Of a DNA stretch of 43,882 nt, positions 1-43,882 are shown piece by piece. Each line of letters starts with the position of its first letter. The first letter of the stretch is position 1. The position numbers and the translations under genes were made by a program. The notes beneath the pieces are model-generated. The model was not told the DNA's origin. It saw only the letters and a program-made list of their open reading frames with translations, and made no database searches. The DNA is from Bacilli bacterium (GTDB taxonomy: Bacteria > Bacillota_I > Bacilli_A > RF39 > UBA660), in the NCBI GenBank assembly GCA_017459965.1, contig JAFUBW010000013.1, positions 1 to 43,882 of the forward strand, written 5' to 3'.

Positions 1-103
1 AACAAATAAAAATAAAAAACATACCAATAAAAAAAATTATATTTTCTTTTGATTTAAAGAAACCAAAAAGAACCTGGGTTTTATTAAAATGTTTAAGACT
101 CAT
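1..103 (-). CDS. Variable surface protein, copy 1 (N-terminal fragment, cut by left edge)
   Basis: The minus-strand ATG at 101-103 opens a frame that runs off the left edge. Its first 12 residues, MSLKHFNKTQVL, are identical to those of the 299-residue protein at 35729-36628. They are followed by FGFFKSKEN and the start of a hydrophobic membrane segment. A cytoplasmic linker of about 28 residues present in the other copy is missing here. The DNA from 68 up to the C-run at 133 matches 36593-36657 base for base apart from a few substitutions. A run of nine G (coding strand) lies 30 bases upstream of the ATG. Only about 34 residues are visible, so the head domain is unknown. I infer a membrane-anchored, phase-variable surface protein. 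Confidence 0.75.
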   Translation of the reverse strand, partial: MSLKHFNKTQVLFGFFKSKENIIFFIGMFFIFIC

Positions 104-145
104 ACAAAATACCTATAATAACTAATATTACTCCCCCCCCCGGGG
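68..145. repeat. 5' constant region of the variable surface-gene family, copy 1
   Basis: This stretch, covering the first codons, the leader and the C9G4 tract, is repeated at 36593-36671. The alignment has no gaps until the homopolymer, where the other copy has one more C. Confidence 0.85.
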
Positions 146-149
146 ATAC
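122..149 (-). promoter_or_regulatory. Poly-G tract in putative promoter (phase-variation candidate), copy 1
   Basis: On the minus strand the order is GTATCC (144-149), CC, nine G (133-141), AGTAA, TATTAG (122-127), then the ATG at 103. If GTATCC and TATTAG act as weak -35 and -10 boxes, the G run forms most of a 16-bp spacer. Homopolymer-length control of spacers is known for Neisseria porA and opc. The promoter assignment is inference; the homopolymer is directly visible and out of keeping with this AT-rich sequence. Confidence 0.6.
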
Positions 150-154
150 TTTTT

Positions 155-183
155 TATAAAAAAAAAGACGAATTATCGTCTTT
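155..183 (-). terminator. Terminator of the zinc-ribbon gene
   Basis: An 8-bp stem, AAAGACGA/TCGTCTTT, with a 4-base loop is followed on the minus strand by a run of T. The stop codon lies in the hairpin. Confidence 0.8.
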
Positions 184-877
184 GCATTATATAATTAATA
201 TTTTTTAAATTTTCATTATATTTATTATAAAGCATATTACATATTAAGAATATTAATATTATAAATAATATTGTTAATAATATATTTGCTATTGTAACTA
301 AAGGATTTTTTCTTACTTTATATTTTCCTTTTTCATATTTTTTTATTACTTTTATTATTTCATCATCAAATAATATACCACAATGTGGACATATACCAGC
401 ATTTTTTGATATATAATTGTTACATTCAGGACATACTATACCTTTTACTTTATATGTATAATTATTTACTACTTTTTCTTCAACTACTTGTGTTTGTTTA
501 ATAGGTTCATGTATTATATTTTTTTCAATGATTGGTTCTTTTTCTAACACTTTTACTTCTTCGTTATTTTTTGTTTCAGATATTACTACTTTTTCTGTTT
601 TTGTTGGAGTTTGAGTTACTGTTGTAGTAGTTATAACTTTTTCTGTTTGTTCCGATAACATTAATTTTCTTATTTTTTTTATTAATATAATTAATAAACC
701 TATAAATAATGAAACAAGCGCAATTATTAAATAAGTTTTTAAAGTACTAATTAATTTATCAGTTATTATAATTGCAGGATTCATTTTTATTTGTATTGTA
801 TATACTATGTATATTACAAGAGAACCTAAGGCTATTGCGAATGGTAACCACTCTAAATATCTAAGTATTTTTTTCAT
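173..877 (-). CDS. Zinc-ribbon membrane protein, function unknown
   Basis: This 234-residue protein starts at the ATG at 875-877, behind GGGGGT; an upstream TTG in the same frame overlaps that ribosome-binding site and is unlikely. Two hydrophobic segments lie near the N terminus and one near the C terminus. A Thr/Glu/Val/Lys-rich linker separates them from a zinc ribbon, CPEC...CPHCG, at about residues 149-168. Such ribbon-plus-membrane proteins are widespread in Firmicutes and mostly uncharacterised. It has its own promoter and terminator, so it is probably a single-gene unit. The ribbon would face the cytoplasm if the N terminus is inside (inference). No specific function can be assigned. 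Confidence 0.85.
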   Translation of the reverse strand: MKKILRYLEWLPFAIALGSLVIYIVYTIQIKMNPAIIITDKLISTLKTYLIIALVSLFIGLLIILIKKIRKLMLSEQTEKVITTTTVTQTPTKTEKVVISETKNNEEVKVLEKEPIIEKNIIHEPIKQTQVVEEKVVNNYTYKVKGIVCPECNNYISKNAGICPHCGILFDDEIIKVIKKYEKGKYKVRKNPLVTIANILLTILFIILIFLICNMLYNKYNENLKNINYIMQRR

Positions 878-901
878 ATTTACCCCCAAAACTTAGCGTA
901 T

Positions 902-930
902 ATTATATACTAAAAATAATTTTTTTGCAA
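902..930 (-). promoter_or_regulatory. Promoter of the zinc-ribbon gene
   Basis: TTGCAA (925-930), a 17-bp spacer and a perfect TATAAT (902-907). Confidence 0.65.
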
Positions 931-934
931 ATTT

Positions 935-1675
935 TTATTCATTTTTGTTTTGTAGTGTTAATAATAGTTTATCTATTTTTTTAATATCACTATCCATTTT
1001 CATATTTTTGTATAATATTTTATCAATTTCATCTATATTTTTTTTATTTTCATTATATAATTCATAATTATTTTCTAAAAGAATTTTACTATGTGCTAGT
1101 ACATATGCACCTATTATTGTTTTTGCAAATTTATAATTATATTCTAAATCCTTACTTTCTAATATTACTTTTTCATGTTCTTTTATATTGGCATCTTTTA
1201 TTCCAAGTGCAAACATATAATTATATTTTGGATCCTTACTTTCTAATACTACTTTTTCATGTTCTTTTATATTAGCATTTTTAATAGCTTTTGCAAACAT
1301 ATAATTATATTTTGGATCCTTACTTTCTAATATTACTTTTTCATGTTCTTTTATATTACATGGAAATATAAATTTTGCAAATTTATAATTATATTCTAAA
1401 TCTTTGCTTTCTACTATAGCATTTGAAAGTTCAAGTTTATCTGATTTTTTTATATCTCTTGCAAAATTATAAACATATTCTAGATTTTTACTTTCTAATA
1501 TTACTTTTTCATGTGATTTTATATCTGATCCTTGTATATACTTTGCAAAGCAATAACATAATTGTGGATTTTTTAAATCTAATATTTTTCTTTCATATAA
1601 ATCAATAATTTTTTGTGGTTCTACATTATTTGACATATTCTTAAATAAATCAATTAATTCATTTATTTTATCCAT
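935..1675 (-). CDS. Tandem-repeat solenoid protein, function unknown
   Basis: This 246-residue soluble protein starts at the ATG at 1673-1675, behind GGAGGTAAAT. An in-frame TTG upstream lies inside the ribosome-binding site and was rejected. Residues about 45-190 consist of 28-residue repeats of the form ANIKEHEKVILESKDPKYNY followed by MFAKAIKN. The alternating helical pattern suggests an alpha-solenoid of the HEAT/TPR type, usually a protein-binding scaffold. The middle three repeats are nearly identical at the DNA level, pointing to recent expansion. There is no signal peptide or membrane segment. I do not recognise the family by name. Confidence 0.85.
   Translation of the reverse strand: MDKINELIDLFKNMSNNVEPQKIIDLYERKILDLKNPQLCYCFAKYIQGSDIKSHEKVILESKNLEYVYNFARDIKKSDKLELSNAIVESKDLEYNYKFAKFIFPCNIKEHEKVILESKDPKYNYMFAKAIKNANIKEHEKVVLESKDPKYNYMFALGIKDANIKEHEKVILESKDLEYNYKFAKTIIGAYVLAHSKILLENNYELYNENKKNIDEIDKILYKNMKMDSDIKKIDKLLLTLQNKNE
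1067..1570. repeat. 84-bp tandem repeats inside the solenoid gene
   Basis: The phrase CTTACTTTCTAATA or a close variant recurs at 1151, 1235, 1319, 1403 and 1487, an exact 84-bp period. The units at 1151, 1235 and 1319 are the most alike. Confidence 0.9.
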
Positions 1676-1707
1676 ATTTACCTCCAATAAATGTTTATTT
1701 AAAGTTT

Positions 1708-1736
1708 ATTATATATCAAATTAATAAAGAATACAA
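1708..1736 (-). promoter_or_regulatory. Promoter of the solenoid-repeat gene
   Basis: TTGTAT (1731-1736), 17-bp spacer, TATAAT (1708-1713). The -35 is weak and the -10 is perfect. Confidence 0.5.
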
Positions 1737-1737
1737 T

Positions 1738-1768
1738 AAAAAAAATAAGTTCTTATATAGAACTTATA
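1738..1768 (-). terminator. Terminator after khpA
   Basis: A 9-bp stem, ATAAGTTCT/AGAACTTAT, followed by a T run on the minus strand. It overlaps the khpA stop codon. Confidence 0.8.
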
Positions 1769-1995
1769 TTTATTTTAACTCTTTTATTATCTTTTAAATA
1801 AGAGCTTGCTTGAACTACGGTTCTTATAGAATTAGCTATTTTACCATTTTTTCCAATTACAGAACCCATTTCTTCTTCTGGAATAACTACTTCTATAATT
1901 ATTTCATCTTCTGTATCAAATTCTTTTACTGATACTGAATCTTCATCTTTAATTAATGATTTTATAATCATTTCTGTTAAACTTACTAAATCCAT
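1753..1995 (-). CDS. khpA: KH-domain RNA-binding protein KhpA
   Basis: This 80-residue protein is a single KH domain with the GxxG loop in VIGKNGKIA (about residues 46-54) and acidic strands before it. Its length and position directly after rpsP match B. subtilis YlqC/KhpA. KhpA works with KhpB as an RNA chaperone and affects cell division and elongation in streptococci. The start is two bases after the rpsP stop, so the two genes are co-transcribed and probably translationally coupled. A hairpin terminator ends the unit; ylqD, rimM and trmD do not follow here. Confidence 0.95.
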   Translation of the reverse strand: MDLVSLTEMIIKSLIKDEDSVSVKEFDTEDEIIIEVVIPEEEMGSVIGKNGKIANSIRTVVQASSYLKDNKRVKINISSI

Positions 1996-1997
1996 TA

Positions 1998-2264
1998 TTA
2001 TTTACCTCTTTTTTCTTCATGGAATTTAGTCATAATTCCTTGTTTAGATAATAAGTTTCTAGCTGTATCAGTTGGTTGTGCACCTTTTTTAAGCCAGTCA
2101 ATGATAGCTTCTTCATTTAATTTAACTTCAGCATTAAGTGGATTATAATAACCAACTTGATCAATTACTTTTCCATCTCTTGCTACTCTTGAATCAGCAA
2201 TAACTACTCTATAAAATGGTCTACCTTTAGCACCCATTCTTTTTAATCTAATTTTAACTGCCAT
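1998..2264 (-). CDS. rpsP: 30S ribosomal protein S16
   Basis: The 88 residues match S16 along their whole length: [43 protein letters not shown], then a basic tail. S16 is needed for 30S assembly. The gene sits behind a near-consensus sigma-A promoter and an AGGAAGG ribosome-binding site, and is followed two bases later by khpA. Its usual partner ffh is not adjacent; the upstream neighbour is cotE, ended by its own terminator. Confidence 0.98.
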
Positions 2265-2293
2265 ATATACCTTCCTTTCTTTTTGCTAGAATT

Positions 2294-2322
2294 ATAATAC
2301 TATAAAAAAAAATAAATGTCAA
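2294..2322 (-). promoter_or_regulatory. Promoter of rpsP-khpA
   Basis: TTGACA (2317-2322), 17-bp T-rich spacer, TATTAT (2294-2299). The -35 box lies in the distal arm of the cotE terminator hairpin. Confidence 0.8.
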
Positions 2323-2340
2323 CTATTTTTGTTGACATTA
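2305..2340 (-). terminator. Terminator after cotE
   Basis: Stem ATGTCAAC/GTTGACAT with a 7-base loop, then a T-rich run. It includes the cotE stop codon and shares bases with the rpsP -35 box. Confidence 0.8.
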
Positions 2341-2871
2341 TTCTTCTAAAAAATCTTCATTAATTTCATTATCTATTTCTTTTTCTGTTTCTTCGGTTAC
2401 TGGATCATCAAATACTTCCCAATTATCTTCATCATCTTCTACCATTATTTTAACTTTTTGATCTCCTACTACTTCTATTCCGAGTTCTTTTTCTATATCA
2501 AAGTCAATTGTATTACCATTTATTTGTACATTTGAACAATTTGGTTGTTTAAGTGCGCGTACTATTATTTGGGAATCATTAAGATCTACATCTAATTTAG
2601 TTTTAATATTAATTAAATCATTATATTTAATTGTTTTATTTATTACATTAGTTTTTGTATCATTATCATATGAATACCAAATATTTATATCAAATGAGCC
2701 ATCTACTACTACATCTTCACCTTGTACATAACCTTTAAATTTATGATTAATTATCCAGCATCCTAGTATTGTAGAAGGTGTTACTTCACTTTGAACACTA
2801 TATTTATTTTTAAAATATTTCTTACCTTTACCTATAACTGTTTTTGTAACAATTTCTTTATAACTAGACAT
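2338..2871 (-). CDS. cotE: Outer spore coat morphogenetic protein CotE
   Basis: This 177-residue protein matches the CotE family along its length: MSSYKEIVTKTVIGKG at the start, STILGCWIINHKF (about 33-45), VDGSFDINIWYSYDNDTKT (about 56-74) and ALKQPNCSNVQINGN (about 106-120), ending in a Glu/Asp-rich tail. In B. subtilis, CotE forms the layer on which the outer coat assembles, on the mother-cell side of the forespore. It is a strong sign of endospore formation. The start follows AAGGAGTGATAAAAA. A sigma-K-like sequence lies just upstream. It forms a single-gene unit between two terminators. Confidence 0.93.
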   Translation of the reverse strand: MSSYKEIVTKTVIGKGKKYFKNKYSVQSEVTPSTILGCWIINHKFKGYVQGEDVVVDGSFDINIWYSYDNDTKTNVINKTIKYNDLINIKTKLDVDLNDSQIIVRALKQPNCSNVQINGNTIDFDIEKELGIEVVGDQKVKIMVEDDEDNWEVFDDPVTEETEKEIDNEINEDFLEE

Positions 2872-2890
2872 TTTTTATCACTCCTTACTT

Positions 2891-2918
2891 TAATTTATGA
2901 TAAAAAACTAAAAAAGTG
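2891..2918 (-). promoter_or_regulatory. Candidate sigma-K-type promoter of cotE
   Basis: CATAAATTA (2891-2899) fits CATAnnnTA, and CAC (2916-2918) lies 16 bp upstream, as in the sigma-K consensus. B. subtilis cotE is known to use sigma-E and sigma-K promoters. The box almost touches the ribosome-binding site, leaving a very short leader, so this is tentative. Confidence 0.45.
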
Positions 2919-2938
2919 CCTATTTTTAGCACTTTTTT
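2905..2938 (-). terminator. Terminator of the secreted-protein gene at 2938-3579
   Basis: Stem AAAGTGC/GCACTTT with a 9-base loop, followed by T residues. It overlaps the cotE promoter region. Confidence 0.8.
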
Positions 2939-3579
2939 TAATTTTTAAATGGTAACTCTAATTTATCATGATTATTTATATTAGTATTTGATATTTTTAT
3001 TTTATATTTTAATGGATTATTTTTATTATTATTCAAATTATTTATTGTATATGATATTTCATTAATAAAATTATTTTCTTTTTTTATTATTACTATTATA
3101 TTTTTATCTAAATCTTTTTTATTCATTACATCTTTTGTATATATCATATTATATGCATCATATGCCTTCATTTTAATTTTATAAGTATTATTATTTAATT
3201 TTTTAACTTTAGATTTTTTTAAATAAGAATAATTTATATTAATTTTTTCTTCATTATCTTTTAATTCTTTATATTTACCATTATCATTTACATATACTTT
3301 ATTATTTACTATATATTTTTCTATTTTATTTTCTATCTTATTATTTGTATAATTTGATAAAATTATTTTTTTAATATTTGATGTTTTAATTATTTCATAA
3401 TTAATTTTTAAAGTATTTTGTCCTTTAAGACTAGTTTCAATATAAGTTGAATAATTAATTTTATCTTTATAATTGATAGTATTGTTCACTAAATTATTAA
3501 ATGAAATATTAATATATATATAGTAAATTATTACTAAAGTTATTAATATAAACAATATTAAAAATAATTTCTTTTTCAT
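2938..3579 (-). CDS. Membrane-anchored extracellular protein, function unknown
   Basis: This 213-residue, Asn/Lys/Ile-rich protein has a Lys-rich start followed by a hydrophobic segment (about residues 5-24). There is no lipobox Cys, so it is probably an uncleaved anchor or signal peptide. The rest is a series of beta-type strands including NNKVYVNDNGKYKELKDNEE, a pattern seen in lipoproteins with a LolA/LppX-like half-barrel. That fold is inferred from the look of the sequence only. The start follows GGTGATAATATG. It lies between frr and cotE and ends in its own terminator. Confidence 0.8.
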   Translation of the reverse strand: MKKKLFLILFILITLVIIYYIYINISFNNLVNNTINYKDKINYSTYIETSLKGQNTLKINYEIIKTSNIKKIILSNYTNNKIENKIEKYIVNNKVYVNDNGKYKELKDNEEKININYSYLKKSKVKKLNNNTYKIKMKAYDAYNMIYTKDVMNKKDLDKNIIVIIKKENNFINEISYTINNLNNNKNNPLKYKIKISNTNINNHDKLELPFKN

Positions 3580-3609
3580 ATTATCACCTTACACCAAATT
3601 ATTAACCTA

Positions 3610-3645
3610 TTTTAAAAAGAGTTAATTATATAGTCATTAACTCTT
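3610..3645 (-). terminator. Terminator after frr
   Basis: A 10-bp stem, AAGAGTTAAT/ATTAACTCTT, and T tail. It overlaps the frr stop codon. Confidence 0.8.
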
Positions 3646-4168
3646 GTTCTTTTTCTTTTGATTTTTCGTCTACTTCTTTATTATATTTATTAATTAGATC
3701 TTGAACTTCGTTTTCACCATGTTTTTCTTCATCTTCATTAAGTTCTAATCTCTTAATAGAGTTATTTGCATCTTGCCTTATATTTCTTAAAGCTATTTTA
3801 GCTTCTTCAGCCATAGATTTTGCTTGTTTAACAAGTTCTCTTCTTCTATCTTCAGTTAGTTCTGGAATTGTAATAAAAATAAGTTCACCAGTATTATTAG
3901 GTGTTAGTCCTAAATCTGCTTCATATATTCCTTTTTCTATATCAGGAAGACATGTTTTATCAAATGCTTTTATTTGAAGTTTTCTTGCTTCTGGAACTGA
4001 TATAGTTGCAAGTTGATTAAGTGGTGTTGGTGCACCATAATAATCTACTTTAACCTTATCAAGCATTGCTGGATTAGCTCTACCTGCTCTTATATTTGTA
4101 AATCTATTTTCTAAATTTTCTATTGCTTTTTGCATTTTTTCTTCTGTTTCTAATAAAATTTCATCCAT
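3626..4168 (-). CDS. frr: Ribosome recycling factor
   Basis: The protein is 180 residues from the ATG at 4166-4168, behind AAAGGAGATAATAAT. The longer in-frame reading from 4195 has no ribosome-binding site. Conserved RRF blocks are present: ENRFTNIRAGRANPAMLDKV, YYGAPTPLNQLATISVPEAR and LTEDRRRELVKQAKSMAEEA. RRF splits post-termination ribosomes together with EF-G. In most Firmicutes it follows pyrH; here pyrH is absent and an unrelated 162-residue gene lies between tsf and frr. Confidence 0.97.
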   Translation of the reverse strand: MDEILLETEEKMQKAIENLENRFTNIRAGRANPAMLDKVKVDYYGAPTPLNQLATISVPEARKLQIKAFDKTCLPDIEKGIYEADLGLTPNNTGELIFITIPELTEDRRRELVKQAKSMAEEAKIALRNIRQDANNSIKRLELNEDEEKHGENEVQDLINKYNKEVDEKSKEKEQELMTI

Positions 4169-4202
4169 ATTATTATCTCCTTTATATATAAACATTTTAC
4201 TA

Positions 4203-4237
4203 TAAAAAAAATATTATTTCAATTATTAATAATATTT
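4203..4237 (-). terminator. Terminator of the 162-residue gene
   Basis: Stem AATATTATT/AATAATATT and a run of T. The gene's stop codon lies in the loop side. Confidence 0.65.
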
Positions 4238-4714
4238 TTGTTCATTTATTTTTTTAATTAGTTTATATGACCCTTTTTGTTTATTATATAATAAATTTTT
4301 ATAATATTGAATTTTTATTTTTGAAAATTTTCTATAATATTCTTGAGTATTATATATATCTACTTTTGGATAAATTATTTTGTGTTTTTTTTCAAACTTT
4401 TTAGAATCATTAATATTAATTTTAAATATTAAACCATTTTCAATTACCATATATAATTTATATGTAACATCTGGATTACCATCATATGTTAAATATTCGT
4501 TTATATTTCCAGTAATAGAATTTTTATTTTCTACATAGCTTCCCATATATACAAATACACTTTTTTCAGATTTAGTAGAAGATTTTGATTTTTTTATCGC
4601 ATCATTTAATATTTTATTATATTCATCTTTTGTAATCGTTCCTTTTTCTTTAATAATTTCTTCTAAATTCAAATAAAAATCTTTTCTAAAACTTCTTAAT
4701 TCTTCTTTATTCAT
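4226..4714 (-). CDS. Hypothetical cytoplasmic protein between tsf and frr
   Basis: This 162-residue Lys-rich protein has no signal peptide or membrane helix. The start follows GGGAGGTAAAT. The first 50 residues look helical (RSFRKDFYLNLEEIIKEKG). Residues 53-95 look beta-rich (SVFVYMGSYVENKNSITGN, then YKLYMVIENGLIFKI), and a basic Tyr-rich C terminus follows. I do not recognise it. It occupies the place where pyrH usually lies, but has no nucleotide-kinase motif and is not a shortened PyrH. It has its own extended -10 promoter and terminator. Confidence 0.8.
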   Translation of the reverse strand: MNKEELRSFRKDFYLNLEEIIKEKGTITKDEYNKILNDAIKKSKSSTKSEKSVFVYMGSYVENKNSITGNINEYLTYDGNPDVTYKLYMVIENGLIFKININDSKKFEKKHKIIYPKVDIYNTQEYYRKFSKIKIQYYKNLLYNKQKGSYKLIKKINEQKYY

Positions 4715-4740
4715 ATTTACCTCCCTGAATTATTAAATTC

Positions 4741-4749
4741 ATTATAACA
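4741..4749 (-). promoter_or_regulatory. Extended -10 promoter of the 162-residue gene
   Basis: On the minus strand TGTTATAAT, with TATAAT at 4741-4746. No clear -35 box is visible. Confidence 0.5.
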
Positions 4750-4760
4750 CATAAATAAAA

Positions 4761-4789
4761 TAAAAAAAAGAGAAATTTCTTTCTCTTTA
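4761..4789 (-). terminator. Terminator after tsf
   Basis: Stem AAAGAGAAA/TTTCTCTTT with a short loop and a T run. It contains the tsf stop codon. Confidence 0.8.
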
Positions 4790-5656
4790 TCCATTTATTT
4801 GGCTCATAACTTCTTCTACAAAGTTATCTTCTCTTTTTTCAATTCCTTCTCCAACTTCGAATCTAACCATATTAACGATTGATCCTCCATTTGATTTAAC
4901 GAATTCTCCTACAGTTTTGTCTGAATCTTTTACAAATTCTTGTTCTTCTAAACAGATTTCTTTATAGAATTTATTAATTCTTCCTTGAACCATTTTTTCA
5001 GCTATTTCAGCAGGTTTTCCTTCATTCATAGCTTGTTCTTTTAATACATTCATTTCTTTTTCTGTTTCTTCAGCTGGAACATCTTCTCTTCTAATGTAAG
5101 ATGGTCTCATAGCTGCACAGTGCATTGCAACATCTTTAGCTACTTCTTCACTTGCACCTTCAACTAAAGTTAAAACAGATATTTTACCTCCCATATGAAT
5201 GTAACTACCAAAGTTTTGTGAATCAGTTTTTGTAAGTCTTTCAAATCTTCTAAAACTAATTTTTTCTCCTATAGTTGCAGTCATATTAGTAACATAATCA
5301 TTAAGAGTTCCTTCTTCACATGAAAGTTCTAAAGCTTCTTCCATAGTTTTAACATCATTATTAACTACTACATTTGCAATTGTATTAACTAAGTTAACAA
5401 ATTTTTCATTTTTAGCAACGAAATCTGTTTCACAGTTTACTTCTACAACTGCAGCATTATTTCCATTAATTACAACAGTAGAAAGTCCTTCTGCAGCTAT
5501 TCTTGATGCTTTTTTAGCAGCTTTAGATATTCCTTTTTCTCTTAAATAATCCATTGCTTTATCTATATCACCATCATTTGCTTCTAATGCTTTTTTACAA
5601 TCCATTAATCCTGCACCTGATAGATCTCTTAATTCTTTAATTAAACTTGTATTCAT
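4787..5656 (-). CDS. tsf: Elongation factor Ts
   Basis: The 289-residue protein starts MNTSLIKELRDLSGAGLMDC, with the UBA-like N-terminal domain that contacts EF-Tu. The signature TDFVAKNEKF (about residues 77-86) follows. The length matches bacterial EF-Ts. It recharges EF-Tu with GTP during translation. The start follows GGAGGTGTGATAT, 16 bases after the rpsB stop, so the two form an operon behind the rpsB promoter. A terminator separates it from the next gene. Confidence 0.98.
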   Translation of the reverse strand: MNTSLIKELRDLSGAGLMDCKKALEANDGDIDKAMDYLREKGISKAAKKASRIAAEGLSTVVINGNNAAVVEVNCETDFVAKNEKFVNLVNTIANVVVNNDVKTMEEALELSCEEGTLNDYVTNMTATIGEKISFRRFERLTKTDSQNFGSYIHMGGKISVLTLVEGASEEVAKDVAMHCAAMRPSYIRREDVPAEETEKEMNVLKEQAMNEGKPAEIAEKMVQGRINKFYKEICLEEQEFVKDSDKTVGEFVKSNGGSIVNMVRFEVGEGIEKREDNFVEEVMSQING

Positions 5657-5672
5657 ATATCACACCTCCAAT

Positions 5673-6629
5673 TTATTTATTTAAAACTTCTATAAGTTCA
5701 GCTTTTTTAAGTTTACTATAACCTTCAATTCCTTTAGCCTTTGCCATTTCTTTAAGTTCAGCAACTGTTTTTTTAGATAAATCTTCTTCGGCTTTGATAT
5801 CTTTTTTATCTTCTTTAACAGTTTCTTTTTTAGCTTTAGGTTTTTCTTCTTTAGTTTCTTTAACTTCTACTTTTTCTTCTTTTTTAGTTTCTTTATTAGA
5901 TTCTTTAGTTTTATTTTTATCTTCATCAGTTAAGAAATCAACCATTTCTCTATCTGTTCCTTCATTAATTGCATTTGCAAGTACACCAAGTATAATTTTA
6001 ACACTTCTTACAGCATCATCATTAGCAGGTATTACATAATCAACTAAATCTGGATCACAGTTAGTATCAACAATACCAAATACAGGTATTCCAAGTTTTC
6101 TAGCTTCTTTAATAGCTATATATTCTTTTTTAGGATCTACTATGATCATTGCATCTGGTAATCTTTTCATATTTCTAATACCACAGAAATAAGAATTTAA
6201 TTTATCATATTGTTTTCTTATTTTGATAACTTCTTTTTTAGGAAGTAATTCAAGTGTACCATTTGCTTCCATTTTTTCAACTTGATCTAAGTATCCCATT
6301 CTTCTTTTAATAGTTCTAAAGTTTGTTAGAGTACCACCAAGCCATCTTTCTGTTACATAAAAACTATCACTTCTTACAGCTTCTTCTGCACTTGCTTCTT
6401 GTGCTTGTTTTTTAGTACCTACAAATATTACTTTACCACCATTATTTGTGATTTCTTTTAAAGCATCATATGCTTCTTCAATTTTCTTAACAGTTTTTTG
6501 TAAATCTATAATATAGATTCCTTCTCTTGCTGTAAAGATATATTCTTTCATTTTTGGATTCCATCTTTTTGTTTGATGACCAAAATGAACACCAGCTTCT
6601 AATAAATATCCCATTGAAACTACTGACAT
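5673..6629 (-). CDS. rpsB: 30S ribosomal protein S2 with a charged linker and a C-terminal Rho-N/SAP-like domain
   Basis: Residues 1-225 or so are a normal S2: [20 protein letters not shown], then [13 protein letters not shown] and [20 protein letters not shown]. The protein is 318 residues, against about 245 for typical Firmicute S2. The extra part is a Lys/Glu linker (about 235-282) and a final segment, [20 protein letters not shown] followed by [11 protein letters not shown]. That segment fits the Rho N-terminal/SAP-type nucleic-acid-binding fold. S2 joins the small subunit late and contacts bS1 in other bacteria. The gene begins an operon with tsf, behind a good promoter and a leader of about 105 bases. 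Confidence 0.97.
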
Positions 6630-6647
6630 ATTTTCACTCTCCTTTTG

Positions 6648-6668
6648 TTAATCTTTCAAATATTTCAT
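6648..6668 (-). CDS. Possible six-codon leader peptide before rpsB
   Basis: ATG AAA TAT TTG AAA GAT TAA encodes MKYLKD. A GGGG ribosome-binding site lies at 6674-6679, about 5 bases upstream. The stop codon almost touches the AAAAGGAGAG ribosome-binding site of rpsB. It may couple or tune translation of S2, or be a chance minigene. Confidence 0.3.
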   Translation of the reverse strand: MKYLKD

Positions 6669-6740
6669 TTTTAATCCCCACTTATATTTAAGCACTAGGT
6701 TCATAAATCAATATTTGTGTATTTTTTCAAAGCCAAATGT

Positions 6741-6769
6741 ATTATAACATAAGTAAAAACTTAAGTAAA
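6741..6769 (-). promoter_or_regulatory. Promoter of rpsB-tsf
   Basis: TTTACT (6764-6769), 17-bp spacer, TATAAT (6741-6746) with an upstream TG extension. It leaves a leader of about 105 bases. The 6630-6735 leader may hold S2 autoregulation, but I see no named motif. Confidence 0.75.
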
Positions 6770-6793
6770 TAGAATTTTTTTAAAAAATATGCA

Positions 6794-6826
6794 ATAAAAA
6801 AGATATTATTATAATATCCTTTTTTA
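6794..6826 (-). terminator. Terminator after murF
   Basis: Stem GATATTAT/ATAATATC, extended by A/T pairs, with a T run. It overlaps the murF stop. Confidence 0.75.
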
Positions 6827-8170
6827 TTTCAAATGATTAACTATATTAATAAGATTTATACCATGAGATCCTTTTAATAATATAATATCATCTTCATTTA
6901 AAATATTATCTAAAAATTCATATGTTTCATCTTCTTTGTTAAATAAATATATATCACTATAATCATTTAATTCTTCTTTTATATATTTCACTTCATTACC
7001 GACTAATATAATTTTATCAAAATTATATTTTTTTATTTCTCGTCCTATATTTTTGTGAATTTCTTCGCTATAATCACCAAGTTCTAGAATATCACCTAAT
7101 AATAATATTTTTCTTTTATAATTTGATTTAGATAATAATTCTATAGCATTTTTAACTGAATCAAAACTAGCATTGTATGTATCATTAATTATTGTTTCGC
7201 CTTTTTTTCCTATTATTTTTTCTAATCTATTTTTTTCAAGTTTTACATTATTAATACCGTTATATATTTGATTAATTGTTAAATCAAATTCTTTTCCTAA
7301 GGCATATGCCATTAATGAATTATATATAAATGCTCTTCCACCTATATTTATTTTATAATCATTATTATCAATTTTAAAACTACTTTCAAATGCATCTTCA
7401 ATTATATTTGTTGCCATATAATCGCTATCATTATCTATTCCTATTGTAACTACATTTGCTTTTTCTTTTATTTCGTTTAAATGATTATGAATCATATCAT
7501 TATCATTATTAACATATAATTTACCATTTTTAGAAAGACCTGAAATAATTTCCAATTTAGCTTTTAATATATTTTCTCTCGAACCTAAATTACCTATATG
7601 AGCAGTTCCTACATTTGTTATAACAGCATGTGTAGGTTTTGCTATATTACTTAATAATTCAATTTCTCCGAAATGATTCATACCCATTTCTAATATCATC
7701 ATATCATGATCTTTTAAACCTAATATTGTTAAAGGAAGACCTATATCATTATTAAAGTTTCCTTCTGTTTTTAAAATATTATATTTTTCTTTTAATACAG
7801 AATATATTATATCTCTAGTACTAGTTTTCCCAACACTTCCTGTAACTGCGATTACTGGTATATCATATAATGATCTTTTATATGATGCGAGTTTACCTAA
7901 TGCTTTTATAGAATCATCAACTAAGATTATAGTTTTTCCATCTATTTTTTCATAATCTATTTTATTATTATCAAGTATACATACATTTGCACCTTTATCA
8001 AATGCATCTTTATAAAATTCATTTCCATCAAAACTTGAACCTTTAATTCCTACATATACATCATTTTTATTTATAACTCTAGTATCTTTAGAAAAATTAT
8101 TTACTTCCTCATTAATATTTCCATACAATAATTTACCTGAACATACATTTAAAATATCATTTACTGTCAT
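6824..8170 (-). CDS. murF: UDP-MurNAc-tripeptide-D-Ala-D-Ala ligase MurF
   Basis: The protein is 448 residues from the ATG at 8168-8170, behind GGAGGTAAAT. The Mur ligase ATP loop VTGSVGKTST lies at about residue 106. The central-domain block EMGMNHFGEIELLSNIAKPT and the C-terminal NDTYNASFDSV are also present. MurF adds D-Ala-D-Ala to the cytoplasmic UDP-MurNAc tripeptide, the last soluble step of the peptidoglycan precursor. It lies outside the dcw cluster at 13.7-22.3 kb, has its own promoter, and diverges from the small plus-strand gene. Confidence 0.96.
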   Translation of the reverse strand: MTVNDILNVCSGKLLYGNINEEVNNFSKDTRVINKNDVYVGIKGSSFDGNEFYKDAFDKGANVCILDNNKIDYEKIDGKTIILVDDSIKALGKLASYKRSLYDIPVIAVTGSVGKTSTRDIIYSVLKEKYNILKTEGNFNNDIGLPLTILGLKDHDMMILEMGMNHFGEIELLSNIAKPTHAVITNVGTAHIGNLGSRENILKAKLEIISGLSKNGKLYVNNDNDMIHNHLNEIKEKANVVTIGIDNDSDYMATNIIEDAFESSFKIDNNDYKINIGGRAFIYNSLMAYALGKEFDLTINQIYNGINNVKLEKNRLEKIIGKKGETIINDTYNASFDSVKNAIELLSKSNYKRKILLLGDILELGDYSEEIHKNIGREIKKYNFDKIILVGNEVKYIKEELNDYSDIYLFNKEDETYEFLDNILNEDDIILLKGSHGINLINIVNHLK

Positions 8171-8196
8171 ATTTACCTCCATTAAAATCTATTGTT

Positions 8197-8225
8197 ATTA
8201 TATCAAATTATGTAAAATATTTCAT
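8197..8225 (-). promoter_or_regulatory. Promoter of murF
   Basis: ATGAAA (8220-8225), 17-bp spacer, TATAAT (8197-8202). Confidence 0.65.
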
Positions 8226-8240
8226 CTAAATATTGTATTG

Positions 8241-8269
8241 TTGACATGTTTTAAATTATAATATACATA
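8241..8269 (+). promoter_or_regulatory. Promoter of the plus-strand gene at 8283
   Basis: A perfect TTGACA (8241-8246). The -10 is less clear: TATACA (8262-8267, spacer 15) or TACATA (8264-8269, spacer 17). Confidence 0.55.
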
Positions 8270-8282
8270 GGATGGTGATATT

Positions 8283-8741
8283 ATGGACGAGAATAAAGTT
8301 ATTGATTTTATAAGTAAAATAAATCGATTATTTAGATTAGAATGGTTTGAATATAATCCTTTAGAATTAGATATATATGATCAAGAAAAAGAAATTGAAA
8401 ATATGTTTAAAAATGGTAATTGCGCAATATATGCAGAACTTTTATATGATTTATTAAAAAATAATGGTGCGGTTGTAGGAAAATCTAATGATCATGTTTT
8501 TATTAAATTATTTGATCGATATTATGATATTGCATCAGGTTTTAGAGATAATAAGGAAGAATTACAAGAAAGTGTTGATAAATATGGTTTTGATTCTTAT
8601 AATTTAGAGGATGAAAATGATAGAGAAAAATTTGAAGATTATAAACAAAATACTGGCATTAACAAGAATGTTGAATCATTATTAAATACAATAAAAGAAG
8701 ATATTTTAAAACCCGAAGATTTTTCTCCAGGTTCTAAATAA
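8283..8741 (+). CDS. Small predicted Cys/His/Asp (papain-like fold) protein
   Basis: One of only two plus-strand genes. The 152-residue protein starts after AGGATGGTGATATT. It has GNCAIYAELLYDLLKNNGAV (about 46-65), then NDHVFIKLFDRYYDIASG (about 69-86). That spacing of Cys, His and Asp is typical of NlpC/transglutaminase-like and other papain-fold enzymes, with the Cys at the start of a helix. A charged tail follows. No signal peptide is present, so it acts in the cytoplasm. The family and substrate are not recognised; the catalytic assignment is inference from pattern. Confidence 0.85.
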   Translation: MDENKVIDFISKINRLFRLEWFEYNPLELDIYDQEKEIENMFKNGNCAIYAELLYDLLKNNGAVVGKSNDHVFIKLFDRYYDIASGFRDNKEELQESVDKYGFDSYNLEDENDREKFEDYKQNTGINKNVESLLNTIKEDILKPEDFSPGSK

Positions 8742-8762
8742 AATACTATTGTATTTTTTTTA
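8741..8762. terminator. Terminator between convergent genes
   Basis: Stem AAATAC/GTATTT with loop TATT and eight or more T on the plus strand. It serves the plus-strand gene and overlaps the stop codon of the HD gene. Confidence 0.8.
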
Positions 8763-9351
8763 AGCCTAAATATTTTGTAAATTCTTTTATATTTGATAAA
8801 TTAAATGATACATATTTATCTATCATGGTTACTACTAAACTTTCTTTATATTTAGGAAAATTTCCATTAAATATGGAAAGTGGAAACATATGAGATATAA
8901 TTGCATCTTCTATCTTTTTATTTAAGAATTTATTATAATATTTTTTTGAATTATCAAGTGCATCTATAGGATGATGAATACCATGTAATTGTTTAAAATT
9001 ACATTTTTCTTTTTTTATAAACTTTTCTCTATATTTTTCATCTAAACATTCAAGTTCTTTACTATATTGCCATGCCTTTGTATAAAAATCATGAAGAAGA
9101 CCTGCGATTGCGCAGTTATATGCATTAATATTATATTTTAAAGCAAATTTGTAAGATAAAAATGAGACTTTAATGCTATGAGTCCATAAACTTTCATTTT
9201 CATGATGTATGAATAATCTTCTTTTTTGAAATTCCTTTGTTTTAAGTATTTTTCTCACTATTTTATACCAATCATAAAAATATTTATCATTTTTATAAAT
9301 ATCTAATATATTTATTTCATCTATACATGGGTATTTATATTTTAATTTCAT
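8746..9351 (-). CDS. HD-domain phosphohydrolase-like protein
   Basis: This 201-residue protein contains HHENESLWTHSIKVSFLSYK (about 48-67) and AGLLHDFY (about 82-89), the His and His-Asp metal ligands of HD-superfamily hydrolases. ISHMFPLS (about 152-159) may give a distal His. It shows no nucleotide-specific signature, so the substrate is unknown. The start, behind GGTGATAAT, lies 9 bases after the priA stop, so it is probably co-transcribed with priA. Confidence 0.85.
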   Translation of the reverse strand: MKLKYKYPCIDEINILDIYKNDKYFYDWYKIVRKILKTKEFQKRRLFIHHENESLWTHSIKVSFLSYKFALKYNINAYNCAIAGLLHDFYTKAWQYSKELECLDEKYREKFIKKEKCNFKQLHGIHHPIDALDNSKKYYNKFLNKKIEDAIISHMFPLSIFNGNFPKYKESLVVTMIDKYVSFNLSNIKEFTKYLGLKKIQ

Positions 9352-9360
9352 ATTATCACC

Positions 9361-11523
9361 TTATATATTTAATGGGTTAATATCTATATTTAAACTTATT
9401 TTTTTATTGTTTTCTATAGATATTATTTCTTTTAATATATTATTTATATTTTCTTTATTTCTGTATTTAATTATTATTTGAAAATAATAAATATTATTAA
9501 TTTTTGAAATAGGTCCGACTGATGGACCAAGTACTATCATATCATCACTTTTATTTCTTCTTATATAATCACTTATTTTAATTGATTCGTTTTTAGCTTC
9601 TTCATATGTTTTACTACCTATTTTTAAAAGTGCTAAAAAGAAATATGGTGGATATTTTAATGATTTTCTTATTTTAATTTCTTCTTCATAGAATCCTACA
9701 TAATTATGATATTTTGCATATTTTATTGCATAATTATCTGGATTAAATGTTTGAATAATTACTTTTCCTTCAATACCTGCTCTTCCGGCTCTTCCTGATA
9801 CTTGAGAAATCAAATGATAAGTATGTTCATTACTTCTAAAATCAGGAATATTTAAAAGTGTATCAGCATTTATAACTCCTACTAATGTAACAAGAGGAAA
9901 ATCAAGTCCTTTTGCAATCATTTGTGTACCGATTAAAATATCATATTCATGATTCATAAATGAATTAATTATTTTTGCATGCGCTCCTTTTTTAGATGTA
10001 GTATCTATATCCATTCTAACTACTTTGGCATCAAATATATTATTTAGTTCTTCTTCAATTTTTTCTGTACCTAATCCAAAGCTTTTTAATGATTTATTTT
10101 TACAATAAGGACAATGTTCTGATACATTTTGCGCATAGCCACAATAATGACATCTGTTCATTTGAGAATTTTTATGGTAAGTAAGAGTTATATCACAATT
10201 AGGACATTTTACTACTTCACCACAATTTGAACACATTTGATATGAAGAATATCCCCTTTTATTTAAAAATAATATTATTTGTTCTTTTTTAGATAATCTA
10301 TCTTTTATTTCATTTATTAATTCACTTGAAAATATTCTATTACCTTTTTTTATTTCGTTTTTCATATCTATTATTTCTATATTAGGTAATTTAGCATTAT
10401 TTGCTCTTTTATTTAAAGATACTAGTTCATAATATCCTTTATCTGCTCTTGCATAAGTTTCTATTGTTGGAGTAGCTGATCCTAGTATTACTTTTGCATT
10501 ATGATATTTTGCTCTTTTAATTGCAACATCTATAGCATTATATTTTGGATTAGATTCTTGTTTGTATGAAGAAGATTGTTCTTCATCTATTATAATAATA
10601 CCAATATTATTAAGAGGCGCAAATATTGCACTTCTAGCGCCTATTACAATAGATACTTCTCCCCTTTTTATTTTTCTATATTCATCATATTTTTCTGAAT
10701 CAGAAAGCCCACTATGAAGTACTGCAATATTAGAAGAAAAATGTTTAGTAAATCTTGATATCATTTGTGGTGTTAAACTTATTTCAGGTACTAGTACAAT
10801 AGCACTTTTTCCTTTATCTATTTGTTCTTTTATTAAATGCATGTATATTTCTGTTTTTCCACTACCAGTAATTCCATGAAGTAAAATAACATCTTTATTA
10901 GAATTATCTATTTTATTTTTGGCTTCTATTTGATAAGGATTTAGATTAACTATTGGTTTTATATCTTCATTTATATTTATTCTATATATTTCTTCTTTTT
11001 CTTCTATTATTATATCCTTATTTAATAATTCTTTTATCAAATTATTTGAATATTTATTTTTTAATTCTTTTTCCTTATTTAATAAATCTTCTACTATTTG
11101 TATTTGTTTTTTTGCTTTAGATGTATTTATAAAATCTATAGCTTTTTCTTTATTAATTATTTTTATATATTTATTATATTTTATATTAATATTATCTTTA
11201 TTTTTTGCTTTATAACCTTTTGGAAGCATAGTTTGATATATTGATATTAAATTACATAATATTTCTTTTTGTATTTCTTTTCCTAAAGTAAGTAATTCTT
11301 GTGTAAGTATTGGTTCTTTATCTATAATAGTAATTATTTCTTTTAATTCATAATCTGAATTTTCTTTTATATCCATAATAAAACCTTCTAGTTTTTGTTT
11401 TCCAAAAGGTACAAGTACTCTTTTACCTATTTGTATGTCATTTACTAGATTATCAGGAACTAAATAATCGAAAGTTTTTTCTTGTTTATTAAAAGATATT
11501 TCTACTAAAACACTTACTACCAT
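9361..11523 (-). CDS. priA: Primosomal protein N' (PriA helicase)
   Basis: This 720-residue protein has the PriA N-terminal DNA-binding region (VSVLVEISFNKQEKTFDYLV). The helicase core has Walker A LLHGITGSGKTEIYM (about 214-228). Zinc-binding cysteines follow in CSNCGEVVKCPNCDI and RCHYCG...HCPYC. PriA restarts stalled forks by loading the replicative helicase. Motif II reads DEEQ rather than the usual DEEH of PriA. The start follows GGAGGTATAT. In many Firmicutes it precedes def and fmt; here the HD gene follows. Confidence 0.96.
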   Translation of the reverse strand: MVVSVLVEISFNKQEKTFDYLVPDNLVNDIQIGKRVLVPFGKQKLEGFIMDIKENSDYELKEIITIIDKEPILTQELLTLGKEIQKEILCNLISIYQTMLPKGYKAKNKDNINIKYNKYIKIINKEKAIDFINTSKAKKQIQIVEDLLNKEKELKNKYSNNLIKELLNKDIIIEEKEEIYRININEDIKPIVNLNPYQIEAKNKIDNSNKDVILLHGITGSGKTEIYMHLIKEQIDKGKSAIVLVPEISLTPQMISRFTKHFSSNIAVLHSGLSDSEKYDEYRKIKRGEVSIVIGARSAIFAPLNNIGIIIIDEEQSSSYKQESNPKYNAIDVAIKRAKYHNAKVILGSATPTIETYARADKGYYELVSLNKRANNAKLPNIEIIDMKNEIKKGNRIFSSELINEIKDRLSKKEQIILFLNKRGYSSYQMCSNCGEVVKCPNCDITLTYHKNSQMNRCHYCGYAQNVSEHCPYCKNKSLKSFGLGTEKIEEELNNIFDAKVVRMDIDTTSKKGAHAKIINSFMNHEYDILIGTQMIAKGLDFPLVTLVGVINADTLLNIPDFRSNEHTYHLISQVSGRAGRAGIEGKVIIQTFNPDNYAIKYAKYHNYVGFYEEEIKIRKSLKYPPYFFLALLKIGSKTYEEAKNESIKISDYIRRNKSDDMIVLGPSVGPISKINNIYYFQIIIKYRNKENINNILKEIISIENNKKISLNIDINPLNI

Positions 11524-11552
11524 ATATACCTCCTATAAATATATTTTATCAT

Positions 11553-11580
11553 AAAAAAAAGATAATTAATTATCTTTTTT
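11553..11580 (-). terminator. Symmetric A/T hairpin upstream of priA
   Basis: AAAAGATAATTAATTATCTTTT, a self-complementary hairpin with T runs, directly follows a six-codon reading frame. It probably acts as a terminator. Confidence 0.55.
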
Positions 11581-11599
11581 ACATATTTATTTTTGTCAT
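11579..11599 (-). other. Six-codon minigene or gene remnant
   Basis: ATG ACA AAA ATA AAT ATG TAA (MTKINM) lies 8 bases after GGAG and just before a hairpin. It may be a scar of a deleted gene or a leader before priA. It is too short for a coding claim. Confidence 0.25.
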
Positions 11600-11629
11600 T
11601 AAGTAAGCTCCAATTATTGAATTTAATCA

Positions 11630-11664
11630 AGAAAAAAGATAAAAGTTAGTTAACTTTTATCTTT
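11630..11664 (-). terminator. Strong terminator after the 632-residue surface protein
   Basis: A 14-bp perfect stem (11635-11648 with 11651-11664) and a T run. The stop codon lies within the stem. Confidence 0.9.
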
Positions 11665-13544
11665 CTTGTTTGATTTGCATATACCCAGTTACCACCTGGA
11701 TTATTATCAAACCATTTACTTTCAGTTTTTGTAGTAGTTGTTCTTGTTTTATATTTATATAATGTTCTAGTTTGAATATCATATGTATATTCTCCAAGAG
11801 CAGCTTTACTATCAACCCATTTACCTAAATCAACATATGAAGTACTTGTAGTTGTTTTATGTTCTCCAGTATAAGTATATCCTGATGGAGATACACTTGA
11901 AGTAGTCCATATAGTATCTTTAATATATCTTTCTGGATTATTATATTTATATTTGTATTGTCTTCTTGTTGTTACATTATAAGTATATTCACCTAAAGCA
12001 CCTGGAGATAAAACCCATTTGTTTAAGTTTTCATACTTAGTAGTTCTTGTAATTTTCTTTTCATTAGCATATTCATATCCTGATGGAGATGTTTTAGAAT
12101 CTGTCCATACAGTATCTGCTAAATATTTTTCTCTTGTATTAATTTTATAGTTATATTCATATTTAACTATAGCATATCCATTATTTGTATATGGTGTTGG
12201 ATCTGTTACTACTTTTTCATCAACATTTGTAGTAGCACTTGATGAATAAGTTCTATACATATATTGATATTCAGTTGTAGATGATCCAGGAACTATTTCA
12301 TATACTCTATAATAGTATACTCTAATTGTTGATGAAGTACATGCTGTTTTACATGGTACATCATCATAATATAAGAATTCATACCATCTTGTTGATGTTG
12401 AGTTAAGTGGTGTTGTTGATTCATATGAACTATATAATAATCTATTACTTGAACCACTTGTTGTTGTTTTTGAATTATATGCATCAGACCATTGTGTTGT
12501 AGCTGTATCAGCTGGTTTAGATGTTCTCCAAGTTGTATCTTTTACCCAACCAGACCATCCACCAGTTGTTGTTTGAGTTGTTTTTCTTACAGTATATCTA
12601 GTACCAAGTAATACTACTGAATCATTAGTATTATATTTAGTTCCTTGGTAACCAGTTTCTTTCCAATTATCTTTATATGCATATTTAACATGTTTATATT
12701 TAGTTGTATCAATAGTATATTTCTTTTGACCTGTATATAAGTCTCTAGTATCAACAAGTTTTACATTATCAGATAATGTTTTAACTTCATAAGTCCAATC
12801 AGTATCATATGTCCATCTATCTTTATAATCATATTTAACATGTTTATAAGTAGTTGTACCTTTAGATACTTTCTTTTTACCTGTATATTGAGTTTTTTGA
12901 TCTACTAATTTTAAATCATTTGTTTCATTTTTCTTAGTTGTAGTCCAATCACCTGTAACCCATTTTTCATCTGTTAAAGTTCTTGTATATAAATATTGTA
13001 ATCTATATTTATCAGATGTTGTTGGATTTGATGGTGTATTATTATTCTTCTTAGTTGTAGTTGTATAATCTTTATTTAAAGTTACTTTACCAGTATTTTC
13101 ATCTGTAGTAATATCTTTTACACATGAATTATCTGGACAGAAATTATAACATCCAATTGGTTCAATTATGTAATTAGATTCATTACCACAAGTTAAATGT
13201 ACTTCAAGTTCATATTCTTTTTTCTTTTTAGTAACTTTAACATATGATTTATTAGTATCACATTCTTTACCATCTTTATCTAAGAATGGTAAAACTAATT
13301 TTTTATCAAGCATTTGTTGTAATGTTAATTTTGATGAATCACCTATTTTTTCAGGCATTCTATCTTTTGTAAAGTAATCTTCTGCTGCTTCTTTCATAGT
13401 TTGAACATTATCATTAAATATTCTGTTATAAAATGGTGTTAAATTAGGCATTGGAAATAATAATGTTATTAAAAATACAAATAATAGTATTAAGAATATC
13501 TTTATTATTAAATCCCTAATAAAACTTCCTCTTGTTTTTTCCAT
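11646..13544 (-). CDS. Large membrane-anchored repeat-rich surface protein
   Basis: This 632-residue protein has a short basic start and a transmembrane segment (about 12-32). A conserved-looking domain follows (about 45-135: TMKEAAEDYFT, LTLQQMLDKKLVLPFLDKDG, KSYVKVT, a Cys pair and GCYNFCPDNSC). It resembles extracellular domains on pilin-like proteins of this lineage. The rest is Thr/Tyr/Trp/Lys-rich repeats: YKHVKYDYKDRW-type units in the first half and a 66-residue repeat (SPSGYxY...LGEYTY) near the C terminus. It has no sortase signal, so it is held by the N-terminal anchor with the repeats outside. A strong GGGGG ribosome-binding site and two near-consensus promoters suggest high expression. 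Function is unknown; adhesin or surface layer is my inference. Confidence 0.88.
   Translation of the reverse strand: MEKTRGSFIRDLIIKIFLILLFVFLITLLFPMPNLTPFYNRIFNDNVQTMKEAAEDYFTKDRMPEKIGDSSKLTLQQMLDKKLVLPFLDKDGKECDTNKSYVKVTKKKKEYELEVHLTCGNESNYIIEPIGCYNFCPDNSCVKDITTDENTGKVTLNKDYTTTTKKNNNTPSNPTTSDKYRLQYLYTRTLTDEKWVTGDWTTTKKNETNDLKLVDQKTQYTGKKKVSKGTTTYKHVKYDYKDRWTYDTDWTYEVKTLSDNVKLVDTRDLYTGQKKYTIDTTKYKHVKYAYKDNWKETGYQGTKYNTNDSVVLLGTRYTVRKTTQTTTGGWSGWVKDTTWRTSKPADTATTQWSDAYNSKTTTSGSSNRLLYSSYESTTPLNSTSTRWYEFLYYDDVPCKTACTSSTIRVYYYRVYEIVPGSSTTEYQYMYRTYSSSATTNVDEKVVTDPTPYTNNGYAIVKYEYNYKINTREKYLADTVWTDSKTSPSGYEYANEKKITRTTKYENLNKWVLSPGALGEYTYNVTTRRQYKYKYNNPERYIKDTIWTTSSVSPSGYTYTGEHKTTTSTSYVDLGKWVDSKAALGEYTYDIQTRTLYKYKTRTTTTKTESKWFDNNPGGNWVYANQTRKIKVN
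11751..12150. repeat. 198-bp (66-residue) repeats in the surface-protein gene
   Basis: CCTGATGGAGAT occurs at 11881 and 12079, 198 bp apart, within similar surroundings that encode SPSGYxYxxEx and LGEYTY. Confidence 0.75.
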
Positions 13545-13577
13545 AAAAATTTCCCCCTTTGTTTAAAGACGTGCATT

Positions 13578-13606
13578 ATATTAACACAACTGTCCTTTTT
13601 TGTCAA
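13578..13606 (-). promoter_or_regulatory. Proximal promoter P1 of the 632-residue gene
   Basis: TTGACA (13601-13606), 17-bp spacer, TAATAT (13578-13583). Confidence 0.85.
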
Positions 13607-13648
13607 ATTTTTTGAATACTTTCCCCTTTTTCTTAAAAGTTGTTCGAT

Positions 13649-13677
13649 ATAATACTATAAAACGCCTATTTTGTCAA
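13649..13677 (-). promoter_or_regulatory. Distal promoter P2 of the 632-residue gene
   Basis: TTGACA (13672-13677), 17-bp spacer, TATTAT (13649-13654). The -35 surroundings, AAAAAATTTGACAAAA, repeat those of P1, suggesting promoter duplication. Confidence 0.85.
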
Positions 13678-13701
13678 ATTTTTTAAAGGTTTTATAATTT
13701 G

Positions 13702-15327
13702 TTAATTATTACCATATTTCATATTAAATTTCTCTATTTGAGATAATCTTTTAACCTTTGGTTTTTCTTTTTCTTCTAACTCTTCTAAAGTAAATATACT
13801 TTCAGTTCCATCATATGGATACATAGTAATAATATCTTTAGTATTTGGAAGAGTTAAGATCATTAATTGATGAATAGTTTCGTTATTCATACTATAGCCT
13901 ATATCACGATATTTAATGATATATTTATCAAATAAACTATCATAAATTATATTATCTTTTATTAATTTATCTTTTACATCAATTATTAACTGTTCTACAT
14001 CAATATTTTCATTAAATCTAGATGTTTTAGCATTTTTAATGTGATGATCTATTATATGTTTAATTGCTTCTTTTTCATTATAAGATATTATTTGTTTTTC
14101 TGAATATGACATTTTTTCATTATTTATTTCTTTACTATTAACTAAATTTATATAAAGTTTAATTCTATCTAATTCATATTTCATACGATATATTTCAAAT
14201 TTTTCAAGATTTGAATCAAATATATCTAATATTTCTTCAACTTCATCATATTTATTAAGTCTAAATTTTATAAGTGCTAATCTATAAAATTCTTCATAAA
14301 AAACATTTATATCATCTAATTGTACATCTAAATCTGAAAAATATTCTTCTGCTTTTTTAAAATTTCCTTTTAATAATTCTATTTTTCCTAAATTAAGATT
14401 CTTTATTTTTTCATTTGTTTCTATATTATTATAATGTTCTTGTGCTTTTTCATAATCATTTTTTCTTGTATATGCTTTAGCCATTACTTCATCTATAATT
14501 CTGTTGTAAAAATCTGATAAAGTGTCTTTTTTTAATTCTTCACATAAAGTAATCGCATCATCTATTTTTCCTTTTAATATATAAATTCTTGCCATATCAA
14601 TAATTGTCTTAAAATAAATAGTTCTTTTTCTATTATTAGTTGCTTTTGTTAAATATGATAATGCTAAATTAAATTTTCCTTGTTTATAAAATGTATGACC
14701 ATATAAAAAATTCTTTTCTTGTTCTATATATTCATCATCTAAGTTTTCAAGTACATCAGCATTATTAATATTATATTCTTCTTCATTAAGTGCTTTTAAA
14801 ACATTATTATAGTCATCTTGTGTATTATATATATTTGCCCTTTTTATATTTAAAAACATATTATTAAATCCATCTATTCTTAAAATATTAAGTGCATCAT
14901 CATATCTTTTTAATTCAGTATATAAAATTGATAATTTACTTCTTGCAACTAATTCTACATTTTTACTTTCTTTTATTACTTTTTCATAATAATAAGCCGC
15001 TAATTCCTTATTACTTTTAGAAAGAAGATTAGCATATTGACTCATTATAAACATTTTATCTCTTTTTGATAAGTCATTTATTTTTAATATATTTTCATAT
15101 ATTGAAATAGCTTCTTCTTTTTTACCCATTTTATCAAGTACCATTGCTTTATATCCTAATACATAATTATTATTTGGATTATAATATAAGCAATCTTCAA
15201 TTAATGATAAAGCTGTATCAAGCCTATTCATTCTAATGTTATATTTAATTTCATTAATTAATATTTTAGCATCATTTTTATTATTATGATCAACTTTTTT
15301 TCCTCTAATATATCTATGATTAGTCAT
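13702..15327 (-). CDS. TPR-repeat protein
   Basis: This 541-residue soluble protein is built largely of tetratricopeptide units, for example LDTALSLIEDCLYYNPNNNY, KKEEAISIYENILKIN and EKAQEHYNNIETNEK (about residues 30-375). The C-terminal 120 residues are a separate region with IKHIIDHHIKNAKTSRFNEN, resembling no named domain. There is no signal peptide. TPR proteins of this type are scaffolds. It lies downstream of mraY, separated by the mraY terminator, and starts behind AAAGGGGATGTTATT. No transcription terminator is obvious after it. Confidence 0.9.
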   Translation of the reverse strand: MTNHRYIRGKKVDHNNKNDAKILINEIKYNIRMNRLDTALSLIEDCLYYNPNNNYVLGYKAMVLDKMGKKEEAISIYENILKINDLSKRDKMFIMSQYANLLSKSNKELAAYYYEKVIKESKNVELVARSKLSILYTELKRYDDALNILRIDGFNNMFLNIKRANIYNTQDDYNNVLKALNEEEYNINNADVLENLDDEYIEQEKNFLYGHTFYKQGKFNLALSYLTKATNNRKRTIYFKTIIDMARIYILKGKIDDAITLCEELKKDTLSDFYNRIIDEVMAKAYTRKNDYEKAQEHYNNIETNEKIKNLNLGKIELLKGNFKKAEEYFSDLDVQLDDINVFYEEFYRLALIKFRLNKYDEVEEILDIFDSNLEKFEIYRMKYELDRIKLYINLVNSKEINNEKMSYSEKQIISYNEKEAIKHIIDHHIKNAKTSRFNENIDVEQLIIDVKDKLIKDNIIYDSLFDKYIIKYRDIGYSMNNETIHQLMILTLPNTKDIITMYPYDGTESIFTLEELEEKEKPKVKRLSQIEKFNMKYGNN

Positions 15328-15379
15328 AATAACATCCCCTTTGTTAGCTTGATATTATAACACAAATATAAATAAAATC

Positions 15380-15406
15380 AAAAAAAGATTAACTATTGTT
15401 AATCTT
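15380..15406 (-). terminator. Terminator after mraY
   Basis: A 9-bp stem, AAGATTAAC/GTTAATCTT, 4-base loop and T run. It overlaps the mraY stop. Confidence 0.85.
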
Positions 15407-16397
15407 AATACCATACTCCATATGCAATTGCACCTGTTCCTAAAATGAAACCTACTACATAGAATAATCTTACTATATCTGTTTCACTCCATCCCCATTT
15501 TTCAAATGAATGATGTATTGGTGTCATTGGAAATAATTTTTTATGTCTAATTTTTACTGAAGCTACTTGAAGTATTACACTAAGTGTTTCTATTACAAAT
15601 ACTCCACCAACTAATATTAAACTTACTTCTCTATGAGTTAGGATTGCAAGTGTTGCAAGTACTGCACCAAGTGGCAGTGATCCTGTATCACCCATAAACA
15701 CTTTGGCTGGGTGGGAATTAAATACCAAGAATCCTAAGAGACCTCCAACTAGTATGAAACAGAAAACTGCAACATCATCATATCCTTCAAGCCATCCAGA
15801 ATTCCAAGCAATCATACCATATACCATAATTGCTATTGCAGATAAACCACCTGCAAGGCCATCAAGTCCATCTGTTAAATTAACCGCATTAGATGCACCT
15901 ACTAACATAAATAATATAAAGAATCCATACATAAATCCTAAATTAATTTTTATTTTTAATGCATATATTTCTATATAAGGGTTTGATCCTTGTCTCATAT
16001 ATACATAAAAGAATGCGATTGCGATTAATACTTGTGCTAAAAACTTTTGAAGTCTAGATAAACCAGCTTCATTACTTTTATGTTTAACTTTTAAATAATC
16101 ATCTACAAAACCTATAAGACCATATCCAAAAAATACAAATAATATTATAAGTAAATTACTTGATATTTTTAATTTATTCATAAAATATAGTGCAAATATT
16201 GTAATTATTGTAGATAATGTAAATATTAAACCTCCCATTGTAGGGGTTCCACTTTTTTTAGCATGTGCTTTTACAAATATACTTGTTTTTTGTCCTATTT
16301 TTAATTTTCTAAGCCATGGAATTAATACAAGTCCCAAGACTACTGAAACTATAAATCCTATCATTAATGCTAGTACTGATTTAGCTAGTACATACAT
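15405..16397 (-). CDS. mraY: Phospho-MurNAc-pentapeptide transferase MraY
   Basis: The protein is 330 residues from the ATG at 16395-16397; an in-frame GTG upstream overlaps the AAGGAAG ribosome-binding site and was rejected. It is a polytopic membrane protein. The catalytic blocks are GFVDDYLKVKHKSNEAGL (about 98-115), NLTDGLDGLAGG (about 173-184) and FMGDTGSLPLGA (about 235-246). MraY makes lipid I by moving phospho-MurNAc-pentapeptide to undecaprenyl phosphate. It ends the dcw group here; murD, murG and ftsW do not follow. Confidence 0.97.
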   Translation of the reverse strand: MYVLAKSVLALMIGFIVSVVLGLVLIPWLRKLKIGQKTSIFVKAHAKKSGTPTMGGLIFTLSTIITIFALYFMNKLKISSNLLIILFVFFGYGLIGFVDDYLKVKHKSNEAGLSRLQKFLAQVLIAIAFFYVYMRQGSNPYIEIYALKIKINLGFMYGFFILFMLVGASNAVNLTDGLDGLAGGLSAIAIMVYGMIAWNSGWLEGYDDVAVFCFILVGGLLGFLVFNSHPAKVFMGDTGSLPLGAVLATLAILTHREVSLILVGGVFVIETLSVILQVASVKIRHKKLFPMTPIHHSFEKWGWSETDIVRLFYVVGFILGTGAIAYGVWY

Positions 16398-16425
16398 ATT
16401 ATTCACTTCCTTCTATCTAAAAATA

Positions 16426-16434
16426 ATTATATCA
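16426..16434 (-). promoter_or_regulatory. Extended -10 promoter of mraY
   Basis: TGATATAAT on the minus strand, with TATAAT at 16426-16431. The -35 is weak. Confidence 0.5.
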
Positions 16435-16514
16435 TAGTATAAAAATAAATCTATAAAAATATTATTTTTTTAACACTTATTTACAAAAAATATTTATAGC
16501 TTATATTTGTAATC

Positions 16515-18425
16515 TTATTTATTTCCAAGAAGTATTCTTATTTTACTTCCTTCTAAAACTCTTTCCCCATTTGAAGGCGATTGAAATATTATATAATCAC
16601 CACTACCGGTATATTGTACTTCAAACGGAGTTAATTCATTTGTTACTGAATCTAATTTTTTACCAACTAAATTAGGCACTTCTAAATATTTCTTTTCCCA
16701 AAATTGATAATTTTTTTCACTTGCGTCATCACTTTTTGGTATATTAAGTGCGTTTATAGAATCTTCAAGTATATTTTTAGCTACTGGTGCAGATACAGTA
16801 CCTCCATATTGAACAACACCTTTTGGGTTATCAATAGCAACATAAACTACCACTTTTGGATTATCTGCTGGTAAAAATCCTATAAAAGATACTATATAAT
16901 TACCTGCCATATATGATCCGTTTTCTACTTTTTGTGCTGTACCCGTTTTACCTCCTACTCTATATCCATCTATAAATGCATTCCTACCTGTACCATTAGT
17001 TACTACACTTTCAAGTGCCATAGCAACTTCCTTACTTGTTTGTTTATCAATTACTCTTCTCACCTTTGTTGGTTTATTTTTTATTATAGAAGAATTAGTT
17101 TCTGGTTCATCAACACTTTTTACTATATATGGTTTATATAATATGCCTCCATTTATAGCAGCTGAAACTGCGGTTATTTGCTGTATAGGTGTGGTAGATA
17201 TTCCTTGACCAAACGCAGTAGTAGCTAGTTCTACTTCACCAACTCTATCAAGATTAAATATAATACCAGTTGCTTCTCCATTTAGATCAATACCTGTTTT
17301 TTTACCAAATCCAAATTTATCTATATAAGAAAATAATCTTTCTTTCCCTAGTTTTTGTCCCATTATTACAAAACCTGGATTACAAGAATTTTCTACTACT
17401 TGAAGAAATGTTTCTGCTCCATGTCCTCCCTTTTTCCAACATTTTATTTTAGCATTTGCTACTCTGATACTACCGCCATCATAAAAGTGATCATTTTGAA
17501 GATCTATAGTATCTTCTTGTAAGGAAGCTGCAAGTGTTATTATTTTAAATGTACTTCCTGGTTCATAGTTCATCCATATAGGTAAATTTCTATTTATTTC
17601 TTCTATAGAATATTTTTGATAATTTGTAGGAGAAAAATTAGGTCTTGAACTCATAGCAAGTATTTCACCATTATTTGGATCCATTACAATTGCAAGTGCA
17701 TGTTCTGGATTATATTTATATACAACATTATCTAGTTCTCTTTCAACAGAAAGTTGTATATTATTATCTATCGTTAATGTTAAATTCATACCATTTTGTG
17801 GTTCTTCATATATTTCGTTTAATTTTAATCTGTTTCCTTTTGCATCTGAAAAGTATTTGATTGATCCATATGAACCTGTTAAGTATTTATCATATTCAAG
17901 TTCAAGACCCGAAAGGCCCTGATTATCTATACCTACATAGCCTAAAACATGAGATAAATTGGAATCATATGGATAATTTCTTTTAGATTCTTTAACTAGA
18001 TATACACCATCTAAATTAAGTGCATTTATTTTATCAGAAACTTCAAATGAAAGTCTTCTTCCTTCAGGATGTACCCTTTCGATTGATGTTTTTTTATTAA
18101 CATGTTTTGCCATTTTGCTTTCAGATATATTTAATATTTTAGATAGTTCTTTAATAGTTTTTTCTTTTTCTTTTATTTGGTTTGGAATTAAAATTAAAGA
18201 AGTTGTAGTTATATTATCTGCAAGTACTACTTTATTTCTATCATATATTTTACCTCTATCGGCTTCAATAGGTAAATTTCTACTCCATAAATCAGATGAT
18301 AAGTTTTTAAGTTTATCATATTCAAATACTTGTATATATAATACTTTTGCAATTATTGTTAAAAAAAGTATTATTACTATTACAAAAAATAATCTTATTT
18401 TTACATGTATATCTTTAAAAAACAT
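16515..18425 (-). CDS. spoVD: Class B penicillin-binding protein, SpoVD type
   Basis: The protein is 636 residues from the ATG at 18423-18425, behind AAAGGTGAAGAAT. It has an N-terminal membrane anchor (about 10-33) and a PBP dimerisation domain beginning DRGKIYDRN. The transpeptidase has the active-site motif GSTFK, SCN (in VENSCNPGF) and KTGT (in GGKTGTAQK), and one C-terminal PASTA domain (LEVPNLVGKKL). Size, the single PASTA and position directly after pbpB match B. subtilis SpoVD, which makes spore cortex peptidoglycan. A terminator separates it from pbpB, and a sigma-E-like promoter precedes it. If sporulation is absent it could be a second division PBP. Confidence 0.92.
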   Translation of the reverse strand: MFFKDIHVKIRLFFVIVIILFLTIIAKVLYIQVFEYDKLKNLSSDLWSRNLPIEADRGKIYDRNKVVLADNITTTSLILIPNQIKEKEKTIKELSKILNISESKMAKHVNKKTSIERVHPEGRRLSFEVSDKINALNLDGVYLVKESKRNYPYDSNLSHVLGYVGIDNQGLSGLELEYDKYLTGSYGSIKYFSDAKGNRLKLNEIYEEPQNGMNLTLTIDNNIQLSVERELDNVVYKYNPEHALAIVMDPNNGEILAMSSRPNFSPTNYQKYSIEEINRNLPIWMNYEPGSTFKIITLAASLQEDTIDLQNDHFYDGGSIRVANAKIKCWKKGGHGAETFLQVVENSCNPGFVIMGQKLGKERLFSYIDKFGFGKKTGIDLNGEATGIIFNLDRVGEVELATTAFGQGISTTPIQQITAVSAAINGGILYKPYIVKSVDEPETNSSIIKNKPTKVRRVIDKQTSKEVAMALESVVTNGTGRNAFIDGYRVGGKTGTAQKVENGSYMAGNYIVSFIGFLPADNPKVVVYVAIDNPKGVVQYGGTVSAPVAKNILEDSINALNIPKSDDASEKNYQFWEKKYLEVPNLVGKKLDSVTNELTPFEVQYTGSGDYIIFQSPSNGERVLEGSKIRILLGNK

Positions 18426-18443
18426 ATTCTTCACCTTTATAAA

Positions 18444-18472
18444 AGTGTATGTACTTTTGCCTATAAAAATGA
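18444..18472 (-). promoter_or_regulatory. Candidate sigma-E promoter of spoVD
   Basis: CATACACT (18444-18451) matches the sigma-E -10 consensus CATACAmT at all eight positions. TCATTTT (18466-18472) matches the -35 kmATATT at six of seven, with the expected 14-bp spacer. B. subtilis spoVD is sigma-E dependent. The predicted leader is only about 12 bases and starts within the ribosome-binding site, which is a caveat. Confidence 0.55.
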
Positions 18473-18498
18473 AAAAAAGTGTAATTTCTTACACTTAT
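18472..18498 (-). terminator. Terminator between pbpB and spoVD
   Basis: Stem AAGTGTAA/TTACACTT with a 4-base loop and seven T on the minus strand. It overlaps the pbpB stop and uncouples spoVD from the division operon. Confidence 0.85.
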
Positions 18499-20612
18499 TC
18501 TTGATATTTATCTGATAATATTAAATTAATTTTTTTGATTTTATTATTTTCATCTAATTCAACATTATATTCTCTTACATAACCATTTCCTTCAATAGTA
18601 TATTCTGCATTCAATAATTTTGCTAGATTAACTGCATCTTTTCTTGAATAACCTACTAAATTAGGAACATTTTTATTTTCATCATTTGTTATTAAGAATA
18701 CTCTACCATTTACTATAGTTCCTTTTAAAGGATATTGATTTACTATTTTTTGTCCATTTCCTATTACTTCATATTTAATACCATTTACATCTAATATACC
18801 TTTAGCAGATTCTATATTTTTATTTATAAAGTTATCTATATAATAAATGTTTTTACTATTTGTTTCAACTTTAGTAATATTATAATATGTTTCAATATCA
18901 GTTAATATTGATTTAAGCATATCTGCTTTATTATCCACTCTAGGTGAATCTAAATATAAATAGAATATGAATTTAGGATTATCTTTTGGATACATTCCTT
19001 CAAATGACTTTATACTTCTATATGAACTAGAATAATATCTACCTGTATTAGGATTTAATACTTCAGCTGTTCCTGTTTTACCAATAATATCATATCCATC
19101 TATATGATAGTTATAACCTGTACCAGATGGATTATTAACAACAGAATACATTAAATCTTTTATTTTTGAAATTGTTTGTTCATTTGCTACTTTAGTACCT
19201 TTTTTATCTTTATATTCATATATTGTTTTTTTAGTATTTGGATCAACTATTTTTTGTATTATTGTAGGACTTAGTAAATATCCATTATTACTTATTGAAG
19301 TAAGTGCTTTTATATGTTGTATTGGTGTTGTTGTTATCCCTTGTCCAAAACCTGCGGTTGCGACTTCAACTTCATATTTAAATGATATTTTACCTGTTAC
19401 TTCATTAGGAAGTTCTATACCTGTTTTAGAACCAAATCCTAATTTTTCTAAGTAAGAATGATAATCATCTTTTGTTATATAACCATTTTTAAATAGATTA
19501 GCAATACCTATATTTGATGATTGCATATAACCAAAATCATAATTTACCTGACCCCAACCATAATTATTCCAATCTTTTATAGTTGCATCTGCTATTTGCA
19601 TTTTACCAGACATATAAGTATCTTCGCCTTTATATGTTCCTTTTTCAAGTGCAGTCATATATGTATATGTTTTCATAGTTGAACCTGGTTCAAATGCAAC
19701 TGATATAAGTGGATCCATATAACTTTCTATATTTTTTATATTTGGATCAAATGACGGTCTTGATGTAGTAGCTAGTATTTTACCTGTTTTAGCATCTGCT
19801 ACTACCATTCCACCCGTTCTAGCACCCGACTGCTGATAAAATGTATTAAATGCTCTTTCTACTATTAATTGAACATTACTATCTATTGTTAAATATATAT
19901 TTACACCATCTATTTTATCTATTTGAATTACTGGTGAATTAATAAGTTTATACCCATTAGCGTCTTTTTGATATTCAATTGAACCGTTTGTACCTGTAAG
20001 TTCTTTATTATAATAAAGTTCTACACCCATTTCACCTTTCATGGCACCTGTTTCTTCATCTGATTTTACATAACCTAATGTATAAGAAGCAAAATCAAGA
20101 TTTGGATAATATCTTTTGGCTGTTGATATAAAATCTATACCCGGTAATTTTAATTTATCTATTTGTTCTTTTTGTATTTGAGTAAGTCCCTTACCATGAG
20201 TACCAAATTCAACTTGATACAATCCCTTTTGATTTAATATTTCAAGTATTTTTTCTTTTTCCATACCAAGAATTGGTGAAAGTTTTTCTGCAGTTGTTTC
20301 TTTATCTACAACATGTTGTGGTTTTACTTGATTTTTACTTCTAGATTTATCTAGATATGCGATTATTGTATATGAATCAATTGTTTGAGCAAGTATTTCT
20401 TCATTTGAGTCATATATAGTACCACGTGTTGCATATAATGTTTCTTTTGTAGTATTTCTATTTTTAGCGAATTTTTTTAAATTTATTCCATCTATTTGAT
20501 CTGATAAATTTAAGTATACTAATCTTGCGATTATAGCACAAAATAAAAGAAGGACTATAATGAATACAAGTTTATTAATACTTACTTTATTCACTATCCT
20601 TCTATTATTCAT
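18495..20612 (-). CDS. pbpB: Division penicillin-binding protein (PBP2B/FtsI type) with two PASTA domains
   Basis: The protein is 705 residues from the ATG at 20610-20612; the in-frame GTG at 20619-20621 is too close to the AAAGGATG ribosome-binding site. A membrane anchor (about 15-37) is followed by the dimerisation domain (YATRGTIYDSN). The transpeptidase has GSTMK, SSN (in MQSSNIG) and KTGT (in IGKTGTAEV). Two PASTA-like repeats lie at about 590-690, the second starting NVPNLVGYSRKDA. Length and two PASTA domains match B. subtilis PBP2B, the septal transpeptidase. It lies 14 bases after the ftsL stop in the mraZ operon. Confidence 0.94.
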   Translation of the reverse strand: MNNRRIVNKVSINKLVFIIVLLLFCAIIARLVYLNLSDQIDGINLKKFAKNRNTTKETLYATRGTIYDSNEEILAQTIDSYTIIAYLDKSRSKNQVKPQHVVDKETTAEKLSPILGMEKEKILEILNQKGLYQVEFGTHGKGLTQIQKEQIDKLKLPGIDFISTAKRYYPNLDFASYTLGYVKSDEETGAMKGEMGVELYYNKELTGTNGSIEYQKDANGYKLINSPVIQIDKIDGVNIYLTIDSNVQLIVERAFNTFYQQSGARTGGMVVADAKTGKILATTSRPSFDPNIKNIESYMDPLISVAFEPGSTMKTYTYMTALEKGTYKGEDTYMSGKMQIADATIKDWNNYGWGQVNYDFGYMQSSNIGIANLFKNGYITKDDYHSYLEKLGFGSKTGIELPNEVTGKISFKYEVEVATAGFGQGITTTPIQHIKALTSISNNGYLLSPTIIQKIVDPNTKKTIYEYKDKKGTKVANEQTISKIKDLMYSVVNNPSGTGYNYHIDGYDIIGKTGTAEVLNPNTGRYYSSSYRSIKSFEGMYPKDNPKFIFYLYLDSPRVDNKADMLKSILTDIETYYNITKVETNSKNIYYIDNFINKNIESAKGILDVNGIKYEVIGNGQKIVNQYPLKGTIVNGRVFLITNDENKNVPNLVGYSRKDAVNLAKLLNAEYTIEGNGYVREYNVELDENNKIKKINLILSDKYQE

Positions 20613-20626
20613 TTTAAGCACATCCT

Positions 20627-20929
20627 TTATTCGTTATTAACTATTACTATATTACCATTATTATACGCTAATCCTTCTGAATTTGCAACTGCTTGTATAT
20701 TTTCTAAGGATGCTAGCTCATTTATTTTCATAGTTAAACTTTGATTTGTTTTTTCTTGTTTTTTAACTTCTTTACCAAGTCTTTCAACTTCTACATTAAT
20801 AGATGACAAAGATACTTTTGCAAAGAAACTAACTACCCATAAAACAAACAATGCTACTATACCAAAAGTAGTATATTTTCTTTCAAATTTTAATAGTTTA
20901 GCACTAGCTTTCTTTTTATTCTTTTTCAT
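20627..20929 (-). CDS. ftsL: Cell-division protein FtsL
   Basis: This 100-residue bitopic protein has a Lys-rich cytoplasmic start, one transmembrane helix (about 22-42) and a coiled coil (about 45-76). It ends with the FtsL-like ELASLENIQAVANSEGLAY. Its place between rsmH and pbpB is the standard FtsL position. FtsL joins DivIC/FtsB and DivIB/FtsQ to control septal peptidoglycan synthesis. The primary sequence is poorly conserved, so synteny carries much of the call. Confidence 0.9.
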   Translation of the reverse strand: MKKNKKKASAKLLKFERKYTTFGIVALFVLWVVSFFAKVSLSSINVEVERLGKEVKKQEKTNQSLTMKINELASLENIQAVANSEGLAYNNGNIVIVNNE

Positions 20930-20941
20930 CTTTCATCATCC

Positions 20942-21856
20942 TTACTTTATTTTTTCTACAACTCTAAGTATTGCGCTTCTTGATCTATTATTATCTTCAA
21001 GTTCTTTATTACTTGGTTTTATTTTCTTTATTATTTTTAATTTTGGTTTATATTCTTCAGGTATATCTGGAAGTCCTTTGTAAAATTTATCTATTTCACT
21101 TTCTTTTTTAAATATATTTTTACATATTCTATCTTCTAGTGAATGGAATGTTATTACACATAACCTTCCATCTACATCAAGTAAATCAATCGCATCTATA
21201 AGTGCTTTTTCAAATACAGAAAGTTCATTATTTACTTCTATTCTAATTGCTTGAAATACTTTTCTTGCTGGATGAGAAGTTCTTCTATATTTTTCTGGAA
21301 CACTTGATTTAATTATTTCAGAAAGTTCAAGCGTTGTTTCTATAGGTCTATTTTTAACTATAGCTTTGGCTATTGCCTTTGCATATTTTTCTTCTCCATA
21401 TTCATAGAATATACGAATTAAATTATCAATCTCATATTCATTAACCACTTCATATGCGCTTAATTTTTGATTTTGATTCATTCTCATATCAAGTTTAGCA
21501 TCTTTATGATAGCTAAAACCTCTTTGTGCCTCATCTAGTTGAACACTTGATACACCTAAATCAAATAAAATACCATCAACCCTTTTTATTCCTCTTTTAT
21601 GAAGTTCATCTCTCAAGTTTACAAAATTACTATTAATAATTTCATAATTATTACTTATTGATTCAAGAATCTTTTTACTATAATCGATAGCTTCCCCATC
21701 TTGATCAAAGGCGAATAACTTACCCCTTTTTATTCTTTTTAATATTTCTGAACTATGACCTGCGAATCCTAATGTACAATCAACATAAATACCATCTTCT
21801 TTAATATTTAAGTTTTCTATAGATTCATTTAAAAGTACACTAACATGCGGTTTCAA
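20942..21856 (-). CDS. rsmH: 16S rRNA (cytosine-1402-N4)-methyltransferase RsmH
   Basis: This 304-residue protein starts MKPHVSVLLNESIENL. It has the SAM-binding block YVDCTLGFAGHSSEIL (about 24-39), DGILFDLGVSS (about 94-104) and a C terminus with SRSAILRVVEKI. It methylates C1402 of 16S rRNA in the decoding centre. Its start overlaps the 3' end of mraZ by 17 bases, indicating translational coupling. The mraZ-rsmH-ftsL-pbpB order is that of the standard dcw cluster. Confidence 0.97.
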   Translation of the reverse strand: MKPHVSVLLNESIENLNIKEDGIYVDCTLGFAGHSSEILKRIKRGKLFAFDQDGEAIDYSKKILESISNNYEIINSNFVNLRDELHKRGIKRVDGILFDLGVSSVQLDEAQRGFSYHKDAKLDMRMNQNQKLSAYEVVNEYEIDNLIRIFYEYGEEKYAKAIAKAIVKNRPIETTLELSEIIKSSVPEKYRRTSHPARKVFQAIRIEVNNELSVFEKALIDAIDLLDVDGRLCVITFHSLEDRICKNIFKKESEIDKFYKGLPDIPEEYKPKLKIIKKIKPSNKELEDNNRSRSAILRVVEKIK

Positions 21857-22271
21857 ATAAGTTCTCCGCTATATCACTATAGTTTTCAATATTATCATTA
21901 AAGAATTCTTCAAAGCCTTTTTCAGACCATATTTCAAGTCTATCATTTACACCGATAACTACACATTCTTTATCTAAATTAGCATAGTTCTTTAATGGAC
22001 TTGATATGTTGATTCTTCCACTTTTGTCAAGTTCACATTCAGTAGCACCACTAAGTAACATTCTCATAAATGTACGATAATCTTTTTTTGTAAAAGAAAG
22101 TTTATTTAATTCATTTATCATATTATTCCAATCTTTCATTGGATAAACAAATAAACATTTTTCCATACCTCTTGTAACAATGAACTTTTCACCAAGTTCT
22201 ATTCTAAATTTTGATGGAATAATAAGCCTTCCTTTTTCATCAATATTATGATGATATTCACCAATCATCAT
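21840..22271 (-). CDS. mraZ: Transcriptional regulator MraZ
   Basis: The protein is 143 residues from the second of two adjacent upstream-anchored ATGs (22269-22271), behind GTGGGGGATGAAT. This gives the expected MMIGEYHHNIDEKGRLIIPS start and the family's usual length. The two AbrB-like swapped-hairpin halves are visible, the second around RINISSPLKNYANL. MraZ binds repeats in its own promoter and controls the dcw operon. Three such repeats lie directly upstream. Longer in-frame starts would run through these repeats. Confidence 0.96.
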   Translation of the reverse strand: MMIGEYHHNIDEKGRLIIPSKFRIELGEKFIVTRGMEKCLFVYPMKDWNNMINELNKLSFTKKDYRTFMRMLLSGATECELDKSGRINISSPLKNYANLDKECVVIGVNDRLEIWSEKGFEEFFNDNIENYSDIAENLFETAC

Positions 22272-22279
22272 ATTCATCC

Positions 22280-22304
22280 CCCACATTCTGCCACTTTGTC
22301 CCAC
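22280..22304 (-). promoter_or_regulatory. MraZ operator: three GTGGG/C direct repeats
   Basis: On the minus strand GTGGG, GTGGC and GTGGG occur at 22300-22304, 22290-22294 and 22280-22284, exactly 10 bases apart, between the -10 box and the start codon. MraZ is known to bind short direct repeats of this kind spaced one helical turn. The last repeat also forms the ribosome-binding site. Confidence 0.8.
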
Positions 22305-22315
22305 TGACTACCATT

Positions 22316-22344
22316 ATTATACTAATTTAAGAAATGATTGTCTA
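22316..22344 (-). promoter_or_regulatory. Promoter of the mraZ operon
   Basis: TAGACA (22339-22344), 17-bp spacer, TATAAT (22316-22321). Confidence 0.85.
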
Positions 22345-22361
22345 TATTTTTTTTAAAAAAA

Positions 22362-22392
22362 ATAAAAAAAAAGAATAGTTTACACTATTCTT
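22362..22392 (-). terminator. Terminator after nfo
   Basis: Stem AAGAATAGT/ACTATTCTT and a run of T. It overlaps the end of nfo. Confidence 0.85.
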
Positions 22393-23287
22393 TACGAATT
22401 TGTTTAATCATATCAGGATTAAATACTTTTTTTCTTATCATTTCTATTTCATATTTATATGGTGGATATATCTTTTCTTTAGATGTATCATCCTTTGTTA
22501 CATAAGGTGTTTCTAATATTTTTGGAATATCCTTAAATAATGGATTATATATTACTTTTATTAAAGCATCATATCCTATAGTTCCAAAACCAATATTAGC
22601 ATGTCTATCTTTATGAGAAGATATAGGATTTAAACTATCATTAACATGTATACATTTTATTTTAGATATACCTATTTTTTTATCAAAATCTTCTATATAC
22701 TTATCAAATTCATTAATATCTATACCCGAATCATTAAGATGACAAGTATCTAAACATACACATAAATTATCACTATTAACATTATCTATAATATATTTTA
22801 ATTGATCTGTTGTTGTACCAAGTTCAGATCCTTTACCTGCCATTGTCTCTAAAAGAATATTTACGCCTTTATCCTCTTTTAAAACTTCTTTAAGTGCGAA
22901 TACTATATTATCAAGACCTTTTTGAATACCTAAACCTACATGACTACCTGGGTGTAAAACAATATTTTTTATACCTAGCCTGCTACATCTAGATATTTCT
23001 TGTTTTAAAAAATTTATAGCAAAATCATAAGATTTTCCATCATTAGCAAGATTAATAATATATGGAGCATGTACAATTACTTTTGATTTATCTATATTAT
23101 TATCAATCATTAATTTATTAGCTTCTTCGATTAATTTATCATCAAGTTCACTTCTATTAGTATTTTGAGGAGCACCTGTATAAAACATAAAAGTTGTGCT
23201 TTTATAACTTATTGCCTCTTTAACACTACCTAATAATTGTTCATTTTTATTAAAAGATACATGTGAACCTATTATCAAATTATCCAT
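22385..23287 (-). CDS. nfo: Endonuclease IV (AP endonuclease)
   Basis: The protein is 300 residues from the ATG at 23285-23287, behind GGTGATAAT; an earlier in-frame ATG has no ribosome-binding site. The TIM-barrel metal-site motifs are all present: LHPGSHVG, LLETMAGKGSELG, CLDTCHLNDSGID and KCIHVNDS with SHKDRHANIGFGTIG. It cuts abasic sites during base-excision repair, and in spore formers protects germinating spores. It lies between pilin-like genes and the mraZ operon with its own terminator. Confidence 0.97.
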   Translation of the reverse strand: MDNLIIGSHVSFNKNEQLLGSVKEAISYKSTTFMFYTGAPQNTNRSELDDKLIEEANKLMIDNNIDKSKVIVHAPYIINLANDGKSYDFAINFLKQEISRCSRLGIKNIVLHPGSHVGLGIQKGLDNIVFALKEVLKEDKGVNILLETMAGKGSELGTTTDQLKYIIDNVNSDNLCVCLDTCHLNDSGIDINEFDKYIEDFDKKIGISKIKCIHVNDSLNPISSHKDRHANIGFGTIGYDALIKVIYNPLFKDIPKILETPYVTKDDTSKEKIYPPYKYEIEMIRKKVFNPDMIKQIRKE

Positions 23288-23312
23288 ATTATCACCAATT
23301 AAATTATACAAT

Positions 23313-23341
23313 AAAAAAACACTTTTTTCAAAGTGTTTTAA
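23313..23341 (-). terminator. Terminator after the first pilin-like gene
   Basis: Stem AAAACACTTT/AAAGTGTTTT followed by a T run on the minus strand. Confidence 0.85.
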
Positions 23342-23344
23342 TTA

Positions 23345-23779
23345 TTAGTCACCTGATTGAGCTGTTGCATATGAAATTGAACATCCAGTTGCAGAACATT
23401 CTATAGTAGCAGTTTTATTTCCTGATGCAGCAAATTGACCTATTGGTGTTGCAGTAATTTTACAAACTCCACTTGTTGTACCATCTGTTGAAATTTGTGT
23501 ACTTGTTTCATCTATATCTCCTGCTTGTTTAACATTTGCATCTGTACATCCTCCTGTAGCATAACTTTTTGTCCCTGCACTTGAGTTAACATCTGCAATT
23601 GAATCGTTTGTTTCAATACTTCTTGCTATTAATTTAACATTGTTAGTCCATGCACTTTCTCTTGAACTGTTAATAACATTTAATATTTGTGGTACTGCTA
23701 TTACCATGATTATTGCTAAAATTACTATAACTGCTAATAATTCGATTAAAGTAAAACCTTTCTTATTCATTTTTTTCAT
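23345..23779 (-). CDS. Type IV pilin-like protein (prepilin), copy A
   Basis: This 144-residue protein has a class III signal: MKKMNKKG|FTLIELLAVIVILAIIMV, with cleavage expected after the Gly and a Glu at position +5. The long hydrophobic helix is followed by a small extracellular domain with four cysteines, two in ATIECSATGCSIS near the C terminus. Such proteins are assembled into pili or a competence/secretion pseudopilus. The assembly ATPase, peptidase and platform gene are not in this window. The N-terminal DNA is almost identical to copy B. It has its own sigma-A promoter. Confidence 0.93.
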   Translation of the reverse strand: MKKMNKKGFTLIELLAVIVILAIIMVIAVPQILNVINSSRESAWTNNVKLIARSIETNDSIADVNSSAGTKSYATGGCTDANVKQAGDIDETSTQISTDGTTSGVCKITATPIGQFAASGNKTATIECSATGCSISYATAQSGD

Positions 23780-23813
23780 AATATAAATTCCTCCTTCTTA
23801 TTATTACGATTTA

Positions 23814-23842
23814 ATCATAACATTTAAAAAATATATAGTCAA
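23814..23842 (-). promoter_or_regulatory. Promoter of pilin-like copy A
   Basis: TTGACT (23837-23842), 17-bp spacer, TATGAT (23814-23819) preceded by TGT. Confidence 0.8.
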
Positions 23843-23898
23843 TTATTTTTTTTATTTTTTTATACACTTTACATTTATTATTATCATTTTACAAAATA

Positions 23899-24294
23899 TT
23901 ATTCAAAAGTACATTTACCATGTGAACAATTCATTGTTACTTCTGATTGACCATCAAATTGCATCTTTGGTGTCAATTTAAATGAACAAATATTATTATT
24001 ATATGATATATTACTTACTTGTGTAGAATCCATATCTATATCTACAATTTTAGAAAAATTATTTAAAAACTTATTTGGATCACTACAATTAATTTGTGAT
24101 ATAGTTGCATTTGGATCATTATTTATAGAATAATCAAGCTCTAATGATTTTTTTATTAATTTAACATTATCTATCCATGCAGTTTTTCTAGACGAATCAA
24201 TAACATGTAATACTTGTGGTACTGCTATTACCATGATTATTGCCAAAATTACTATAACTGCAAGTAATTCTATAAGAGTAAAACCTTTTTTCAT
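23899..24294 (-). CDS. Type IV pilin-like protein (prepilin), copy B
   Basis: The protein is 131 residues from the ATG at 24292-24294, behind GGAGGTAAAT. It begins MKKG|FTLIELLAVIVILAIIMV, the same prepilin signal and helix as copy A. Its short C-terminal domain is diverged but keeps a terminal Cys pair (VTMNCSHGKCTFE). The two genes are tandem duplicates whose surface domains have drifted. Its promoter also starts with TTGACT, so the two may be expressed together. No terminator is clear between the two copies. Confidence 0.92.
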   Translation of the reverse strand: MKKGFTLIELLAVIVILAIIMVIAVPQVLHVIDSSRKTAWIDNVKLIKKSLELDYSINNDPNATISQINCSDPNKFLNNFSKIVDIDMDSTQVSNISYNNNICSFKLTPKMQFDGQSEVTMNCSHGKCTFE

Positions 24295-24318
24295 ATTTAC
24301 CTCCGATATCATAAAAAT

Positions 24319-24348
24319 ATATTAACATTGTTTACAATTTATAGTCAA
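24319..24348 (-). promoter_or_regulatory. Promoter of pilin-like copy B
   Basis: TTGACT (24343-24348), 18-bp spacer, TAATAT (24319-24324). Confidence 0.7.
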
Positions 24349-24382
24349 TATAAAAAGTAAAGTTTATTAATACTTTACTTTT
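24349..24382 (-). terminator. Terminator after rsmD
   Basis: A 10-bp stem, AAAGTAAAGT/ACTTTACTTT, and T tail. It overlaps the rsmD stop. Confidence 0.85.
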
Positions 24383-24920
24383 TTTGAACATATATTCCTA
24401 CTTTTTTATATCCATAATTTTTGGATTTAATTACATCAAAGTATTCTTCTTCTATTGTTTGATCTGTATATTCGCATACTACAATAGCATCTTTTTTAAG
24501 AAGTCTTTTTCTATATAGAGTTTTAAATATTTCAGTTATTACTTTATTATCGTATGGAGGATCTAAAAATACTATATTAAATTTAATATGATTTTCTTTA
24601 TAATAATCAAGTGCATCTAAATAATCTTTATTTAATATTTCACATTTATCTGATATTTCAAATTTATCTATAGTTTGTTTTATTATTTTACAAGCTATTT
24701 TATTTTTATCATTAAAATATACTTTTTTAGCACCATTAGAAATTGCTTCTATTCCTAAATTACCTGTACCTGCGAATAAATCTAGACACACACTACCAGA
24801 AATATAATCTTGAATAATGGCAAACATAGACTCTTTTACTCTATCCATTGTAGGTCTTGTACCATCTATTGTATATCCTTTTATTTCTCTACCTCTAAGA
24901 AATCCACTAATAACTCTCAT
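24375..24920 (-). CDS. rsmD: 16S rRNA (guanine-966-N2)-methyltransferase RsmD
   Basis: This 181-residue protein starts MRVISGFLRGREI and has RPTMDRVKESMFAII. SAM motif I is DLFAGTGNLGIEAISNGA (about 47-64) and the catalytic motif is FLDPPY (about 118-123). It methylates G966 in the small subunit. In B. subtilis (ylbH) it follows ylbD-ylbE-ylbF-ylbG, as it does here apart from the DUF1016 gene in the place of ylbG. coaD, the usual next gene, is absent. Confidence 0.97.
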   Translation of the reverse strand: MRVISGFLRGREIKGYTIDGTRPTMDRVKESMFAIIQDYISGSVCLDLFAGTGNLGIEAISNGAKKVYFNDKNKIACKIIKQTIDKFEISDKCEILNKDYLDALDYYKENHIKFNIVFLDPPYDNKVITEIFKTLYRKRLLKKDAIVVCEYTDQTIEEEYFDVIKSKNYGYKKVGIYVQKK

Positions 24921-24946
24921 AAACTCACCTTATATATATTATAAAT

Positions 24947-24974
24947 GAAAAAAATAACTTTGAAAAGTTATTTT
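24947..24974. repeat. 28-bp hairpin repeat, left flank of the DUF1016 gene
   Basis: The 28 bases are the same as 25960-25987 except for one base. Each copy is a terminator-like hairpin, AATAACTTT/AAAGTTATT, with a T run on the minus strand. This copy ends the DUF1016 gene. Confidence 0.85.
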
Positions 24975-24978
24975 TTAT

Positions 24979-25899
24979 TTATATAAATTCATATTCTAAT
25001 GATTTAATTCTTTTATCAGATGAATATTTAATTATATATTCATTATTTTCTTTTACTACTATTAATCCTATTGTTTTATTATCATTAATTCCTTTTAAAT
25101 TAAAATCTATATTATTCATATATACTTCTATTTGTCCTATATGTTCTTTTTTTAAAGGCGTTACTTTTAATTCTACTACTACATAACAATGATATATTAC
25201 ATTATAAAGTAGTATATCTATATAATTATATGTATTTCCTACTTTTATTTTATATTCACTATCAATAAATGCATATCCATTTCCTAATTGTTTTAAAAAA
25301 TTCGTAATATCATCTAATATTATTTTTTGAAGAACCTTTTCTTTTATATTATTTACATCTATATTTGATTTATTATTTATTAAAATAGGATTTTTTATTT
25401 CATCAACTATAGATAATTCTTCATTATGTTTTAACTTCTCTTTTGTAGATTCATCTAATCTTTCATATTCTTTATCTTTTATTATTTTTCTTAAATCTCT
25501 TACACTTAAATGTTTCTCTTCCACTTGACTTATATAATAGTTAATTTCGTTTATATCTTCAAACTTTAAAAGTTCTACATAATGAGACCAAGACAAAAAG
25601 TCCGACAGTGTCTGACTTTTTCCAGACAGTGTCTGGAAATTTACAAATAATTTATAAAAATTTATCATATTATATAAACTACTTTTTGTATATTTTATAT
25701 TTAATTCTTTAGTTAATTTAATTGAATATTCTTTTATTATTCCATTACCATAATGTTTTCCTGCTTCAAATAAAAGTTTACCTACATTATAATATGATTC
25801 AAGTTCTGCTTTATTTTTAAAATAGTCTTTTACTTTTTTATTAATTTCATTATTTATTAATATATCTTTTATTTCATTATAATATTTATTTTCTTGCAT
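24979..25899 (-). CDS. DUF1016/YhcG-family protein with PDDEXK nuclease domain
   Basis: This 306-residue protein has an N-terminal helical DUF1016 domain (YYNVGKLLFEAGKHYGNGII, about 36-55, and WSHYVELLKFEDINEINYYI). The C-terminal PDDEXK-like domain has NYIDILLYN and VVVELKVTPLKKEHIGQIEV (about 240-259), which gives the Asp and Glu-x-Lys of the active site. YhcG-like proteins are solitary accessory genes, often next to restriction loci, and are thought to act on DNA. It breaks the ylbF-rsmD linkage and is flanked by near-identical hairpins. A short repeat, QTLSGKSQTLSD, lies at about 94-105. It is probably a mobile accessory gene (inference). Confidence 0.92.
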   Translation of the reverse strand: MQENKYYNEIKDILINNEINKKVKDYFKNKAELESYYNVGKLLFEAGKHYGNGIIKEYSIKLTKELNIKYTKSSLYNMINFYKLFVNFQTLSGKSQTLSDFLSWSHYVELLKFEDINEINYYISQVEEKHLSVRDLRKIIKDKEYERLDESTKEKLKHNEELSIVDEIKNPILINNKSNIDVNNIKEKVLQKIILDDITNFLKQLGNGYAFIDSEYKIKVGNTYNYIDILLYNVIYHCYVVVELKVTPLKKEHIGQIEVYMNNIDFNLKGINDNKTIGLIVVKENNEYIIKYSSDKRIKSLEYEFI

Positions 25900-25938
25900 A
25901 TATATTTATCCTTTCATATATTATATACGCTTTTTTAT

Positions 25939-25950
25939 ATAAAAATTCCC
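25939..25950 (-). promoter_or_regulatory. Shared upstream motif of the DUF1016 gene
   Basis: GGGAATTTTTAT on the minus strand, about 50 bases upstream of the start codon. The same 12 bases occur at nearly the same distance before the KilA-N gene (30226-30237). A TATAAT lies between it and the start. Confidence 0.45.
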
Positions 25951-25959
25951 TTATAAAAC

Positions 25960-25987
25960 GAAAAAAATAACTTTAAAAAGTTATTTT
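25960..25987. repeat. 28-bp hairpin repeat, right flank of the DUF1016 gene, and ylbF terminator
   Basis: It differs by one base from 24947-24974. It forms the AATAACTTT/AAAGTTATT hairpin with T run that ends ylbF. Confidence 0.85.
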
Positions 25988-26279
25988 AATCAACTATACT
26001 TAATATAACATTATTTATTTTAGTAAACAATAATCTTAAATTATTTTGAATTTTTAAATATTCATTTAATTCATTTATAGAAAATAATTTTTTTCTTAAA
26101 AGAAGTAATTCTTCATTATAAGTATTATTTTTTATATAATTATCTTTATTACTTGTAAATTCATTCATTAAAGATAAATATTCTTCATTATTGTTTAATG
26201 ATTTATTTAATTCTTTTAATCTTTTTATTTCATCTGTATTATCTAATTTATTTAATATTAAATTTACTTCTTCTTTCAT
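25986..26279 (-). CDS. ylbF: YlbF/YmcA-family protein
   Basis: This 97-residue, all-helical protein has the pattern of the YlbF/YmcA family: LKELNKSLNNNEEYLSLMNE, then FTSNKDNY. It is shorter than B. subtilis YlbF (about 150 residues), lacking its C-terminal tail. In B. subtilis YlbF forms a complex with YmcA and YaaT that promotes RNase Y function and sporulation and competence decisions. Its place after ylbE supports the call. The start is 8 bases downstream of ylbE. Confidence 0.8.
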   Translation of the reverse strand: MKEEVNLILNKLDNTDEIKRLKELNKSLNNNEEYLSLMNEFTSNKDNYIKNNTYNEELLLLRKKLFSINELNEYLKIQNNLRLLFTKINNVILSIVD

Positions 26280-26287
26280 ACTTTCAC

Positions 26288-26509
26288 CTATTTTAGTGCA
26301 TTCATAAATGCTTTTATTAAGTCTAATTTATTTGATAAATCATTTATTTTATCAGCAGTTGTTAGTTTATAATCTTTTTTCATATTATCAATTAAGTATG
26401 GCATTAAATTAGGATTTCTATTTAATGCTTTATACCAATAAGAATTTTCTCTTATATATTTTTGTATCATGGCATCATTTTTTATTTTAACAATAGTTTC
26501 TAAATTCAT
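26288..26509 (-). CDS. ylbE: YlbE-like protein
   Basis: This 73-residue protein matches the YlbE family: IQKYIRENSYWYKALNRNPN (about 15-34) corresponds to the conserved FIR-x-x-P-x-WYR-x-L-x-RNP block, followed by a helical tail. Its start codon overlaps the ylbD stop by one base (TAATG), so the two are translationally coupled. Function is unknown in any organism I know of; the gene keeps company with ylbD and ylbF across Bacilli. Confidence 0.85.
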   Translation of the reverse strand: MNLETIVKIKNDAMIQKYIRENSYWYKALNRNPNLMPYLIDNMKKDYKLTTADKINDLSNKLDLIKAFMNALK

Positions 26510-26871
26510 TAATCTTCAAACTTCTTATAAAGTGGTCTTGGCACATATGTATCAGTATTAACTACTTCATCATTTGATATTAATGATTGAACAAGTCCAA
26601 GTGCTTTTGATATATTTGTTATATTTTTCTGAACACTATCTAAATCTACATTTTTTACCATTTTTATAAGATCAGATACACTCATGCTATTAGATGATGA
26701 TGAACTATCACTATCATTGTTACTAAAATATTTATTCCATATATTATTATCTGTTCCATATATAGAATATATTTCAAAAAATTTTTGCCATGACATTTCT
26801 CCTGATTTAACATATCTTATTAGCTCAGGATGATCTTTTACAAATATTTTAAATTCTTCTTTTTTAGACAT
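26509..26871 (-). CDS. ylbD: YlbD-family putative spore coat protein
   Basis: This 120-residue protein has the YlbD signature FKIFVKDHPELIRYVKSGEM, SWQKFFEIYSIYGTDNNIW (about 8-46). A Ser/Asn-rich low-complexity stretch and a helical C-terminal half follow. YlbD is annotated in Bacillus as a putative coat protein. It is the first gene of the ylbDEF unit here. A CATATACTA sequence just upstream resembles a mother-cell sigma -10 box. The ribosome-binding site is GGTGGTAAT. Confidence 0.88.
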   Translation of the reverse strand: MSKKEEFKIFVKDHPELIRYVKSGEMSWQKFFEIYSIYGTDNNIWNKYFSNNDSDSSSSSNSMSVSDLIKMVKNVDLDSVQKNITNISKALGLVQSLISNDEVVNTDTYVPRPLYKKFED

Positions 26872-26885
26872 ATTACCACCTAATA

Positions 26886-26894
26886 TAGTATATG
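26886..26894 (-). promoter_or_regulatory. Possible sigma-E/K -10 element before ylbD
   Basis: CATATACTA fits CATAnnnTA, and its first eight bases match seven of eight of the sigma-E -10. No matching -35 was found, so this may be chance. Confidence 0.25.
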
Positions 26895-26911
26895 CCTATT
26901 TAGGAGTTTTA

Positions 26912-28654
26912 TTACCAGCTGCTTCCGCCGCCGCCTCCTCCGCCGCCTCCGGAGAAGCCTCCTCCACCAGAAAATGAACCTCCACCAGAAGTTCCTGATG
27001 ATTCATATGGTCTTGAAGACATAGTAGATGATGTTTGAGCTAGTGTATGATTTAATGATCTTGAAAATTTATTTACATCAAATGCACCTGAATTAATATC
27101 ATACATATTACCTACATACCAAGCAGGTGCAGCAATTGCGATTGAAGCAAATTTTTTACTCCATTTACTTGATATACCTAGTACATAAGCATATGGTAAT
27201 ATATCATAGAAATAATTTGGATTTTCTTCTACTAGCATTTCTAATTTTTCTTTTTCTACTTTTTCAAGATAATCTTTAAATCCTACTATTCTATTATAAT
27301 ATTTAGTAGCATCTTCACATCTTTTTCTTGTAAATATAGTATAAATAATAGATATTATTATAAGTATCCAGAATATAAATCTATATAGTAAGTATATATA
27401 ACTATATTGATAAGATAATCTATATGTCATAAATACACTTAAGACTGTTCTTAAGAAAATAGCCATAAATGAGAAGAATATATATAAAAATATACTTACA
27501 CCATGTGATGCATTATATATTTTATGAGTTTTTCTTAATTTCAAAAGTGCGGATGATAAAGTAGTATAAAATCTATCTGTTAAATCTTTCTTTTTAACAA
27601 TACCTTCTTCATTAGCTCTTCTAAATAGTCCATTAAATGTCTTAATCGCATAATCTGGCTCTGAATCATCTATTTCTTTTAATCTTTTTAAAGAAAATTT
27701 ATTTTTTCCTTCATCTATTATTTGTAAATAACCTTTATTTGCAAAATAAATAATTAATGATACTATTTGTTCATTAGAAGTATGACCTTTATATAAATAT
27801 CCTATTTCAGAAGGTGTTAAATCATCTGGAACAGTATATTCAGGTACTAATATAAATTTATCTCTTTTACCATAAAGTATAAATAATATTGTGCTTATAA
27901 TTATTGCAATTAATGAAGTTGATATTAATATTATTAATATTAATAAAGTTGGATCAAATGCTTTTCTTTCACCTTTAAAATATCCTTCAGGAAGTTCTAT
28001 TCTAACAGTTAATCCTTCATAAGTATTAAGAGCATTTCCTGTTACTGTATCTTTTTTTATTGATCCTTTTATTACATTATTATCTATTGAATAAATAACA
28101 TCTTCATAGTAAGTCGCTCCATATCTTCCCATTGGAAAGTTAACTTTAGTTTGATCAAAATCTTTTGGCATAGTAATTGTAAATTCTACATTTTCTATAT
28201 TACAATCCCACTGTGTACCTATAATATTAAAATATAACTCATCATATTCATCAATATTATCATCACCAAAATCATAATCATAACTAATAATATATTGTTT
28301 ACTTCCAGTAATTGTTTTATATGGATCACCTATTTTAAATGAATATTCTCCGTTTTCAGAAGATGTTGTATATTGATCTCCAGTAATCTTTACATTTTCT
28401 AATTTTGCTTTATTAACTGTAGTAAAATCTTTTCTTTGTATTTGATTTCTTGTAGGTATTTTTCTAATAATACCATGTTTTTCTATTTCATAATTAACAT
28501 CTAATGTTTCTGTTACATTTAATACATTATTTTCATTAACTTTTATATCTACTTTATAATTTTCTATTTTATATCCATATGCATAAGCACTTTTTGGAAT
28601 TAATAAAAATATAAAAAAAGATATAAAAAGTATAGTAAGTTTATTCTTTTTCAT
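26912..28654 (-). CDS. DUF2207-domain membrane protein with poly-Gly C terminus
   Basis: This 580-residue protein has a signal peptide ending near SAYAYG. An extracellular DUF2207 domain follows (about 28-225: YKVDIKVNENNVLNVTETLD, LYFNIIGTQWDCNIENVEF), then one transmembrane segment (about 236-260). A cytoplasmic region, two further membrane helices (about 385-450) and a C terminus of Gly/Ser repeats ending GGGGSSW complete it. Such proteins usually lie next to lemA, as here (18 bases downstream of it), and are thought to form a membrane-associated pair of unknown role. The Gly tail makes a GC-rich patch at about 26925-26990. Confidence 0.92.
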   Translation of the reverse strand: MKKNKLTILFISFFIFLLIPKSAYAYGYKIENYKVDIKVNENNVLNVTETLDVNYEIEKHGIIRKIPTRNQIQRKDFTTVNKAKLENVKITGDQYTTSSENGEYSFKIGDPYKTITGSKQYIISYDYDFGDDNIDEYDELYFNIIGTQWDCNIENVEFTITMPKDFDQTKVNFPMGRYGATYYEDVIYSIDNNVIKGSIKKDTVTGNALNTYEGLTVRIELPEGYFKGERKAFDPTLLILIILISTSLIAIIISTILFILYGKRDKFILVPEYTVPDDLTPSEIGYLYKGHTSNEQIVSLIIYFANKGYLQIIDEGKNKFSLKRLKEIDDSEPDYAIKTFNGLFRRANEEGIVKKKDLTDRFYTTLSSALLKLRKTHKIYNASHGVSIFLYIFFSFMAIFLRTVLSVFMTYRLSYQYSYIYLLYRFIFWILIIISIIYTIFTRKRCEDATKYYNRIVGFKDYLEKVEKEKLEMLVEENPNYFYDILPYAYVLGISSKWSKKFASIAIAAPAWYVGNMYDINSGAFDVNKFSRSLNHTLAQTSSTMSSRPYESSGTSGGGSFSGGGGFSGGGGGGGGGSSW

Positions 28655-28671
28655 ATCTTTCCCCTCTTTTG

Positions 28672-29226
28672 TTATTTTTCAAAATCTGGAACAACATTTT
28701 GTCTTTGTTCCTCAGTAGCTTCATACATTTTCATTGCTTTATAACCCATTATATTAGCAACTATATTAGCAGGTATTACAATAATAGCTGTATTATATAT
28801 TTTAACAGCAGCATTATAATAACGTCTTGCTCCTACTAATTCTTGATTTAATTTAGCTATTTGATCTTCTAATCTAGTAAAACTTTGATCAACTTTTAAA
28901 TCAGGATAGCTTTCTGATAAAGCAAATAATTTACTTAAAGCACCAGTAAGTTGATTATCAGCATCTATTTTTTCATCAATAGAAGTTGCTCCAAGTCCTT
29001 TTGCTCTTGCATTAATAACATTTTCTAAAATGTCATTTTCTGCTCCTACATGCCCTTTAATTGTACCAACCATAGAGTTGATAGCATCAAATCTTTGTGT
29101 TAGATATACATCTACATCTGCGAATGCTGCTTCAGCACTCATTTTCTTTTTAGCAAGTCCATTAGCTACTCCAATAAACCAAAGTATTAAAAGTACTACG
29201 ACTGCGATTACAATAATCCAAACCAT
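28672..29226 (-). CDS. lemA: LemA family protein
   Basis: This 184-residue protein has one N-terminal membrane helix (about 2-22). A helical-bundle domain follows with FADVDVYLTQRFDAINSMVG, ENVINARAKGL, RLEDQIAKLNQELVGARRYY and an ending with N and YKAMKMYEATEEQRQNVVPDF. This is the full LemA pattern and length. The role is unknown; it may act in envelope signalling or protease control. It is co-transcribed with the DUF2207 gene and starts behind AAGGAGAGAAGAAA. Confidence 0.95.
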   Translation of the reverse strand: MVWIIVIAVVVLLILWFIGVANGLAKKKMSAEAAFADVDVYLTQRFDAINSMVGTIKGHVGAENDILENVINARAKGLGATSIDEKIDADNQLTGALSKLFALSESYPDLKVDQSFTRLEDQIAKLNQELVGARRYYNAAVKIYNTAIIVIPANIVANIMGYKAMKMYEATEEQRQNVVPDFEK

Positions 29227-29315
29227 TTTCTTCTCTCCTTTACTAAATATTATTATATATTATATTTTAATACATGTAAATTATTTTATTTAATTATTTT
29301 TTTAATTTTACAATT

Positions 29316-30188
29316 TTATTTATCTTCGATATGTTTTAACTTATCTATTGATTTATTATTTTGAAGTAATGTCATTTGTTTTCTTGCTATTTCATTTAAT
29401 TTAATTAATCTATCATTTTGAGATATATTATTTTCTATCATACTTGCATTTAATACTTCTAAATTATTTAATATTATTAAATGAAGTAAATCGGCATTAT
29501 CCCTTATATTTCCATTTTTAGATAATTCACGATTATTATCTCTCCACTCCTTAGCTGTCATACCAAATAAAGAAACATTTAAAACATCAGCTTCCTCGGC
29601 ATAAACAAATCTTTTTTGTTTTTCTGTAAGAGTTGGAACTATATTTTCTTTAATACTATTTGTATGAACTAAATAATTTACTTTAGTTAATATTCTGCTT
29701 TCATGCCAATCTATCTTATTTTTATACGACTCATTTTTCTTTAATCTTTGAAATTCAGTTATTAAATATAGTTTAAATTCAGGTGAAAGCCAAGATGCAA
29801 ATTCAAAAGCAATATCTGGATGAGCAAATGTTCCTATACTATATTTACCAGAACTAGGTATTATGCCTATAGCATTTGTTAATTTTTTCCATTTTGTTGG
29901 ATTCATTAAAAATCTATTCCTTCCTGACAAATTATTTTTAATTAGGTGAAATTCCACCGAATTAAAATAAGGATTATGTAATTCTTCCCATAAACCATAA
30001 TAATCAAATGAATCTTTATTAGACATCCATTGTTTTATTAAACCAGATGGATCATCATTATTTTCATATTTAGCTATATCTGTAAGTGATATATAATTTT
30101 CATTATTTATTCTCATAACTCTTACTTCTTTTTCTTTAACATTTATTATTGTAGTTAAATTATTATTCATTTTTATATTATTAATCAT
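29316..30188 (-). CDS. KilA-N domain protein
   Basis: The protein is 290 residues from the ATG at 30186-30188, behind GGAGG; a longer frame to 30272 has no ribosome-binding site. The KilA-N domain spans about residues 20-140: YISLTDIAKYENNDDPSGLI, KQWMSNKDSFDYYGLWEELH, KYSIGTFAHPDIAFEFASWL, SPEFKLYLITEF. The rest is helical and may mediate contacts. KilA-N proteins are DNA-binding and come from phages and large DNA viruses; in bacterial chromosomes they are solitary accessory genes. It sits alone between parC and lemA with no other phage gene nearby. It shares an upstream motif with the DUF1016 gene. Confidence 0.92.
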   Translation of the reverse strand: MINNIKMNNNLTTIINVKEKEVRVMRINNENYISLTDIAKYENNDDPSGLIKQWMSNKDSFDYYGLWEELHNPYFNSVEFHLIKNNLSGRNRFLMNPTKWKKLTNAIGIIPSSGKYSIGTFAHPDIAFEFASWLSPEFKLYLITEFQRLKKNESYKNKIDWHESRILTKVNYLVHTNSIKENIVPTLTEKQKRFVYAEEADVLNVSLFGMTAKEWRDNNRELSKNGNIRDNADLLHLIILNNLEVLNASMIENNISQNDRLIKLNEIARKQMTLLQNNKSIDKLKHIEDK

Positions 30189-30225
30189 CTTTTTGACGCC
30201 TCCAATATATATATTCGTCAAAAAA

Positions 30226-30237
30226 ATAAAAATTCCC
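30226..30237 (-). promoter_or_regulatory. Shared upstream motif of the KilA-N gene
   Basis: GGGAATTTTTAT on the minus strand, about 49 bases before the start codon, identical to 25939-25950. I saw no further copies in the window. Confidence 0.45.
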
Positions 30238-30247
30238 CTAAAAATAA

Positions 30248-30273
30248 TAAAAAAATGACTAAAATTAGTCATC
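30248..30273 (-). terminator. Terminator after parC
   Basis: Stem ATGACTAA/TTAGTCAT with a 2-base loop and seven T on the minus strand. Confidence 0.85.
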
Positions 30274-30276
30274 TTC

Positions 30277-32820
30277 TTATTCTAACACTTCAAAATCATC
30301 TAGAAAGTCATCTATTGTCATCATTTTATCATCTATTTCTTTTAATGATACATTTTCTTTTTTTATTTCTTCTACTTGTTCTTTTTCTTCTTCTATATCT
30401 TTTTTAGATTTAAGTTCTGGAGTTATAAATACATCTTTTATTTTTGTTTTAGATATATTACTTCCAGTTGAATGTCTATCTGATATCGTTATTTCAGAAT
30501 TTTTAATTATATTTATACCATTTTTAGTTACTATTCCAAATTTATCTTTTGGATTTGTTATAAATACTTTTTTTATTTTATGTGGATTAGTTTTAACTTC
30601 TCTAATAATTTGAAGTCCTCTTCTTGCCCTAGTTGATTTTTCAAGTTCTTCTATTTTTACTCTTTTTGATGTCATTTTATCTGTAAATATAGTTACATAC
30701 TCATCGTTAGCATTAAATAGACAACCTGATACTACTTTATCATCTTTTAATTTAATTGCTTTAACACCCGATGCTTTTGTACCTGCGATTGGTATTTCAC
30801 TAGCTGAATACCAAAGAGAATATCCACTATCAGTTACTATTAATACTTCTTGGTTATTTGAATTAACTACACTTACTACTTTATCATCATCTTTTAATTT
30901 TATAGATGTCATTTCTTTTGAATATCTAGATACTTTAAAATCATTTATATTTGTTCTTTTTGTCATACCATCACTTGTAAATATAGTTATTACATCATTA
31001 TTATCAAAATTAGTAACCGGTACTGAAGAAATAATATTTTCTTCTGCTTTCATTGTAATTATATTACTTATATGTTTTCCTAAATCTTTCCATTTTAAAT
31101 CTGGAAGTGTATGTACTGGTACATATAAATAGTTACCTAAATCAGTAAATAAAAGTATAGTATCTAAAGTATTTAGTTCATAAAGTCCTATTACATAATC
31201 ATTTTCTTTTAAATTAATATCTTCCATATTAGATGATGCATAGCTTTTCTTAGATACTCTTTTTACATATCCTTCATTAGTAACTACAACAATTACATCT
31301 TCTTTAGGTATCATAGCTTCTGTATCTATTTTAATTTCAGTAACTTCATCATTAATCCCGGTTTTTCTTTCATAACCATATTCTTTTTTTATAGCAAGCA
31401 ATTCTTTTTTCATTTGTCTCATTAATACTTTTTTATCATTAAGAACTGATTCTAAGAATTCTATTATTTTTTCAAGGTTTGCTTTTTCTTCTTCTAGTGA
31501 TACTACATCTGTATTAGTTAATCTATAAAGTCTCATATCTACTATAGCTGATGCTTGTTCTTTTGAAAAATCAAATTCTTTTACTAAGTTTTCAATAGCA
31601 TCCAATCTATTTTTACTTTTTCTAATGCATGCGATAACTTCATCTAGTATACTCATTGCCTTTAGAATACCTTCTACTATATGCATTCTCATTTTAGCAT
31701 GTTCAAGATCAAACTTACTTCTTCTTGTTATTACATCTACTTGATGATTAATATAAGCATCTAGTATTTCTATAATACCTACAAGTTTTGGTCTTCTATT
31801 TACTATCGCAATCATATTAAATGAATATGATACTTGCATTTCTGTATTTTTAAGTAAATAATTAAGTATTAGTTCACTATTAGCATCTTTTTTAAGATCT
31901 ATTGCTATTCTTAGATCTCCTCTTGCTGTTTCATCTCTAGCATCTACTATACCATCTATTTTTTTCTCTATTCTTATATCATTTATCTTTTTAACTAAAT
32001 TTGCTTTATTTACTTCAAATGGAATTTCAGTAATTACTATTTGATGAGTACCTTTTTCTTTTATTATTTCATATTTACATTTAATATTTATTCTTCCTTT
32101 ACCTGTTTTATAAGCTTCTTCTATTTGTTTTTTTCCTTCAACGATTGCACCTGTTGGAAAATCTGGACCTTTTACTATTTCAAATATTTCTTCAAAAGAA
32201 CAATTTGGTTTATCTATTCTTTTAATAGTAGCATCTATTACTTCACTTAAATTATGAGGTGGAATATTAGTTGCATACCCTGCGGATATACCTGTTGATC
32301 CATTTACAAGTAAATTAGGAAATTTACAAGGAAGTACTGTTGGTTCCATTCTAGTATCATCATAGTTTGGAGCCATATTTACAGTATTTTTTTCTATATC
32401 TTTAAGCAGTTCATTACTTATTTTAGAAAGTCTTGCTTCTGTATAACGCATAGCAGCAGCACTATCTCCATCCATAGAACCATTATTACCATGCATATCA
32501 ATATATGGAGTTGATTGTTTCCAATATTGACTCATTCTTACCATAGCATCATAAATAGATGAATCACCATGTGGATGGTAATTACCCATTATTTCTCCAA
32601 CTGCTTTTGCACTTTTTCTATATTTTTTATCATATGTATTTTTACTTTCATACATACCATATAGTATTCTTCTTTGAACTGGTTTAAGACCATCTCTTAC
32701 ATCTGGAAGTGCTCTATCTTGAATTATTTCTTTAGCATAGTCAGCAAATCTATCACCCATTATTTCTTCAAGGGCATAATCATGTATTCTTTGTACTATT
32801 GTTTTTTCTTTCTTAGCCAT
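30277..32820 (-). CDS. parC: DNA topoisomerase IV subunit A
   Basis: This 847-residue protein has the ParC-type core: ALPDVRDGLKPVQRRILYGM, GNYHPHGDSSIYDAMVR (quinolone-resistance region with susceptible-type Ser and Asp) and AAAMRYTEARL with the catalytic Tyr. The C-terminal beta-propeller has no GyrA box (QRRGGKG), which supports ParC over GyrA. Topoisomerase IV decatenates sister chromosomes. The final 70 residues are a Lys/Glu-rich tail. It starts 12 bases after parE, so the subunits are co-transcribed. Confidence 0.95.
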   Translation of the reverse strand: MAKKEKTIVQRIHDYALEEIMGDRFADYAKEIIQDRALPDVRDGLKPVQRRILYGMYESKNTYDKKYRKSAKAVGEIMGNYHPHGDSSIYDAMVRMSQYWKQSTPYIDMHGNNGSMDGDSAAAMRYTEARLSKISNELLKDIEKNTVNMAPNYDDTRMEPTVLPCKFPNLLVNGSTGISAGYATNIPPHNLSEVIDATIKRIDKPNCSFEEIFEIVKGPDFPTGAIVEGKKQIEEAYKTGKGRINIKCKYEIIKEKGTHQIVITEIPFEVNKANLVKKINDIRIEKKIDGIVDARDETARGDLRIAIDLKKDANSELILNYLLKNTEMQVSYSFNMIAIVNRRPKLVGIIEILDAYINHQVDVITRRSKFDLEHAKMRMHIVEGILKAMSILDEVIACIRKSKNRLDAIENLVKEFDFSKEQASAIVDMRLYRLTNTDVVSLEEEKANLEKIIEFLESVLNDKKVLMRQMKKELLAIKKEYGYERKTGINDEVTEIKIDTEAMIPKEDVIVVVTNEGYVKRVSKKSYASSNMEDINLKENDYVIGLYELNTLDTILLFTDLGNYLYVPVHTLPDLKWKDLGKHISNIITMKAEENIISSVPVTNFDNNDVITIFTSDGMTKRTNINDFKVSRYSKEMTSIKLKDDDKVVSVVNSNNQEVLIVTDSGYSLWYSASEIPIAGTKASGVKAIKLKDDKVVSGCLFNANDEYVTIFTDKMTSKRVKIEELEKSTRARRGLQIIREVKTNPHKIKKVFITNPKDKFGIVTKNGINIIKNSEITISDRHSTGSNISKTKIKDVFITPELKSKKDIEEEKEQVEEIKKENVSLKEIDDKMMTIDDFLDDFEVLE

Positions 32821-32832
32821 TTATATCACTTC

Positions 32833-34734
32833 CTATATTATATAATTATCTTCTAAAGAAAACTCTACATTTTCTTCTATCCATTCTTTTCTAGGTTCTA
32901 CATTATCACCCATAAGTACAGATACTCTTTTATCTGCTAGTGCAGCATCTTCTATTTTTACTCTTAATAGTAGTCTTTTTTCTGGGTCCATAGTTGTTTC
33001 CCAAAGCTGTGTAGCATCCATTTCACCTAAACCTTTATATCTTTGTATATCACTTGCTTTTTTATTTTTAGTAGCTTCTCTTAACTCATCATCTGAATAT
33101 GCATATATTGTCTCACCTTTAGAAAAATCTATTTTATATAGTGGTGGGGTTGCAATATATAGTTTACCTGCTTCTATTAGAGGTTTCATATATCTATAGA
33201 AGAATGTCATAAGTAAAACTTGTATATGAGATCCATCTACATCGGCATCAGTCATTATAATTATTTTATCATAATTACAATCTTTTATATCAAAATCAGA
33301 TCCAACGCCCGCACCTATTGTATATATTAAAGTATTTATTTCTGCATTTTTATATGCATCTTCTATTTTTGCTTTTTCTGTATTTAATACTTTACCTCTT
33401 AGTGGAAGTATAGCTTGATATTTTCTATCTCTTCCTGTTTTAGCAGATCCACCTGCTGAATCACCCTCAACTATAAACAACTCATTTTTAGAAGGATCTT
33501 TCTTTTGAGCAGGTGCTAGTTTATCAGAAATATTTTTTTCTTTTTTAGTTCCTTTTTCTTTTCTTGCTTCATCTCTTGCTTTTCTAGCAGCTTCTCTTGC
33601 CATTTTACCTTTTAAAGCTTTAGAAAGAATATTAACTGCTACTTCTTTATTTTCTTCAAGGTAATAAGTAAACTTTTCAGACACTATATTTTCGACAACT
33701 GTTTTAGCAATCGGTGTTCCTAATTTTCCTTTAGTTTGTCCTTCAAATTGTAAAAGTGCTTCTGGTATTCTAAGAGATATAACTGCAGTAAGTCCTTCCC
33801 TTACATCAGAACCATCAAAGTTTTTATCCTTAGCTTTTAAATATCCATTATTTTTAGCATATTCATTAAATACTTTAGTAAGAGCTGTTTTAAAACCTAC
33901 TTCATGAGAACCACCATCAGCTGTTTTAACATTATTAACAAATGATATTATATTTTCATTATAAGAATCATTATATTGCATAGCAACTTCAACTTCTATT
34001 TTATCTTTTTCACCTTTAATATCTAAAACATTATTTAAAGTATTTTTTCCTTCATTTAAATATTCAACAAATGATTTAACACCATTGTCATAATGATATG
34101 TTACATCTTTTTTATCTTCTTCATCTATTACTTGTACTGTTAATCCTTTTAAAAGAAAAGCATCTTCTTGCATTCTTTCACAAATTGTTGTATATGAAAA
34201 ATGAGTAGTAGAAAAAATAGTATCATCTGGCATAAATCTAACTGTTGTACCTGTTCTATTAGTAGTACCTACTTTTTTAAGCGGACTATCAACTTCACCG
34301 CCATTTTTAAAACTTATTGTGTATTCTGCACCATCTCTTTTAGAAGTTACTATCATCCATTTAGAAAGCGCATTAACAACAGATGCACCTACACCATGAA
34401 GACCACCTGATACTTTATAGTTACCTTCTTCAAATTTACCACCAGCATGAAGCATTGTATATATTACTTCTACAGTGCTTTTTCCTGATTCATGTTTACC
34501 TGTTGGAACTCCTCTACCATCATCAGAAACTGAAACAGATCCATCTGAATGAAGTATTATTTTAATAAATTTACCATATCCATTCATAACCTCATCTATT
34601 GAATTATCTACAATTTCCCATACTAAATGATGAAGCCCTCTTTTATCAGTTGAACCTATATACATACCTGGTCTTTTTCTAACTGCTTCAAGACCCTCTA
34701 ATATCTTAATTGATTTTTCATTATAAGCTGCCAT
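32833..34734 (-). CDS. parE: DNA topoisomerase IV subunit B
   Basis: The protein is 633 residues from the ATG at 34732-34734, behind CGGAGGTTATAAT. The GHKL ATPase has LEGLEAVRKRPGMYIGST, EIVDNSIDE and GGLHGVGASVVNALS. The TOPRIM region has LFIVEGDSAGGSAK, LPLRGKVLNTEKAK and MTDADVDGSHI. The phrases TLIYTIGAGVG and YKGLGEMDATQLWETTM are those of Firmicute ParE rather than GyrB. It heads a two-gene operon with parC. Confidence 0.95.
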   Translation of the reverse strand: MAAYNEKSIKILEGLEAVRKRPGMYIGSTDKRGLHHLVWEIVDNSIDEVMNGYGKFIKIILHSDGSVSVSDDGRGVPTGKHESGKSTVEVIYTMLHAGGKFEEGNYKVSGGLHGVGASVVNALSKWMIVTSKRDGAEYTISFKNGGEVDSPLKKVGTTNRTGTTVRFMPDDTIFSTTHFSYTTICERMQEDAFLLKGLTVQVIDEEDKKDVTYHYDNGVKSFVEYLNEGKNTLNNVLDIKGEKDKIEVEVAMQYNDSYNENIISFVNNVKTADGGSHEVGFKTALTKVFNEYAKNNGYLKAKDKNFDGSDVREGLTAVISLRIPEALLQFEGQTKGKLGTPIAKTVVENIVSEKFTYYLEENKEVAVNILSKALKGKMAREAARKARDEARKEKGTKKEKNISDKLAPAQKKDPSKNELFIVEGDSAGGSAKTGRDRKYQAILPLRGKVLNTEKAKIEDAYKNAEINTLIYTIGAGVGSDFDIKDCNYDKIIIMTDADVDGSHIQVLLMTFFYRYMKPLIEAGKLYIATPPLYKIDFSKGETIYAYSDDELREATKNKKASDIQRYKGLGEMDATQLWETTMDPEKRLLLRVKIEDAALADKRVSVLMGDNVEPRKEWIEENVEFSLEDNYII

Positions 34735-34766
34735 ATTATAACCTCCGTTATTTTCCACTATTTATG

Positions 34767-34796
34767 ATTATACCATACAAATAAAGAGTTTGACAA
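34767..34796 (-). promoter_or_regulatory. Promoter of parE-parC
   Basis: TTGTCA (34791-34796), 18-bp spacer, TATAAT (34767-34772) with a TG extension. Confidence 0.75.
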
Positions 34797-34817
34797 GGAA
34801 TTTTACATTTCGGTGTA

Positions 34818-34847
34818 AAGAAAAAAGATTCATTTTGAATCTTTTTT
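34818..34847 (-). terminator. Terminator of the gene at 34830-35495
   Basis: A 12-bp stem, AAAAAAGATTCA/TGAATCTTTTTT, containing the stop region. Confidence 0.85.
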
Positions 34848-35495
34848 TTCTTTAACCATACTTGCTATTTCATCTAAGATACATTGAACATTTTCACAAT
34901 GTTTATCACTAACAGTATCATTATATCCTAAATTAGCAGCTGTAATTGAATAAAAATATATTCTTACATAACCAGTCAATGTAGATGATGGATTTTTATC
35001 ATCACCTAAATTATTACTATCTTTAATTATTTTATCGTTAATTTTATCACTAGAAATTATTGAATCAGATGAATTATAACCTGCCTTCATGATAATAGAA
35101 TTTATAGACTCAGTAGAATTCATGTTCATTGAATGAATAGTTCTTATATCTGTATTACCACTATTATATGATGAATTACCAACATATATATATAGTTTCT
35201 CACCCTTTTTTAAATGAAGTTTACCAGACACATAATTGCTTGAAGCTGACCATGCTTTAATATTATATGTTCTATCTTTAGGAGCAGTAAAAACTTGAAC
35301 ATCCCCTGTATAATAAAAATTATATTCACTATATGCATTAGGTGTTTCTATATCATTAGTTAATTTATTTTTTAATTTACTATTTAAAACAGATGAATTA
35401 CCTAAAGTAAAAAGTAATACTCCCATAACTATTAAAAAGAGTACTAATAAACCAAATAATATAAACGATGTTGCAAATCCTCTATTATCCTTCAT
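34830..35495 (-). CDS. Membrane-anchored extracellular protein with a Gly-rich-receptor-like beta domain and NVQ-DE motif
   Basis: The protein is 221 residues from the ATG at 35493-35495, behind AAGGTGAAATGT. It begins MKDNRGFATSFILFGLLVLF, a pilin-like or simple membrane anchor. DVQVFTAPKDRTYNIKAWSA followed by LHLKKGEKLYIYVG (about 65-110) resembles the bacterial glycine-rich domain (PF12810 type) but has lost most of its glycines. Near the C terminus, CENVQCILDEIASMV matches the DNVQGAIDELY motif of the adjacent variable surface protein. It may therefore be a partner or relative of that system (inference). It has its own terminator. Confidence 0.85.
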   Translation of the reverse strand: MKDNRGFATSFILFGLLVLFLIVMGVLLFTLGNSSVLNSKLKNKLTNDIETPNAYSEYNFYYTGDVQVFTAPKDRTYNIKAWSASSNYVSGKLHLKKGEKLYIYVGNSSYNSGNTDIRTIHSMNMNSTESINSIIMKAGYNSSDSIISSDKINDKIIKDSNNLGDDKNPSSTLTGYVRIYFYSITAANLGYNDTVSDKHCENVQCILDEIASMVKEKKDSK

Positions 35496-35539
35496 ACATT
35501 TCACCTTATAATAAATATAACATACATATTGTTTTTATT

Positions 35540-35570
35540 CAAGAAAAAACAATGTTATTAACATTGTTTA
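35540..35570 (-). terminator. Terminator downstream of variable surface gene copy 2
   Basis: Stem AAACAATGTTA/TAACATTGTTT followed by a T run. It lies after the orphan tail, not directly after the current stop codon. Confidence 0.85.
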
Positions 35571-35614
35571 TAGTAAAGTTATTATAATTAACTTTTCCTT
35601 CATAAAAATATAAA

Positions 35615-35710
35615 TTAACTAGCAGATATATGAACAATTTGTCCACTAGCAGCAGTACAAGAATTACTACCGGTAGTCCAATGCCAATATAAAATACCAT
35701 CAGTTTTAAT
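35615..35710 (-). pseudogene. Orphan C-terminal module of a variable surface protein
   Basis: Starting 15 bases beyond the copy 2 stop codon, a 31-codon open stretch reads IKTDGILYWHWTTGSNSCTA, then ASGQIVHISAS and a stop. Trp/Thr/Gly/Ser content and balanced codon use look like a fibre tail, unlike the AT-rich spacers elsewhere in this window. It has no start codon or ribosome-binding site. I read it as the displaced 3' end of an earlier version of the gene. Confidence 0.6.
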
Positions 35711-35728
35711 TTAATTATATATTTTAAA

Positions 35729-36628
35729 TTATGAAATAGTACCAGTAAAAGCATAAGAAGAAATAATTGTAAATTGTTTATAATCACCAGGCATTGTTAA
35801 AATTATTTTTCCTTTTTGAACAGAAAAAGTAATTGTTTCACTAGAAGCTCCAAACTGATGATATTGTATTGAAGGACTATTTTGTTGTAGACCACTAGCT
35901 GCAAAAATATATCCTATTGGCTTACTGCCATATCCATATAAAAGAAATGTAGGAAACGCAGCACTACATGTTATAGTATATGTTCTGTGAGTATTCATAT
36001 CAACTTGAGCAACAGTATTTAATGAACCTATTTTTTTCATTATATCCGTCCCATTCACCATCACCGGATTTCCTCTTATATTCAAACTTCCTTCTCCATT
36101 TACTCCAGTACTACCTTTTGCAACAATATACATACCACCATTAGAAGCATTTCCAATAGCACCGGCATTTACACCATTAACATAAAAATTCGCCCATGTT
36201 TCACCATTACTAGCATTTACACCTAACCTCAAATCATTCCCATCAAAATAACTAGTCGCCTCATTTTTCCATCTACCTTCGAGCACGCCAATACGGCTAT
36301 CTAAGGAAGAATAATCAGAAGCATTTTGATAAAGTTCATCAATAGCGCCTTGAACATTATCAGAAGAAATACCAGAAGAAGAATTATCAAAAGAGACTTC
36401 AGAAGAAGAATATAAATAATTAGCAGCAAAAACAGAAATAATACTACTAAAGAAGATAGAAACAACACCAATAAGAAAAATAATTCTTTCTTTACTTTTA
36501 AAAACACCTATTCTATCATCAATATTATCATTAAAAACATTTTCTTTCTTTTCTTTCTTTTCTATTTCTTTACTATCTTTATTATATGAAGAAAGAACCT
36601 GGGTTTTATTAAAATGTTTAAGACTCAT
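35729..36628 (-). CDS. Variable surface protein, copy 2 (tail-fibre-like, phase-variable candidate)
   Basis: This 299-residue protein has a cytoplasmic start (MSLKHFNKTQVL), a Lys/Glu linker and a membrane segment (about 48-70, IIFLIGVVSIFFSSIISVFA). A Ser-rich stalk with a likely coiled coil follows (DNVQGAIDELYQNASDYSSL, LDSRIGVLEGRW, about 88-122). A first variable segment (about 123-173), a short constant block (NIRGNPVMVNG) and a second variable segment to the end complete it. Heads of this type resemble phage tail-fibre receptor domains; trimer formation is inferred. The visible G+C is above its neighbours. A run of ten G lies 30 bases upstream. Confidence 0.9.
   Translation of the reverse strand: MSLKHFNKTQVLSSYNKDSKEIEKKEKKENVFNDNIDDRIGVFKSKERIIFLIGVVSIFFSSIISVFAANYLYSSSEVSFDNSSSGISSDNVQGAIDELYQNASDYSSLDSRIGVLEGRWKNEATSYFDGNDLRLGVNASNGETWANFYVNGVNAGAIGNASNGGMYIVAKGSTGVNGEGSLNIRGNPVMVNGTDIMKKIGSLNTVAQVDMNTHRTYTITCSAAFPTFLLYGYGSKPIGYIFAASGLQQNSPSIQYHQFGASSETITFSVQKGKIILTMPGDYKQFTIISSYAFTGTIS
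36269..36449. repeat. Constant stalk/anchor repeat, copy 2 (pairs with 43702-43882)
   Basis: These 181 bases align without gaps to 43702-43882 with about six mismatches counted by eye. They encode the end of the membrane segment, the stalk and LEGRW. The match continues beyond the right edge of the window. Confidence 0.95.
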
Positions 36629-36671
36629 ATAAAATACCTATAATATCTAATATGTTACCCCCCCCCCGGGG
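36593..36671. repeat. 5' constant region of the variable surface-gene family, copy 2
   Basis: It pairs with 68-145. The leader and first 12 codons are shared. The homopolymer is C10G4 here and C9G4 in the other copy. Confidence 0.85.
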
Positions 36672-36675
36672 ACAC
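36647..36675 (-). promoter_or_regulatory. Poly-G tract in putative promoter (phase-variation candidate), copy 2
   Basis: On the minus strand the order is GTGTCC (36670-36675), CC, ten G (36658-36667), TAACA, TATTAG (36647-36652). This gives a 17-bp spacer if these are the -35 and -10 boxes, one base longer than copy 1. A second candidate -10, TATTAT, lies nearer the start. The weak AGGT ribosome-binding site is unusual for this window. Confidence 0.6.
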
Positions 36676-36682
36676 TTTTTTT

Positions 36683-36712
36683 TAAAATAAAAATAGACTT
36701 TAAGTCTATTTC
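36683..36712 (-). terminator. Terminator after gpmI
   Basis: A 10-bp stem, AAATAGACTT/AAGTCTATTT, with a 1-base loop and T-rich tail. It shields the variable gene from gpmI transcription. Confidence 0.8.
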
Positions 36713-38163
36713 ATTTCTTCTGGGATATCTAAATTCATATAATTTAATATGAAAGGAGCGATATCAGATAATTTATCAATATTTTTTATATCTATTTTTT
36801 CTTTACATACTATAAATGGTACTTTATTAGATGTATGTGATGTTACTACATTATTATCATCTATCATATTTTCACAATTACCATGATCTGCAGTAATTAT
36901 CAATGTATAATCTAATTCATCACATCTATTTTTAATTTTACCTAACATTTCATCAACTACTTCCACTGCTTTTATAGTAGACTTATAATTACCTGTATGT
37001 CCTACCATATCACCATTTGCGAAATTAAGTAATATAAAATCATAATTATTATCCATTTCTTTTATTAACTCTTTTGTTATTTCAGGTGCACTCATTTCTG
37101 GTTTCATATCATATGTTGGAACTTTTTTAGATGGTATTAATATTCTTTTTTCGTTTTTTAATTCTATATCTTTTCCACCATCAAAGAAATAAGTTACATG
37201 AGCATATTTTTCAGTTTCTGCAATTCTAAGTTGTTTTTTATTTAACTTAGATAAATAAATACCTAGTGTATTTTTTATATCTTCTTTTTTAAATGCTATA
37301 TCACTTTTAATATTATCAGATACATACATCATTGTAGTTAAATAAATATTTTTTAAGTCTTTGTTAGTTAGTTCATCTAATATTTCAATTGATCTATCAG
37401 GTCTAAAGTTACACCAAATAATACTATCATTATTGCTTATATTACCTTCTTTGTTTAGAATTGCTGGTACTATATATTCATCAGTAATATTATTTTTATA
37501 ACTATCATTTATATATTTTTTATAATCATGTATAACTATACCTTCAGAATATACCATAGCATCATATGCCTTTTTAATTCTATCATATCTTTTATCTCTA
37601 TCCATAGCATAATATCTACCTGATATTGTACTTATTTTACCTATATTATATTTTTTAATTTCTTTTTCCAATTCTTCTATATATTTAATTGAATTTTCAT
37701 AAAATGTATCTCTTCCATCAGTAAATATATGAAAATAAACATTATTAAAATTTTCTTTTTTGCATAATTTTAAAACTGCTTTTACATGATTTATATGTGA
37801 ATGTACTCCACCATCAGAAAGTAATCCTAAAATATGTAATTTAGAATTATTTTTTTTAGCATGATTAATTGCATTTATCAATGATTCATTATTATAAAAT
37901 GATTCATCTTTTATTGCTTTATTTATAAGTTCTAAAGATTGATATATTATTCTACCTGCACCTATAGTTAAATGTCCTACTTCACTATTACCCATTTGAC
38001 CATCTGGAAGTCCAACATAATTACCTGATGCATTTATATTTTTATTTGGATATTTACTTATTATATTATCTAAATTTGGTGTATTTGAATTAATAAGTGC
38101 ATTACCTTCTTTTTTATTACTTATACCTACGCCATCTAAAATACATAATAATATTTTTTTCAT
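36706..38163 (-). CDS. gpmI: 2,3-bisphosphoglycerate-independent phosphoglycerate mutase
   Basis: This 485-residue protein starts MKKILLCILDGVGISNKKEG. The active-site Ser lies in GQMGNSEVGHLTIGAGR (about 56-72). Metal ligands are seen in ILGLLSDGGVHSH, GRDTF, NFANGDMVGHTG, TADHGNCENM and HTSNKVPF. It interconverts 3- and 2-phosphoglycerate in glycolysis and is Mn-dependent. This enzyme type is typical of spore formers, where it is silenced by low pH in the forespore. The length is slightly under the usual 510 residues. It starts behind GGAGGGTTAT, 27 bases after the lipoprotein gene. Confidence 0.97.
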   Translation of the reverse strand: MKKILLCILDGVGISNKKEGNALINSNTPNLDNIISKYPNKNINASGNYVGLPDGQMGNSEVGHLTIGAGRIIYQSLELINKAIKDESFYNNESLINAINHAKKNNSKLHILGLLSDGGVHSHINHVKAVLKLCKKENFNNVYFHIFTDGRDTFYENSIKYIEELEKEIKKYNIGKISTISGRYYAMDRDKRYDRIKKAYDAMVYSEGIVIHDYKKYINDSYKNNITDEYIVPAILNKEGNISNNDSIIWCNFRPDRSIEILDELTNKDLKNIYLTTMMYVSDNIKSDIAFKKEDIKNTLGIYLSKLNKKQLRIAETEKYAHVTYFFDGGKDIELKNEKRILIPSKKVPTYDMKPEMSAPEITKELIKEMDNNYDFILLNFANGDMVGHTGNYKSTIKAVEVVDEMLGKIKNRCDELDYTLIITADHGNCENMIDDNNVVTSHTSNKVPFIVCKEKIDIKNIDKLSDIAPFILNYMNLDIPEEMK

Positions 38164-38177
38164 ATAACCCTCCTTAA

Positions 38178-38202
38178 AGAAAAAAGGATATCAATATCCT
38201 AA
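38178..38202 (-). terminator. Terminator after the lipoprotein gene at 38191
   Basis: Stem AGGATAT/ATATCCT with a T run. The gpmI ribosome-binding site follows at once, so read-through probably feeds gpmI. Confidence 0.7.
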
Positions 38203-38625
38203 ATCTTTTAACACTTTTTTCATTTGTCTTTTATATTTTTTATTTTTAGTTGTTCCATATACAATAACATTATCTTTTTTATATAATCTTAAATAATCTT
38301 TTTTATTACTTTTAATATATGTATAATCTTTCTTAACTTTTATTTTAACATTTTTATCATTTTTATACATATTATCTATATATTTATCCGCAGTTTTTTC
38401 ATTATCAAATTCTATATAAAATATTTGATAATTTCCTTCACCTACTTCAATATATCTTCTTACATCTATATCATATTCACTAGTTTTATCTACTATATCA
38501 AAATTTGTTTTATTTGAAAAATATTCGTTAAAATCTGTATAAGATATTTTTTTTATTTTACTTGAACATCCGCTAAATAATATTATTATCATAATTATTG
38601 ATAAAGTTTTAAGTATTCTTTTCAT
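38191..38625 (-). CDS. Small lipoprotein, function unknown
   Basis: This 144-residue protein has a lipoprotein signal with lipobox LFSGC (Cys at residue 20). The mature part is Lys/Tyr/Asp-rich and has the strand-helix-strand look of GNYQIFYIEFDNEKTADKYI followed by KVKKDYTYI. It would be a membrane-tethered extracellular protein. I do not recognise the family. Its promoter region has a 13-bp palindrome over the -35 box, so it may be repressor-controlled. Confidence 0.88.
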   Translation of the reverse strand: MKRILKTLSIIMIIILFSGCSSKIKKISYTDFNEYFSNKTNFDIVDKTSEYDIDVRRYIEVGEGNYQIFYIEFDNEKTADKYIDNMYKNDKNVKIKVKKDYTYIKSNKKDYLRLYKKDNVIVYGTTKNKKYKRQMKKVLKDLGY

Positions 38626-38649
38626 AATTTCCCTTCCTATTCTATAAAT

Positions 38650-38679
38650 ATCTTAACATATTTTTTATTGATTATCAAT
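38650..38679 (-). promoter_or_regulatory. Promoter and palindrome of the lipoprotein gene
   Basis: TTGATA (38673-38678), 17-bp spacer, TAAGAT (38650-38655). The -35 lies inside the palindrome ATTGATAATCAAT (38667-38679), which also covers the end of trmB. Confidence 0.6.
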
Positions 38680-39307
38680 CTTTATATGCCTCTAACCTAT
38701 TAATTTTTACTCCCTTTGAAGAAAACTTTTTTTCATATTCTGTTTCTATATTTCCTTCAAAATCACTATTATGAAGATCAAGTGACACATTTTTTAAAGT
38801 ATATCCAAATACAGATAAAGATTCTATTGAAAAAGCAAATAAATCTATGTTATCTGTCTTCATAAATATAGTTTTTTTATTTTTAAATATATTTTCATAT
38901 CTATTTAGAAACCTTTCATGAGTTAGTCTTCTTTTAGCGCATCTATTTTTAGGCCATGGATCAGAAAAATTCAAATATATTAAATCTATTTCTTTATCAA
39001 ATACATCTTCAATTAATCTTGCATCCATTCTTATTAACTTTATATTATTTATTTTTTCTTCTTCTAATTTTTTAACTGCCTTTACTATTACACTATCATA
39101 CATTTCAATACCAATGAAATTAATACTTGGATATTTTTTTGCCATACCAATTATAAAGTCACCTTTACCCATACCTATTTCTATATGAATTGGATTATCA
39201 TTATTAAACAATTTATTCCATTTTCCTTTATAATCACTTGGATTTAATATTACATAACTAGATGCTTCAATAACCTTATCCGCACCTTTAACATTTTTAA
39301 GTCTCAT
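38675..39307 (-). CDS. trmB: tRNA (guanine-46-N7)-methyltransferase
   Basis: This 210-residue protein has the SAM site IEIGMGKGDFIIGMAKKYP (about 43-61) and the TrmB signature NFSDPWPKNRCAKRRLTHER (about 113-132). It methylates G46 in tRNA variable loops. It ends in TGA, which helps show the standard code is used. The neighbours are unrelated genes. Confidence 0.97.
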   Translation of the reverse strand: MRLKNVKGADKVIEASSYVILNPSDYKGKWNKLFNNDNPIHIEIGMGKGDFIIGMAKKYPSINFIGIEMYDSVIVKAVKKLEEEKINNIKLIRMDARLIEDVFDKEIDLIYLNFSDPWPKNRCAKRRLTHERFLNRYENIFKNKKTIFMKTDNIDLFAFSIESLSVFGYTLKNVSLDLHNSDFEGNIETEYEKKFSSKGVKINRLEAYKD

Positions 39308-39337
39308 AAAATCACCTTTAATAAATTATAACATAAA

Positions 39338-39364
39338 AAAAGAAAAACTAATTATTAAGTTTTA
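39338..39364 (-). terminator. Weak terminator of the gene at 39348-40007
   Basis: A short A/T stem (AAACT/AGTTT) followed by a mostly T tail on the minus strand. Confidence 0.45.
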
Positions 39365-40007
39365 ATACTTTTTCGTTTTTCTTTAAATCTTTCATTAATT
39401 CATCTCTAAAAAATAAATATATTGCTAATTTCATATTAAATGGGCTAATTTTATCTTTATCATCAATTATATCTTGTTTTGATATTTTTGAAATACATTT
39501 AAAATTAGTAATTCTAATATAGTCTTCTTTTTTCATTACTAGATTTTGAGTATAATCTACTATTCTTGATGATTCATCATCTTCAATTTCTACAACTGAA
39601 TGAAGTATATCATGATTACTTATATTAATAAAGCCTGTTAATAAATATACTTTATCATATGAAAAGTTAAACATAAAATCATAAGATGCCCCATGACACT
39701 TATGAAGTCTTCTATCAGATGTTAATTCTTTTTTTCTTTTTTTTAAAAATGCATAATCTGATAATAATAAAAACTTAAAATAAATATTATCATCGTTATA
39801 ATAATTGATAGTCCCATCATATCCTATATTTTTAATTATTTCTTTTATATTTGTTGGAACAAATCTTTTATCTCTATATTTTGTATAATAATATAATCTT
39901 TTATATATATAACTAAAATTTATATTTTCATTACTATTTATTATTTTGTAATTTGTTTTTTGAAATAATTCATCTGTTAATTTATTCATTCCATCTTTAT
40001 TATACAT
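39348..40007 (-). CDS. Predicted Cys/His/Asp (papain-like fold) protein
   Basis: The protein is 219 residues from the ATG at 40005-40007, behind AAAGGGGTAGATTAT; a longer frame upstream lacks a ribosome-binding site. KCHGASYDFM (about 120-129), NHDILHSVVEIED (about 149-161) and RIVDYTQNLVM give Cys, His and Asp in the order and spacing of transglutaminase-like or papain-fold enzymes. The HSVVE block is typical of those folds. It lacks a signal peptide. Function is unknown; the enzyme class is inferred from pattern. Its strong sigma-A promoter overlaps the divergent coat-like gene's upstream region. Confidence 0.85.
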   Translation of the reverse strand: MYNKDGMNKLTDELFQKTNYKIINSNENINFSYIYKRLYYYTKYRDKRFVPTNIKEIIKNIGYDGTINYYNDDNIYFKFLLLSDYAFLKKRKKELTSDRRLHKCHGASYDFMFNFSYDKVYLLTGFINISNHDILHSVVEIEDDESSRIVDYTQNLVMKKEDYIRITNFKCISKISKQDIIDDKDKISPFNMKLAIYLFFRDELMKDLKKNEKVLKLNN

Positions 40008-40035
40008 ATAATCTACCCCTTTAAAAGTTGTAAAT

Positions 40036-40063
40036 ATTATATCTATTTTATTAAATAAGTCAA
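40036..40063 (-). promoter_or_regulatory. Promoter of the gene at 39348-40007
   Basis: TTGACT (40058-40063), 16-bp spacer, TATAAT (40036-40041). Confidence 0.75.
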
Positions 40064-40066
40064 GTA

Positions 40067-40093
40067 ACATATTTGTGATAAATGCATACAATA
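40067..40093 (+). promoter_or_regulatory. Candidate sigma-K/sigma-E promoter of the coat-like gene
   Basis: CATACAATA (40085-40093) fits both the sigma-K -10 (CATAnnnTA) and the sigma-E -10 (CATACAmT, 8 of 8). AACA, with its AC at 40067-40068, sits 16 bp upstream, the same AC-to-CATA distance as before cotE. No sigma-A promoter is apparent on this strand. Confidence 0.5.
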
Positions 40094-40113
40094 AATTGAA
40101 CTGGAGGTGTCCT

Positions 40114-40413
40114 ATGAATTACGATAAAACTGTTGTTTATGAGGATCAAAGACCTGGATTTGAAAGTTATAATATGATGAATATGACTTACCCAAATATG
40201 CCTATGATGCCTAATATGGGATTTATGCCCAATAATAACAACATGAATAGTTATAATAATTTAGAAAATAGAGTATCAATTTTAGAAAAAAAAGTTCAAA
40301 ACTTAGAAAATTCTATTAATAAATTACAAAATAATATATATCCACAAGCTACTGACTATCAAACATATTCTACAGATTATTCTTCATACCAAAATTCAAT
40401 GAATATAATATAA
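40114..40413 (+). CDS. Asn/Met/Tyr-rich coiled-coil protein, possible spore-coat component
   Basis: The 99-residue protein starts at ATG 40114, behind GGAGGTGTCCT. Residues 17-45 are Met/Asn/Pro/Tyr-rich (MMNMTYPNMPMMPNMGF). A short coiled coil follows (LENRVSILEKKVQNLENSIN, about 49-68), then a Gln/Tyr/Ser/Thr-rich tail. Such composition is common in spore coat and spore-surface proteins but is not proof. It is one of only two plus-strand genes and has a promoter-like sequence for mother-cell sigma factors. I do not recognise a family. Confidence 0.85.
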   Translation: MNYDKTVVYEDQRPGFESYNMMNMTYPNMPMMPNMGFMPNNNNMNSYNNLENRVSILEKKVQNLENSINKLQNNIYPQATDYQTYSTDYSSYQNSMNII

Positions 40414-40437
40414 AATACCTTTAAAAAGGTATTTTAT
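40413..40437. terminator. Bidirectional terminator between the coat-like gene and the cse60-like gene
   Basis: A 10-bp stem, AAATACCTTT/AAAGGTATTT, with A and T runs on either side, between two convergent genes. Confidence 0.85.
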
Positions 40438-40601
40438 TTATATATAATCATTGCAGAAAAACAATATACTTGTTCTTCTGAAAAAATAGATATACTTACT
40501 TGATATTTAATATCTATTATATCTTTATGATCTTCTAAAAAATTATTAACAGCATTTTCTAAATCAGATTCATGCGATTCATCAAATATTTTCACTTTCA
40601 T
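40434..40601 (-). CDS. Cse60-like small sporulation-family protein
   Basis: This small frame of 55 codons starts behind GGTGATAAT. It reads MKVKIFDESHESDLENAVNN, then FLEDHKDIIDIKYQVSISIF, then SEEQVYCFSAMIIYK. Length and blocks (KVFDE start, DIKYQVS, YCFSAMIIY end) match what I know of the Cse60 family, a small protein controlled by sigma-E in B. subtilis, though relatives also occur in non-sporulating Bacilli. Its molecular role is unknown. It follows a lipoprotein gene and a terminator hairpin; no clear promoter of its own is seen. Confidence 0.75.
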   Translation of the reverse strand: MKVKIFDESHESDLENAVNNFLEDHKDIIDIKYQVSISIFSEEQVYCFSAMIIYK

Positions 40602-40610
40602 ATTATCACC

Positions 40611-40640
40611 AAAATAAAAATAACATATTAAATGTTATTT
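40611..40640 (-). terminator. Terminator after the lipoprotein gene at 40635
   Basis: Stem AATAACAT/ATGTTATT and a T-rich tail, overlapping the stop. Confidence 0.7.
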
Positions 40641-41138
40641 TTTTGTCACATAATAAGATGTATATGATTTATTATCTATTTTATAAGATATTAATACTTT
40701 TATTTCTACATCAAGATTATCTATATCTCCTTCATAAGGTATATATCCAACAAGTATAACTCCTGATGGTTTTTTATTTGGTATTAACTTTACTTTTTTA
40801 TCAAATATACCTACAGATGGAAATACATCATCAGTTTGTTTATTATGAACTGCAAGTGCTTTTACATCTGTTATATTATTAGTAGGATTATCAATTATTA
40901 CTTGATATCTTACTTCATCATCCATTTTTTCATATTTAACTTCAACAGTAAAAGGTAAATCTTCTGAAGTTTCTTTTATTTTTTTTAATTTTTGAATATA
41001 TTTTATATATGTATCTTTTTCATTTTCAATTTTTATTTTTTTAGTTTCTTTTTTTGGTTGTTCTTTATTAAAAGTACATCCAAAAAGAGTAAATATTAAT
41101 ATAAATAAAATTAAAAATAACAATAATCTATTTTTCAT
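40635..41138 (-). CDS. Lipoprotein, function unknown
   Basis: This 167-residue protein has a lipoprotein signal with lipobox TLFGC (Cys at residue 21). A Lys/Glu-rich spacer precedes a beta-rich domain (about 60-165: FTVEVKYEKMDDEVRYQVII, NPTNNITDVKALAVHNK, GVILVGYIPYEGD). The domain looks like an immunoglobulin-type extracellular fold (inference). It lies one base after the nucleosidase stop, so it is the last or next-to-last gene of the scpA operon. I do not recognise the family. Confidence 0.88.
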   Translation of the reverse strand: MKNRLLLFLILFILIFTLFGCTFNKEQPKKETKKIKIENEKDTYIKYIQKLKKIKETSEDLPFTVEVKYEKMDDEVRYQVIIDNPTNNITDVKALAVHNKQTDDVFPSVGIFDKKVKLIPNKKPSGVILVGYIPYEGDIDNLDVEIKVLISYKIDNKSYTSYYVTKK

Positions 41139-41139
41139 A

Positions 41140-41796
41140 TTATATTACCTCTGGTAAATAATCTTCAATTAATTTTTTCATTACAAGAGGTGTATTTTCT
41201 TCATAAACATCAATTTGTTCATCCAAACCATCACTATTTTTCATTGGTCTATCTGAAATTCCTCTTATAATTACATAATCTATATTATTTGTAATAGCAA
41301 CTTTAATAACAGCTGAACTTTCCATATCTGATGCATCAATACCATTACTAGCAAGATAAGTTAAATCTTTCCATGAAACTAATGCTTTATCAGATGTCCC
41401 AAGAATACCATCATAATAATCTAATGATATATTTACTTTTGGAACATCTATAAAAGCATCTTCTTCAATTTCAATTGTCATATCTCTAATTATAGAATCA
41501 TAATCTACTACTTTTTCTGGAATAATAACATCTAAATAATTATATGAATCATTAACTGCAGCACATGTACCTATAGTAATTATTTTTTCTAAAGAAAATC
41601 TATCTATCATATATTGAACAGAAGCAGCTGCATTTACTTTTCTTGCACCACTTCTAAAGAAAACAACATCTTTATTTTTAAATATTGTTCTATAAAATTC
41701 ACCATAAGGATACTTTTCTAAATGAGAATCATCTATGTTATATATTTCAAGTAATGTTTTCCATTCTAATTTAGATGAAATAACTACTCCTATCAT
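41140..41796 (-). CDS. Nucleoside phosphorylase/MTA-SAH nucleosidase family protein
   Basis: This 218-residue protein starts MIGVVISSKLEWKTLLEIYN. It has the family's glycine-rich strand ITIGTCAAV (about 74-82), the substrate-binding IDASDMESSAVIKVA (with the Met-Glu of the ribose site) and RGISDRP with the catalytic Asp. This is closest in feel to 5'-methylthioadenosine/S-adenosylhomocysteine nucleosidase, which clears by-products of SAM. Another nucleoside could be the substrate. Its start overlaps the scpB stop by four bases. Confidence 0.85.
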   Translation of the reverse strand: MIGVVISSKLEWKTLLEIYNIDDSHLEKYPYGEFYRTIFKNKDVVFFRSGARKVNAAASVQYMIDRFSLEKIITIGTCAAVNDSYNYLDVIIPEKVVDYDSIIRDMTIEIEEDAFIDVPKVNISLDYYDGILGTSDKALVSWKDLTYLASNGIDASDMESSAVIKVAITNNIDYVIIRGISDRPMKNSDGLDEQIDVYEENTPLVMKKLIEDYLPEVI

Positions 41797-42347
41797 ACTT
41801 CTTCTCCTTCTTCTTTATATCTAGTTTGAAATAAATCTTCTTCTAATACTTCTATTTCTTCTTCAGTAAGTTCTGGTAGATCATCCTTACTAGATAGATT
41901 AAAATAATCTAAGAAATGATCTGTTGTTTTATAAAGCATTGGACGACCTGGAAGATCACTTCTACCTACACCCTCTACAAAACCTTTAGATATTAAATTT
42001 CTAATCATAACAGATGAATTGACTCCTCTTATATCATCAATTTGAATTCTTGTTACTGGTTCATTATAAGCAATTATCGCAAGCGTTTCTAAAGCTGATT
42101 TACTTAAATTATTGCTAACTTCATCTGTTAGTTTTTTTATATAATCTTTATATTCTTCTTTTGTTATTAATTTATATTTATTACCTAATAACTTAAGTTC
42201 TATACCACGATTTTCATATTGTCCCTCAAGTAATTTTAATTCTTTTTTTACTTCTTCTTCATTTATTTCAAGTATATTAGAAATTTCTTCTAGTGATAAA
42301 CCATCTTCCCCTACTGCGAACAATATAGCTTCTAATATATTACTCAT
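41793..42347 (-). CDS. scpB: Segregation and condensation protein B
   Basis: This 184-residue protein has two winged-helix domains: EAILFAVGEDGLSLEEISNI at the start and ALETLAIIAYNEPVTRIQID (about 85-104), with GRSDLPGRPMLYKTTDHFLD. ScpB dimers bind ScpA in the SMC condensin complex and help compact and segregate origins. The start overlaps the end of scpA by eight bases. Confidence 0.96.
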   Translation of the reverse strand: MSNILEAILFAVGEDGLSLEEISNILEINEEEVKKELKLLEGQYENRGIELKLLGNKYKLITKEEYKDYIKKLTDEVSNNLSKSALETLAIIAYNEPVTRIQIDDIRGVNSSVMIRNLISKGFVEGVGRSDLPGRPMLYKTTDHFLDYFNLSSKDDLPELTEEEIEVLEEDLFQTRYKEEGEEV

Positions 42348-43071
42348 CTTTTACACCTTCTTTTGCAGATATCACAATGTTATTAAAATTATTTTCTTGA
42401 TTAATAGTTATCTCGCCGAATTTAGCCATTTCAAGAATTGATAAAAATGTTACTACAACATATTCTTTTGTTTTTATTTCAAACAAATCAAAGAAAGATA
42501 CTTTCTTTTTCTTTTTTAATACATTTCTTATTTGAATAGTTCTATCTGTAACAGATAATTCCTTTTTAGTAATTTTTGTTTCTCTTGGTTTTTCTTCTTC
42601 TTTTCTTTTTAAGAAATCATTTAAAGCCGATAATAAATCCTCTAAAGAAATATCCCCATTATTTTGAATTTCATTATCTCTATACTTACTCAAATCAATA
42701 GGTTCTTTAGTAAATATATCTTTTCTTTCTAATTCTAATTCTTTAAAAGTATCTATCATATCTTTATATTTTTTATATTCAAGTAATCTATTAATTAATG
42801 CTTCTTTTGGATCTTCTTCATATTCATCTTCACCTAAATCATTATTATTAGGAAGAAGTAATTTAGATTTTAATTCTATTAATTCAGATGCCATGACTAA
42901 ATATTCAGAAGCTATATCTAAATTCATCTCTTGCATACTTTTTATAAAATCTAAATATTGTTTAGTTATTTCTTCAATAGAAATATCATATATATCCATT
43001 TTAGAAGTTTTAATCAAATGTAAAAGTAAGTCTAGTGGACCTTCAAAATCATTAATAACAAAATTTTGCAT
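42340..43071 (-). CDS. scpA: Segregation and condensation protein A (kleisin)
   Basis: This 243-residue protein has the N-terminal kleisin block FEGPLDLLLHLIKTSKMDIY (about 9-28) and the helical SEYLVMASELIELKSKLLLP (about 61-80). The C-terminal winged helix contains VVTFLSILEMAKFGEITI. ScpA bridges the two SMC heads. It heads the scpA-scpB-nucleosidase-lipoprotein unit. In B. subtilis, ribT precedes it; here a variable surface gene does. Confidence 0.96.
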   Translation of the reverse strand: MQNFVINDFEGPLDLLLHLIKTSKMDIYDISIEEITKQYLDFIKSMQEMNLDIASEYLVMASELIELKSKLLLPNNNDLGEDEYEEDPKEALINRLLEYKKYKDMIDTFKELELERKDIFTKEPIDLSKYRDNEIQNNGDISLEDLLSALNDFLKRKEEEKPRETKITKKELSVTDRTIQIRNVLKKKKKVSFFDLFEIKTKEYVVVTFLSILEMAKFGEITINQENNFNNIVISAKEGVKDE

Positions 43072-43096
43072 TATTTCACCTACTTACCTTTATATA

Positions 43097-43102
43097 ATTA
43101 TA
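43097..43102 (-). promoter_or_regulatory. -10 box of scpA promoter
   Basis: TATAAT at 43097-43102. The -35 is only a T-rich stretch, within the preceding terminator tail. Confidence 0.45.
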
Positions 43103-43112
43103 CCACTTTATT

Positions 43113-43140
43113 AAATAAAAAAAAAGACTTATGTCTTTTA
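43113..43140 (-). terminator. Terminator after variable surface gene copy 3
   Basis: Stem AAAAGAC/GTCTTTT with a 4-base loop and nine T on the minus strand, overlapping the stop. Confidence 0.85.
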
Positions 43141-43882
43141 ATAAAAACTTAATCTTTTTGCTTCAACACGATTTGTACCACCAGCTGCACCATTTTTTAC
43201 ATTAATATCATAATTATTTCCATCAGCGCAATAAAACACTCCACTATAAGAATTCATGCCTTCAATTAATTGGTCTATAACATTTGAATTAGATGATAAT
43301 GTTATTTTAACACCAGTAACTGACTGCCCAGCCCATCTTGCATCTATAAGAATAATACTACCTGTTACACAAGAAAAACTTCCTACTTTTTTGTATGATG
43401 TACTAGGCGTATAATTAGTACTGGCAAGAACGGTTTCAATCTTTACTTGTTTTCCAACTTCCTTCCCATTCACCATCACCGGATTTCCCCTTAAGTCAAG
43501 TGTTCCTTTCCCACTACTTCCAGAAGAATCTCTTGCATCTAAAACTGTTGTATCTTTACTAGGACTATAATAAAATAAACCTCTATTTACAGATGAACTA
43601 TCTCGAATAACAACCCCTCTACTACCAGAAGAATTTGAATTTTTAATTCTTAACCACTCGTCAGTGCCACTCTTTTCAAAATAACTTTCCGGCGAATTTT
43701 GCCATCTACCTTCGAGCACGCCAATACGGCTTTCTAGGCTAGAGTAATCAGAAGCATTTTGATAAAGTTCATCAATAGCGCCTTGAACATTATCAGAAGA
43801 AATACCAGAAGAAGAATTATCAAAAGAAACTTCAGAAGAAGAATATAAATAATTAGCAGCAAAAACAGAAATAATACTACTA
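43138..43882 (-). CDS. Variable surface protein, copy 3 (N terminus beyond right edge)
   Basis: The frame is open to the right edge, so an internal GTG near LEGRW is not the start. The visible 247 residues begin in the membrane segment (SSIISVFAANYLYSSSEVSF). They continue through the same stalk as copy 2 to LEGRW. A first variable segment (about 50-120: DEWLRIKNSNSSGSRGVVIR) and the constant block DLRGNPVMVNG follow, then a different second variable domain ending RVEAKRLSFY. The head is a beta-rich, fibre-like domain. Its promoter lies outside the window; a poly-G tract there is predicted. Confidence 0.9.
   Translation of the reverse strand, partial: SSIISVFAANYLYSSSEVSFDNSSSGISSDNVQGAIDELYQNASDYSSLESRIGVLEGRWQNSPESYFEKSGTDEWLRIKNSNSSGSRGVVIRDSSSVNRGLFYYSPSKDTTVLDARDSSGSSGKGTLDLRGNPVMVNGKEVGKQVKIETVLASTNYTPSTSYKKVGSFSCVTGSIILIDARWAGQSVTGVKITLSSNSNVIDQLIEGMNSYSGVFYCADGNNYDINVKNGAAGGTNRVEAKRLSFY
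43702..43882. repeat. Constant stalk/anchor repeat, copy 3 (pairs with 36269-36449)
   Basis: A gap-free match of 181 bases at an offset of 7433, with about six mismatches, lying on the same strand as the other copy. Direct orientation allows deletion or gene conversion between the two loci. Confidence 0.95.

Follow-up and report, generated by a model that had tools for sequence, protein, structure and literature searches.

Probable slippage switching and recombinational shuffling of a dispersed family of predicted exported proteins with tail-fibre-like modules in an uncultured Bacilli bacterium

Results and Discussion

The gene at positions 35729–36628 (minus strand) of the window, by which we mean the whole stretch of 43,882 nucleotides that was analyzed, belongs to a dispersed multigene family whose products are probably exported ligand-binding proteins, switched by slippage in their leaders and shuffled by recombination among the copies. 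The window makes up the entire contig C19, one of 23 in a metagenome-assembled genome of 1.06 Mb with a G+C content of 24.4%. In the mechanism we propose, each protein would comprise a K-rich N-terminus, a hydrophobic export segment, a tail-fibre-type stalk and one or two tail-fibre-type heads, with every copy placed under its own promoter region containing a run of 8–10 G. Whenever replication slippage added or removed a G, the promoter geometry would change and the copy would be turned on or off at random. Heads would move between copies through exchange, probably RecA-type homologous recombination, in the stalks, which are near-identical, and in the short block GNPVMVNG. The product would be displayed outside the cell, where it may bind glycans or other ligands, and a clonal population would come to hold changing sets of binding heads, probably in the service of adhesion or of escape from immunity or phages. 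The features of the window on which the analysis draws are as follows.

35729–36628, minus strand: copy 2, a 299-aa predicted exported protein (anchor, stalk, head 1, constant block, head 2)
36629–36690, minus strand: leader (promoter region) of copy 2, AAAAAAAAGTGTCCCC-G10-TAACATATTAGATATTATAGGTATTTTAT
36658–36667, minus strand: G10 tract in the copy 2 leader
36419–36493, minus strand: hydrophobic export segment of copy 2, residues 46–70 (from sequence; modelled as a helix at low confidence)
36269–36409, minus strand: stalk of copy 2 (SSSEVSFDNSSSGISSDNVQGAIDELY...LEGRW), residues 74–120, constant block 1, with a phage tail-fibre-like motif
36074–36268, minus strand: head 1 (variable cassette 1) of copy 2
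36050–36073, minus strand: constant block 2 of copy 2, GNPVMVNG
35729–36049, minus strand: head 2 (variable cassette 2) of copy 2
35615–35710, minus strand: candidate remnant of an older head 2 (IKTDGILYWHWTTGSNSCTAASGQIVHISAS*), just past the copy 2 stop codon
43138–43882, minus strand: copy 3, 5' end lost at the contig end
1–103, minus strand: copy 1, first codons only (contig end)
133–141, minus strand: G9 tract in the copy 1 leader

The family in the source genome

An anchor-stalk search places the family on at least 14 contigs of the genome, many of which end inside it, as is expected of near-identical repeats. Genome-wide, there are ten gene 3' ends and 13 copies led by poly-G; in 12 of these the leader is intact, and in one it is interrupted by a mobile element. 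A separate leader precedes every one of the 13 copies whose 5' end can be seen, and the tract is 8, 9 or 10 G long among leaders that are otherwise near-identical (a comparison between paralogues). All 14 tracts of eight or more G in the genome lie in leaders of this family, against roughly 0.1 expected by chance according to our own estimate from base composition. Two sister copies, on C21 and at the end of C15, have no poly-G.

The description of the copies as single-gene units, given in an earlier note on this DNA, is supported; the note had also placed all of them downstream of unrelated housekeeping genes. The latter holds for most copies, but the neighbor on C18 lies on the opposite strand, some neighboring genes encode small membrane proteins, and on C21 the relative that lacks poly-G follows another copy in tandem. 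The upstream neighbors, read from translations with a profile check for GpmI only, include SufB, RNase J, topoisomerase I, EF-P, a Mn-dependent pyrophosphatase, a prepilin peptidase, the Smr end of MutS2 and GpmI. The leader of copy 2 begins directly behind the terminator-like hairpin of gpmI (36706–38163, iPGM domains by profile). Since gpmI in five other species of the genus has a sortase-like gene directly behind it, without the unit or a G tract, the unit at this site is lineage-specific.

Exchange of blocks between copies

Blockwise comparison confirms that copies 2 and 3 alternate between constant and variable blocks. Their stalks are 96% identical in DNA and 98% in protein, the first heads share 30% and the second heads 19% protein identity, and GNPVMVNG, proposed earlier as a second constant block, is identical in both although short (8–11 aa). 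The figure of about 97% DNA identity previously given for anchor and stalk was close to what we obtain, namely 93.7% over a 207-nt BLAST segment that reaches into the head, with the anchor comparable in part only because copy 3 is truncated by the contig end. When homologues were collected and aligned block by block, modular exchange was also seen among the ten gene 3' ends, where LEGRW-type stalks are 86–99% identical in DNA, first heads mostly share 19–49% protein identity, and the ten second heads are unrelated (at most 28%).

A stretch of 141 nt, made up of the last ~115 nt of head 1 and the block that follows, is 100% identical between copy 2 and the copy at the end of C20, which leaves copy 2 just past VNG and runs into an unrelated head 2. 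C12, the start of C10 and the end of C23 have 141 nt of another head 1 in common and then continue into two unrelated second heads, while C16 and C21, with unrelated anchors, have 142 nt of a YPVGSIY-type head in common at 98.6%. Because the same head 1 occurs with different second heads, and the same head under unrelated anchors, these patterns reflect exchange and not plain divergence. Paralogues of ancient origin, with heads driven apart by strong diversifying selection and no recombination involved, would agree with the fact that first heads of several copies can still be aligned (up to 49% protein identity), yet they would hardly yield identical first heads joined to unrelated second heads or near-identical heads under unrelated anchors, and we regard this origin as very improbable. 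The mosaicism expected of head exchange by homologous recombination is thus found at both proposed junctions, the stalk/head border and GNPVMVNG, with an enzymology that would be the RecA-type one given above. C12 is 100% identical to copy 2 over the leader and first codons (91 nt), differs from it in the hydrophobic segment, and has a stalk 97.6% identical to that of copy 3; the hydrophobic segment, too, is mosaic.

It is also important to consider how far the assembly could create such a picture. The exact 141-nt overlaps resemble what would be the k-mer size of the assembler and so represent graph junctions, which establish that the data contain both continuations and not that either gene is assembled in full. 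These overlaps, together with the many contig ends inside the family, are what chimeric metagenome contigs mimicking a constant/variable pattern would produce. Complete copies nevertheless lie inside long contigs (C19:36k, C20:259k, C10:10.7k), the independent genomes G024 and G161 have the same architecture, and the sequence common to C16 and C21 contains two mismatches and hence is not a k-mer overlap. A pure assembly artefact was rejected, and chimerism as the source of the pattern seems to us scarcely credible.

Orphaned fibre-tip-like ORF pieces were observed straight after the stop codon of copy 2 (35615–35710, minus strand) and behind the gene at C11_end (locus L066); such short pieces are possible scars of earlier head replacement. 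An identical 33-nt terminator-like hairpin occurs downstream of C11_end and C7_end (L066 and L067), whose heads differ, which suggests that 3' flanks are copied along with the unit.

The poly-G tract as a promoter spacer

In the source genome of the window the leader reads AAAAAAAGTRWCCC(C)-G8-10-TAAYAT..., with the tract preceding a -10-like TAAYAT/TATTAT. No canonical -35 is recognizable upstream of the tract in this genome (promoter pattern count 0), and for this reason the switch proposed for it is inferred from relatives. The genus of G024, within the same taxonomic family, has 13 anchor-stalk genes, and those with upstream sequence stand behind TTGACA-N9-G(9 or 10)-TAGAAT/TATATT, an arrangement that makes the tract a promoter spacer of 18 or 19 nt. 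An independent genus, that of G161, repeats the architecture: about 40 anchor-stalk units with the promoter TTGACAATACCACCCT-G9-11-TATTAT (of the form TTGACA...G9-11-TATTAT) and heads that are Gp10_C, small tip-like or larger. Tract lengths differ between paralogues, with G9–14 in G019 and G8–11 in G161. A slippage-prone promoter spacer is the best reading of the poly-G, and in the other genera it is clear.

At the level of the taxonomic family, the pattern TTGA..G8+..TA...T was found in 89 of 291 genomes, with up to ~60 matches per genome (overlapping matches counted), and a reversed-pattern control stayed at or near zero. A TATAAT-like hexamer lies 16–20 nt from TTGACA in most of 58 distinct promoters that were examined. 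An N-terminal hydrophobic segment is encoded by 37 of 41 genes behind poly-G promoters and by 20 of 69 other ORFs at the same loci (Fisher p = 1.8e-10), the former including pilin-like, anchor-stalk and other exported proteins. Matches to the anchor-stalk profile occur in 42 of 193 family genomes, which have up to 32 or more copies each (32 were scored per genome), and the head-1 profile, among the 291 genomes, was found in the source genome of the window alone; a related protein occurs in a same-genus genome (G002) from outside that draw.

The tract could alternatively be a recombination or replication feature, such as a G-quadruplex or a break site, which would account for the alike leaders and the cassette exchange without any transcription switch. 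That no -35 is visible in the source genome, that the conserved unit begins at AAAAAAGT just upstream of CCC(C)G8-10, and that a serine-recombinase element is inserted in one tract would all be in keeping with such a role. In other genera, however, the tract is exactly what separates TTGACA from a TATAAT-like hexamer, and this in many promoters unrelated to one another, most of which lead genes encoding hydrophobic N-termini, and we therefore consider a recombination feature unlikely and retain the spacer reading.

Poly-G spacer promoters (L165–L221) also precede pilin-like genes, lipoproteins and SipW/TasA-like exported proteins. Such promoters may point to a lineage-wide regime of phase variation that extends beyond the anchor-stalk family. 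We are evenly divided on the wider proposal of a family-wide poly-G promoter repertoire for exported proteins combined, in some members, with phage tail-fibre stalks and heads recruited as interchangeable tips, amounting to at most ~45 switching genes per ~1–1.5 Mb. If true, an uncultured, genome-reduced, gut-type Bacilli lineage would hold up to about 45 independently switching and recombining display genes; phase variation at such a scale is best known from pathogens, e.g., Neisseria, and here it would occur in an uncultured commensal-type lineage. The promoter rule TTGACA-spacer-G8-14-TATAAT would make exported variable proteins predictable from sequence.

The element inserted in one family leader (L078, contig C23:142–3918, same genome) is ~3.8 kb long, lies inside the poly-G tract with nine G on either side, and cuts the gene off from the upstream portion of its leader. 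It encodes a 663-aa large serine recombinase and a Bro-N protein, and its end carries AAAGAACCTGGGTTT, the reverse complement of a conserved stretch of the family's first codons. The recombinase (L078:345–2336) has a LysM domain (PF01476, 5e-11, above cutoff) inside its recombinase domain, an odd pairing for a DNA enzyme.

Relation of heads and stalk to phage tail fibres

The resemblance of the heads to tail fibres, as noted earlier, is borne out by sister copies and by the stalk, but copy 2's own head shows weak phage similarity. Gp10_C (PF21939, curated cutoff 27) is matched by C21 with 40.6 bits (6e-10), by the C15 end with 55.9 bits (1e-14), and by three G161 proteins tested with 49.7–85.0 bits (1e-12 to 1e-23). 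C21 and the C15 end also match phrog_6465 “tail protein” (1e-11 and 6e-8, respectively), the C10 head matches phrog_16122 “virion structural protein” (3e-9) and a repeat present in 24 phage records, several of which have a tail or virion annotation, and the second head at the C10 start matches a virion protein family (2e-5). The head of copy 2 stays below the Gp10_C cutoff and has a weak tail-family match only (phrog_13289, 3e-4); searches of phage and viral collections returned no match for the heads of copy 2 and the C20 end. The stalk alone had no match among phage sequences. The stalk motif YDN..SG..S.NVQGAIDEL, though, forms three tandem repeats in one gene of viral contig L159. That gene has a match to phrog_2137 “tail fiber protein” (1e-11), a profile that the family's own stalks match weakly (0.03 and 0.003).

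The family has in common with phage tail-fibre and Gp10_C receptor-binding proteins the head YPVGSIY...GGTW...HTH...YMYKR, present in some copies, and the repeated YDN..SGL.S.NVQGAIDEL stalk, but differs in consisting of single host chromosomal genes with an export segment, outside phage operons. In a test for virion structural clusters, the copies appeared singly, surrounded by cellular genes. Tail-fibre genes of a decaying prophage or tailocin would explain the resemblance of heads and stalk; they would not explain why the copies all stand singly behind unrelated genes, each under a leader of its own, why the surroundings of copy 2 showed no tail or capsid genes, or why the N-terminal export segment is kept across genera. 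A prophage remnant was rejected on the lone genes, their leaders, the surroundings of copy 2 and the conserved export segment, and we attach very little weight to a prophage or tailocin origin. Under the preferred reading, modules related to phage receptor-binding proteins would have been turned into host-encoded binding heads.

Export and display

The N-terminal export segment is conserved across genera, and in nearly all homologues the hydrophobic stretch is followed by a conserved small-residue, A-x-A-like motif (VFAAN, VYAAN, VYSAE...), which would fit signal-peptide cleavage as well as the bitopic anchor proposed earlier. Cleavage and release, giving soluble lectins or phage decoys and not surface adhesins, is accordingly a possibility, one that we hold to be the less probable course. 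It agrees with this motif and with copy 2, in which no sorting signal or lipobox was seen, whereas the hydrophobic segment, at ~22 residues, has the length needed to cross the membrane, and the N-terminus of some copies is extended by 45 aa, which is unusual for a signal peptide; both speak against release. Structure models were of little help, as those of copy 2 (mean pLDDT 39, from a 2-sequence alignment) and of relative L135 (pLDDT 40) were uninformative and too poor for a fold search.

Comparison with known systems

In porA-type promoter phase variation of Neisseria, a poly-G tract lies between -35 and -10. The Bacilli promoters, as seen clearly in the genera of G024 and G161, are alike in having a homopolymeric G spacer before genes for putative surface proteins, with a length that varies (here between paralogues), and differ in that a single promoter type serves tens of loci per genome across many genera of an uncultured family, chiefly in front of genes for exported proteins. 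PblA and PblB of Streptococcus mitis and S. pneumoniae are phage tail proteins that act as adhesins (PMC4508584). PblB thus offers a precedent for a phage-tail-type protein as bacterial adhesin, the role we propose for the Bacilli family, but it is prophage-encoded, whereas the family consists of host genes at multiple loci with interchangeable heads and poly-G leaders. Mycoplasma vlhA yields a mosaic surface antigen by homologous recombination in near-identical blocks (PMC4206340). Both vlhA and Neisseria pilE/pilS resemble the family in forming mosaics between such blocks, and both differ in having one expression site with promoterless donors, while each Bacilli copy with a 5' end has its own leader; silent-cassette gene conversion was rejected on this observation in all 13 copies. 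A shufflon was likewise rejected, with no inverted repeats, either of shufflon or of invertible-promoter type, around the copy 2 gene in the window (repeats of at least 40 nt screened). The whole-block exchange is also unlike the adenine-directed mutagenesis of diversity-generating retroelement targets.

By analogy, the system would pair promoter phase variation of the porA type with antigenic mosaicism and would draw on phage-tail modules, as PblB does. The earlier note knew of no named system with this combination, and a literature search on RF39, poly-G promoters and tail-fibre-like host proteins, with most subscription journals outside its scope, found no paper describing it. Such a system would equip reduced-genome bacteria with a concrete way to adhere and to evade, would amount to a large natural collection of modular binding heads, and would explain the assembly breaks at family genes.

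Other genes in the window

Several further genes were observed in the window. A pilin-like protein (RGFATSFILFGLLVLF...) at 34830–35504 (minus strand) has at its C-terminus a stalk-like motif, YNDTVSDKHCENVQCILDEI, i.e., at the opposite protein end relative to the anchor-stalk family. Positions 1037–1596 consist of five 84-nt tandem repeats, 72–81% alike, inside an ORF at 935–1687. A putative KilA-N-like (phage-type DNA-binding) protein, read from its translation, is encoded at 29316–30272 (minus strand) between topoisomerase/gyrase subunit genes and a LemA-like gene, and a phage YunG-like protein (PF24591, 8e-7) is encoded by a lone plus-strand gene at 8283–8741.
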